From: a virus
Direction: 5' to 3' (one strand)
IMG/VR virus record: IMGVR_UViG_3300050821_007392
Coordinates: 1 to 38,630 of that record
DNA: 38,630 nt
The notes beneath the pieces were generated by a model, which did not search any database, was not told where the DNA came from, and was given only the letters and a program-made list of their open reading frames with translations. Position numbers and translations under genes: made by a program. Within the stretch, counting starts at the first letter, position 1. Each line of letters starts with the position of its first letter. Shown one piece after another: positions 1-38,630 of this stretch.

Positions 1-98
1 CAACGGTTTATGGTTAAAATAATCGATTACATTATAACTGAATTTAAAATTTACGCTTTAGGTAAAAAATTAACATCCTCAGATTATATGGATATGAC
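1..98. repeat. 98-bp terminal direct repeat, left copy
   Basis: Bases 1-98 are identical to bases 38533-38630. An open reading frame continues in register across the join, so this is best read as the overlap of a circular assembly, as expected for a circularly permuted headful-packaging phage. It is less likely to be a true terminal repeat of the virion DNA. Confidence 0.95.
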
Positions 99-276
99 GT
101 TACGAATTATATCCAATATATCGATTAATTGTTTAGTCCCAGTTATAAGTTGCGGCCCTAAGGGGTATCACGAAGAAGCAATTAAATTATCAATCGATTT
201 AATTTCCGATATGATTTATTCGGGATGGAAGGCGCATCAAGAGGTCGAATCAAGCAAAGAAAATATTAAACACTAA
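1..276 (+). CDS. Hypothetical early protein, C-terminal part of the gene split by the contig ends
   Basis: This is the 3' part of a gene that starts at 38452. Joining 38452-38532 to 1-276 gives one 118-residue frame. Read alone, an internal ATG at 10 could pass for the start, but no ribosome site precedes it, while the ATG at 38452 has a clear one. The sequence is helical, with no family I recognise. It is the second gene of the rightward early operon, directly behind the Cro-like gene. Confidence 0.75.
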   Translation, partial: QRFMVKIIDYIITEFKIYALGKKLTSSDYMDMTLRIISNISINCLVPVISCGPKGYHEEAIKLSIDLISDMIYSGWKAHQEVESSKENIKH

Positions 277-282
277 ATTAAA

Positions 283-313
283 AAGCCCTAAACTAACTCT
301 AAAATTAGGGCTT
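283..313 (-). terminator. Hairpin, terminator-like on the minus strand
   Basis: A perfect 9-bp stem, AAGCCCTAA (283-291) with TTAGGGCTT (305-313), has a 13-nt loop. Read on the minus strand it is followed by a T-run. On the plus strand the T-run is only two bases, so it would be at best a weak terminator behind the junction gene. Confidence 0.5.
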
Positions 314-318
314 ACAAG

Positions 319-350
319 GCATGTTAAACTTATGAAGCATGTTAAGCTTA
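319..350. repeat. Tandem direct repeat GCATGTTAARCTTA
   Basis: GCATGTTAAACTTA (319-332) and GCATGTTAAGCTTA (337-350) differ at one base and begin 18 bp apart, just upstream of the gene at 384. This is suited to paired protein binding on one DNA face, so an operator is possible. No clear promoter was found beside it. Confidence 0.6.
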
Positions 351-383
351 ACCAAGGATAGTATGAAAGTAAAGGAGTAATGT

Positions 384-596
384 ATGTGCATTGATTTATA
401 TCAAAAATCAACGGAATTATTGGAGAAACTAGCGAATTCTATTTATGATCGCGATCCCCAAAATCCTAATCCGTTTTTTTTCAATATGGCTGAAATTCAT
501 ATTGTTGAGAAGTGGTTGAGTGAGGTTTTAAATATTAAGCACACCGACGATGAGTATGATTATATTAAAAAGAACATGTCATATTTGCAAGATTGA
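384..596 (+). CDS. Hypothetical protein, 70 aa
   Basis: Unrecognised small acidic protein of the rightward early operon. AAAGGAG at 371-377 sets the start at ATG 384; another ATG at 380 is out of frame. The body contains an Asn/Pro/Phe turn followed by helical segments. It sits between the junction gene and a structured leader. Confidence 0.65.
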   Translation: MCIDLYQKSTELLEKLANSIYDRDPQNPNPFFFNMAEIHIVEKWLSEVLNIKHTDDEYDYIKKNMSYLQD

Positions 597-733
597 GATA
601 GGTGAGGTTTATAAATGAGAGTAGAATATGAAAAACTGGGCATCCGGCCCTAATCTCTACCTGTTACAAGCAAGTAGAGGACATCCATAACACGCACTTT
701 CCGAGGGTGCACAACTAACAAAGGAATTATACC
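597..733 (+). promoter_or_regulatory. Multi-hairpin leader upstream of the 734 gene
   Basis: This 137-nt gap holds a short leader ORF (615-653) and three hairpins: GGGC/GCCC at about 638-650, CTCTAC/GTAGAG with a 13-nt loop around 655-679, and a stem from GCAC to GTGC at about 694-710 that gives 7 pairs with two G-T wobbles. It ends with ACAACTAACA (711-720), a 10-mer that recurs before the second initiator gene (21460-21469). An attenuator or translational control leader is likely; the mechanism is unknown. Confidence 0.5.
615..653 (+). CDS. Leader peptide candidate, 12 aa (MRVEYEKLGIRP)
   Basis: ATG 615 follows a strong ribosome site, AGGTGAGG, at good spacing. The 12-codon frame ends with TAA inside the first GGGC/GCCC hairpin. 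A ribosome terminating here would disrupt that hairpin, the usual arrangement of a regulatory upstream ORF. Chance occurrence cannot be excluded because the ORF is so short. Confidence 0.4.
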   Translation: MRVEYEKLGIRP

Positions 734-970
734 ATGTCAGATCATAATGACAATACTTATTATGAATGTTCGGATTTTATTCGATATTTATATCAAGAAG
801 GCGTCAGAAAAGGCGCACATATAAACCCCTCTTTCTATTCTGAAATTATAAAATTCGCCAAAAGCCCAGACGGTCGTAATGCATATCAAAAATTTATTTC
901 AATAAATCCTGGAAAATTTGGCATTTCTTCATTTAAAAAAATTACACCTAAAAGGATGACACACCCATGA
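734..970 (+). CDS. Hypothetical protein, 78 aa
   Basis: Unrecognised. AAAGGAAT precedes ATG 734. It looks like a small soluble protein with an aromatic N-terminal half and a basic C-terminal end (KKITPKR). Its stop overlaps the start of the initiator gene by 4 bp (967-970), so the two are probably translationally coupled and may act together in replication. Confidence 0.7.
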   Translation: MSDHNDNTYYECSDFIRYLYQEGVRKGAHINPSFYSEIIKFAKSPDGRNAYQKFISINPGKFGISSFKKITPKRMTHP

Positions 971-1773
971 GTATTGAAAAAAACAATAAAAATACATTGG
1001 TTCATGAGGATGGTGGATTTACCACTGCGCTTAATGAAACGATTCAAAATATAAAACATACCGGCGCTTTAGGTTTATATATTTATTTGGCGTCAATGCC
1101 TCCTGATTGGGATATTTGCAAAAATCAGCTTCAAGACCATTTCGGCTGCGGAAAAGAACACATGAATACATGCTTTAAATATTTGAAAGATATAGGTGCA
1201 ATTGAAGTAATAATGAATCGAAATGAAAAAGGTCAATCCATAGGTTGGAACACCATTTTAAAGAGGAAAATAAATATACAATCTGTACCATATATCCAGA
1301 AACCGGAAAACCCGAATTCTGGACAATTTACCAGAAACCGGAAAACCCAGATTCTGGGTTTCCAAGAATCTGGGAAACCCGCACTAATAAAAGAAACAAC
1401 AAAAACAAAAGAAATAAAGAGAAAAAAAACAAATAAGGAAACCCCTTCTGTTTCTGTTTTTTCTAATTCTGTTTCTATTCGTTTTCACCTCGATTCGATT
1501 ATAAAAAATAGGAGCCTTCAGTTATCTGACGAAGTGATTAAAGAGATTATGTTTTACATTGGTGAAGAGAAGGATTTTGATACCGTTATTAAAAAAATTA
1601 ACATTGCTCTGAAAGCGATAAGAAACGGTAAGTGGAAAACGCCCTATGGATTCAATACCAATCCCAATAGCTCTACTCCACCAACACGTATAAAACCTGA
1701 AACTGTAGAAGAAAGAAACGAGCGCTATAGACTTGAGCGTGAAATGAATATGAGAAAAAGAAATTCACAATAA
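967..1773 (+). CDS. O-like phage replication initiator with winged-helix N-terminus, 268 aa
   Basis: The N-terminal part (about residues 20-90) reads as a winged-helix DNA-binding domain: a helix-rich segment, then a recognition helix near FGCGKEHMNTCFKYLKDIGAI. A low-complexity linker (about 105-165) lies over the DNA iterons and A-rich tract, and a basic helical C-terminal domain follows. This is the layout of the lambda O gene, where the origin lies in the linker-coding DNA. The expected role is to bind the iterons, open the A-rich tract and recruit a helicase or loader. No P or DnaC-like loader was recognised nearby; the helicase at 32137 is a candidate partner. Confidence 0.75.
   Translation: MSIEKNNKNTLVHEDGGFTTALNETIQNIKHTGALGLYIYLASMPPDWDICKNQLQDHFGCGKEHMNTCFKYLKDIGAIEVIMNRNEKGQSIGWNTILKRKINIQSVPYIQKPENPNSGQFTRNRKTQILGFQESGKPALIKETTKTKEIKRKKTNKETPSVSVFSNSVSIRFHLDSIIKNRSLQLSDEVIKEIMFYIGEEKDFDTVIKKINIALKAIRNGKWKTPYGFNTNPNSSTPPTRIKPETVEERNERYRLEREMNMRKRNSQ
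1296..1380. repeat. Iteron cluster inside the initiator gene (candidate origin)
   Basis: Two 27-bp repeats, 1296-1322 and 1331-1357, differ at only two bases and start 35 bp apart. Each is bounded by CCAGAA and TTCTGG. The second runs into a 10-bp inverted repeat, CCCAGATTCT (1346-1355) with AGAATCTGGG (1365-1374), and GGGTTTCC (1356-1363) pairs with GGAAACCC (1373-1380). Repeated binding sites inside an initiator gene are the hallmark of lambdoid origins. Confidence 0.75.
1386..1440. other. A-rich tract next to the iterons (candidate unwinding element)
   Basis: About 55 bp, almost only A with scattered G, C and T on the plus strand, directly follows the iterons. In lambda ori an AT-rich tract with the same strand asymmetry follows the iterons and melts first. 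The role here is inferred from that parallel. Confidence 0.55.
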
Positions 1774-1785
1774 GGAAAATGAATA

Positions 1786-2013
1786 ATGGATAAGGATTAT
1801 CCGCCAAAATCAGGAATACTTCCCCAATACGCGCATTTAAAGGGAATACAAGAAAACATGCCCGTGATACGAAAGTTATTAGGATTACCAGAACATGGAC
1901 GAATACCCACAAGCACCGCTATCGGTAGAGCACTGCAAAAATTTGTTGACGCAGATAGCAAAAATGCTCTGTGTGCGAGCGGAACTGATCAGTACGAAGT
2001 TGTTAAGCCGTGA
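1786..2013 (+). CDS. Hypothetical protein, 75 aa, overlapping the next gene
   Basis: AAGGAAA precedes ATG 1786, which lies 12 bp after the initiator stop. The protein is soluble and unrecognised. Its last 119 bp overlap the 1895 gene in another frame. Both frames look protein-like, so this is either a true long overlap or one of the two is spurious; this one has the better ribosome site. Confidence 0.55.
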   Translation: MDKDYPPKSGILPQYAHLKGIQENMPVIRKLLGLPEHGRIPTSTAIGRALQKFVDADSKNALCASGTDQYEVVKP

Positions 2014-2116
2014 AGACAAAACGGATATGCTAAACGGAGATTTACCGCTAGAATCTCTAGTCTGTCATGTCAAAGTTTGGATTGCTAATGATATGCCGGA
2101 TTATAATAGACAATAA
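1895..2116 (+). CDS. Conserved-type small phage protein, 73 aa
   Basis: The C-terminal half (REDKTDML-NGDLP-LESL-HVKVWI-DMPDY) follows a pattern I associate with small phage early proteins of unknown function: Asp-Lys then an NGD turn, ESL, and HVKVW. No good ribosome site precedes ATG 1895, so expression may depend on translation of the overlapping 1786 frame. Function unknown. Confidence 0.55.
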   Translation: MDEYPQAPLSVEHCKNLLTQIAKMLCVRAELISTKLLSREDKTDMLNGDLPLESLVCHVKVWIANDMPDYNRQ

Positions 2117-2133
2117 ACCGCCAAATTTGCGTT

Positions 2134-2161
2134 TTGAGAAGAGATAAAAGATAGGTAATAG
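2134..2161 (+). promoter_or_regulatory. Possible promoter for the cold-shock gene
   Basis: TTGAGA (2134-2139), 16 bp, then TAATAG (2156-2161). This is a moderate sigma70 match in the 123-bp gap before the cold-shock gene, giving a leader of about 70 nt, a length at which RNA structure could regulate translation. Weak evidence. Confidence 0.3.
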
Positions 2162-2239
2162 GGTAGGATAAAAAAAATTAGATATCCGCACTGTGATTAG
2201 ATTTGGCCTGTAGAATTTGATTTTATATAAGGATTTAAG

Positions 2240-2440
2240 ATGAAAGATGGAATAGTTAAGTGGTTTAGTGATGGAAAAGGTTTCGGCTTTATACAATCTG
2301 AAGGAAAAGATTACTTTGTGCACTTTAAGGAAATAAAGAAGGATGGTTATAAGACGCTAAAGCCTGAGGAGAAAGTCCAGTTTGATCCTGGCGTATCGCC
2401 TAAGGGGAATGTTGCGAGGAATGTACAAACTTGCGTTTAA
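2240..2440 (+). CDS. Cold-shock protein, CspA family, 66 aa
   Basis: A single OB-fold nucleic-acid-binding protein. It begins [15 protein letters not shown], with the RNP1 motif KGFGFI at residues 13-18 and the RNP2 motif YFVHF at 25-29, and is the usual length for the family (65-70). Csp proteins bind single-stranded RNA and melt secondary structure, and can act as antiterminators. TAAGGATTT precedes the ATG. It is the last gene of the rightward early operon and is followed by a strong terminator, so it may help phage transcripts in the cold or act on hairpins (inference). Confidence 0.93.
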
Positions 2441-2562
2441 TTGCAGGACACAGGATACTGCCATACAATATTGCATGCGGTATTATTGTACGGTATATTC
2501 CGTTTGCTCGCGGGGTTTAGTCCATGCACCTGGCGGGTATTTATGGTCGGATAGTTTGAAAT
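2441..2562. other. Noncoding stretch with a weaker hairpin
   Basis: Between the cold-shock gene and the terminator, TACAATA and TATTGTA (about 2463-2490) can pair, with two further G-C pairs beyond a mismatch. A 61-codon frame here has no ribosome site and starts inside the cold-shock gene. I see no gene; a short 3' RNA is possible. Confidence 0.35.
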
Positions 2563-2602
2563 ACTAGAGGTCGTCGAGTGGCCTCGGTTACCTCTAGTTT
2601 TC
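2563..2602 (+). terminator. Strong convergent terminator
   Basis: The stem ACTAGAGGT (2563-2571) with ACCTCTAGT (2590-2598) continues inward through CGAG (2575-2578) and CTCG (2583-2586) around a TGGC loop, and is followed by TTTT. It sits between the end of the rightward early operon and the end of the leftward operon at 2621, and may work in both directions. Confidence 0.85.
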
Positions 2603-2620
2603 ATTAATTTTACGTTGCGA

Positions 2621-2809
2621 TTACGTGGGTATGCTTACACTATTCACCTTTTCATTTGCTTGGTCGTGGTACATTGATATCCTTCCCATATTAAAAACAC
2701 TCCAAACAAAAGCTTTGATTGATTCTTCGCTCTCAAGATGTTCTTTTGTGTCGATTAATTCTTGCGTAAATTTTGTAATATATTCATGGTCTTCTATTGT
2801 AATTTTCAT
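2621..2809 (-). CDS. Hypothetical acidic protein, 62 aa
   Basis: Last gene of the 3656-2621 leftward operon. Its ATG shares one base with the TAA of the gene before it (TAATG), so it is translationally coupled. Residues 6-40 form an acidic amphipathic helix-rich stretch (EDHEY-ITKFTQELID). No family recognised. Confidence 0.65.
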   Translation of the reverse strand: MKITIEDHEYITKFTQELIDTKEHLESEESIKAFVWSVFNMGRISMYHDQANEKVNSVSIPT

Positions 2810-3015
2810 TATTCGCCGCCTGATTCTAATAAGTCTATGTGTTTAATTACTGCATCACGTGCTTGTTTTTCGGTATCATAATACTCGTCTGATTCAATTA
2901 TTCCATCGTCGTAGGGGTAGCATGCTGCACCGTATATTTTGTAGTCATATCCCTCTTTTTTTACTACTCTACGCTGTATTTTGTATTCGTAGTAGCTGTA
3001 TTTCTCACGCCCCAT
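2809..3015 (-). CDS. Hypothetical protein, 68 aa
   Basis: ATG 3015 (MGREKYSYY) is preferred over an upstream TTG at 3021 because AAGGAG lies 8 bp before it. The sequence is rich in Tyr and charged residues (YEYKIQRRVVKKEGYDYKIYG), reads as a beta-strand-rich fold and then has a C-terminal helix, EKQARDAVIKHIDLL. It resembles small phage proteins of unknown function; no firm family. Confidence 0.65.
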   Translation of the reverse strand: MGREKYSYYEYKIQRRVVKKEGYDYKIYGAACYPYDDGIIESDEYYDTEKQARDAVIKHIDLLESGGE

Positions 3016-3017
3016 AA

Positions 3018-3269
3018 TCAAATCTCCTTCGCTTTATCATAAAAGTGCAAAAATCTTCGGCAAAAGTCCGAGAAACTCTCCATTGCTCCTGAATGCACCC
3101 CGCTAATTTCTATTCGCTCACTTGGGTCATCTCCTTCAATTGACAAATCAAATCCGAATTGTTTGTTTTTTTGTACCCAGATTGTTAAGTCTTCTGCCAT
3201 TAAATCGTACATTGTTATATCCGTTATGTTACTCATATTATCTTCCTTGTTATTTAATACTGTTTGCAT
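3018..3269 (-). CDS. Hypothetical protein, 83 aa
   Basis: GGGGG precedes ATG 3269. A second start, ATG 3236 (MSNITDIT), has AAGGAAG at good spacing, so the mature form may be 72 aa. It is acidic, with a C-terminal aromatic helix FSDFCRRFLHFYDKAKE. Part of the leftward small-gene operon. Unrecognised. Confidence 0.65.
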   Translation of the reverse strand: MQTVLNNKEDNMSNITDITMYDLMAEDLTIWVQKNKQFGFDLSIEGDDPSERIEISGVHSGAMESFSDFCRRFLHFYDKAKEI

Positions 3270-3286
3270 TTTTACCCCCTGATTGA

Positions 3287-3469
3287 TTAATAATACCGTC
3301 TGAACTTTCGAGCAACTACATCATTTACCGCCATTCTTGGGCTGTCGCATTGAGAGCGACCCATGTAGTTATAAATTCCATATTCTTGTTTGTATACATC
3401 AAACCCTGATTGTGTTGTTCCTATTGTTTTGTAGAGTATTTCTTGTAACTTAACGTAATTAATTTGCAT
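3287..3469 (-). CDS. Hypothetical protein, 60 aa
   Basis: The start is taken at ATG 3469 (MQINYVKLQE), just after the stop of the preceding gene. A longer form from 3493 overlaps that gene. Aromatic and Tyr-rich middle, basic C-terminus (VARKFRRYY). No family recognised. Confidence 0.55.
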   Translation of the reverse strand: MQINYVKLQEILYKTIGTTQSGFDVYKQEYGIYNYMGRSQCDSPRMAVNDVVARKFRRYY

Positions 3470-3470
3470 T

Positions 3471-3656
3471 TTACACAATCCATTTAAAGCCATGAGCTAT
3501 TAGACCAAGTAAACCTAGGAATCCGGTAGATACTACACCTAGCAACCACTTTTGGTTTGATTCGATTCTTTCTAATGTTTTTGATAAGTGGCCGGTTGAT
3601 TGCTTTAACAGGGCTATGTCTAGCTGCTCTTTTGTATACTTTTGTTCGGTGCTCAT
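3471..3656 (-). CDS. Tail-anchored small membrane protein, 61 aa (XhlA/holin-like?)
   Basis: An N-terminal charged helix (about residues 5-35, with coiled-coil character: LSKTLERIESNQKWLL) is followed by one hydrophobic segment (about 38-58: GVVSTGFLGLLGLIAHGF) ending KWIV. This resembles XhlA-type or other tail-anchored phage membrane proteins. GAGGAAA precedes the ATG. It is first in an early-type operon next to a repressor-like operator, so a role in superinfection exclusion is as plausible as lysis. It is the best holin candidate outside the lysozyme region, but unproven. Confidence 0.65.
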   Translation of the reverse strand: MSTEQKYTKEQLDIALLKQSTGHLSKTLERIESNQKWLLGVVSTGFLGLLGLIAHGFKWIV

Positions 3657-3686
3657 TTTATTTCCTCATTTGTTGTCGATGTGTGT

Positions 3687-3715
3687 ATATTACCCTTTTA
3701 TAATTCATAGGTCAA
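3687..3715 (-). promoter_or_regulatory. Promoter of the leftward 3656-2621 operon
   Basis: On the minus strand TTGACC (3715-3710), a 17-bp spacer and TAATAT (3692-3687) lie about 30 bp before the first ATG at 3656. The -35 hexamer is one arm of the 3710-3725 operator palindrome, so a bound regulator would block it. Confidence 0.65.
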
Positions 3716-3725
3716 TAGTTTGACC
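3710..3725. promoter_or_regulatory. Operator palindrome GGTCAA-N4-TTGACC
   Basis: GGTCAA (3710-3715), TAGT, TTGACC (3720-3725): perfect 6-bp arms. The same 16-bp arrangement with one arm mismatch recurs at 38190-38205 in the divergent early promoter region. Two matching sites, both overlapping -35 elements, indicate one dimeric regulator controlling three promoters. The Cro-like protein at 38256 is the natural candidate. Confidence 0.65.
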
Positions 3726-3797
3726 CAAATTATTTTATTATTACGAGGAATATGGCTGGCGTTTTGTTTTTCCAGCTCTGCCATCTTTCTCACAAAC

Positions 3798-3820
3798 TTA
3801 CCCACAGATTTTGTGGATAA
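3798..3820. promoter_or_regulatory. Inverted pair of DnaA-box-like sites
   Basis: TTACCCACA (3798-3806), a 5-bp spacer, and TGTGGATAA (3812-3820). The right arm is the exact complement of the consensus DnaA box TTATCCACA; the left arm has one mismatch. It lies directly upstream of the proposed late promoter -35 at 3822, so it could be an activator or repressor site or a real DnaA-binding site. Confidence 0.5.
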
Positions 3821-3821
3821 C

Positions 3822-3850
3822 TTTTCATGATTAATGTTTTGTTGTATATT
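3822..3850 (+). promoter_or_regulatory. Candidate promoter for the packaging operon
   Basis: TTTTCA (3822-3827), 17 bp, TATATT (3845-3850). Good -10, poor -35, with the 3798-3820 palindrome just upstream, which would fit an activated late promoter. It would give a leader of about 70 nt before the 3929 gene. Confidence 0.4.
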
Positions 3851-3928
3851 AACCATGTGTCGGCATCTGATTAACGCACATTCCAGTTGACCGTTTTTCT
3901 TGCTGGCACAACCAAATAAAGGTGAGAT

Positions 3929-4171
3929 ATGATACAAAGATGCCCATGCTGCATAGGTAAAAAAACGATTATTGGACTAGGCGCTATGATTAAAGACTGC
4001 CCTAATTGCAAGGGCGTGGGACATATTAAGGTGGTTTTGGATCATGATAAAGTTAAAATACAGGCCGCTCCATTTGAGGGTAAATTGCCCGTTGAATCAA
4101 TTGAGCGTGCCGTTAATTCTGTTCGGCGCGGAAGACCTAAGAAGGTGAGTAATGAGCGAAAAGAAGCCTAA
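3929..4171 (+). CDS. Zinc-ribbon protein with AT-hook-like tail, 80 aa
   Basis: N-terminal CPCC (residues 5-8) and CPNCKGVGH (24-32) form a DnaJ-type zinc ribbon (CxxCxGxG). The C-terminal part carries RRGRPKK (66-72), which matches an AT-hook minor-groove DNA-binding motif. AAAGGTGA precedes the ATG. The gene overlaps the small terminase by 20 bp. A DNA-binding role in packaging initiation or late gene control is inferred from position. Confidence 0.65.
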   Translation: MIQRCPCCIGKKTIIGLGAMIKDCPNCKGVGHIKVVLDHDKVKIQAAPFEGKLPVESIERAVNSVRRGRPKKVSNERKEA

Positions 4172-4652
4172 GCACCCTGGTGGACGTCCCACCAAATACT
4201 GCCCTGAGGTGGTTGAATTGATATGCGAGCGCGTTGCTACCCATGACTGCGGATTAAGAAAACTCACCGACATGTACGACGACATCCCCGACAAGGTAAC
4301 AATAAACATTTGGCGCAGAAAATACCCAGAGTTTCGTTCCCAATATGCGCAAGCAAAGTGCGAACAGCTCGAATTTTTAACAGAAGACATACTCGAAATA
4401 GCCGATGATTCTACCAATGACTGGATGGAATATTATGACAAAGAGCTTGGATGTATCGCATGGCGTGTAAATGGCGACCACATCCAGCGCACAAAAGTAA
4501 GAATTGATACACGAAAGTGGCTTGCATCGAAGCTTGCTCCAAAGGTCTATGGAGATATGAGAAACCCTGAGTTAAACGGCTCCGATAATCACATGGAAAA
4601 AGTGCGTGAAATGGCGGCAGAAATAAGCAAGACCAACGTAAGTGATATATGA
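4152..4652 (+). CDS. terS: Terminase small subunit, Sf6-like, 166 aa
   Basis: It recognises the packaging start site and delivers DNA to the large subunit. It opens GGRPTKYCPEVVELICERV, then has a helix-turn-helix-like segment (DKVTINIWRRKYPEFRSQY, about 45-65) and the family-typical FLTEDILEIADDSTNDW, followed by a C-terminal helical oligomerisation part. The length fits the family. In P22-type phages the pac site lies within this gene, so headful packaging probably starts here. Confidence 0.88.
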   Translation: MSEKKPKHPGGRPTKYCPEVVELICERVATHDCGLRKLTDMYDDIPDKVTINIWRRKYPEFRSQYAQAKCEQLEFLTEDILEIADDSTNDWMEYYDKELGCIAWRVNGDHIQRTKVRIDTRKWLASKLAPKVYGDMRNPELNGSDNHMEKVREMAAEISKTNVSDI

Positions 4653-4843
4653 TTGACCCGCTATTGGCTTCGAGAATAAAACTGTTATGCGAAATCCCCC
4701 TTGAGGCTGGTGAAGAAATAACAGAAATGGCGAATTGGAATAATAAAGCCATATTGATGATTACATCTAATTTTAGAACATTATATGTTGCTCCCACCGG
4801 AAAAGGTTTTGTATGCAAGGAAGTGATTTATGACCCCTCGTGA
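4649..4843 (+). CDS. Hypothetical protein, 64 aa
   Basis: Its ATG overlaps the terS stop (ATGA) and its end overlaps the next gene by 14 bp, so it is coupled on both sides. It is a small, possibly beta-rich protein (AILMITSNFRTLYVAP). Lying between the two terminase genes it could modulate packaging. Unrecognised. Confidence 0.65.
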   Translation: MIDPLLASRIKLLCEIPLEAGEEITEMANWNNKAILMITSNFRTLYVAPTGKGFVCKEVIYDPS

Positions 4844-5084
4844 ACAAGCCCAATTTAAGTTATATCTAGTTACCCGCATTAAAGAAGATGACTACGGTTA
4901 TGACGATTACATTGGATTTGTCGTTAGCGCAGAAAATGAAGAACAGGCAATTACTTTAACTACCACAGAATATGGTTATCGCCACTCAGGGTGGCCCGTT
5001 GCTGAGCGGTTGAAGGCTAAATTGATAGGATATTCATTGCTCGATGAAATTGGAATTGTATTTGATTCTTTTAATGCCGGGTGA
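4830..5084 (+). CDS. Hypothetical protein, 84 aa
   Basis: AAGGAAG precedes ATG 4830. Acidic N-terminal half (IKEDDYGYDDYIGFVVSAENEEQAI), a pattern seen in small phage proteins with one alpha/beta domain; the stretch FVVSAENEEQA suggests an exposed strand followed by a helix. It ends where terL begins. Function unknown. Confidence 0.7.
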   Translation: MTPREQAQFKLYLVTRIKEDDYGYDDYIGFVVSAENEEQAITLTTTEYGYRHSGWPVAERLKAKLIGYSLLDEIGIVFDSFNAG

Positions 5085-5086
5085 TT

Positions 5087-6613
5087 ATGGATATTAAACA
5101 GCAAGCCCAATTAATCAGCGACCTACAATCAAGTTTCTACCTTTTCATACGTACATTCTACCCTCTATTAACAGGCCGTGAGTTTATCATAAGCCAACCA
5201 ATGGGCCGAGAATCCCACATCATAACAGTATGCCGTGAGCTCGTTAAATGCTTCAAATTGCAAGTTCTTCGAGAAATTATTAATATCCCTCCTGGTCACG
5301 GCAAGAGTACACTTTTATCTTTTTGGGTGGCCTGGTGCTTTGCCAATTATCCCGATAGCAAGTTTCTTTATATCAGCTATGCTCAAACGCTATCAGCAAC
5401 ACATACAGATACAATCAGGCGCATTATGATGATGCGGGAGTACAAGGAGTTATTTGGTGTCGAGCTACGCGCGGACTCGAAAGCGAAGGACTTTTTTCAA
5501 ACGACTCAAGGCGGTGCTGTGGGGGCTTTTGGTTCTTCCGGGGCTATTACAGGTAGGGATGCTGGATTACCTGGTCTTAATCGATTTTCTGGAGCGCTTA
5601 TACTCGACGACCCCCATAAGCCCGACGAAGTATTCTCTGATACGATGCGAGAAAAAGTTATCCAAAATTACAGAGATACTATCCAGCAAAGAGCCAGGGG
5701 AGTGAATGTACCGTTTATCTTGATTGGTCAAAGACTCCATGAAGCAGATTTATGCGACTACCTTTTACGTGGTGAAGATGGGCACGAATGGAATCGAGTC
5801 ATTCTAAAGTCAATCGATGATTCCGGCAATGCACTTTACCCTGAGGCGTTCCCACTCCCTATGCTACGCATAAGACAAGAACGCGATATTTACGTATTTG
5901 CAGCACAGCACCAGCAAGACCCAACTCCGGCTGGTGGAGCAGTGTTTAAGAAAGACTGGTTTCCTATCCTGGATGAAGAACCTGAAATACTTGAAACATT
6001 TATAACGGGTGATACCGCCGAAACCGACAAGGATTATAACGATGCAACCGCATTTAGCTTTTGGGGTATATATGAAATTGAATCAATGGGAAGAAAGATA
6101 GGTCAATACGGATTGCATTGGCTTGATTGCATTGAGGTGCACGTTGAACCTAAAGACCTACAAGATACATTTATTGACTTCTATACCGAATGCATGCGTC
6201 ACAAAATACCGCCTTTGATGTTCGCTGGAGAAAAGAAAAGTACGGGTGTTACTTTACTATCAACCTTAAAAGAACTTCGTGGTCTACAGATTCGTGACCT
6301 GCCAAGAAACCGGTCATCCGGCAGCAAAACAGCGCGATTCCTTGCATGCCAGCCTTATGCCTCTGCAAAATTTATTAGCTTTACAAAAGACGCAAGACAC
6401 ATTGATTTATGTATAAATCACATGACTAAAATCACAGCAAATGAATCTCACCGCAGAGATGATATCGCAGATACTTTCGCCGACGGAGTAAAAATCGCAT
6501 TAATTGATAAGAGTTTTATGATAAATCCCAAGAAAAATAATGAAATTGCTGCTAGAATTACAAAAAAATCGCGAGAAATAAATCTGGCGCGACAGAATTT
6601 GTATAAAAGTTGA
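5087..6613 (+). CDS. terL: Terminase large subunit (ATPase and nuclease), 508 aa
   Basis: The packaging motor and headful nuclease. Walker A PPGHGKST lies at about residues 68-75, Walker B LILDD at about 171-175, and the RNase H-like nuclease domain begins near FITGDTAETDKDYND with its metal-binding Asp at about 309. ATG 5087 with GGGTG upstream is preferred; a GTG at 5081 overlaps the previous stop. The length is normal for Terminase_6-type large subunits. It sits in the usual terS-terL-portal order, with one small gene before the portal. Confidence 0.95.
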   Translation: MDIKQQAQLISDLQSSFYLFIRTFYPLLTGREFIISQPMGRESHIITVCRELVKCFKLQVLREIINIPPGHGKSTLLSFWVAWCFANYPDSKFLYISYAQTLSATHTDTIRRIMMMREYKELFGVELRADSKAKDFFQTTQGGAVGAFGSSGAITGRDAGLPGLNRFSGALILDDPHKPDEVFSDTMREKVIQNYRDTIQQRARGVNVPFILIGQRLHEADLCDYLLRGEDGHEWNRVILKSIDDSGNALYPEAFPLPMLRIRQERDIYVFAAQHQQDPTPAGGAVFKKDWFPILDEEPEILETFITGDTAETDKDYNDATAFSFWGIYEIESMGRKIGQYGLHWLDCIEVHVEPKDLQDTFIDFYTECMRHKIPPLMFAGEKKSTGVTLLSTLKELRGLQIRDLPRNRSSGSKTARFLACQPYASAKFISFTKDARHIDLCINHMTKITANESHRRDDIADTFADGVKIALIDKSFMINPKKNNEIAARITKKSREINLARQNLYKS

Positions 6614-6933
6614 TGATTATGAATATAGCATTCCAAGAAGTTAATTGCAGAGTAAGGCACGAAATACCTTCTGAAAATGAAACGATTGCTGATGATTTTG
6701 ACATAGATTTAATGTGCGAAATTCTTTCGGGAATTAATGTTTATAGAAGAGAAAAAGAACATTGTCCTTATGCGCGTGGAAATTGGATGATTGATTTTAT
6801 AGTTGATGGAAGAGCATCTTTATGTCTAAAGTTACCATTAGAAATGACAGAGCAACAAATTGATACATGGATTAAACCGTTAACAGATAGATTAGAATTA
6901 GTATCGAACGAAAATGATAAAAGTTTAAATTAA
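6613..6933 (+). CDS. Hypothetical protein, 106 aa
   Basis: Coupled to terL (its ATG 6613 overlaps the TGA region; ATG 6619 is an alternative). Acidic and Cys-containing, with strands around WMIDFIVDGRASLCLKLPLEM and a C-terminal helical part. Between terL and portal, but not a family I recognise. No strong ribosome site. Confidence 0.65.
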   Translation: MIMNIAFQEVNCRVRHEIPSENETIADDFDIDLMCEILSGINVYRREKEHCPYARGNWMIDFIVDGRASLCLKLPLEMTEQQIDTWIKPLTDRLELVSNENDKSLN

Positions 6934-6972
6934 TAAACCAATTAAAGTCTCCGTTTAAAAGGATTTTAAACA

Positions 6973-9150
6973 ATGACAAGCAAGGAAGTCCCACAGGACA
7001 ATCTAGAAAAACTCTGCAAGTCTGTAGAGTCCTCGTATATTTATTTCAAAGACAATTGCCAACGTTTTCGTGACTTTAAAAACTATACATTTCGCGAAAC
7101 TTTGAATGAGCAACAAAAAGGCATGCTCACGTCGCTTAACAGGCCGCAACTTGAATTTAACCTAGGAGCTGCAAGCATTGCACGTAAATTAGGCGAATTC
7201 TCAATGCACGAGCCCGAGATTTGCGTATCACCAAGCGAGGGTGTCCCTGTAAACGCAGACGTGATAGAAACCGTTGAAGGCAATATTCGGCATAAAATAC
7301 ATGATGCGAATAAGAACTCATTCAGTACTGAGATTTATAAGGACATGCTGGGTGGTGGGTTTTCTGTTGCAAAGGTGCGAACAGATTACCAATCCAGCAT
7401 GTCATTCAATCAGGATATCTTCTGGGAAAAGTGCTTTGATGCGACGATGTGTGGTTTTGACCCGCTGGCTCGCGCTCCGCACAAAGGAGATGGGCAATAT
7501 AGTTTTGAGATGTATCCAGTTTTAGCGGATGAACTCCAAGAACAATTTCCCAATGTTGAGTTATCTTTAAAGGCAGACAGTACATACATTGAATCATACC
7601 AATGGTCATACAAAGACATGTACGACAATATTGTTATTTTGGTATGTGACTTTTACGAAAAAAAGAAAAAACGTAAGCGCATAGTAAAGCTTTCCGATGG
7701 TAAAGTTATGACCGTAAAGCAGTACGAAAAACTGCAAAAGTTCTGGGAAGACAACCAGATTATTGAACAAATACCTGCGATAGTGAATAAAAGGACTACT
7801 GTAGTTGATGTAATCTGTAACTATAAATTTATTCGCGACCAGATTCTCGAATATTCTGAAACCGATTATTGCTATCTACCTCACGTATTCTATGATGGTA
7901 ATTCAGAAATCCTATGCAAAGGACATACCAATACCTCATACCAATTCACAAAGCCATATTATTATCATGCTAAAGGCGCACAAGACATGATGAATTTTAT
8001 GGGTATCGCTATTACCAATAGTGTAGATAATCTGAGCGCCTCTAAGTTTATTGTGATGGAAGAGGCCATACCACAACAACAAGACTATATTGACGCCATT
8101 ACCGAGCCGCAACTCGCAAATACAATTGTCGTGAGGGCTTATAGTGAAAATAATCCAGATAAACCTATACCCAACCCGATTCGTGAAGTTCAATACCCCG
8201 CATTACCTCCTGAGGTAATGGGCACATTCAATCAATCAGTGCAATTCATCCAAGCAATATTAGGATCCGGGGCTTCAAATCCTGAAAATGCTCATGATTA
8301 CATTTCTGGAAAAGCAATTATTGAAGCAAGCAATGCAGACAATGCGGCAGGAATGCCCTATACCGTTGGATACCTTGCAGGACTTGAGCAAATGGCGCGT
8401 ATTCATGTTGATTTAATGCCTAAATACCTACTAGGACGTCGAACGATACCTGTGGTAAACAAAGCAGGTGAACGAGTATATCAAGACATCAACGCACCAG
8501 GTAAACCAGCAATCAATTACGAGCAAGGAGCAATTAATGTACAGATTGGTGCGGGCGTTAACTTTCAAGTGCAAAAAGATAAGGCGATGGCTCAAATCGT
8601 GGGGCTTATGCAAGCATCCGAAAAATTCGCCGAGTTTATGAATTCAGAGCAAGGACTCCCCATACTATTATCGAATTTGGTAATTTATGGTGCAGATAGA
8701 TTGCAAGAAGCTGCTTCCCAATGGTCTCAGGTTCAAAAACAACAGCAACAACAAGCACAGCAAATGCAACAACAAATGATGCAGCAAGACCCTCGCTATA
8801 TTAAGGCTCAAGCTGATGTACAAAAGGTACAATTAGAAGGGCATGAGCTTCAAATGAAGGGCGAACAACAACAATTTGAAAGGCAAGTTAAGATAGCAGA
8901 ATTAGCACTCGAACAAGAGAAGGTGCAAAATGAAGCAATACTTGTACAACACGAAGCAGCACAAGAAGAGGTTAATGCGGCAGTGCAACGCGAGAAGGCT
9001 CAGGCTGAGATTATTAGTCATAGTCTTGACGCTGCATCTAAGCTGGCAACTATTAAACATCAGCAAAAAATGGATGAGCATGAATCAATCAGAAAATCGG
9101 TTGAGTTGCATCATAAGATAAAGAGTGTAAATAATGAGTCAAAAGATTAA
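6973..9150 (+). CDS. Portal protein, P22 gp1-like, 725 aa
   Basis: Forms the dodecameric DNA channel at the head vertex. The length is that of P22 portal (725). The N-terminal clip/wing part includes QKGMLTSLNRPQLEFNL and the family-like FMGIAITNSVDNLSASKF region near the middle. The C-terminal 120 residues are Gln/Glu-rich helix (about 585-700), matching the long helical barrel of P22-type portals, here with Gln runs. AAAAGGATTT precedes the ATG. Confidence 0.93.
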   Translation: MTSKEVPQDNLEKLCKSVESSYIYFKDNCQRFRDFKNYTFRETLNEQQKGMLTSLNRPQLEFNLGAASIARKLGEFSMHEPEICVSPSEGVPVNADVIETVEGNIRHKIHDANKNSFSTEIYKDMLGGGFSVAKVRTDYQSSMSFNQDIFWEKCFDATMCGFDPLARAPHKGDGQYSFEMYPVLADELQEQFPNVELSLKADSTYIESYQWSYKDMYDNIVILVCDFYEKKKKRKRIVKLSDGKVMTVKQYEKLQKFWEDNQIIEQIPAIVNKRTTVVDVICNYKFIRDQILEYSETDYCYLPHVFYDGNSEILCKGHTNTSYQFTKPYYYHAKGAQDMMNFMGIAITNSVDNLSASKFIVMEEAIPQQQDYIDAITEPQLANTIVVRAYSENNPDKPIPNPIREVQYPALPPEVMGTFNQSVQFIQAILGSGASNPENAHDYISGKAIIEASNADNAAGMPYTVGYLAGLEQMARIHVDLMPKYLLGRRTIPVVNKAGERVYQDINAPGKPAINYEQGAINVQIGAGVNFQVQKDKAMAQIVGLMQASEKFAEFMNSEQGLPILLSNLVIYGADRLQEAASQWSQVQKQQQQQAQQMQQQMMQQDPRYIKAQADVQKVQLEGHELQMKGEQQQFERQVKIAELALEQEKVQNEAILVQHEAAQEEVNAAVQREKAQAEIISHSLDAASKLATIKHQQKMDEHESIRKSVELHHKIKSVNNESKD

Positions 9151-9379
9151 CAAGATATTATGTACCATAGGTTCTGAATTTACAGGAGAAGAATTCTTAA
9201 GAATAGATATTCGCTCTATCTCGGAAAATAAAAGCAAATGGTTCTATTTTAAATCAAAACGTTCCGATGAAATGGTCCCACTTTATACAGTAGAAATTAT
9301 AGTTGATGCGCAGAATATGGCTACACTACAGGAATTATTAAAGGAGTTTAATTATGACAAAACACAAGATAACCCCTAG
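9134..9379 (+). CDS. Hypothetical protein, 81 aa
   Basis: Overlaps the portal end by 17 bp and the next gene by 26 bp. Predicted alpha/beta protein (SEFTGEEFLRIDIRSISENKSKWFYFKSKR). First of a train of small overlapping genes that runs to the tRNA. Unrecognised. Confidence 0.65.
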   Translation: MSQKINKILCTIGSEFTGEEFLRIDIRSISENKSKWFYFKSKRSDEMVPLYTVEIIVDAQNMATLQELLKEFNYDKTQDNP

Positions 9380-9566
9380 AGACCTAGACGAAAAAGGCGG
9401 TGTAGAGCGCCTAGAAGCTATGGGACACAATCGCCATACTATTCACGATGCTATGTTTAAAATCACGAATGGCATAAGTAATAATGACCGAACAAAACTC
9501 ATGCAAAACCTATATAAGCGCAGTCTAGAATCGCGTTACGGCAAACCACCTACGAGATGGATATAA
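9354..9566 (+). CDS. Conserved-type small phage protein, 70 aa
   Basis: AAAGGAG precedes ATG 9354. The sequence DLDEKGGVERLEAMGHNRHTIHDAMFKITNG followed by RTKLMQNLYKRSLESRYG resembles a small helical protein found beside portal genes in podophages; function unknown. The TAATG overlap couples it to the next gene. Confidence 0.65.
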   Translation: MTKHKITPRDLDEKGGVERLEAMGHNRHTIHDAMFKITNGISNNDRTKLMQNLYKRSLESRYGKPPTRWI

Positions 9567-9721
9567 TGAAAAAAGAAGAAATAGCAGTTTACCTGGCTAC
9601 ATTGCAATCAGTAATTGATATTATGAATCAAATGCCTAATGCTACAATAAAAAAGGTAAGGGCGATGCTTGAGGATGAAATTGAACATATTCGTGACCAA
9701 ATAAAGGTTAAGGAGCATTGA
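9566..9721 (+). CDS. Hypothetical helical protein, 51 aa
   Basis: A short frame that begins in the stop of the preceding gene (TAATG) and ends two bases before the Tad2-like start; its own last codons carry that gene's AAGGAG. Nearly all helix (VYLATLQSVIDIMNQMP, then a charged helix). Unrecognised; supported by coupling on both sides. Confidence 0.6.
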   Translation: MKKEEIAVYLATLQSVIDIMNQMPNATIKKVRAMLEDEIEHIRDQIKVKEH

Positions 9722-9722
9722 A

Positions 9723-10001
9723 GTGAATTTTAGTGATGCATTAATTGAGATAAAAAAAGGTGAACTGTTAAAAAGGTGTGGATGGAATGGGAAAGACCAA
9801 TTTGTTTTTTTGGTCAACGGGTCAGAATTTAAAGTAAATCGACATCCTTTGCTTGGAATATTTGAAGATGGAACCAATATTGTTTATCGAGCTCATATTG
9901 ATATGAAATATCAAGATGGTTCGGTGGGTGTTTGGTTGGCCTCAATGGGGGATATTATGGCAGATGATTGGATTATTCATAATGGCATTGGACACTTTTA
10001 A
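9723..10001 (+). CDS. DUF2829/Tad2-like protein, anti-Thoeris candidate, 92 aa
   Basis: The whole protein fits DUF2829: NFSDALIEIKKGELLKRCGWNGKDQFVFLV, then VNRHPLLGIF, a YRAHIDMK motif and WLAS-DIMADDW. Known members (Tad2) are sponges that bind the cyclic-ADP-ribose-type signal made by Thoeris TIR proteins and so disarm that defence. Start is GTG 9723 with AAGGAG 8 bp upstream. DUF2829 is also common in phages not tested for this activity, so function is inferred. Placed in a late-type operon. Confidence 0.85.
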   Translation: MNFSDALIEIKKGELLKRCGWNGKDQFVFLVNGSEFKVNRHPLLGIFEDGTNIVYRAHIDMKYQDGSVGVWLASMGDIMADDWIIHNGIGHF

Positions 10002-10010
10002 GGATTAGTC

Positions 10011-10193
10011 ATGGCTGAAAAATGGATACAAAAAATGCACATGAAAAAAGGTGCGTTACATAAAGAGCTTGGGGTGCCTGAAGGAAAAAAGATTAGCGCA
10101 AAGAAACTTAAGAAAGCAGAGCATAGTAAGAATCCGACGCTTAAGAAACGTGCTGTTTTGGCTGAAACATTGGGCAAGATGAGGAAGAAATAA
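10011..10193 (+). CDS. Small basic phage protein, 60 aa
   Basis: Lys-rich: WIQKMHMKKGALHKELGVPEGKKI and a C-terminal LKKRAVLAETLGKMRKK. The pattern K-GALHK-LG-P-GKKI---KL matches a small conserved protein seen in many podophage and environmental phage genomes, function unknown. AAGGATT precedes the ATG. Likely nucleic-acid binding by charge. Confidence 0.75.
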   Translation: MAEKWIQKMHMKKGALHKELGVPEGKKISAKKLKKAEHSKNPTLKKRAVLAETLGKMRKK

Positions 10194-10194
10194 A

Positions 10195-10374
10195 ATGTCA
10201 GCATTATCATTGCTAATAGAAACCGTAGTCCATATGGCCGAAAAACAATTAATTGGAATGGCTCCAGAGATGGCAGATGCGGCCGTGAAAGAGGTAGTTA
10301 AGGAATTTGAGTTAGCAATTGCTAAATTGGAAGAAATGTTATCATCTAAGGTGAAAAATGATAATCCAACTTAA
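10195..10374 (+). CDS. Hypothetical helical protein, 59 aa
   Basis: Starts one base after the previous stop codon with GAGGAAG upstream and overlaps the next gene by 17 bp. Almost all amphipathic helix (SALLIETVVHMAEKQ, AAVKEVVKEFELAIAKLEEML), suggesting coiled-coil oligomerisation. Unrecognised. Confidence 0.6.
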   Translation: MSALSLLIETVVHMAEKQLIGMAPEMADAAVKEVVKEFELAIAKLEEMLSSKVKNDNPT

Positions 10375-10609
10375 CCCTCCATTACCACTGGATACTCCGA
10401 AAGGCCCAGGGATAGCCCACTTCCTAATCGACTATAGTATTGAAGATAATTTATATTGGGTGGTTTTTATCACAGAAACTGGCGAATGCTGGACGTTTGG
10501 TAATCCTGATATTCGGGCTTGTAAGAATATTACTTTGGGTAGGGTGCCGGATAAAAGAAAAACACCGACACCGCCGCTTCCATCTTATACGTTTTGTGGG
10601 ATTCTATGA
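10358..10609 (+). CDS. Conserved-type phage protein, 83 aa
   Basis: IIQLNPPLPLDTPKGPGIAHF followed by LYWVVFITETGECWTFGNPDIRACKNITLGR is a pattern repeatedly seen in phage head-gene clusters, with no assigned function. AAGGTGA precedes the ATG. Short Trp-rich beta fold; it may bind DNA or a virion protein. Confidence 0.75.
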   Translation: MIIQLNPPLPLDTPKGPGIAHFLIDYSIEDNLYWVVFITETGECWTFGNPDIRACKNITLGRVPDKRKTPTPPLPSYTFCGIL

Positions 10610-10619
10610 GGAGAGTTAA

Positions 10620-10763
10620 ATGCCATTAAAGAAAGGAAAAAGCAAAAAAGTAATATCTGAGAATATATCAGAATTGCGTCATTCTGGGCGACCTGAAAGA
10701 CAGGCAATAGCAATTGCTATGTCTGAGGCAGGTATGTCAAAAAAGAAGAAAAAAAAGAAATGA
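10620..10763 (+). CDS. Small DUF6496-like protein, 47 aa
   Basis: The [36 protein letters not shown] layout matches the small DUF6496-type phage proteins, which begin P-KGKS-K--SENI-E and continue GHP-KQA-A-A. Ends in a run of Lys. AGGAGAG precedes the ATG. Function unknown; probably DNA or RNA associated. Overlaps the next start (ATGA). Confidence 0.75.
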
Positions 10764-11011
10764 TAAAATGGTTTAAAAAATTAAAATGTGAATTTGAACT
10801 TAGATGCTCTAAAAAATATATTGATGAATATATGGCATTACAGAATGACAGACACAATTTATTGTTTAATTATCGAGAAGAATATAGAAAAGACAAACAA
10901 GAACTTTGGGGTCACATTCACATCCTAGAAGAACAGCAAGAAATAATGCATAATTTCTTAGTTGAAATTAATAAATATCTAGTCAATCTAGTCGACAAGG
11001 AAAAGAAATGA
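10760..11011 (+). CDS. Hypothetical coiled-coil protein, 83 aa
   Basis: ATGA overlap with the previous stop. A basic amphipathic N-terminus ([13 protein letters not shown]) and a long helix (about 35-75: [26 protein letters not shown]) suggest coiled-coil. Ends overlapping the next gene by 4 bp. Unrecognised. Confidence 0.65.
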
Positions 11012-11217
11012 CCTACGAAAAAATGGGCACAAAGAAAAAGATAGTAAATAAAGAAAAGGTGTCGGGTGGTAAACCTGTTAAACGCAAAAACATGCCAATT
11101 GTAGACCCATTAACCGCCGGAAAAGACGACCCAATTAAAGAGCGAACAAGAAAGAAAACCAAACAAACCGAAGATGATAAATATAAAGCCAAAATGCGCA
11201 AAGATAAAAACCAATAA
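11008..11217 (+). CDS. Hypothetical very basic protein, 69 aa
   Basis: ATGA overlap with the previous gene. Rich in Lys and low in hydrophobics (GTKKKIVNKEKVSGGKPVKRK, RTRKKTKQTEDDKYKAKMRKDK), so probably disordered and nucleic-acid binding. A PIVDPLTAGKDDP segment at about 32-44 is the only ordered-looking part. Unrecognised. Confidence 0.6.
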   Translation: MTYEKMGTKKKIVNKEKVSGGKPVKRKNMPIVDPLTAGKDDPIKERTRKKTKQTEDDKYKAKMRKDKNQ

Positions 11218-11226
11218 GGACAAAAA

Positions 11227-11343
11227 ATGAAAGAGCAGCGGATGAAAAAAGAAGCAAAAAAGCCAAAGAAAATGAAACACATGGATGAAAAAGAAGATAT
11301 GAAAATGTTAAAAAAGAAGGTTAAGAAGGATTGTATGAAGTGA
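11227..11343 (+). CDS. Very small Lys/Met-rich protein, 38 aa
   Basis: AAGGAC lies upstream of ATG 11227. The peptide is almost only Lys, Glu and Met (KEQRMKKEAKKPKKMKHM). It continues the train of basic small genes and overlaps the next one (GTG 11340, 4 bp). It may be a DNA-condensing or head-associated peptide; translation is not certain. Confidence 0.5.
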   Translation: MKEQRMKKEAKKPKKMKHMDEKEDMKMLKKKVKKDCMK

Positions 11344-11549
11344 TAGGTTCACAAGGCTGGATTTGCCCTAATTGTAATAAGTCTATGGCTCCATGGATGC
11401 CATTTTGTGATTGTGTGAATAGGCAAACAACAGGAACATCAAATGGAACGGGTGGCGTAAAAATAAAATGCCATTTTTGTGGTGAATTATATAGTCAATT
11501 TCCATTTTATGCGCATGTATGCAATGCGTTAGATAAGTATAATATATAG
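11340..11549 (+). CDS. Zinc-finger protein, 69 aa
   Basis: CPNC (about residues 9-12), C-DC (22-24) and CHFC (46-49), with a later H and C, indicate two zinc knuckles. GTG 11340 is chosen because AAGGA lies 9 bp upstream; a TTG at 11331 is too close to that site. A Gly/Thr/Asn linker joins the knuckles. Last protein gene before the tRNA. Function unknown. Confidence 0.6.
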   Translation: MIGSQGWICPNCNKSMAPWMPFCDCVNRQTTGTSNGTGGVKIKCHFCGELYSQFPFYAHVCNALDKYNI

Positions 11550-11554
11550 ATTAT

Positions 11555-11629
11555 TCCGAGATAGTTCAGTGGCAGAACGGAGCGCTGTTAACGCTTATGT
11601 CCTAGGTTCAAATCCTAGTCTCGGAGCCA
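11555..11629 (+). tRNA. tRNA-Asn (anticodon GTT), CCA encoded
   Basis: Acceptor TCCGAGA (11555-11561) pairs with TCTCGGA (11619-11625), then G discriminator and CCA (11627-11629). The D arm contains AGTTCAGTGGCAGAAC, the anticodon loop CTGTTAA lies between AGCG and CGCT, and the T arm is CTAGGTTCAAATCCTAG. All arms are intact. It lies between the portal-side gene train and the capsid promoter. It may boost Asn decoding in the Asn-rich virion proteins, or replace a cleaved host tRNA (inference). Confidence 0.95.
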
Positions 11630-11631
11630 TA

Positions 11632-11660
11632 TTGCCTATATTGGTTACAGGCAGTATAAT
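11632..11660 (+). promoter_or_regulatory. Strong promoter for scaffold and coat genes
   Basis: TTGCCT (11632-11637), 17-bp spacer, TATAAT (11655-11660): a perfect -10 and a good -35, 2 bp after the tRNA CCA. The TGCCT/AGGCA pair (11633-11637 with 11649-11653) also makes a hairpin that could end the tRNA transcript. The leader of about 100 nt includes a CGGTG-A-CACCG palindrome before the scaffold gene. Confidence 0.75.
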
Positions 11661-11764
11661 ATCACTAATCAACGTCCCCAAACGCTAACCTGGGCGAAAC
11701 TTTACACGTAACGTAATGATAATTTCACGGTGACACCGCCAAAATCAGTCGATAAAGAGGATTT

Positions 11765-12535
11765 ATGACAGAAGATTTAGAGGATGTAATCCAGGAACTT
11801 GACCCTGTTGCAGAAGCTAATGAAGCGGAAGAGCCTAAAAAAACGTTTACGAGTGATGTGGTACAAAAAATAGTAAAACGAGAACGGGCAAAAGCCGATT
11901 CAAAAGCATATGAACGTGGGAAAAGGGAAGCTCTTATGGAATTACAGCAACAACAGCAACAAGTACCGGCAGAACAACAACAAGCACAACCTGTTCCTCA
12001 GCAACCACAACAAAGTGTGGGGTTGGGCGGGATGCAACAAATGTCCCAGGCTGATATTGAGCGAATGATTGCTGAAAAAGCACCGTTAGCGCTTCAACAA
12101 CATGTTCAAAAGTTGCAGCAAGACCAAATGGTTAATACATTTGTGTCGAAGATGCAGCAAGCTGAGCAACAATACCCTGGATTAGAACAAGAGCTTAATA
12201 ATCTGAATTATAATGACCCTAGAATGCATGCATTTATCGCAATGGCTAATCAGATGGAAAATACCGGCGATATAATGAAAGAAGTGCTCGACAATCCATC
12301 CAAAATGGAGACTCTTTTGAATATGGCGCATAATCAGCCCTATCAAGCACAAAAAGCATTAAAAAGTCTAAGTGATTCGATTAAAACAAACCAAACTTCT
12401 AAGGCAGAAGAGGCTCAAGCTCGCGATCCGATGTCACAAATTAAATCCTCGACAACATCAGGCAATGCGGAGAAATCGCAGCATGATATGTCGCAAGAGG
12501 AATTAAGGCGTTTGTTAGCTCGAAAATTTAAATAA
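11765..12535 (+). CDS. Scaffolding protein, 256 aa
   Basis: Directs coat assembly and leaves before maturation. Acidic N-terminus, KTFTSDVVQKIVKRERAKA-SKAYERGK-EAL (about 25-60), a Gln-rich disordered middle, helices, and a basic C-terminal tail (EELRRLLARKFK) of the kind that binds coat in P22. P22 scaffold is 303 aa; this one is shorter. Its place directly before coat supports the call. GAGGATTT precedes the ATG. Confidence 0.85.
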   Translation: MTEDLEDVIQELDPVAEANEAEEPKKTFTSDVVQKIVKRERAKADSKAYERGKREALMELQQQQQQVPAEQQQAQPVPQQPQQSVGLGGMQQMSQADIERMIAEKAPLALQQHVQKLQQDQMVNTFVSKMQQAEQQYPGLEQELNNLNYNDPRMHAFIAMANQMENTGDIMKEVLDNPSKMETLLNMAHNQPYQAQKALKSLSDSIKTNQTSKAEEAQARDPMSQIKSSTTSGNAEKSQHDMSQEELRRLLARKFK

Positions 12536-12595
12536 TTCCTCGAATGATTGTCATGACGATTTACTCCGAATTTATTCACACGGAGAGGAATAATC

Positions 12596-13930
12596 ATGGC
12601 AAATACACCAGTCAATATTTTACAGAACGTACAACTTTATATTAAATCAGAATTAGCGTGGCTCGATAATGAATATTGGGGCATATCTAATGCGAATAAG
12701 TCATTGGAGGAGTTTAATGACAAGCCTGGTAACTTAGGCGATGTAATCACCTTCGACTGTACACCTCGTTACATTTCTTATGATGGCCTAGTAATTACCG
12801 AACAGCCATCTGTTCAAAGATTGCAATCTTTAATCTGCTCACAAGCTAAAAACGTGTCCGCTGCCTATACAGATGAGCAATTTATTTTCAATGTTGAGCA
12901 ATATATGGACAGATTTGGTATTGCTGCTGCTAAAGAAATTGGAGCTGGAATTGAAACTGATATTCTTAAAAATATTGTTTCTGGAGTTGTTGGCAATAAC
13001 CCTAATAGCCCAGAATTTCAACAAGCCCAGATTAACTCAGGGCCATTCAGGTTCTTTGGTGACGGTGTTACGCCCATAAATAGTTATCAGCAATTAGCGC
13101 AAGCTTGGGCGAACTTTACCGCATTTGGTGCTGCAACCCATATGAAGCGCGGTGTCATACCTGTTGATTTAGTGCCTGCAATCGTTGGTACTGGATTAAA
13201 TCAATTTGCACCAGCACGTAACGATGACATTGCTAAGGCTTGGGAATTGGGTTCTTATGCGGGTCTTGATGTTAAATGGGGGGTTTCTAACTTACTACCC
13301 ATTCATATTTCAGGTTTTGTGCAAAATGCTGCTGCTCCTAACAATGTTTGGACGGTGGTTTCTGTAAATGACCCAACGGGTGTTAACGTTACTTCAATCG
13401 TTGCTACTGAACCCACGGGCTCTACTGCTGCCAATGCTGTTTTAGCGGGTGATTTATTCCAGTTTAATGATGGTGTAGCGAATCAGCCAAACTTAAGATT
13501 CTTAACATTCATTGGTCATAATCCAACTCGTTTACCGGTACAATTTAGAGCAATTGCTAATGCGAGTACTGTTGCTGGTAGTGCGACTATTCAAGTTCAA
13601 ACTATTAATAACTCCATTGGTTTAGTATGGGCTCAAAACCAAAACCAAAACGTAAATAATCCAATAGTTGCAGGTATGCAATTTACTGGATTACCTTCTC
13701 ACCAAGCAGGCTGGATGGATGCCGGTAATAGTTTCTACCTTGCAATGCCTAGATTGCCTAATCAGTCACCCTTCGAAACCGTGTACTTTAAGGATAAAGA
13801 ATCCGGTGCCTCACTTCGACATTATTGGGGGGTTCAATTCGGTAAGGATAACCGCTCATACGTCCGTGACTGTACATGGGGTTCCACATTAATCGCAGAG
13901 GATTCAATGCGTCTCGTTTTCCCAATGTAA
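12596..13930 (+). CDS. Major coat protein, P22 gp5-like, 444 aa
   Basis: Builds the icosahedral head. Length is close to P22 coat (430). The N-terminus (TPVNILQNVQLYIKSELAWLDNEYWGISNANKSLEEF) and the early LGDVITFDCTPRYISYDG agree with the P22-type coat family. A beta-rich inserted domain is suggested at about 240-340. GAGAGGAA precedes the ATG. It is followed by a GAAA-loop hairpin that may limit readthrough. Confidence 0.88.
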   Translation: MANTPVNILQNVQLYIKSELAWLDNEYWGISNANKSLEEFNDKPGNLGDVITFDCTPRYISYDGLVITEQPSVQRLQSLICSQAKNVSAAYTDEQFIFNVEQYMDRFGIAAAKEIGAGIETDILKNIVSGVVGNNPNSPEFQQAQINSGPFRFFGDGVTPINSYQQLAQAWANFTAFGAATHMKRGVIPVDLVPAIVGTGLNQFAPARNDDIAKAWELGSYAGLDVKWGVSNLLPIHISGFVQNAAAPNNVWTVVSVNDPTGVNVTSIVATEPTGSTAANAVLAGDLFQFNDGVANQPNLRFLTFIGHNPTRLPVQFRAIANASTVAGSATIQVQTINNSIGLVWAQNQNQNVNNPIVAGMQFTGLPSHQAGWMDAGNSFYLAMPRLPNQSPFETVYFKDKESGASLRHYWGVQFGKDNRSYVRDCTWGSTLIAEDSMRLVFPM

Positions 13931-13954
13931 TCATTAGTCATTCAATACAATCTC

Positions 13955-13970
13955 GCGCTCGAAAGGGCGC
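13955..13970 (+). terminator. Hairpin after the coat gene (partial terminator)
   Basis: GCGCTC-GAAA-GGGCGC: six pairs including one T-G, with a GAAA tetraloop, followed by AAATTTT. This looks like a leaky terminator or mRNA end-stabiliser that keeps coat expression above downstream genes. The downstream ribosome site AAAAGGATTT begins 8 bp later. Confidence 0.55.
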
Positions 13971-13991
13971 AAATTTTAAAAGGATTTAATC

Positions 13992-14765
13992 ATGGCAGAA
14001 TCATACGATACACAAACATATGTACAATATGGTCAATACATGGAGTATTACATTAATGGGTTTGGGCTCAGCAATGATGCAACAACTCCTAATAGTATTC
14101 TGGACATTGCTCCAGGAAGCTGTATGGATTCCACAGGCACTTACCAATTGAGTTCAAATGCTGTAATCAAGGTTAACTCTGCTGTTAATGGACTTAATGG
14201 GCTTGATACTGGAACTGTAGCAGCAAGTACTGTTTATCCCGTATATTTGGTTTGGGATCCTGTTTCGTTCCAACCAACTGGTGCAATGATATCTTTATCT
14301 TACACACAACCATTGATGCCGTTTGGTTATAACGCATTTCTTTTAATTGGTTATGTAGTAACTGATTCAAGTTCACATTTCTTAAAAGGCTATTGGACAG
14401 CTGGAAATGCATCAGCAAGACAATTTTTTTATGATTCTCCTCAGGCTACTGCGGTCACTGCTGGTGCTGCGACTACTTATACGGCAGTTGATTTAACTAA
14501 ATGGGTTCCATTGGTAAACAATACACCGATTTGGATTGCTAGTGCATTTACTCCAGGTGCGGCATCTAGAACATTAAAAATGCAGCCAGTTAATGCTACG
14601 GGAGATGCGGTAATTATTACAGGTCAGGTAACTGCTGTCGTAGTTACTAGCAATTCATTTTTACTTGCGCAAATTGCCTCAGCTAAACCTGAAATTAACT
14701 ACGTTGTCAGTAATGCTGGCGATGCGGCTGCGTTGAATGTTGCTGGGTATCAATGGTTTGTGTAA
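13992..14765 (+). CDS. Probable virion protein (decoration or head fibre), 257 aa
   Basis: Beta-rich, low in charge, Ala/Thr/Val-rich, with no membrane segment. It lies between coat and the gp4-like gene, where podophages often carry decoration or minor head proteins. The tail AAALNVAGYQWFV suggests an assembly domain. I do not recognise a family, so the call rests on composition and position. Confidence 0.65.
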   Translation: MAESYDTQTYVQYGQYMEYYINGFGLSNDATTPNSILDIAPGSCMDSTGTYQLSSNAVIKVNSAVNGLNGLDTGTVAASTVYPVYLVWDPVSFQPTGAMISLSYTQPLMPFGYNAFLLIGYVVTDSSSHFLKGYWTAGNASARQFFYDSPQATAVTAGAATTYTAVDLTKWVPLVNNTPIWIASAFTPGAASRTLKMQPVNATGDAVIITGQVTAVVVTSNSFLLAQIASAKPEINYVVSNAGDAAALNVAGYQWFV

Positions 14766-14788
14766 TACATTAACCCAAGGAGGGGAAT

Positions 14789-15496
14789 ATGGCTGCTTAT
14801 CCTGCTAGTGAATTGATTACGCGAGCATATTTCCTTTCACAAGTACTGGCTCGCGATTTACAAACAATTTCAGGCTCTCAAATGGATGATGGCCTGTACC
14901 TTTTGAATGCGTTACTGGACGTGAAGTTCAGTGATTTACAATTGATTCCTTATTATAACAATTTTCAAATCACTACAGTTCAGGGTCAGGAAATGTATTT
15001 TATTCCGAACCTGGCTGAAGCTGATACTACTACATTTAATATTGGGCAAGTTCGATTCTCTATGAATGAACTTACTCGTAAAGAATATTTTAGTACTCCT
15101 CGCGTGGATAATTTACAGGCTTTACCTTTTAGTTATCGGTATGAACGCTGTTTGGGTGGTACGAATCTGTTTTTGTACTTTGTACCGAACCAGGCTTATC
15201 TAGTAAATATTTGGGGTAAGTTTGCTTTGAGTGATGTGACACTTCAGCAGGATTTATCGCTTACTTATGATTTGTTTTATATTGAGTATTTGCGGTTTGC
15301 TCTTGCACAATATGTCTGTTGTGAATACGGACAGACATTTCCTGATACATGCGAAGCGAAGTTGAAACAGATTGTTAAGAAACTTAAGTCGATTAGTCCG
15401 GCTGATTTGTCGATTACTAAGCGGTCGTTCTTTACTACTAACACAACTTTTGACTGGCAATATGTGAACTTAAGCCAGGGATGGTATCCGTTCTAA
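14789..15496 (+). CDS. Head-completion protein, gp4-like tail accessory factor, 235 aa
   Basis: gp4 binds below the portal to close the head. The start (SELITRAYFLSQVLARDLQTISGSQMDDGLYLLNALLD) and the end (FALAQYVCCEYGQTFPDTCEAKLKQIVKKL) have the helical layout of this family, with a beta insert between them that makes it longer than P22 gp4 (166). Its position directly before a gp10-like gene is the P22 order. Family call moderately sure. Confidence 0.65.
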   Translation: MAAYPASELITRAYFLSQVLARDLQTISGSQMDDGLYLLNALLDVKFSDLQLIPYYNNFQITTVQGQEMYFIPNLAEADTTTFNIGQVRFSMNELTRKEYFSTPRVDNLQALPFSYRYERCLGGTNLFLYFVPNQAYLVNIWGKFALSDVTLQQDLSLTYDLFYIEYLRFALAQYVCCEYGQTFPDTCEAKLKQIVKKLKSISPADLSITKRSFFTTNTTFDWQYVNLSQGWYPF

Positions 15497-15507
15497 AAGG
15501 ATTTCAA

Positions 15508-17100
15508 ATGCAAGGAAAGCAAATATCACCAGTACAACCTTTAGCACCTAAAAGCGCACAAGGTACATTTGAAATTCCCTTAGACATTGTGGGAGGAAAC
15601 AAGTACGGTCGCTACCCAAAAATTAATCAATCTGAAACCTGGAACATGATGATTTCGGACGGTTTTCTGGTGGATTATGCGGGATTCCAGTTCATTCAAG
15701 AGATTACAGATAATCCAGCGGCAACAGGTCGTGGCGCCCATGTAAGCACTGTTTTCAACGTCATGATAGTTGTAGCAGGAAATGCGGTTGTAAGTTATGA
15801 CCATAATCTAGTCCCATCACGCATTGGGACATTAGCGACTACAACGGGAGAAGTATACATTGCCGAGAATAATGCTGGGCAGGTTGCATTTTCAGATGGA
15901 GTTAATATCTACATTTATGACCAAAACACACTTACATTTTCTCCTGCAACAATCAATTTCACCCCTGGTTACATTACCTTTCAAAACACTTATTTTTTAT
16001 GCGCTGCGCTTGACCAGGCTCAATGGAGACTATCAGCTCAGAATGATGGGACTACATGGCCTACTACGGCGCCATTCGTAGGGCAGCTACAAACAAAGCC
16101 TGATACCCTTCAAGCCGTTATTCCTATGCCTGGTCGTGGAAATATGGCTTTTATTTTTGGGCGTACTGTTGGTGAGCAATGGACGTTTACAGGGCAGGCA
16201 TTATTTCCATATTCGAGAAATACATCATTTAACTTAGATTATGGCTGCATTAATCCATCTTCTATTGCCTTCCAAGGCACTTATATTGTTTGGATTGGTA
16301 TAAGTGAGGAAGCAGGCCCCGTTATCATGTACACAACTGGTGGCGATATTAAAGAGGTTTCTACGGACGGTATTGACTACTTATTCAGCACTTTAACGGC
16401 ACCTGAGGATTGTAGCGGATTTTTAGTTAAGATTGATGGTCACTTGTTTTACCAAGTGACATTTAAAACAGACAATATAACCTTGGCTCTAGACTTAACT
16501 AATAACACATTTTTTACAATATCTGATGAGAATATGAACTATCACCCTGCGCGTAAGATTGTTTATTTCAATAATACGTACTATTTCGTTAGTTTTAATG
16601 ACTCGAATCTTTATGCCTTTGGGACTCAATTTACCAGCTACAACTACGAAAATGAAATTGAAGAAATCCCACGAGTTCGAATTTGCTCACCTATTCGATT
16701 TACCAATCAACGTCCTGCAATATTTAAAAGTCTTGGATTTACAATTGAACAAGGACAGCCAAATCCTGAAATAACCTTTGAAGAAAGCCATATGATTACT
16801 GAAATCACAGAGGATTTTATGCTGACAGAGGATGGTTTGAATTTGATGGTTAGTGAAGGCGTCGATAATAATAATGACTTTAGTCCTCAATTTAATATGC
16901 AAGTTTTTTTAGCTGTTTCACGTGATGGTGCTGAGGAATTTGGCAATAATGTTATGTTGAACATGAATCCTACTGGACAAAGAAAATCTCGGTTTATTTT
17001 CCAGAGATTAGGTAGGGCAAATGATTTTACGGCTCGATTGCAATTTGTAGGATTTTCAAGGTTTGTTGTTGGTGATGGCATTGTGGAGGCATATTTTTGA
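15508..17100 (+). CDS. Head-stabilisation/tail hub protein, P22 gp10-like, 530 aa
   Basis: A beta-propeller-like hub that stabilises packaged DNA. PLDIVGGNKYGRYPKI-SETWNMMIS at the start and later NTYFLCAALDQAQWRLSAQNDGTTWP resemble the phage_stabilise family. ATG 15508 has AAAAGGATTT before it; an upstream ATG at 15481 lies inside the gp4-like gene. Near residues 420-450 it carries a Met/Thr/Glu repeat (MITE, FMLTEDG, NLMVSE) that also ends the small protein at 24658. Confidence 0.83.
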   Translation: MQGKQISPVQPLAPKSAQGTFEIPLDIVGGNKYGRYPKINQSETWNMMISDGFLVDYAGFQFIQEITDNPAATGRGAHVSTVFNVMIVVAGNAVVSYDHNLVPSRIGTLATTTGEVYIAENNAGQVAFSDGVNIYIYDQNTLTFSPATINFTPGYITFQNTYFLCAALDQAQWRLSAQNDGTTWPTTAPFVGQLQTKPDTLQAVIPMPGRGNMAFIFGRTVGEQWTFTGQALFPYSRNTSFNLDYGCINPSSIAFQGTYIVWIGISEEAGPVIMYTTGGDIKEVSTDGIDYLFSTLTAPEDCSGFLVKIDGHLFYQVTFKTDNITLALDLTNNTFFTISDENMNYHPARKIVYFNNTYYFVSFNDSNLYAFGTQFTSYNYENEIEEIPRVRICSPIRFTNQRPAIFKSLGFTIEQGQPNPEITFEESHMITEITEDFMLTEDGLNLMVSEGVDNNNDFSPQFNMQVFLAVSRDGAEEFGNNVMLNMNPTGQRKSRFIFQRLGRANDFTARLQFVGFSRFVVGDGIVEAYF

Positions 17101-17396
17101 ATATACCAGACCTACCAGTAAGCCCAATAACCGAAGAAGACGGCAATCCAACTCCGACCGAATATCAATTCCGTCAAAATTTAATTCAGTCACTGCAATC
17201 AGTAACAAGTGATGAAGGATTGGTGCCACCTTCTCAAACAACTGCTAATATTACTACTATACAGAATGCGATAAATGACCAAGGACAGTTCACATGCGCA
17301 CCTGGTACGCTTATTTATAACTCAGATACGAATCAATTACAGGTTTGTATCTATGTGGCCGGAGTGCCATCATTTAAAAATGTGACACATTCATAA
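17097..17396 (+). CDS. Small virion protein, 99 aa
   Basis: TTG 17097 follows GGAGG at 9 bp and overlaps the gp10-like stop. A Pro-rich N-terminus, then TPTEYQFRQNLIQSLQ, a TTANITTIQNAI segment, and PGTLIYNSDTNQLQVCIYVAGV, a strand pair of the kind seen in short phage proteins where a fibre contacts the hub. It lies where P22 has its tail needle (gp26) but is far shorter and lacks the long coiled coil. Confidence 0.7.
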   Translation: MNIPDLPVSPITEEDGNPTPTEYQFRQNLIQSLQSVTSDEGLVPPSQTTANITTIQNAINDQGQFTCAPGTLIYNSDTNQLQVCIYVAGVPSFKNVTHS

Positions 17397-17406
17397 GGAG
17401 TTTGAA

Positions 17407-18042
17407 ATGTCATGGTTATCTGAATTATTTCATGGCGGTAAAAATCCCGCTGATGTAGCACAGCCGTATCTAGAAAAGATTCCAGGTGCTGTAAATCCTT
17501 ATTATCAGCCTTATATCAATCAGGGTCAGCAAGCAAATCAAGGATTGATGGAGCAATACGGTCATTTGATTAATAACCCAAATGATATGTATTCCCAGTT
17601 TGGTCAAGGCTATAAGCAATCACCTGGTTATCAATTTAAATTAAATCAAGCCTTGCAAGCGGCTGGGAATGCAGCTGCTGCTGGTGGTATGGCGGGCTCT
17701 CCTCAACATGAACAACAAAACATGCAAATTGGTAATGACATCGCCTCTCAGGATTTTAATGATTATATCAATCACATTTTGGGATTGTATGGAGTCGGAT
17801 TGCAAGGTCAACAAGGATTAGGACAACAAGGATTCCAGGCTTCGTTAGGTTATGGAGATATTTTGGGCTCTAATTTGGCGCAACAAGGTCAATTGGCTTA
17901 TGAGGGTCAGGCTGGACAAAATGCAAATAGAACAGGAATGTTCAACAACCTGATTAGTCTGGGTGGAACTTTAGGTGGCTCATATCTTGGTAAACCAGGT
18001 TCTAGTCAACCAAACCTTCTACCCAACCGATCTTACGGTTAA
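17407..18042 (+). CDS. Candidate DNA-ejection protein (gp7-like), 211 aa
   Basis: Gly/Ala/Gln-rich (NQGQQANQGLMEQYG, AGNAAAAGGMAGSP, QQGQLAYEGQAGQNANRT), a composition shared by small ejection proteins of P22-type phages. It stands first of three genes in the P22 ejection position. GGAGTT precedes the ATG. A hydrophobic glycine-rich end (NLISLGGTLGGSYLG) may insert in membrane. Assignment by composition and order. Confidence 0.6.
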   Translation: MSWLSELFHGGKNPADVAQPYLEKIPGAVNPYYQPYINQGQQANQGLMEQYGHLINNPNDMYSQFGQGYKQSPGYQFKLNQALQAAGNAAAAGGMAGSPQHEQQNMQIGNDIASQDFNDYINHILGLYGVGLQGQQGLGQQGFQASLGYGDILGSNLAQQGQLAYEGQAGQNANRTGMFNNLISLGGTLGGSYLGKPGSSQPNLLPNRSYG

Positions 18043-18051
18043 GGATGAATC

Positions 18052-19227
18052 ATGCCTATTAATTATCCACAATTTAGAAGATTGAATGCTGCTGAAACTG
18101 GAGGATTTGGAGGAGTTGACCTTGCAGGTTCGCTTCGTTCTGGTTTGCAGAATGCTAATGCGATTCAGGAGGCTCGATTTAAACCGCAACAAATGCAAGA
18201 ACAGATTAGAAGCCAAGAACTTGCTAATAAGATTAATGAGGCAAAGGCACAATATGCTCCTGAGCAAGAATTAGCAAACTTAAAATATAAACAAGCAGGA
18301 ATAGGACATTTAGGTGCTCAAACAAGAAATATTGAAGCCGAAATGGGGCTGCTTCCATATAGACAAAAATTAATACAAGCACAGACTTCAAGAGCGGAGC
18401 AATTAGCGAATCAACCTTATGGAGGAAATTTAACTGGTATAGCTCAAGAAGCATTAGGTATTGCTCAATTAACAGGTCAAGACCCTAAAGAGGTAGCTCA
18501 AAAATTATATCAGAATAAATTACAACAAGCAGATGCATTGAATGATTATAGAAAATCTTTGATTCAAATGGCTCCAAAAAAAGCTTCGACTCAACTTGCA
18601 AAGCTACAGCAAGAAGAACAAGAAGTTCAACAAGGATTTTTGCCTGGTTCAAATGGTCAAGTGAGATTAAACAAAGATCAGCAACAAAGTTTAAGTGGAC
18701 AATATAAACTTGCGCGACAAAAACTTAGTAGTGATGTAGATACCAGAAAAAAATTATTATACGCCACTAACCTAGATAAAACTTTGGACAATATAAATGT
18801 AGATGATTTAACACAATATAGCGGTATTGCTGGCGGATTAGAGAAAAAAATAGCTGAAGGCAAATCTTTGAGTGGTGGAGAAGAAAAGAAATATGAAGCA
18901 TATCAAAAGTCTTTGACTGCTACGAAATTATTAGCAAAACAAGTTAGGCAATTTTATGGTGATTCTATTACTCCAAGTATTCAGGAAAAATTAGGCGAAC
19001 TTACCAATCCAGCTTCATGGAAATTAAATCCTAAAGTTGCTAAACAGAACTTTAATCAATTTAAATCTATCGTGCATCAAGAAACACAAACATATCGAGA
19101 TGCGTTACAGGGTAATGATGTTTATAGAAATGCTCCCAAAGGAAATAATAATTCTGTTCATGAAACCAAAGAATTAAATGGTAAAACCTATATGAAAGTG
19201 GATGGGGAATGGTATGAGTTACTCTAA
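18052..19227 (+). CDS. Candidate DNA-ejection protein (gp20-like), 391 aa
   Basis: Gln- and Lys-rich helical protein with coiled-coil stretches (about 40-160 and 190-250). It follows the gp7-like gene by 9 bp. This corresponds in position and length to P22 gp20 (471 aa), which is ejected with the DNA. No enzyme motif was seen. Overlaps the next gene by 14 bp. Confidence 0.6.
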   Translation: MPINYPQFRRLNAAETGGFGGVDLAGSLRSGLQNANAIQEARFKPQQMQEQIRSQELANKINEAKAQYAPEQELANLKYKQAGIGHLGAQTRNIEAEMGLLPYRQKLIQAQTSRAEQLANQPYGGNLTGIAQEALGIAQLTGQDPKEVAQKLYQNKLQQADALNDYRKSLIQMAPKKASTQLAKLQQEEQEVQQGFLPGSNGQVRLNKDQQQSLSGQYKLARQKLSSDVDTRKKLLYATNLDKTLDNINVDDLTQYSGIAGGLEKKIAEGKSLSGGEEKKYEAYQKSLTATKLLAKQVRQFYGDSITPSIQEKLGELTNPASWKLNPKVAKQNFNQFKSIVHQETQTYRDALQGNDVYRNAPKGNNNSVHETKELNGKTYMKVDGEWYELL

Positions 19228-21406
19228 AGTTAACGATCCATCAATTATCGAACAACTTAATAAAAAATCAAAAATGAAAGTAGTTGATCCAAATTTATTG
19301 GCTCAATTGAATGGCGATGAATCACAAGATGATTCTTTATTAACTAGACTTGGCAATTCAGCCGGAGAATTTAATCAATTTGTCGAAAAAATACCAAGAA
19401 ATTTAGCTATAGGATTAGCAGAAGGCGGCAGAAATATAGCAAACACACCTCATAATCTTGCCAATTTAGTGGGCGCTGGAGAATATGTACCAAATTTTGC
19501 ACCACCTGAATATGACTATACTCAAGCATTCGGAGCCAAGGAACCCGCTACACTATCTGATAAGTTAATCCGTGGTTTAGCTCAATATGCGCCAGCATTC
19601 GCTTTACCTGGAGCAAATTTGGGCCGTGCAGGAGAGACAATTTCATCAATTCCTAAAGTTGGTGGGTTTTTAGGTGAGGCAGCTTCTCAAGCTGTTCCAC
19701 AAGCAGCTTTTGGGGTAACACAAAATCAAAATCCTTTGGTTGGTGCTGCTGAGGGTGGATTAGGTAGTTTGGCCGGTAGTGCAATTGGGAAAGGTATTGA
19801 GAAAGGAATCAATGCACTTAGACCTTCGCAAATATTAAGAGGAGAATTATCACCTGAAGAGTTGGCAAAAAATCTTGAATTAACTAAAGGAACTGAAACC
19901 AACTTAGGCGAAATAATTGAAAGTCCTTCATTAAAACGCTTATATGAAAATGTATTGCCTCATGTATTGGGCTCTGGTTCCGAAAAAACAATGCAACGTA
20001 ATACATCAAATATATTGAAGAAAGGCGATGAATTATTAACTAAAATTTCTGGAAAAACTCAACCTGAAGATTATGGGATAAAAATACAAGAAGCTTTAAA
20101 GCAATCAGCAAAAGATATTGAGAAAGTGAAAAATGAAAAATTTTCAAAGGTGAATGATTTTGCTAAAGAAGCAAAAGTAACTACAGATAGAAGTAATTTA
20201 AGAAATGCAGCCAAAGAAATCTTACATCAAATTGAATCTGATCCTGATTTATCTAAATTTACAAATCCATCCGATATTAAGTTAATAAAAGATATCGCAT
20301 TCAACGGTTTGAAAGAGGCTAATTTATCCTCTAAAGGTAAAAAAACATACGAAGGAAATTCAAATATATCAGGTAAAAAAATAAAAGAAGAATTAGATCC
20401 AATTACCGGTGAACCTATAAAGCCAATAGAGTTTAATGAAAAATCATCAGTTAATTTACCGAAAACCATGCATCCCGGGGAATTTAGTCCTATTACGGGC
20501 AAAAGAATTGAAAATAAAAACAATTATTCTCTTAAAAATACAGATATTTTAAGAGGTAAAATAGGTGAAATGGCGCATGAGGCTTTTATAAAAGGTGAAA
20601 AGCCAAAGGGTTCAATTTATCAAAAATTAAAACAAGCTTTAGAAAAAGATGTTGATCAAGCAATTAAACATTCATCAAGCGAACAACTTAAAAAAGCGCA
20701 CAAAGATGCAATGCAATTTTATAAAAATGAATATGCACCATATGAAGACCCTGATATTAGAAAATTTATTAAACAAGGAGGTGATCCAGATTTAATAATA
20801 AGTCATTTTATTAAGGGCGGTAAAAATGATAGAGCTACCCTTTTGACAAAATTATCAAAAGGGCTGCTTCAAGAACCAAATGGAACAAAAAACCTTCTAG
20901 CAGCGTCATATTTCTCTCGAGCAATTGATAATGACGGGAAGTTGAACCCGCTTAAATTAAGTACACTTTATCATAATTTAGGCAAAAATCAACGTAAAGC
21001 TTTATTTGGAGATACAGCAACAGCGAATGAATTTAAAAATTATATGGATTTAGTTAATAAAAACAAAGAAGGGTTTAATTTAATGTTTAATCCAAAAACT
21101 GGAGCAAGGAATACCACATTATTAAGCCACATTGGGACTTTGATTACAGGAGGTTTGACTGGAAGTTTACCAGGATTTGCAGGAACTCTCTTGGCCTCTG
21201 GATTAGCCGGAAAAGGAGCAACAAAATTATTAACTTCACCAAAATATAGAGAAAAATTAGTGAATGCCATGATTAAAAATAAACAAATTGAATTACCTAA
21301 GAATTCTTTACCTAAAGGAATGGCAGTTCAACAAGGATTGTCTGGTAATGATACAGAACAAAAACCTTTAGAATTAGAACTCATTGGTAAACGCAGAAAA
21401 GATTGA
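19214..21406 (+). CDS. Candidate DNA-ejection protein (gp16-like), 730 aa
   Basis: The largest ejection gene. N-terminal 200 residues contain Ala/Gly-rich amphipathic segments (NLAIGLAEGGRNIANTPHNLANL, LAQYAPAFALPGANLG); then long charged helices; near the end another Gly-rich stretch (TGSLPGFAGTLLASGLAG) that could cross a membrane. P22 gp16 is 609 aa and acts in the membrane. ATG 19214 has GGGGA upstream; 19202 is alternative. A short internal repeat, DPITGEPI and SPITGKRI, lies near 400-430. Confidence 0.65.
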   Translation: MSYSKVNDPSIIEQLNKKSKMKVVDPNLLAQLNGDESQDDSLLTRLGNSAGEFNQFVEKIPRNLAIGLAEGGRNIANTPHNLANLVGAGEYVPNFAPPEYDYTQAFGAKEPATLSDKLIRGLAQYAPAFALPGANLGRAGETISSIPKVGGFLGEAASQAVPQAAFGVTQNQNPLVGAAEGGLGSLAGSAIGKGIEKGINALRPSQILRGELSPEELAKNLELTKGTETNLGEIIESPSLKRLYENVLPHVLGSGSEKTMQRNTSNILKKGDELLTKISGKTQPEDYGIKIQEALKQSAKDIEKVKNEKFSKVNDFAKEAKVTTDRSNLRNAAKEILHQIESDPDLSKFTNPSDIKLIKDIAFNGLKEANLSSKGKKTYEGNSNISGKKIKEELDPITGEPIKPIEFNEKSSVNLPKTMHPGEFSPITGKRIENKNNYSLKNTDILRGKIGEMAHEAFIKGEKPKGSIYQKLKQALEKDVDQAIKHSSSEQLKKAHKDAMQFYKNEYAPYEDPDIRKFIKQGGDPDLIISHFIKGGKNDRATLLTKLSKGLLQEPNGTKNLLAASYFSRAIDNDGKLNPLKLSTLYHNLGKNQRKALFGDTATANEFKNYMDLVNKNKEGFNLMFNPKTGARNTTLLSHIGTLITGGLTGSLPGFAGTLLASGLAGKGATKLLTSPKYREKLVNAMIKNKQIELPKNSLPKGMAVQQGLSGNDTEQKPLELELIGKRRKD

Positions 21407-21423
21407 GTAAAATGTAAAAAATA

Positions 21424-21492
21424 AAGCCGGGTCAACGGGCGCCAACCCTACCGGCTTATACAACTAACAGGACTACAGGAATATTATATCTA
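21424..21492 (+). promoter_or_regulatory. Hairpin and ACAACTAACA leader before the second initiator
   Basis: AAGCCGG (21424-21430) pairs with CCGGCTT (21451-21457), with a GGCGCC palindrome in the loop. It may terminate the ejection operon. ACAACTAACA (21460-21469) follows, the same 10-mer as at 711-720, and in both places AGGAAT and an AT-rich stretch precede the start codon. Confidence 0.5.
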
Positions 21493-22017
21493 ATGAGTAT
21501 CGAATTAACAACTAGTGTTTTATCAATTCAAGATTTAACCCAATCAGCTAAATTCTTATTAACTGTTTTATGTTTTAGAGCAAATCAATTTCATGAGGTT
21601 TATTCCGAAATTAAACGATTATCCTTGGATTGTTCTTGTAGTATTAAAACGATAGAACGCGCATTAAAAGAATTACGTGATAAAAAATATTTGTCTTATA
21701 CGGGAAAATTAGCACCGAATTCAAAATCAATTCCAATTTATAGTATAAATTTAACGCACGGACAAATTGAGGGTGGTTTAAAACAACGCACGGACAATTT
21801 GTCTTTAACGGACGGACAAATTGGGGATTTACGGACGGACAAATTGGGTATACGGATAAACAATATATATAAAGACAATAAGAAAGACATAGATAATTTA
21901 TTTGAACCAACTCAAGAAGAAAAGAATGATGTAGCATATTATTTAAAAAATGCTCTTCCAATTACAGATAAGTTACAGACTACTTATTTATGGTTAATAG
22001 AAAATGGGTATTGCTAA
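21493..22017 (+). CDS. Second initiator-like winged-helix protein, 174 aa
   Basis: Residues about 10-75 are a helix-turn-helix_36-type domain (SAKFLLTVLCFRANQ, then KRLSLDCSCSIKTIERALKELRDKKYLSY), as in phage O-like and plasmid initiators. The DNA for the middle linker holds four ACGGACAAATTG-type iterons and then an AT-rich tract, the same layout as the 967-1773 gene. Both proteins start MSIE. It is shorter than the first, so a second initiator, a replication control protein or a remnant are all possible. It sits alone between ejection and tail genes. Confidence 0.7.
   Translation: MSIELTTSVLSIQDLTQSAKFLLTVLCFRANQFHEVYSEIKRLSLDCSCSIKTIERALKELRDKKYLSYTGKLAPNSKSIPIYSINLTHGQIEGGLKQRTDNLSLTDGQIGDLRTDKLGIRINNIYKDNKKDIDNLFEPTQEEKNDVAYYLKNALPITDKLQTTYLWLIENGYC
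21758..21846. repeat. Iteron cluster inside the second initiator-like gene
   Basis: Four 12-bp units: ACGGACAAATTG at 21758-21769, 21812-21823 and 21835-21846, and ACGGACAATTTG at 21790-21801, with start-to-start spacings of 32, 22 and 23 bp, about two to three helical turns. A degenerate unit (ACGGATAAA) follows, then the AT-rich stretch to about 21900. This is consistent with an origin or autoregulatory binding array. Confidence 0.75.
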
Positions 22018-22027
22018 GTACAACACT

Positions 22028-22055
22028 TTGCCAACCCAAAAATAAAGAGTAGAAT
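22028..22055 (+). promoter_or_regulatory. Candidate tail-fibre promoter
   Basis: TTGCCA (22028-22033), 16 bp, TAGAAT (22050-22055), located 30 bp before the tail fibre gene. The ribosome site AAGGAC (22074-22079) then lies in the loop of an ACGGT/ACCGT hairpin (22069-22084) that ends next to the ATG. Confidence 0.45.
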
Positions 22056-22084
22056 TACATAATACAAAACGGTAAGGACACCGT

Positions 22085-24268
22085 ATGGCTTTGAATGCCG
22101 CTGTAATCATGCCGCCGCTCCAGCAGGTGATTTTTGATAAAACATTGCAGACCTTCCTAACTAATGGAAAGGTCTATTTCTGGGAAGACGCAAACCGAAC
22201 AATACCAAAGGATGTCTATACTTTAACTGGTACAGGCCCTGGTTCGTATACTTATGTTTTATTGGGCCCTGTTTTGACGCTTTCTGGAATTGGTTCATAC
22301 ATTGATAGTTCGGGTGGCAACATTGCAGTTTATTTGTGGCCGTTTACTGGTTCACCTAATGACATGCCTCCTTCTACAACAGCTAAAAACTATTACATTA
22401 CGGTATATAGTTCAACTGGCGTTTTTCAATTTGATATTCCAAATTGGCCTGGGGTAAGTCAGGGTGCATCACCCATAAATATTGCAGATACCACAGGTAA
22501 TGTTATACAAAATGGTCAATTTGTACTGGTTGATTTTCCTACATCGTCCACGCAATTTGTTCCATTTAATATCAATACATCAGGGGTCAATGTTTCAACA
22601 GAAATAGCACCAGATTGGAGTATAATAACTACTGGAACCGGTCAATTTAGTGTTTATCAAAAAGTGATAATTGATAGTACCGCACCGGGTAATCCGTATT
22701 CAGCTTTAGGTATTGCGTCCACCGGATATACGCAACCGCTTATATTAAGACAGCGCTTGCTTGGTCCCAGAATATTAGCAATGAACCTCACTGATAGCGG
22801 TTTTGTATCGGGAACATTTATTGCACAAAGTCTAACGGGTGGTAATATCCCATTAACAATGAATTACACCGCTTCAATTACCGGAACAATTCAACAAATT
22901 TGCACGGGTACGACAACATCGGCAAATTTCACCAGAATTTTTAACTCTACTGCCGTTCAAATTGCAAACCCAGGTGGGGGAAGTGGTTTTGTCGATATAA
23001 CTATAGTTATTCCTGCAAATACTTCAATACAAATTTCATGTATCCAATTATGTGGTGTTGCTAATGCGCAGCAGAGTGTAGATTATTTGCAAGAAACGCA
23101 AGAAGAGCAAGTTTCTGGATTATTTGCCTATTATCGTCCTCCTTTAAATTTTAAACCTATTCCAAGTCTTCTTACAGGTTGGGATTTTCCACTAAACCCC
23201 CAGCAATTTGGTATTACAGACGTTACGACCACACCTCAATATATTTGGGATCAAACAATAATGGCAAGCGTGGTAGGTCAAGTTGCAGTGTCTACATTAA
23301 ATACAACTGGAGCTATGTTATTAGTCAATCAAAATCCCAATGAATGTTTTTACATGCTTCAATATTTATCTGGACCTGAAGCGGTAAAAACCACCCTTTC
23401 GCAGCTTTCAGTAAATATAAACGCATATTCTTTGGGTGCATCTGACGTAAAAGTCAGTGTATTTCTTTATTATTCCACTACAAATGGTACGATTCCTTTA
23501 TTATCAAGTGGTAATCCAACAATAGGAACAATAACGAATGCAGCAACCGGTCAATTTACTTTAGGACCAGGTGGTAGCGGATGGGCTCCTATACCTCAGG
23601 CATTAGGTTTTTCAAATAATTCGCTATTAAATTTTAATACACTTACAGATTTACCATTTACTGGATGGAATGGCATTGCAAATTTTGGAATGGCAACCAC
23701 ACAAAATTTTGCTATTGTTGTTACTTTTGTAACACCTACCGTTGGTACATCAACCGTGGTAAATTCAATCTCGTGTGTGCCTGGACAAATTGCTACAAGA
23801 CCCGCTCCCCAGACTGAAGATGAAGTTTTTAGAGAATGTCAGTATTATTATGAGACAAGCTATAATTCACCCACTGCGGTAGGAACATCGAATGCAACTG
23901 GTGCTCTTTTTATTGAACAATCAAGTTTTTACAGTACAAATACGGTCTATGTATTTCCTACCCCATTCACAATAGATTTCAACGTAGTTAAAAGAGTCTC
24001 TCCTACTGTTACTTTATATAGTAAAGGAGGAACCATAAATAAAGTTCAATCGAATTTGATATTCACAGCACCAGGTAATGTTTTTACAATTACTACTGCG
24101 GAGCCTGCCGTATCAACTTGGAATGCTACAGTAGGATATAATAACGCTAATTATTTACCTGCTAATATTGCGGCTTTAGATAGTCAAACAACACTGAACG
24201 GAACGAATAATAATAGTGCTGGAATATATTTTCATTACATAGCAGACGCAAGACTCGGAAAGGTTTAA
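22085..24268 (+). CDS. Tail fibre or tailspike protein, 727 aa
   Basis: Probable receptor-binding virion protein. N-terminal part (PPLQQVIFDKTLQTFLTNGKVYFWEDANRTIPKDVYTL) is an attachment-type domain; a long low-charge beta region rich in Thr, Ser, Asn and Gly follows. The C-terminal QTEDEVFRECQYYYETSYNSPT is a motif often found where phage fibres carry a carbohydrate-binding domain. No endoglycosidase motif was evident. It replaces the P22 tailspike position. Confidence 0.78.
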   Translation: MALNAAVIMPPLQQVIFDKTLQTFLTNGKVYFWEDANRTIPKDVYTLTGTGPGSYTYVLLGPVLTLSGIGSYIDSSGGNIAVYLWPFTGSPNDMPPSTTAKNYYITVYSSTGVFQFDIPNWPGVSQGASPINIADTTGNVIQNGQFVLVDFPTSSTQFVPFNINTSGVNVSTEIAPDWSIITTGTGQFSVYQKVIIDSTAPGNPYSALGIASTGYTQPLILRQRLLGPRILAMNLTDSGFVSGTFIAQSLTGGNIPLTMNYTASITGTIQQICTGTTTSANFTRIFNSTAVQIANPGGGSGFVDITIVIPANTSIQISCIQLCGVANAQQSVDYLQETQEEQVSGLFAYYRPPLNFKPIPSLLTGWDFPLNPQQFGITDVTTTPQYIWDQTIMASVVGQVAVSTLNTTGAMLLVNQNPNECFYMLQYLSGPEAVKTTLSQLSVNINAYSLGASDVKVSVFLYYSTTNGTIPLLSSGNPTIGTITNAATGQFTLGPGGSGWAPIPQALGFSNNSLLNFNTLTDLPFTGWNGIANFGMATTQNFAIVVTFVTPTVGTSTVVNSISCVPGQIATRPAPQTEDEVFRECQYYYETSYNSPTAVGTSNATGALFIEQSSFYSTNTVYVFPTPFTIDFNVVKRVSPTVTLYSKGGTINKVQSNLIFTAPGNVFTITTAEPAVSTWNATVGYNNANYLPANIAALDSQTTLNGTNNNSAGIYFHYIADARLGKV

Positions 24269-24295
24269 AAATAAATACACAGGGAGTGTATATTT

Positions 24296-24658
24296 ATGTC
24301 TACAAAATTATGCATGACGCGAGATATTAACGGATATAACGCATTTGGTTTAATTCCAACTTACGATATTTATGCTGCATCTTTAACAGCGAACGCAGAA
24401 CAACATTTTACGGTTCCCGCTAATTTCCAATATTGGCTTGCTATATTCACCTATAGCCCAGGAACTAATGTATGGGTTGATTTTTCAGGCACAGCAACCG
24501 TTCCAGGAGGGACTATTGGTTTATTTACTTCAGTATTAAACCCTGCCGGTAGAATGGTCAAAGGTGGTTCAGTTATCAGCTTTATAACTTCAGATGCAAC
24601 AAGCCCCTTTATATGTATTGAATTGCAGGTAGTTAATAATTATGCAGGATTGACCTAA
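24296..24658 (+). CDS. Small virion protein, 120 aa
   Basis: AGGGAGTG precedes the ATG. Beta-rich, low charge (QHFTVPANFQYWLAIFTYSPGTNVWVDFSG), resembling short fibre-associated or collar proteins. The stop overlaps the next start (TAATG). Placed between two fibre genes. No family assigned. Confidence 0.6.
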   Translation: MSTKLCMTRDINGYNAFGLIPTYDIYAASLTANAEQHFTVPANFQYWLAIFTYSPGTNVWVDFSGTATVPGGTIGLFTSVLNPAGRMVKGGSVISFITSDATSPFICIELQVVNNYAGLT

Positions 24659-24843
24659 TGGGAATCTTAAATAGGGTTTTAGGAATTAATTTAACTAACA
24701 AAGACCCTTTGATTGAAAGTCCTTTTAATGAAAGTTCGAATGAATCATATGTGGTTCCACCTCCTGGAAGTGAATATATGATTACTGAGACAGGTATTTT
24801 CATGCAAACCGAAACAGGAAATAATTTGATGATTACGGAGTGA
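24658..24843 (+). CDS. Short virion-type protein with Met-Thr-Glu repeat, 61 aa
   Basis: The last third repeats MITETG, FMQTETG, NLMITE. A nearly equal repeat occurs in the gp10-like hub (16792-16857), suggesting two proteins using one docking motif or duplicated strands in the tail complex. The N-terminus (ILNRVLGINLTNKDPL) is amphipathic. Coupled by TAATG to the previous gene. Confidence 0.6.
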   Translation: MGILNRVLGINLTNKDPLIESPFNESSNESYVVPPPGSEYMITETGIFMQTETGNNLMITE

Positions 24844-24847
24844 TCAC

Positions 24848-25288
24848 ATGGCAGATATTAAATGGAGTGCCTTCCCGTCTGGAGGAAATATACAGTCTGG
24901 GGATATTGTAGTAGGTCTAAGAGGTGGCGTTAACGTACAGCTAAATGCGCCGGTATTTGACAATCAAGTCGTAGTGGTCACTGCGGCAACTCAATCTATG
25001 AGTACAAATGTTATTTATATTGCGAATCGCGGTACATTAGTAACATTTACTTTGCCTGCTTTGGCCGCTGTTGGGGATTTTCTTTCGATTGTTGGCCAGG
25101 GTGCGGGTGGATGGTTATTGGATATGGGAGTAGGACAACAAGTAATTGTTGGAAGTTCTGAAACTACCGCAACAACAGGCAGTATTGCATCAACGAATAA
25201 AAGCGACGCGATATATTTAATTTGTATTACCGCAAATACGTTGTGGACTACATTTTCTGGGCCTCAGGGAAATTTAACTATTGTATAA
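24848..25288 (+). CDS. Tail-fibre module protein A, 146 aa
   Basis: Paralogue of the next gene. The C-terminal about 90 residues (FTLPALAAVGDFLSIVGQGAGGWLLDM, then GSSETTATTGSIASTN, IYLICITANT, GNLTIV) match the 25301 gene residue by residue in spacing. It looks like a trimeric fibre tip or head domain. GGAG lies upstream of the ATG. Confidence 0.65.
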   Translation: MADIKWSAFPSGGNIQSGDIVVGLRGGVNVQLNAPVFDNQVVVVTAATQSMSTNVIYIANRGTLVTFTLPALAAVGDFLSIVGQGAGGWLLDMGVGQQVIVGSSETTATTGSIASTNKSDAIYLICITANTLWTTFSGPQGNLTIV

Positions 25289-25300
25289 GGATATACAAGA

Positions 25301-25789
25301 ATGGCTACTAATAATTCAATAAACCAGCCCCAATTAGTTTCTAACGGACAAATAGCTATTGGTGGCTCAGGTAATAATGGCGTAGCAGCGACTATTACCG
25401 CAGGAACTGGCGTATCAGTTACCAATGGTGCAGGTAGTATTACCATTGCAAGTACGGGTGTAGGTTCTTTAGTTTGGAATGATGTTTCGGGAACCACACA
25501 AGCTGCGGTAATAAATAATGGATATATTATTTCAAATGCGGGACAAACTACTGTGACATTGCCTGCAACAGCTGCGGAAGGCTCAGTATTCGCGATAGCT
25601 GGTAAAGGCGCTGCCGGATGGATTTTGCAAATGAATACAGGGCAAACTTGTCATTTTGGAAGTAGTGCAAGCTCTAGCGCTGGTAGTGCTACAAGTACAA
25701 ATCAATATGACTCAGTAACTATTGTTTGTGTCACCGCAAATACAACTTTTGTTGCTATCGCTGGCTGGGGCAATTTAACTATTGCATAA
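25301..25789 (+). CDS. Tail-fibre module protein B, 162 aa
   Basis: Its C-terminal module (VTLPATAAEGSVFAIAGKGAAGWILQM ... GNLTIA) is homologous to the preceding gene. Its N-terminus (ATNNSINQPQLVSNGQIAIGGSG) has the short repeats seen in phage fibre shafts. The end of both genes and the start of the following ones (AATTTAACTATTG, ATAAGGATAT, ATGGCTAC-AATAAT) are also alike at the DNA level, evidence of recent unequal duplication. Confidence 0.65.
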   Translation: MATNNSINQPQLVSNGQIAIGGSGNNGVAATITAGTGVSVTNGAGSITIASTGVGSLVWNDVSGTTQAAVINNGYIISNAGQTTVTLPATAAEGSVFAIAGKGAAGWILQMNTGQTCHFGSSASSSAGSATSTNQYDSVTIVCVTANTTFVAIAGWGNLTIA

Positions 25790-25798
25790 GGATATGAA

Positions 25799-26599
25799 AT
25801 GGCTACGAATAATAACGTAAATACCTCGTTATCAGGACAGACCGGGACAGGTAGTTTTGTTGGTTCAAACAGCCCAACATTGGTTACTCCCGTATTAGGC
25901 ACTCCGTCTTCAGGTAATGGAACTAATCTAACTAATACTGGGGGGTTGAAAAGTTTTCAGATTTTTACCTCTGGAACGGCTGCTACTTATACGAAACCTG
26001 CAAATGTCACTTCAATTCTAGTTGAAATGATTGGCGGCGGTGGAGGTGGTGGTGGTGTAGCCTCTACAGCAACCGGAGGAGCTGGAGGTGGGGGTGGTGG
26101 TGGTGGTGGATATTTAAGAAAATATATTGCATCAGCCGCAGGAACCTATACATATACTGTCGGGCCTGGAGGAGCTGGAGGAACCACAGGAAATAATGCC
26201 GGATCTGCTGGAACTGCTAGCACTTGGTCTGGAGGTTCCCTTAGTGCCGGTGGTGGAGCTGGGGGAAGCGGTTCTGCAAACTTTACTGTTAGTACCTTCA
26301 CTGGATTACCTGTTGCTGGTGGCACTTCTACAAATGGAGATATAAATGTAGTTGGAGGCCAAGGAAATCCAGGATTTTATAGCACAACTCAAGCAATAGC
26401 TTTGGGTGGAGTGGGTGGAATTGCAACTTATTTATCAAATGGAACGCAACAACCGGCAATTAATGGTGGTATAACAAATGGATTTTCTGGTACTGGATAT
26501 GGTGGTGGAGGATCAGGAGGTGCAGGACAAGGGAGTGCGTCAACTGCCGCGGGTGGTACAGGAGCAACTGGAATTATCATTGTCTGGGAATTCGCCTAA
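25799..26599 (+). CDS. Glycine-rich adhesin-like fibre protein, 266 aa
   Basis: The start TGSFVGSNSPTLVTPVLGTP is a phage fibre attachment motif. From about 55 a gly-rich domain begins (FTSGTAATYTKPANVTSILVEMIGGG), with long Gly runs and variable loops, as in polyglycine-sandwich receptor-recognition proteins such as gp38 adhesins of T-even-like phages. It ends ATGIIIVWEFA, the usual closing strand. Probable host-range determinant. Confidence 0.78.
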   Translation: MATNNNVNTSLSGQTGTGSFVGSNSPTLVTPVLGTPSSGNGTNLTNTGGLKSFQIFTSGTAATYTKPANVTSILVEMIGGGGGGGGVASTATGGAGGGGGGGGGYLRKYIASAAGTYTYTVGPGGAGGTTGNNAGSAGTASTWSGGSLSAGGGAGGSGSANFTVSTFTGLPVAGGTSTNGDINVVGGQGNPGFYSTTQAIALGGVGGIATYLSNGTQQPAINGGITNGFSGTGYGGGGSGGAGQGSASTAAGGTGATGIIIVWEFA

Positions 26600-26629
26600 T
26601 AGTTTATTAGAATAATAAAAGGATTTATC

Positions 26630-27562
26630 ATGCCAATCAAATCAATACAAATAGGACAAACTGGTGTTTCAAATCGAACCCCAAGCTGGGTATATATAGA
26701 AACGAACGATACCATTGCCGCTGTTACAACTGCCGGATATTTAAATGGTGCTGCAAGTGAATATGTCAATTCATTACAACGAAATATGATGGCTTTAGTG
26801 GCTACTAAAACCTCCCCTGGAATTGGTACTGCACCTGTATTATACATATTGCAACTTCAAAATAATTCTGGCGTGTGGTCATTAGTTGCTCCTGCGGTAG
26901 ATGTTCCAGTACCATTTATTGTTCTAGGTGACATTCAAGCTGGAGCTTCAGGAACTGCTGGTAAATTTATTTCATTTCCAGGTACTGCTTCGAAAGGTAG
27001 TTTAATATTTAAGGCAGTCGCCAACACTGGAAATACAAACACTACTGTTTCAAATGCTGCTATGGGTCAAGCCAGTGTTATAAGTATTCCAGACCCAGCG
27101 GGTGCAACTGCTGATTTTGTTTTAGCACCAGCTGCTTTAGTAAATAACAATCTAGTCAAAGCAAGCGGCACCGTTGGATTGGTTGCTGATGCAGGAATTG
27201 CAGCAAGCGCGGTTATGCAGACGACAGCTGTAAATACCATGTCCGGTTCAGGTCAAATAATTTTAGTAAAAGCCAATGGAACAGAAGCAGCAAATGCAGT
27301 AACGGCAAGCGGGAATGCTGGTCTTATAACAACCTCCTCATTATCAACTGCTGGTGGCTCTAGCTATGCCATTACATGGACAAATACATTAATCACTTCT
27401 ACGTCTTCTGTAGTTGTAACACTTGCAGGTGGAACAAATACTACTGAAAATATTACAATAAAAGTTGCTCCTGACTCTGGAACCGCTACAATGACAATTT
27501 ACAACAATACCGCGGCTACTGCGCTTAATGGTACAATTTTAATCAGCTATGTGGTATTGTAA
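26630..27562 (+). CDS. Virion structural protein (tail-associated), 310 aa
   Basis: SIQIGQTGVSNRTPSWVYIETNDTIAAVTTAGYLN is an N-terminal domain seen in several phage tail proteins. The rest is low-charge, Ala/Thr/Gly beta sequence. AAAAGGATTT precedes the ATG. It ends shortly before the lysozyme hairpin. The exact virion position is unknown. Confidence 0.68.
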   Translation: MPIKSIQIGQTGVSNRTPSWVYIETNDTIAAVTTAGYLNGAASEYVNSLQRNMMALVATKTSPGIGTAPVLYILQLQNNSGVWSLVAPAVDVPVPFIVLGDIQAGASGTAGKFISFPGTASKGSLIFKAVANTGNTNTTVSNAAMGQASVISIPDPAGATADFVLAPAALVNNNLVKASGTVGLVADAGIAASAVMQTTAVNTMSGSGQIILVKANGTEAANAVTASGNAGLITTSSLSTAGGSSYAITWTNTLITSTSSVVVTLAGGTNTTENITIKVAPDSGTATMTIYNNTAATALNGTILISYVVL

Positions 27563-27573
27563 TTGATATTTTG

Positions 27574-27589
27574 AGCCCCTGAGGGGGCT
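27574..27589 (+). promoter_or_regulatory. Hairpin that hides the lysozyme ribosome site
   Basis: AGCCCC (27574-27579), loop TGAG, GGGGCT (27584-27589). The only purine-rich ribosome site for the lysozyme ATG (27595) is GAGGGGG at 27581-27587, inside the 3' arm. The hairpin could serve as a weak terminator for the structural operon and hold back lysozyme translation, as is known for the T4 lysozyme gene e early transcripts. Confidence 0.55.
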
Positions 27590-27594
27590 TCCTT

Positions 27595-28014
27595 ATGGAA
27601 TGGAATATGACGGAACTGGATTTGCAAAACTGGATAAAGCAATGTGAAGTGGTGAAGTATCACCCGTATATGGATACAATAGGGAATGTAAAGATAGGGT
27701 ATGGCAGAAATCTCGATAATGGAATTAATCTTGATGAAGCTCAATTAATGTTCAAAAATGACTATGATAGAACAGTAAAAGAATTGGAAAATCAAGATTG
27801 GTACACCATCCAACCACAAGGAGTTAAATTCGCCTTAATTAACATGAATTTTAATATTGGAATTGAAAAACTTTTAGAATTTCATGAGATGATTACATCG
27901 CTTAAAAAGAAAGATTATAATCTTGCGGCTGATGCATCTTTAAATAGTTTATGGGCTAATAAGGTTGGTAGAAGGGCTGTTGATATTGCTAAGTTGATTC
28001 GAGATGGTAAATAA
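27595..28014 (+). CDS. Phage lysozyme (GH24, T4-like), 139 aa
   Basis: Endolysin that cuts peptidoglycan glycan strands. E18, D27 and the loop GNVKIGYGRNLDNGI match the Glu-8aa-Asp-5aa-Thr catalytic motif and the following GxGxNL of this family, but the Thr position is Lys33. The rest (helical C-lobe, ALINMNFNIG, WANKVGRRAVDIAKLI) is typical. No signal or SAR anchor is seen, so it needs a holin, which was not recognised beside it. Start ATG 27595 is set by the hairpin-embedded ribosome site. Confidence 0.88.
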   Translation: MEWNMTELDLQNWIKQCEVVKYHPYMDTIGNVKIGYGRNLDNGINLDEAQLMFKNDYDRTVKELENQDWYTIQPQGVKFALINMNFNIGIEKLLEFHEMITSLKKKDYNLAADASLNSLWANKVGRRAVDIAKLIRDGK

Positions 28015-28021
28015 AAGTTTA

Positions 28022-28144
28022 TGACAAGTGAACCAGAAAACGGAGACAAAACTTTTAAGCCCTGAGCCATATTCTGAGAAGTCCGAGACCTGGGCATGAG
28101 TTGCGGCGGAAACTTCTCTTAGTCTGAAATGACTACACTTGTCA
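28022..28144 (+). ncRNA. Structured RNA candidate with nested stems and possible pseudoknot
   Basis: TGACAAGTG (28022-28030) pairs with CACTTGTCA (28136-28144), closing a 123-nt element. Inside, GAGAAGT (28076-28082) pairs with ACTTCTC (28112-28118) and is extended by CCG/CGG. GCCC (28059-28062) could pair with GGGC (28092-28095) across that stem as a pseudoknot. It lies between the lysozyme and nuclease genes with no ORF of substance. No known RNA family was identified by eye. Confidence 0.5.
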
Positions 28145-28162
28145 CCATCTAAAAGGATTTGG

Positions 28163-28534
28163 ATGTCATTAAAAGAAGAACAAATATTACAAATTAATCT
28201 AATTAATTGGTTCAAATATGAATGGCCCGAATTATCAGACGATATACATCATTTTGCTAATGAGCGAAAATGCTCCTTCCAACAAGGACTTCATTTAAAG
28301 CGCATGGGAGTTACTCCAGGCGTATCTGATATTTTTTTAGGAATTAGTGCAGATGGATACCATGGATTATGGATTGAATTAAAAACATCAAAAGGGAAAT
28401 TATCTGATGATCAAATTGCGTTTATTCATAAAAAAAATCAAAGAGGTTATTTCGCAGTTGCTGTTTGGGGACTGGAAACGGCCCAAGAAGTAATTAAGTG
28501 TTATTTAAGGAATTATGATAGGGATAAAGGATGA
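28163..28534 (+). CDS. VRR-NUC domain nuclease, 123 aa
   Basis: A small PD-(D/E)XK-type nuclease, family known for structure-specific cutting. PGVSD places D56 and WIELK gives E72 and K74 as the active site, followed by the family-like KGKLSDDQIAF. AAAAGGATTT lies before ATG 28163; an upstream TTG start is unlikely. It probably resolves branched DNA before packaging or serves as junction resolvase. Overlaps the next gene by 4 bp. Confidence 0.85.
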   Translation: MSLKEEQILQINLINWFKYEWPELSDDIHHFANERKCSFQQGLHLKRMGVTPGVSDIFLGISADGYHGLWIELKTSKGKLSDDQIAFIHKKNQRGYFAVAVWGLETAQEVIKCYLRNYDRDKG

Positions 28535-29019
28535 ATAAGAATGAAATTGACAAAGAAGAAATAACCCTCGATAACTGGAAGCCTAACCCTCCAAATAAAA
28601 AACTCATTCAATCCGAATGGCGAAAAAATCAAATTGGTGAAAATTATAATCAAGAAGTATTCCGCGATGATTTAAAAAAAATACAAACTGCAATTCAAAA
28701 GAAATTCCCAGACCATGAAATCATGCAAACATATGGGATTAATGCCCAGACTCTTGTAGACATTAAAGAACGTCGAATAAATCCAGGAAATGGAATTATT
28801 AAAGGTTCATTATGTACCGGAAGTGACGTTTCAGATTTTGGAAGCATAAAGAAAACAATCAGCGCAATACAAACCAGACTTTATGGGATTGGTTGTGCAT
28901 TTCGTGAACTTGCTAAGATTTTGTTCGAAGACAAAGAAACTCAAGAGGAGTTTTTGAAATTGCTTGAGAAAAAGCGTGGAAAAGTAAAATCCAGGAACAA
29001 GGATGATGAAGAGGAATGA
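28531..29019 (+). CDS. Hypothetical protein, 162 aa
   Basis: ATGA overlap with the nuclease gene. Charged and helical (NKNEIDKEEITLDNWKPNPP; ERRINPGNGIIKGSLCTGSDVSDFGSIKKTISAI), ending in a KKRGKVKSRNKDDEEE tail. It may be a DNA-binding partner of the VRR-NUC protein because the two are coupled. No family recognised. Confidence 0.65.
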   Translation: MNKNEIDKEEITLDNWKPNPPNKKLIQSEWRKNQIGENYNQEVFRDDLKKIQTAIQKKFPDHEIMQTYGINAQTLVDIKERRINPGNGIIKGSLCTGSDVSDFGSIKKTISAIQTRLYGIGCAFRELAKILFEDKETQEEFLKLLEKKRGKVKSRNKDDEEE

Positions 29020-29238
29020 ATTTGTTCTCTCAATACAATATTAATACTATTTATTGGTATAATTATTGCTCACATTGTTAGTATAATTTATGAGCTATTT
29101 TAATGGTAGGGTATAAAATACATTAATTATTATTTAACAAGAACTTAGTGAATTTTATGGCTTTTAGGTCTGATTATTTTTCTTATCGGATATAGTAAGT
29201 ATGATATAATTCAAATCAGATTAAAAATTAGATTTGAT
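29020..29238. other. AT-rich noncoding stretch before the HNH gene
   Basis: 219 bp, much richer in A and T than its neighbours, with no ORF. Near the end TTATCG (29183-29188), 16 bp, TATAAT (29205-29210) makes a possible promoter. CAAATCAGAT (29212-29221) and ATTAGATTTG (29227-29236) form an imperfect inverted repeat next to the HNH start. This composition change may mark the left edge of an inserted HNH cassette. Confidence 0.4.
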
Positions 29239-29715
29239 ATGAAGAAACATGGGCCTAAGCGTATACTAGAAACAAAATTTTTGTATTGCAATAAGCATGG
29301 TGAATGCGAACATGTTGAATCCGGTATTAAGGTAAAAAAATGGAAATGCTGTTCTTGCGCGGTAGATTACTCAACTAAATATAGGAAGAAAAGAAAACAG
29401 AAGGCCATTGATTACAAAGGTGGTGCATGTGAATTATGTGGATATAAAAAATCAATTGTTTCGTTAACATTTCATCATAAAAACCCTTTGTTTAAGGAAT
29501 ATGAGCTGAGTGGAACTGGATTATGTAAATCATGGGATAAATTGGTAATTGAATTAGATAAATGCCAATTATTATGTATTAATTGTCATTTTGAAGTACA
29601 TGAGCAAATTGATCAGGAAAATTTTAAATTAAATAGAAGAGAGCCAACCAATTACCATAAAAAAGAAATTCATTTCATAAATTCAAAAAAGTTGGGGAAA
29701 AAACCTTCGTTATAA
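29239..29715 (+). CDS. Free-standing HNH endonuclease, 158 aa
   Basis: An N-terminal Cys/His knuckle (C17, H20, C23, C37, C40) is followed by an HNH core: CELC (64-67), LTFHHKNP (H79, H80), then CINCHFEVH (113-121). Zinc-finger HNH proteins of this shape are common phage homing or nicking enzymes. No ribosome site is evident; the start sits on an inverted repeat. It ends 6 bp from the convergent small-gene array. Probably a selfish mobile gene. Confidence 0.85.
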   Translation: MKKHGPKRILETKFLYCNKHGECEHVESGIKVKKWKCCSCAVDYSTKYRKKRKQKAIDYKGGACELCGYKKSIVSLTFHHKNPLFKEYELSGTGLCKSWDKLVIELDKCQLLCINCHFEVHEQIDQENFKLNRREPTNYHKKEIHFINSKKLGKKPSL

Positions 29716-29721
29716 TGATAC

Positions 29722-29892
29722 TCATTCAACCACCTTTAATTCTTCAGATTGTTGATTGACAATATCGACCAAAATATTTTCGCAATTATTGTATAATTCC
29801 TTAATTTGTCTATGATCTAAAACAGTTAATATCGCCATATTTTGCCTTAATAATGTTATCAACTGCATTATTTGCTTTTCACTGATTATCAA
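29722..29892 (-). CDS. Small array A protein 4, 56 aa (TTG start)
   Basis: Last gene of the leftward array. TTG 29892 overlaps the stop of the gene before it, and the product starts MIISEKQIM, like the other array members. Helical (LITLLRQNMAILTVLDHRQIKEL) and acidic at the end. Expression by coupling is likely because there is no independent ribosome site. Too short for family calls. Confidence 0.5.
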   Translation of the reverse strand: MIISEKQIMQLITLLRQNMAILTVLDHRQIKELYNNCENILVDIVNQQSEELKVVE

Positions 29893-30053
29893 TTTTCAAA
29901 CCTCATTAAAATTTCATCATATAATAAGCTTATCTGCTCAGACCATTGCATTAAATCACTATCGACATCTTTTATATCTTCTATAGATTCAATGGCTAAT
30001 AATAATCCATCGAGGCAATTGGCTAAAATTTGCTTTTCATTTATTATAATCAT
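29889..30053 (-). CDS. Small array A protein 3, 54 aa
   Basis: MIIINEKQILANCL start, then an acidic helix (LLLAIESIEDIKDVDSDLM) and an amphipathic one. ATG 30053 lies inside the end of the 30037 gene (17-bp overlap). The N-terminus matches array protein 4 (MIISEKQIM), while the bodies differ. Unrecognised. Confidence 0.55.
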   Translation of the reverse strand: MIIINEKQILANCLDGLLLAIESIEDIKDVDSDLMQWSEQISLLYDEILMRFEN

Positions 30054-30288
30054 TATTTTCTATTTCCCTATCATTCATCTGTAAAATTAAAAATTTCTCA
30101 CTAAGTAATTGATTCTCTACATGACGAAGACTCGCATCCCGTAGAAATTTAATTTGAATCAAATTATTTAATAAAATTCTTTTTTTACATAATTTACATT
30201 GATAAAAACTTAATCCTAAAAATCTACGCTCATAAAATTGATGCTCCAATAAAGTGGAGCATATAGTGGATTTTTCATTTATTATCAT
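30037..30288 (-). CDS. Small array A protein 2 with CxxC knuckle, 83 aa
   Basis: MIINEKSTICST start, a middle with CKLCKK (a half zinc site) and a long helical C-terminal half. Its stop lies 17 bp inside the next gene, and its C-terminal NDYNK is written over the ATGATTATAATAAATGA junction. Unrecognised. Confidence 0.6.
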   Translation of the reverse strand: MIINEKSTICSTLLEHQFYERRFLGLSFYQCKLCKKRILLNNLIQIKFLRDASLRHVENQLLSEKFLILQMNDREIENNDYNK

Positions 30289-30481
30289 TACAATACCTTC
30301 CCCATTCTACACAGGCATAATTCAGTTCTTTAGATAAATCAAGTGCAGTTTTTCTGTATGTGTCCCAGTCTTCAATTTTTTCTAATTGTAAAAGTGCATT
30401 AACAACATCTTTCGTTCGATTTTTAAGCCATTCGTGTCTTGGTGAAAGACCCAAGGTTGTTTTATCACTTATTATTATCAT
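30275..30481 (-). CDS. Small array A protein 1, 68 aa
   Basis: ATG 30481 is preferred (GGTGATG upstream and an ATGA overlap with a microORF). MIIISDKTTLGLSPRHEWLKNRTKDVVNALLQLE, then helices. It ends NDNK over the start of array protein 2, the same trick as at the next junction. Unrecognised. Confidence 0.6.
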   Translation of the reverse strand: MIIISDKTTLGLSPRHEWLKNRTKDVVNALLQLEKIEDWDTYRKTALDLSKELNYACVEWGRYCNDNK

Positions 30482-30561
30482 TTCATCACCCAAGCAAGAC
30501 TTAAGAATACACAGCAAAATTTAATACAACTACAAATTACTACAATATCATCATGTGACAT
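30478..30561 (-). CDS. Cys-rich membrane microprotein candidate, 27 aa
   Basis: ATG 30561 has AGGA 8 bp before it. One hydrophobic segment (IVVICSCIKFCCVFLSLAWV, residues 6-25) carries Cys at 10, 12, 16 and 17. Its TGA overlaps the array A first ATG (ATGA), so it would lead that operon by coupling. A chance ORF is possible, but ribosome site, overlap and membrane profile agree. Confidence 0.45.
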   Translation of the reverse strand: MSHDDIVVICSCIKFCCVFLSLAWVMK

Positions 30562-30636
30562 TATTAAATCCTACCTAAATAACCAATATCGAATTAGAAT
30601 ACAAATCGACAATAAAATAAAGGACAAGGAAGTTTT

Positions 30637-30798
30637 ATGATAAACCCAAATCTAAATCTCGTAATGGGAATTATTCTCATAACCACAGTAATTTTGTTTT
30701 TTCTTCCCTCATGTTGCTGCTATGATTATGAAATGGGAATAGAAAAAAATCAGAATTCATCTTTAAGAAATCAGAGAATTGTACATCACAATTATTGA
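30637..30798 (+). CDS. Small membrane protein with Cys cluster, 53 aa
   Basis: AAGGAAG precedes ATG 30637. One transmembrane segment (about residues 8-23, VMGIILITTVILFFLP) is followed by SCCC and a polar tail. It stands 7 bp before the DUF1003 gene and diverges from the microprotein of array A. It could be a holin, a spanin-like piece or an exclusion protein; nothing decides between these. Confidence 0.6.
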   Translation: MINPNLNLVMGIILITTVILFFLPSCCCYDYEMGIEKNQNSSLRNQRIVHHNY

Positions 30799-30805
30799 GA
30801 AAATC

Positions 30806-31204
30806 ATGATTGATGAACAACACGAACATGAGCTTATCAAAAAAGTAGACAAAAAGATTAAATCTGAAATATACGCAGACAAACCTAATTTAGCCGAACG
30901 TATGGCTGATAACGTCGCTGAATTTGGGGGCAGCTGGATATTCATTTTCTCATTTAATTTCTTCTTTTTCTCATGGATAGTATTTAACATGTGTATTTAT
31001 GCGTTTGATCCAGCACCCTTTATTGGTTTGAATTTGGTATTATCATTTATGGCTGTTGTACAGGTTCCCTTTGTGTTGATGTCGCAGAATCGTATTAGCA
31101 ACATAGACAGGAAGCGTGATTTGCGTGACCATGCTTTGAATTTGAAATTGGATTTAGAGATTCAGGAGTTGCATGATAAATTAGATTTATTGATTAAGAA
31201 ATAA
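30806..31204 (+). CDS. DUF1003 membrane protein, 132 aa
   Basis: ERMADNVAEFGGSWIFIFSF, two transmembrane segments (about 44-62 and 71-92) with FDPAPFIGLNLVLSFMAVVQVPFVLMSQNR between and after, then a charged coiled-coil tail: this is the full DUF1003 layout. Function of the family is unknown; it is usually a bacterial chromosomal gene. ATG 30806 is preferred over TTG 30779. In this phage it may alter the envelope, exclude other phages or assist lysis. Confidence 0.9.
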   Translation: MIDEQHEHELIKKVDKKIKSEIYADKPNLAERMADNVAEFGGSWIFIFSFNFFFFSWIVFNMCIYAFDPAPFIGLNLVLSFMAVVQVPFVLMSQNRISNIDRKRDLRDHALNLKLDLEIQELHDKLDLLIKK

Positions 31205-31208
31205 TAAT

Positions 31209-31418
31209 TTACCAACAGTAATGACAATCCCAACAGCGATTACAACTATAATCTTGTCCAGCATTTTTATGCTCGCAATAGTTATCAATTATTTCTTCTA
31301 ATTTTTTGATTATAGGTATTAATAAAATACGAGTATCATTATCTTTATGTGAATTAATATGAGAAGAAATAACTCCAGCTATTTCTTCCAATTCTTCCTT
31401 CGTAAACTCATTCATCAT
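31209..31418 (-). CDS. Small array B protein 4 (FTKEEL family), 69 aa
   Basis: MMNEFTKEELEEIAGVISSHI start, a helical middle (LIPIIKKLEEIIDNYCEHK) and a Cys-rich C-terminus (CNRCWDCHYC) that may bind zinc. ATG 31418 shares a base with the previous stop (TGATG). Paralogue of the three genes before it. Ends 4 bp from the convergent DUF1003 gene. Confidence 0.7.
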   Translation of the reverse strand: MMNEFTKEELEEIAGVISSHINSHKDNDTRILLIPIIKKLEEIIDNYCEHKNAGQDYSCNRCWDCHYCW

Positions 31419-31630
31419 CAAAATTCTCGTTTGCATTTAGAGCATATAATTTTAGATTCGGTTGTTGTTAATTTACAAATTAATTCATGATCGCAATAAT
31501 TTTCTATCATGGATTGGATTTTTTCTTGAATCTTAAAAGTTTCTTTATCATGTGGATGGTTAAACTTTGCAATCCATACGCATAATATAACATTGATATC
31601 AATTAACTCCTCTTTCGTAAAATCATTCAT
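31418..31630 (-). CDS. Small array B protein 3 (FTKEEL family), 70 aa
   Basis: MNDFTKEELIDINVIL, middle IQEKIQSMIENYCDHELI and end CSKCKREF: same three blocks as the neighbours, with the zinc-like CxxC at the end. Its ATG overlaps the previous stop by 8 bp (ATGAATGA). Confidence 0.72.
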   Translation of the reverse strand: MNDFTKEELIDINVILCVWIAKFNHPHDKETFKIQEKIQSMIENYCDHELICKLTTTESKIICSKCKREF

Positions 31631-31856
31631 CCGAGAACCTTAATTTAGTACATTTAGCACATTTATCAATGATATTTTCACCATTTTGTGCTTGTAAAAT
31701 AGTTATCCATTCATGATGACAATAGTCATCAATCATGGATTGGATTTTATTCATTAATGGCTCATACATACTTTTAGACCAATTACTATGATAAAAATCT
31801 GCTTCAACACATTCACCGATTAATTCCAATTCTTCCTTGGTAAACTCATTCATCAT
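31623..31856 (-). CDS. Small array B protein 2 (FTKEEL family), 77 aa
   Basis: MMNEFTKEELELIGECVEADF, middle LMNKIQSMIDDYCHHEWI and end CAKCTKLRFSDE. It overlaps the gene before it by 11 bp. The block KIQSMI[ED][ND]YC.H is shared with array B protein 3 and shows true paralogy beyond the start region. Confidence 0.72.
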   Translation of the reverse strand: MMNEFTKEELELIGECVEADFYHSNWSKSMYEPLMNKIQSMIDDYCHHEWITILQAQNGENIIDKCAKCTKLRFSDE

Positions 31857-32058
31857 GAAACCTTTTGCATTCTGGACATGGTTTAATCATATTAACAGGC
31901 CATATTTTTTCACAAATTTCACTATAATTATCGATCATAGCTTGGATTTTATTAATAAGCGGTCTTTCTATTTTATCACACCAAGAATTTCCAAATTCCG
32001 TATAACACTCACCCCAATTTGATATAGATTCTAACTCTTCCTTAGTAAAATCATTCAT
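31846..32058 (-). CDS. Small array B protein 1 (FTKEEL family), 70 aa
   Basis: First of the array: MNDFTKEELESISNWGECYTEF, LINKIQAMIDNYSEICEKI, then CPECKRFHDE. A zinc knuckle of CxxC type closes the protein. AAGGATAAT lies upstream of the ATG. Family function unknown; a small adaptor or inhibitor is possible. Confidence 0.72.
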   Translation of the reverse strand: MNDFTKEELESISNWGECYTEFGNSWCDKIERPLINKIQAMIDNYSEICEKIWPVNMIKPCPECKRFHDE

Positions 32059-32136
32059 TAATAATTATCCTTAAAATTGCCCATTCGCGCACCAGAGGGC
32101 TGCTGGCTCAATAACCTTCAGGGGGCTTGCGCATTT
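32059..32136 (-). other. Structured gap between helicase and array B
   Basis: The 78-bp gap contains TGCGCA and GCGC repeats able to pair over about 45 nt (GCGCA with TGCGC on the minus strand), plus CCAG/CTGG. It may stop part of the helicase transcript or separate expression of array B. No T-run, so it is not a standard terminator. Confidence 0.35.
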
Positions 32137-33840
32137 CTAAAAAACCTTTTTCTTAATCTTGTACCCTTTATGCTCATGTTTTATAAAAATAGTATGAGGC
32201 CAATTCGCCTGTTTAAGCATTTGCTCCATTTTTGAGCGTATTCCGATGAGATTGTACCATTTAGAAGATTCAATACAATGTTTTTTGATAAATTGCCCAT
32301 AAAAAACGCGTTTTGCCAGGTCATTTATCGGGCTGTAGTATTCATAAAACGTTATTGGCTTGCCTTTATCATTGATGCATTTATACAGTAGATTAATGCG
32401 AAATCCATTTCGCGTTTCACTCACTCCATAAGATGTTTTTACAACTTTGTACTCTTTTAGCTCGTCTTCAATCCCTTTGATACTTAGTTTATCATCTGGA
32501 TTAATTAATTCGGTTTTACATGACCTACATATTCGAGCTGTAATATCATTTTTTACACCACATTTTGAATTTGGGCAATCTTTAAATATGAAGTAGTATT
32601 TGCAGCGCTCAGTAGTATTTTGGTCACCGATACATCTTCTACTGTGCTCAGTATTCATTGAATGACATTCTGGGCATTCAATGTTGTACTCTTTGTCTTT
32701 ATCAGCCTCTTTCAAAGCATCGAGTAAAACCGGATTATCCCAATCACGATGTCGTTGAACATTACCTGCAAAATCCAGAATTAAGGCGTTTTCTTTTCCT
32801 GTTCCATTGGATAATCGCAATGCGCGTCCCATAGTTTGGATGAGTAAAACAAGGCTCTCGGTAGGACGTAAATAAGAAACAGTATCATAAGCAGGAATAT
32901 CAATTCCAACACTAATAATTGCAATATTGACAAGATATTTAATTTTCCCTTCCCTAGCCCTTTCGATGATGCCTTCTCTTTCATCTTCCTTGGTTTCCCC
33001 TAAAATTATTGCTGATTCATTCTTAGGTAAATACGATAAAATTTCATTAGCATGGCTTTTATTTGTAGCAAATATAAACACACCAAATCGATTTTGTTGC
33101 GTCATTATATGGACTATTTGCTCACATATTGCCTTAGTAGTTTCATGACTTTTATTAATTACAGAATCTAATTCCTTTTCATTAAACGTACCATTTTGCT
33201 TTATCTTAACTCGTGAAAAATCCAATAGTAAATGGTCATCAATTTTAAATTCGGGCTTAACAAGATAGTCATTATCAATCAAGTATTCTGTACTAATGTT
33301 TCCCACTTTCGATTTAAAGAGGCATTCATCTCCGACAATTGAGAATCCTTTGTATCGGAAGTTTGTTCCTGTTGCCCCAAGCACGCGCATACCACTGTAA
33401 GACTGCTTGTAATGACGTAATATGCGTATAAAACCAGAGCGAGAGTTAAGATAATTAATACTATGGGCCTCATCAACAACAATGAGATTAAATTGTATTT
33501 TTGCAATCGATTCATTTTTATTAATTCCATTTAATACAGTTTGAGGGGTTCCAAATACAATTGGAGCACTTGAATCTTTGCATTTTAATGCAGCGCAGTA
33601 AATAGAGGATTTTCCGCCTTGTGAAACAAATGTTTCACAGTTATTTCTCACTAGCTGGGCGTTGTTTACAAGGCATAAAGCGCGCTTTCCGAGGTTTTGC
33701 ATCCTCAATAGTATGTCAGCAAGCATAAGGCTCTTTCCGCTTCCTACGCTTGCCATTAAGAGCACTGGATCATCGTTTTTTATGAGCGCATCCCAGCATT
33801 CTTTAATTGCTTGTTTTTGGTATTCCCTGAGTTGCTTCAA
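32137..33840 (-). CDS. SF2 DEAH-box helicase with zinc ribbons, 567 aa
   Basis: Residues count from TTG 33840, which has AAAGGA 7 bp upstream; a TTG at 33858 is alternative. REYQKQAIKE is the Q-like motif, SVGSGKS (about 31-37) Walker A, DEAH (about 123-126) motif II, GATGT (about 155-159) motif III and QTMGRALR (about 335-342) motif VI. Three CxxC-type ribbons follow at about 389-441 (CPECHS, CPNSKCG, CRSC). Phage relatives act in replication or recombination. It is the best helicase for the O-like initiator. Confidence 0.9.
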   Translation of the reverse strand: MKQLREYQKQAIKECWDALIKNDDPVLLMASVGSGKSLMLADILLRMQNLGKRALCLVNNAQLVRNNCETFVSQGGKSSIYCAALKCKDSSAPIVFGTPQTVLNGINKNESIAKIQFNLIVVDEAHSINYLNSRSGFIRILRHYKQSYSGMRVLGATGTNFRYKGFSIVGDECLFKSKVGNISTEYLIDNDYLVKPEFKIDDHLLLDFSRVKIKQNGTFNEKELDSVINKSHETTKAICEQIVHIMTQQNRFGVFIFATNKSHANEILSYLPKNESAIILGETKEDEREGIIERAREGKIKYLVNIAIISVGIDIPAYDTVSYLRPTESLVLLIQTMGRALRLSNGTGKENALILDFAGNVQRHRDWDNPVLLDALKEADKDKEYNIECPECHSMNTEHSRRCIGDQNTTERCKYYFIFKDCPNSKCGVKNDITARICRSCKTELINPDDKLSIKGIEDELKEYKVVKTSYGVSETRNGFRINLLYKCINDKGKPITFYEYYSPINDLAKRVFYGQFIKKHCIESSKWYNLIGIRSKMEQMLKQANWPHTIFIKHEHKGYKIKKKVF

Positions 33841-34066
33841 GTGACAATCCTTTGTCAAAGTCTGGATAATTCGGCATTTCTGCCCAGTGGGTTACTTTAA
33901 CAAATTCCCCATTAAATCCGTAAGAAGAATAAGGGAGATAAATACACCATCCCCTATCATCCAAAAACCCCATTGAAATGTTTTTTAAATAATCGTCCAT
34001 CATCCAATGAAATAATACTTTTTGTAACTTTTTTGGTGGTCGTTCATTAACATCAATCCATTTCAT
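33803..34066 (-). CDS. DUF551-like protein, 87 aa
   Basis: KWIDVNERPPKKLQKVLFHW at the start and VTHWAEMPNYPDF near the end are the two hallmark blocks of DUF551, a common small phage protein with no known function. ATG 34066 is preferred (the DUF551 N-terminus); 34078 is an alternative. Overlaps the helicase start by 38 bp. Confidence 0.8.
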   Translation of the reverse strand: MKWIDVNERPPKKLQKVLFHWMMDDYLKNISMGFLDDRGWCIYLPYSSYGFNGEFVKVTHWAEMPNYPDFDKGLSLEATQGIPKTSN

Positions 34067-34379
34067 TTTTTGCACCATTCAAAACCCATTCAACAGCTTT
34101 TTTATGCCCCTCTAGTGACTCATTCCAAGTAGAATATCTATCACAATATAATTCAATCCACCCATTTTCTTTATTAAAAACCATAGTTTCAAATAAAAGC
34201 GGAAGACCCTCTTCATAAGCATGGTCAATACCTAACCAAACAGTTGAAACTCTATGTCCATTTATTATTTCATCTTTAACATGTTTAGTATAATGCTTTC
34301 TCATGTTCATCATTTGCTCATTACACTTAATAGCATCACATGCTTCATATGTATGGTCGTCATTTAAATAATAGTACAT
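34053..34379 (-). CDS. Conserved phage protein of unknown function, 108 aa
   Basis: STVWLGIDHAYEEGLPLLFETMVFN followed by DRYSTWNESLEGHKKAVEWV is a pattern met in many tailed phages: the H-----G-PLLFETMVF block and the YSTW-E---GH block. Function is unknown; it usually lies among replication genes, as here. Overlaps its neighbours by 14-16 bp, so it is coupled. Confidence 0.82.
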   Translation of the reverse strand: MYYYLNDDHTYEACDAIKCNEQMMNMRKHYTKHVKDEIINGHRVSTVWLGIDHAYEEGLPLLFETMVFNKENGWIELYCDRYSTWNESLEGHKKAVEWVLNGAKNEMD

Positions 34380-34552
34380 GTTTTAATCTCTTTATCTAAA
34401 AAATCCTGCAATTCTAATACAGCCCGTTTATAACCCACATTATACCCACAAGCAAAACTGGCGGCGTCTTCATGAACTTGGTTAGGTAATTTTTCTGCTA
34501 TTTCTTTCAATTTATCGTTTATCCAATACTGAATATCCATATTAAATCCCAT
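34364..34552 (-). CDS. Hypothetical protein, 62 aa
   Basis: Start at ATG 34552 or at 34540 (MDIQYWIND). Helical (KLKEIAEKLPNQVHEDAASF, GYNVGYKRAVLELQDFLDKE). No strong ribosome site before either start. Part of the leftward early operon. Confidence 0.6.
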   Translation of the reverse strand: MGFNMDIQYWINDKLKEIAEKLPNQVHEDAASFACGYNVGYKRAVLELQDFLDKEIKTCTII

Positions 34553-34559
34553 GAAGACG

Positions 34560-35069
34560 TTATTTTCTTAAATATCTAATTAAGGCCAAAATTCCCAATA
34601 TACCAAAAAACAAAAAAACTAGATTCACTAATGTACCGAGCCCACTACTTACAGGTTGATAAGATGCCATAGCATAAGGCGAACCATCCATCATTGGGCC
34701 TTGTCCAGACATAACCGGAGCACCAGCTACAACCGTAGTATGATTATTATTTGCTAACGAACCTCCTAGGTAACCTCCCAATAACCCACTAAAAAAACCA
34801 CCTCCAAAACTTGGGATATACCCATACCCACCACCAGAATAATGGTGGTTATTAACAACCGTATTACCACTGGGTGATACATAGGTTCTAGGAGCAACAT
34901 AAGGTCTAGTTGGGGCGCTAGGCCTAGAATAACCACTACGCCCCGAACTTGATGAACTATAACTCCTGCCTCCACCGCTATATCCTGATCGTCCACCACC
35001 AGAATATCCAGCAAAAGCACAGGATATAAATGAAAACAGTAAAATACCAACCATTAATTTTTTTACCAT
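34560..35069 (-). CDS. Secreted or inner-membrane Gly/Ser-rich protein, 169 aa
   Basis: Signal peptide KKLMVGILLFSFISCAFA with probable cleavage before Gly21, then Tyr-Ser-Gly-Gly-Gly repeats (YSGGGRSGYSGGGRS) and Ser runs, a Pro-rich part, a glycine-rich middle (GGGFFSGLLGGYLGGSL), and a C-terminal transmembrane segment (LGTLVNLVFLFFGILGILALIRYL) ending basic. Such architecture is common in bacterial envelope proteins. An early-expressed envelope protein of a phage may act in exclusion or be a moron. Confidence 0.8.
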   Translation of the reverse strand: MVKKLMVGILLFSFISCAFAGYSGGGRSGYSGGGRSYSSSSSGRSGYSRPSAPTRPYVAPRTYVSPSGNTVVNNHHYSGGGYGYIPSFGGGFFSGLLGGYLGGSLANNNHTTVVAGAPVMSGQGPMMDGSPYAMASYQPVSSGLGTLVNLVFLFFGILGILALIRYLRK

Positions 35070-35272
35070 ATCTTAAATCCCTCCAATTCATCTATCAACA
35101 TTCGTGATGCGGTATTTAAATCATCATGATAAGCATAGTAATGGGCACCTTCATAATGTTTTGGGTAATATTTTATACCCCATTGTTCGCCTATTTCTGC
35201 TGGATTAAACCGAATCATAATTACACCATTATGTTCATTTGCTTTTTGAACTAACCGCTCTAATTCTGTCAT
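35063..35272 (-). CDS. Hypothetical protein, 69 aa
   Basis: TELERLVQKANEHNGVIMIRFNPAEIGEQWGIKYYPKHYEG: an alpha/beta protein with a helix start, a strand and aromatic turns. It overlaps tnpB by 38 bp and the secreted-protein gene by 7 bp. A small soluble partner is possible. Unrecognised. Confidence 0.65.
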   Translation of the reverse strand: MTELERLVQKANEHNGVIMIRFNPAEIGEQWGIKYYPKHYEGAHYYAYHDDLNTASRMLIDELEGFKIW

Positions 35273-35630
35273 TTTTTAATTCCTTTTTATGTTCAATAGT
35301 TAATGGATGTCGTTCAATTTGCTTTGGTTCAAATCCTGATAATAAAATTACCAATTCCTCTGGAGAAATGTTTTCAACTTCGTGAAGCATTTCGCGTACT
35401 TTAAATTTGCATTTGTCTAGGCGCTTATAATATAGAACAAAACCGTTTCCGTCCCAGAACAAGCATTTTATCTTATCTCGATTTGTATTATAAAATACGT
35501 AAATACTGCCGTCGTGGATGTGGGTTTCATTTTTTTGCTGAATGAATCGAGACAATCCATCTATTGATAATCTTAAATCCATCGGTTTTGAAGCTATAAA
35601 TACAGCTCTATTTTCATACGGTATCAACAT
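35235..35630 (-). CDS. tnpB: IS66-type accessory protein TnpB, 131 aa
   Basis: Close match to IS66 Orf2: MLIPYENRAVFIASKPMDLRLSIDGL, then IYVFYNTNRDKIKCLFWDGNGFVLYYKRL (MDLR at 17-20, the WDG block at 59-71). In IS66 elements TnpA, TnpB and the transposase TnpC form one operon. Here there is no tnpC and no IS ends, and the pair sits inside the phage recombination operon. Role here unknown; possibly domesticated. Confidence 0.9.
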   Translation of the reverse strand: MLIPYENRAVFIASKPMDLRLSIDGLSRFIQQKNETHIHDGSIYVFYNTNRDKIKCLFWDGNGFVLYYKRLDKCKFKVREMLHEVENISPEELVILLSGFEPKQIERHPLTIEHKKELKNDRIRAVSSKSK

Positions 35631-35631
35631 C

Positions 35632-36156
35632 TTATATATCCCTTAGTAATTCTATTATCTTAATGATTTTTATTGGTTCAATATTTGGGCTAACTTTAAC
35701 TTTTATTCCTTTGGATATGATTATCTCTAGGTCGTTTTGTTCTTTTATTATCTGCTGTTCAGGTTCATGCGTTTCTTGGTGCGCAATTTCTTTATTAGAT
35801 ACTTGTATAAAATTCATACTAACACCATCCCGATCCACTTTAGATTTATTTTCATACTCATTAATCAATTGATGATAATATGTATGTCGAATGTAATTTG
35901 CTAAGTCAGTTCTGTTAACTTTCCATTTTTTAGCGCATTTATTTAAACTTAAACCATTTTTGTGATTGCTTAATGCTGGTTCCATTTTTTTTATAAAATC
36001 AGATGTTAATTTTTTGGTCATTCTGATTGTATATTTAAAATTATTAAATCTTATGTAATTAATATTGTTTTTTGCACAAAATTTTCTTTGCGTTAACTCT
36101 GAATTTTCCCATTCCTTTAATTTTAAATATAAATATATTATTTCATCGTCGTTCAT
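35632..36156 (-). CDS. tnpA: IS66 TnpA-like protein, 174 aa
   Basis: An N-terminal helix-turn-helix part (QRKFCAKNNINYIRFNNFKY, then CAKKWKVNRTDLANYIRH) and the TnpA-typical C-terminus DLEIIISKGIKVKVSPNIEPIKIIKIIELL. Two HTH-like blocks are more than the usual TnpA (about 100-140 aa), so it may be extended. One base separates its stop from the tnpB start. Its ATG overlaps the zinc-protein stop (ATGA). Confidence 0.75.
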   Translation of the reverse strand: MNDDEIIYLYLKLKEWENSELTQRKFCAKNNINYIRFNNFKYTIRMTKKLTSDFIKKMEPALSNHKNGLSLNKCAKKWKVNRTDLANYIRHTYYHQLINEYENKSKVDRDGVSMNFIQVSNKEIAHQETHEPEQQIIKEQNDLEIIISKGIKVKVSPNIEPIKIIKIIELLRDI

Positions 36157-36299
36157 GTTTGGTCATCTTTATTAAAATCCTCTTCTACTTCACCCGAGCC
36201 TTCACAGGTAAAACACATATCTGTTCCACAACAGGCGGGGTCAGAACAACCCCACCAATCTTCATGCCTACCAAGTCCATTGCAATCCGGGCAATCCAT
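36153..36299 (-). CDS. Zinc-finger protein, 48 aa
   Basis: CPDCNGLGRH (3-12), C--P-CC (18-24) and CFTCEGSG (29-36): DnaJ-type CxxCxGxG knuckles. It lies between recT and tnpA, starts 4 bp after recT (AGGAGT upstream) and overlaps the tnpA start by 4 bp. Role in the recombination operon is unknown; a DNA-binding adaptor is possible. Confidence 0.75.
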   Translation of the reverse strand: MDCPDCNGLGRHEDWWGCSDPACCGTDMCFTCEGSGEVEEDFNKDDQT

Positions 36300-36302
36300 T
36301 TA

Positions 36303-37319
36303 TTACTCCTTATCAGCACACTTACTCAAAATACCGATAAAATCCTTAGCCTGAACGCTAGTTAATTCAGCAAGTGCATCAACCTTGTAATGTTCAAATG
36401 CCCATTTTAATCGACTTGGCCCACCTTCTTTTACTGCTAATAGAGCATGTATTTCTTCAAGCTCATTTTTTGTAGCACTCTCACCTGTTTCATTAGATGA
36501 GCTTTTAGCTTCGTTAATTCGATTCATTAACTTTTCTTCTTTAGGTGACTCATAGGATTCCCCATCGATTACAAAATCTATATCGAATTCCTCGGAGGCT
36601 GCGGCTTTAATGTTTTGTGCCCCAATTTCTTGCTGTTCATCCAAAGAAACAGCTTTTTGCATTTCAACGCTACATGGAAGCCATTTAAATAAGCGTCTTA
36701 ATACGGTTTTTTTCGCCATTTCTTCAAAATTAGTCACCCACGGGCCACTATCTTTTGACTTAGATGTGTTGCGTATGGTTTCAACCTCAGCGCGGCTCAT
36801 AACATCAAATTGATAACCTCCGTCTTTAAGCAATGCAACAGCATAAACGGCAACCAAACTCCCTTTATTGTCCATACATGGCTTATGCTTAATGTCTTCT
36901 TTTAAACCAAACTCATACGTGAACTCATCATTTTCATAAACAGCCCGCGCTACTAAAGACACAATTTGTCCTGAACGTCTGGCTAAATCCAAAAACCCCC
37001 TATAACCTGGCATAAACGTACATTCATACTTTCCAGTCTTACTATTGTAAAATGGGATTAAGTAACAAGAGCCCATAATTCCAGGCTCTAATCCCAATTG
37101 TGATGCTTGCATAATTGCTGCAATAAAGCTCATTGGGTCACATTCTTGAAGTTTTGGGGTTTTACGCAATTCAGTTATGGCAATTCGAGTCATGCGCTCA
37201 GGCGTTAAATGTCTAGGCAAGCAACGTGCTATCTCACCTTTCATTTGCTCTAACAATCCAACAACTGTTTTTTGATTTGCGGTTATCATACTTTTTTTAT
37301 CTGTTTTTAAAGCGGTCAT
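36303..37319 (-). CDS. recT: RecT-family single-strand annealing protein, 338 aa
   Basis: Pairs complementary single strands exposed by the exonuclease. [47 protein letters not shown], then [30 protein letters not shown] are the core RecT signature. Length is above E. coli RecT (269), with an extended acidic C-terminal tail. AGGAAT lies before ATG 37319. Adjacent to the RecE-like gene, as usual. Confidence 0.95.
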   Translation of the reverse strand: [338 protein letters not shown]

Positions 37320-37362
37320 TTAATTATTCCTCGTCACTATTAATTGTTGCGCATTTAGGTAT

Positions 37363-38154
37363 TTATATTTCCTGAACTTTATAAGCTGGCCATTTATCAG
37401 TTTCCATACACTCCTTAATTTTCCGTTTATAAGTATTAAATTGCTCCCTTCCAAAATTTATGGATTTTTCACCCATTACAAATACAGCGGGTACATAGGG
37501 CTCTTCTTTTTCAATAACTAAATGTACAAACATATCAATTGGCTTTCCAATAGCCTCACATGCTTCAAAAAACATCCAGCATTGTAGATAATATCCGTAC
37601 TTATGCGCGGAACATGAATATGACATTGGATTTAAGTCTTTTGTTGTTTTTAAATCAACAATCATTTTGTTAGACCATATATCAGGGCGTACTTTAAATT
37701 GAAGCCCAGTTTCTTCATCAGTCCAATAGATTGACTTCTCGAATAATGCATTCTCTAGCAACGTATTTACAATATCATGTTGACGAACATGGTGAGTCAT
37801 TGCATACGCTTTGTTATATTGCTCTTGGGTTAAGACAATTTTATCTGCATGCTCTTGAATAAAGGACGCATACTCCTCTTTGCCTTTTGTTGTACGTCTG
37901 TTTATTGATGGCATTACTGCGTAGGTTTTCATAAACAATTCAGGCTCAAGTAGCATGGTATGTACCGCCGAACCCAAATCTAAGGCGTCTGATTTTTCTT
38001 TCTCACTTGCCAGACCTGCAATATTTTCATACCAGAAATGATACGGACTCTTATTGATTAACATGACCTGTGTTCTAGAAAACCCATGTGATGAATGATA
38101 TTCATCGTTAGAGATGTCATGTATTCCATCTTCATACACTTTTTTGTGTTTCAT
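37363..38154 (-). CDS. recE: RecE-like 5'-3' exonuclease (PD-(D/E)XK), 263 aa
   Basis: Degrades one strand at DNA ends to feed RecT. The start YHSSHGFSRTQVMLINKSPYHFWY, LGSAVHTMLLEPE (H65), VRPDI (D158), VDLKTT (D167, K169) and YYLQCW (188-193) line up with the RecE nuclease core. It is short compared with the 866-aa prophage RecE but normal for phage forms that are only the nuclease. AGGAGA precedes the ATG. Confidence 0.92.
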   Translation of the reverse strand: MKHKKVYEDGIHDISNDEYHSSHGFSRTQVMLINKSPYHFWYENIAGLASEKEKSDALDLGSAVHTMLLEPELFMKTYAVMPSINRRTTKGKEEYASFIQEHADKIVLTQEQYNKAYAMTHHVRQHDIVNTLLENALFEKSIYWTDEETGLQFKVRPDIWSNKMIVDLKTTKDLNPMSYSCSAHKYGYYLQCWMFFEACEAIGKPIDMFVHLVIEKEEPYVPAVFVMGEKSINFGREQFNTYKRKIKECMETDKWPAYKVQEI

Positions 38155-38183
38155 ATTTTTTCTCCTGAATTAATTGAAACATA

Positions 38184-38212
38184 ATTATAGGTCAATTCCT
38201 TTACCCTGGCAA
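38184..38212 (-). promoter_or_regulatory. Leftward early promoter (recE operon)
   Basis: Minus strand TTGCCA (38212-38207), 17 bp, TATAAT (38189-38184): perfect -10 and good -35. Start would fall near 38177, leaving the AGGAGA ribosome site intact. The 17-bp spacer contains the whole operator at 38190-38205 plus one base. Confidence 0.7.
38190..38205. promoter_or_regulatory. Operator GGTCAA-N4-TTTACC, second copy
   Basis: GGTCAA (38190-38195), TTCC, TTTACC (38200-38205). It matches the 3710-3725 operator with one change in the right arm. It lies within the leftward promoter spacer and over the -35 hexamer of the rightward promoter, so one bound dimer would block both. Confidence 0.65.
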
Positions 38213-38228
38213 TAGTTTTATGTTATTA
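38200..38228 (+). promoter_or_regulatory. Rightward early promoter (Cro-like operon)
   Basis: TTTACC (38200-38205), 17 bp, TTATTA (38223-38228), or TATTAT one base later. The leader to ATG 38256 is about 20 nt and holds GAGGAG. It overlaps the operator at 38190-38205. Confidence 0.6.
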
Positions 38229-38255
38229 TTCTCAAAAAATATGAGGAGTAACGAT

Positions 38256-38465
38256 ATGACGCCCCAAGAAGTGAAAGACCATTTTGGTACAAGATATAAT
38301 TTTTGGAAACAAACCGGTTTAGCAAAGTACAATTTAAATTACTGGTTTAAGAAAGGTTATGTACCAATGAACTCCCAAGCATTTTTACATCGATTTACAA
38401 ATGGAAAATTAAAGATTGATTTGGATTTAATAACAGAAGAAGGAAATATAAATGTTGGGAGATAA
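38256..38465 (+). CDS. Cro-like repressor, 69 aa
   Basis: TPQEVKDHFGTRYNFWKQTGLAKYNLNYWFKKGYVPMNSQAFLHRFTNGKLKIDLDL: helix-turn-helix with a recognition helix near KYNLNYWFKK, and the closing Q-FLHRFTNGKLKI that resembles Cro-type proteins where VP/IPEGRA..I..LTNG occurs. ATG 38256 has GAGGAG upstream. It is first in the rightward operon and beside the operator, so it likely autoregulates and acts on 3710-3725 as well. Confidence 0.75.
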   Translation: MTPQEVKDHFGTRYNFWKQTGLAKYNLNYWFKKGYVPMNSQAFLHRFTNGKLKIDLDLITEEGNINVGR

Positions 38466-38630
38466 GGTAAAAACAATAGAAATTACGGAAGGGACTACGG
38501 AAGATTTATTAAGTAGCTCAATAAACGACGAACAACGGTTTATGGTTAAAATAATCGATTACATTATAACTGAATTTAAAATTTACGCTTTAGGTAAAAA
38601 ATTAACATCCTCAGATTATATGGATATGAC
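38452..38630 (+). CDS. Hypothetical early protein, N-terminal part of the gene split by the contig ends
   Basis: ATG 38452 overlaps the Cro-like gene by 14 bp with AGAAGGA upstream. It codes for MLGDKVKTIEITEGTTEDLL and on into the repeated end (38533-38630). The frame continues as bases 1-276, giving 118 aa in all. Acidic start, helical remainder; no family recognised. Confidence 0.75.
   Translation, partial: MLGDKVKTIEITEGTTEDLLSSSINDEQRFMVKIIDYIITEFKIYALGKKLTSSDYMDM
38533..38630. repeat. 98-bp terminal direct repeat, right copy
   Basis: Exact copy of bases 1-98. Removing one copy gives a circular unit of 38,532 bp. The length is typical of an assembler k-mer overlap (inference). Confidence 0.95.

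Follow-up and report, generated by a model that had tools for sequence, protein, structure and literature searches.

Phage origins usually come one per initiator module and lie in the early region. What, then, is an initiator-like gene with direct repeats of its own doing between the ejection and tail genes of a phage? The question was raised by the window (the whole stretch of viral DNA analysed here, 38,630 bp), in which a first-pass annotation had seen two initiator/iteron units within one genome. Because the first 98 bp of the window are the same as its last 98 bp, it represents a complete, circularly permuted phage genome of ~38.53 kb. Both units are indeed present in this complete genome, and the arrangement recurs in a sister phage. 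The gene order is podovirus-like, with an Sf6-type small terminase (4152), a large terminase (5081), genes at the portal (6973) and capsid (12596) positions, a conserved tail-type protein that we named gp10-like and used as a lineage marker (15481), three ejection genes starting at 17407, 18052 and 19202 (17407..21406, + strand) and a tail gene (22085..24268, + strand). A leftward recombination arm encodes RecT, a DUF3799 nuclease and a helicase. Among the window genes scanned, no integrase or CI-like repressor was recognised, and no partition or maintenance genes were identified. Sibling prophages with terminases ~60% identical to that of the window reside in Legionellales genomes, making Legionellales candidate hosts of the window phage. 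The genome also carries a tRNA-Asn (GTT) gene between the portal and capsid regions (11555-11629, +), a phage-encoded cold-shock domain protein in the early region (2240-2440, +; PF00313, 1.8e-20) and, in the leftward arm (35235-36156, -), an IS66 Orf2-like gene (PF05717, 2.4e-28) beside a 174-aa ORF, next to which no full IS66 transposase was recognised.

The primary early initiator (967..1773, +; 268 aa) matches DnaD-like/initiation families of PHROG, and the linker of its gene holds two to three repeats (CCAGAAACCGGAAAACCCNNATTCTGG, ~27 bp) at 1296-1322 and 1331-1357 (1296..1357, +), with a weaker third copy at 1363. The late gene (21493..22017, +) is not part of this early replication operon. 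Its isolation, which had been pointed out before, is evident from the flanking ejection (17407..21406) and tail (22085..24268) genes, and no helicase-loader gene adjoins it.

The late gene encodes a 174-aa mini-initiator composed of an HTH_36 winged-helix DNA-binding domain (aa 1-86; 21493..21750, +), a linker whose coding sequence contains the iterons, and a 54-aa C-terminal piece with two predicted helices (aa 121-174; 21853..22014, +), which is conserved in a homologue on contig L002. The winged helix had been called initiator-type, and this description is well supported, as the protein matched Pfam HTH_36 above the curated cut-off (E=6e-9) and the PHROG replication-initiation families 270 (1e-9), 428 (2.7e-9) and 1032 (1.2e-8), as well as the O-like PHROG 391 (5.7e-6). 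All PHROG initiator matches corresponded to the N-terminal parts of these families. An AlphaFold model gave an H-H-H-strand-strand secondary structure, yet with a mean pLDDT of only 43 it was too weak for a fold search. No match was obtained against PDB sequences, and no nuclease domain was detected in the Pfam and PHROG scans.

Within the linker DNA we found four ~22-bp direct repeats starting at 21750, 21782, 21804 and 21827, that is, at distances of 32, 22 and 23 bp or about 3, 2 and 2 helical turns, which agrees with the copy number and the two- to three-turn spacing given in the first-pass annotation. The core of these repeats, (T)ACGSACGGACAAATTG, begins at 21754, 21786, 21808 and 21831 and defines, all on the + strand, iteron 1 (ACGCACGGACAAATTG, 21754..21769), iteron 2 (ACGCACGGACAATTTG, 21786..21801), iteron 3 (ACGGACGGACAAATTG, 21808..21823) and iteron 4 (likewise ACGGACGGACAAATTG, 21831..21846). 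Since they lie in codon phases 0, 2, 0 and 2, respectively, the repetition belongs to the DNA and not to the protein, which points to selection on the DNA. With four copies, the array is the strongest short direct-repeat array of the genome (best of 1541 windows), and three or more copies occur at only one other place, in a tail gene around 26.0 kb that contains a repeat. The 16-mer consensus had four matches in the window, compared with 0.39 expected, and no shuffle reached four. The repeats are followed, as had been noted, by an AT-rich tract (21850..21950, no strand assigned; 78% AT over 101 bp), a candidate unwinding element that is coding in the initiator frame and whose first 50 bp rank in the top 1.7% of the 50-bp windows of the genome. 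The likeness to the layout of the early gene also holds, and the two to three ~27-bp repeats in the linker of the latter are unrelated to the late iterons. No DnaA boxes were found near 21.8 kb in the window cassette or in the cassette of L002. GC skew makes no turn at the late cassette and turns near 30 kb, but as it follows gene orientation, it is uninformative on the origin. The first-pass annotation had further suggested looking for the array in plasmids or satellites. Neither the late protein nor the array was found in plasmids or isolated phages, and the 39 matches of the 16-mer in viral contigs were all single copies in 39 contigs, without any array; among viral contigs, plasmids and phages, no rival carrying the window's 16-mer array was found.

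The only close homologue of the late protein in viral contigs is encoded by L002 (174 aa, 63% amino acid identity). It occupies the same slot, directly after the ejection genes, and has the same length and the same last residues as the window protein. Between the two, dN/dS amounted to about 0.16 in the winged helix (0.157/0.981), about 1.2 in the linker (0.99/0.84) and about 0.44 in the C-terminal piece (0.28/0.64). Judged by these ratios, the winged helix and the C-terminus are under purifying selection. The L002 linker carries four copies based on AACCACCCCAATT, with a 31-22-23 spacing and in more than one codon phase, and this array is completely unlike that of the window. Low dN/dS in the protein domains combined with a different linker array indicates that the protein has been maintained while the array was exchanged. 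The first-pass annotation had made its reading depend on conservation of the repeats among homologues; the literal ACGGACAAATTG is absent from L002, while the position, copy number and spacing of the repeats were kept. An apparent concentration of winged-helix substitutions in helices 2-3 between the window and L002 was discarded as not significant (Fisher p=0.27). L002 overlaps contig G003 with 100% identity over 2509 bp, and G003 encodes a separate early initiator of 301 aa with its own in-gene repeats, so that two initiators per genome are present in at least two phages. L002 also has an extra gene, for endonuclease VII, in a late slot (L002:2321-3022).

A second type of late cassette was found in two further contigs. 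In L021, a different HTH protein of 116 aa is encoded in the slot that separates the last ejection gene from the tail gene; over 76 aa, it shares 37% identity with the early initiator of the window (967-1773). L080, whose terminase is 76% identical to that of the window, encodes a homologue of this protein (117 aa, 78% identical) at a late-region site that lies a little upstream of the corresponding slot and ahead of where gp10 is expected. Both ORFs stop at a common point inside the first iteron, and the non-coding DNA that follows has three ACCACTCGGCC iterons and a further copy in inverted orientation, as well as a pair of perfect DnaA boxes that are kept between the iterons at a distance of 18 bp, and then becomes AT-rich. 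The array is nearly invariant, and the sequence on both of its flanks diverges. Moreover, the late iteron CCACTCGGCCAAAA of L021 and L080 also lies inside the 360-aa early initiator of the sibling phage L077 (terminase 57%), in whose contig such DnaA boxes are absent. Most relatives are represented by contig fragments, and those of L021 and L080 do not include the early region; a search of the bin of the L021 phage did not recover its primary (early) region. Each late type has two members on the contigs compared (window and L002; L021 and L080), and the late HTH gene is absent from the slot in ten further relatives in which the slot can be read (L003, L004, L008, L025, L027-L031 and prophage G143), which shows the cassette to be dispensable. 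On the contigs compared here, the late cassette is optional and recurrent and comprises at least two unrelated types. In L021, a tandem array of about seven 10-bp units (TAAGAACACT-type; L021:13958-14027) additionally separates the late HTH cassette from the tail gene, and L080 has an extra gene in a late slot, for the small subunit of ribonucleotide reductase (L080:9398-10468, -).

How do these short proteins relate to the ordinary initiators of the lineage? The full-length initiators of L077 and G118 have a common C-terminal domain (45% over 87 aa), which is lacking in the window protein, in its L002 homologue and in the 116- and 117-aa proteins. The 54-aa C-terminus of the 174-aa type, kept in L002, matches nothing in the full-length initiators. 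In prophage G143, the initiator is directly followed by a lambda P homologue (PF06992, 2.5e-15), so the ordinary replicon of the lineage can be of the lambda O-P kind. Short initiator forms also occur in real replication/recombination modules, as seen in the unrelated phage L020, where an HTH_36 protein of 151 aa that lacks a C-terminal domain and carries two CGGACAAATTG iterons is encoded in a cluster with YqaJ and RusA. Pairs of CGGACAAATTG lie inside HTH/initiator-like genes of the unrelated phages L016, L018 and L020; those in L017 and L019 were dismissed as low-complexity coding repeats. G143, a Legionellales prophage of the same lineage, has its ends inside its own initiator gene (L111:590-1207 and L112:2542-2919; about 1,738,540 and 1,774,180 on the chromosome). 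The gene is split by a shared 17-bp core, AAGTCTGATTATTGTGA, into an N-terminal part of 205 aa (HTH and repeats) and a C-terminal ORF of 91 aa; this core forms one half of a palindrome, and the initiator gene of L013 has a site closely resembling it. Integration of the G143 type would inactivate the initiator.

Just upstream of the late gene lies a leftward sigma70-like promoter, TTGTTA-17-TATAAT (21483..21511, - strand), a candidate for driving a short OOP-like RNA, with a minus-strand terminator-like hairpin about 35 nt beyond it (21429..21448, - strand). With a promoter match of at least 10/12 and a terminator within 5-90 nt as the criterion, this is the only place in the window genome with a leftward promoter-terminator pair of such quality. 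L002 has the same layout with a different sequence (0/200 shuffles for each of the two), and the pair is absent in L021 and L080. A short leftward RNA is a candidate product of this site, predicted from consensus promoter and terminator matches that are weak evidence by themselves. Of the hairpin leader described in the first-pass annotation, the plus-strand RNA fold proved weak (z -0.9), but the minus-strand terminator-like hairpin is located there. The exact 10-mer ACAACTAACA, whose only two occurrences precede the early operon (711) and the late gene (21460), was rejected as a shared leader motif, because other pairs of leaders in the genome share 11-13-mers. Ahead of the tail gene start, a small hairpin (22069-22090; ACGGT-AAGGAC-ACCGT) has the ribosome-binding AAGGA in its loop, and a hairpin of similar shape with another stem sequence (CAGTAAGGACGCTG) is found at L003:12040-12060.

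Our leading, though tentative, reading is that the late feature is an optional late-region mini-replicon cassette, consisting of a truncated lambda-O-type initiator with its own origin, and that it most likely serves as an accessory origin. We infer iteron binding, strand opening, helicase loading and timing at the late cassette as follows. The mini-initiator would bind the late iterons via its winged helix and, once bound, would bend or open the adjacent AT-rich tract; the helicase would be supplied through the short C-terminal piece in the window phage and L002, and through host DnaA on the DnaA boxes in L021 and L080. The result would be an origin independent of the early one. An accessory origin is supported by the occurrence of an initiator-type winged helix alongside an early initiator in the same complete genome, and by the L002 homologue, which occupies the same slot, shows purifying selection and has a different four-copy array, in a phage that likewise has an early initiator of its own. 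The L021/L080 type of cassette, with its common early stop, its nearly invariant array and its DnaA boxes, and the short initiator of L020 also speak for it. Several observations argue against it, namely the lack of the full-length C-terminal domain and of an adjoining helicase-loader gene, the lack of DnaA boxes in the window and L002 cassettes, the empty slot in ten relatives, the missing GC-skew turn, and the fact that each late type has two members, with L021 and L080 being fragments without the early region.

The closest known layout is that of lambda O and ori-lambda, where a winged-helix initiator gene likewise contains four direct repeats with an AT-rich tract immediately downstream. 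The leftward promoter-to-terminator unit predicted from sequence beside the window's late gene resembles pO-oop-tO of lambda, and the lambda P homologue after the G143 initiator conforms to the O-P replicons of lambdoid phages. Unlike lambda O, however, the window gene is late, lies between ejection and tail genes and is the second initiator gene of its genome, and its 174-aa product has neither the usual C-terminal domain nor a P-like neighbour. Two initiators in one phage are known from phage-plasmids, such as P1 with RepA and RepL. Like theta plasmids, the cassettes of L021 and L080 bring together iterons, DnaA boxes and AT-rich DNA, whereas the window cassette differs from iteron plasmid replicons in having no DnaA boxes, no partition or maintenance genes among the genes scanned, and a protein too short for known plasmid Reps.

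We slightly prefer the accessory origin to interference with sibling phages because AT-rich DNA is kept, DnaA boxes are present in two phages, and short initiators occur in real modules. Replication interference, which we consider possible but less probable, is nevertheless close behind, given the truncated proteins, the fast-changing arrays and the late iterons that match the early gene of a sibling. The cassette would then comprise a dominant-negative initiator DNA-binding domain and decoy iterons from a sibling phage, with the late protein occupying or titrating the origin of a co-infecting phage or satellite that has the same iterons; the carrier's early origin would be immune, as its iterons differ. 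Reduction of the late proteins to a DNA-binding domain plus array, the match of CCACTCGGCCAAAA in L021 and L080 to the L077 early initiator gene, the unrelatedness of the window's late and early iterons, and the accessory distribution and array turnover are all consistent with such a role. There are also precedents. Plasmid-borne lambda iterons together with oop silence rep-lambda phages (PMC3349717), and additional iterons beside a short RNA transcribed leftward could similarly silence a phage with the same iterons, although the lambda effect is that of an engineered plasmid, the late cassette would be a natural one that encodes a DNA-binding protein of its own, and a sibling relation was seen only for L021/L080 versus L077. 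In Odn of ICP1, the initiator-like DNA-binding domain of a phage gene is used against the origin of a satellite (PMC8263062). There too, this domain is separate from the phage's own initiator, and the iteron specificity would be common with the origin of another element; in contrast to Odn, the late protein has no nuclease domain and its cassette carries its own iterons. Against interference, the DnaA boxes conserved in L021 and L080, but absent from the L077 contig, would be needless for a decoy and fit an origin better; viral contigs, plasmids and phages yielded no rival that carries the window's array; and an inhibitor expressed late would act late. A related scenario, which we rate about as doubtful and if anything slightly more so, would involve mobile late cassettes for origin warfare, in which truncated initiators and arrays captured from siblings suppress or hijack the replication of siblings that share these iterons in their early origin, which would drive a fast turnover of iteron/initiator specificities.

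It is unlikely that the late gene is an autoregulated DNA-binding moron, whose product would bind the array inside its gene and thereby control transcription of that gene or of late neighbours, without any role in replication. A small winged-helix protein in a late slot, with possible transcription signals of its own and the unique leftward promoter-terminator pair just upstream, would suit such a gene. All significant family matches are nonetheless replication initiators, the array adjoins an AT-rich tract within the gene rather than a promoter, L021 and L080 have DnaA boxes, and the neighbours of the slot manage without the late gene in other relatives. Finally, a replicon captured from a plasmid, satellite or phage and left as a functionless relic, one of the options put forward initially, would account for the truncated initiators, the accessory distribution and the lack of DnaA boxes or a loader beside the window copy, but appears very improbable and largely refuted by the selection on the winged helix (dN/dS 0.16) and C-terminus (0.44), the same length and last residues of both homologues, and the common early stop of the short ORFs and near-invariant non-coding array in L021 and L080.

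If the accessory-origin or the interference reading is true, the late cassette would give a phage of 38.5 kb a second programmed origin or provide a counterpart in nature to the interference with the lambda origin that has long been known, respectively. In either case, turnover of specificity can be seen directly at this site, where initiators that are 63% identical occupy the same position and the linker array has been replaced wholesale with its copy number and spacing kept.
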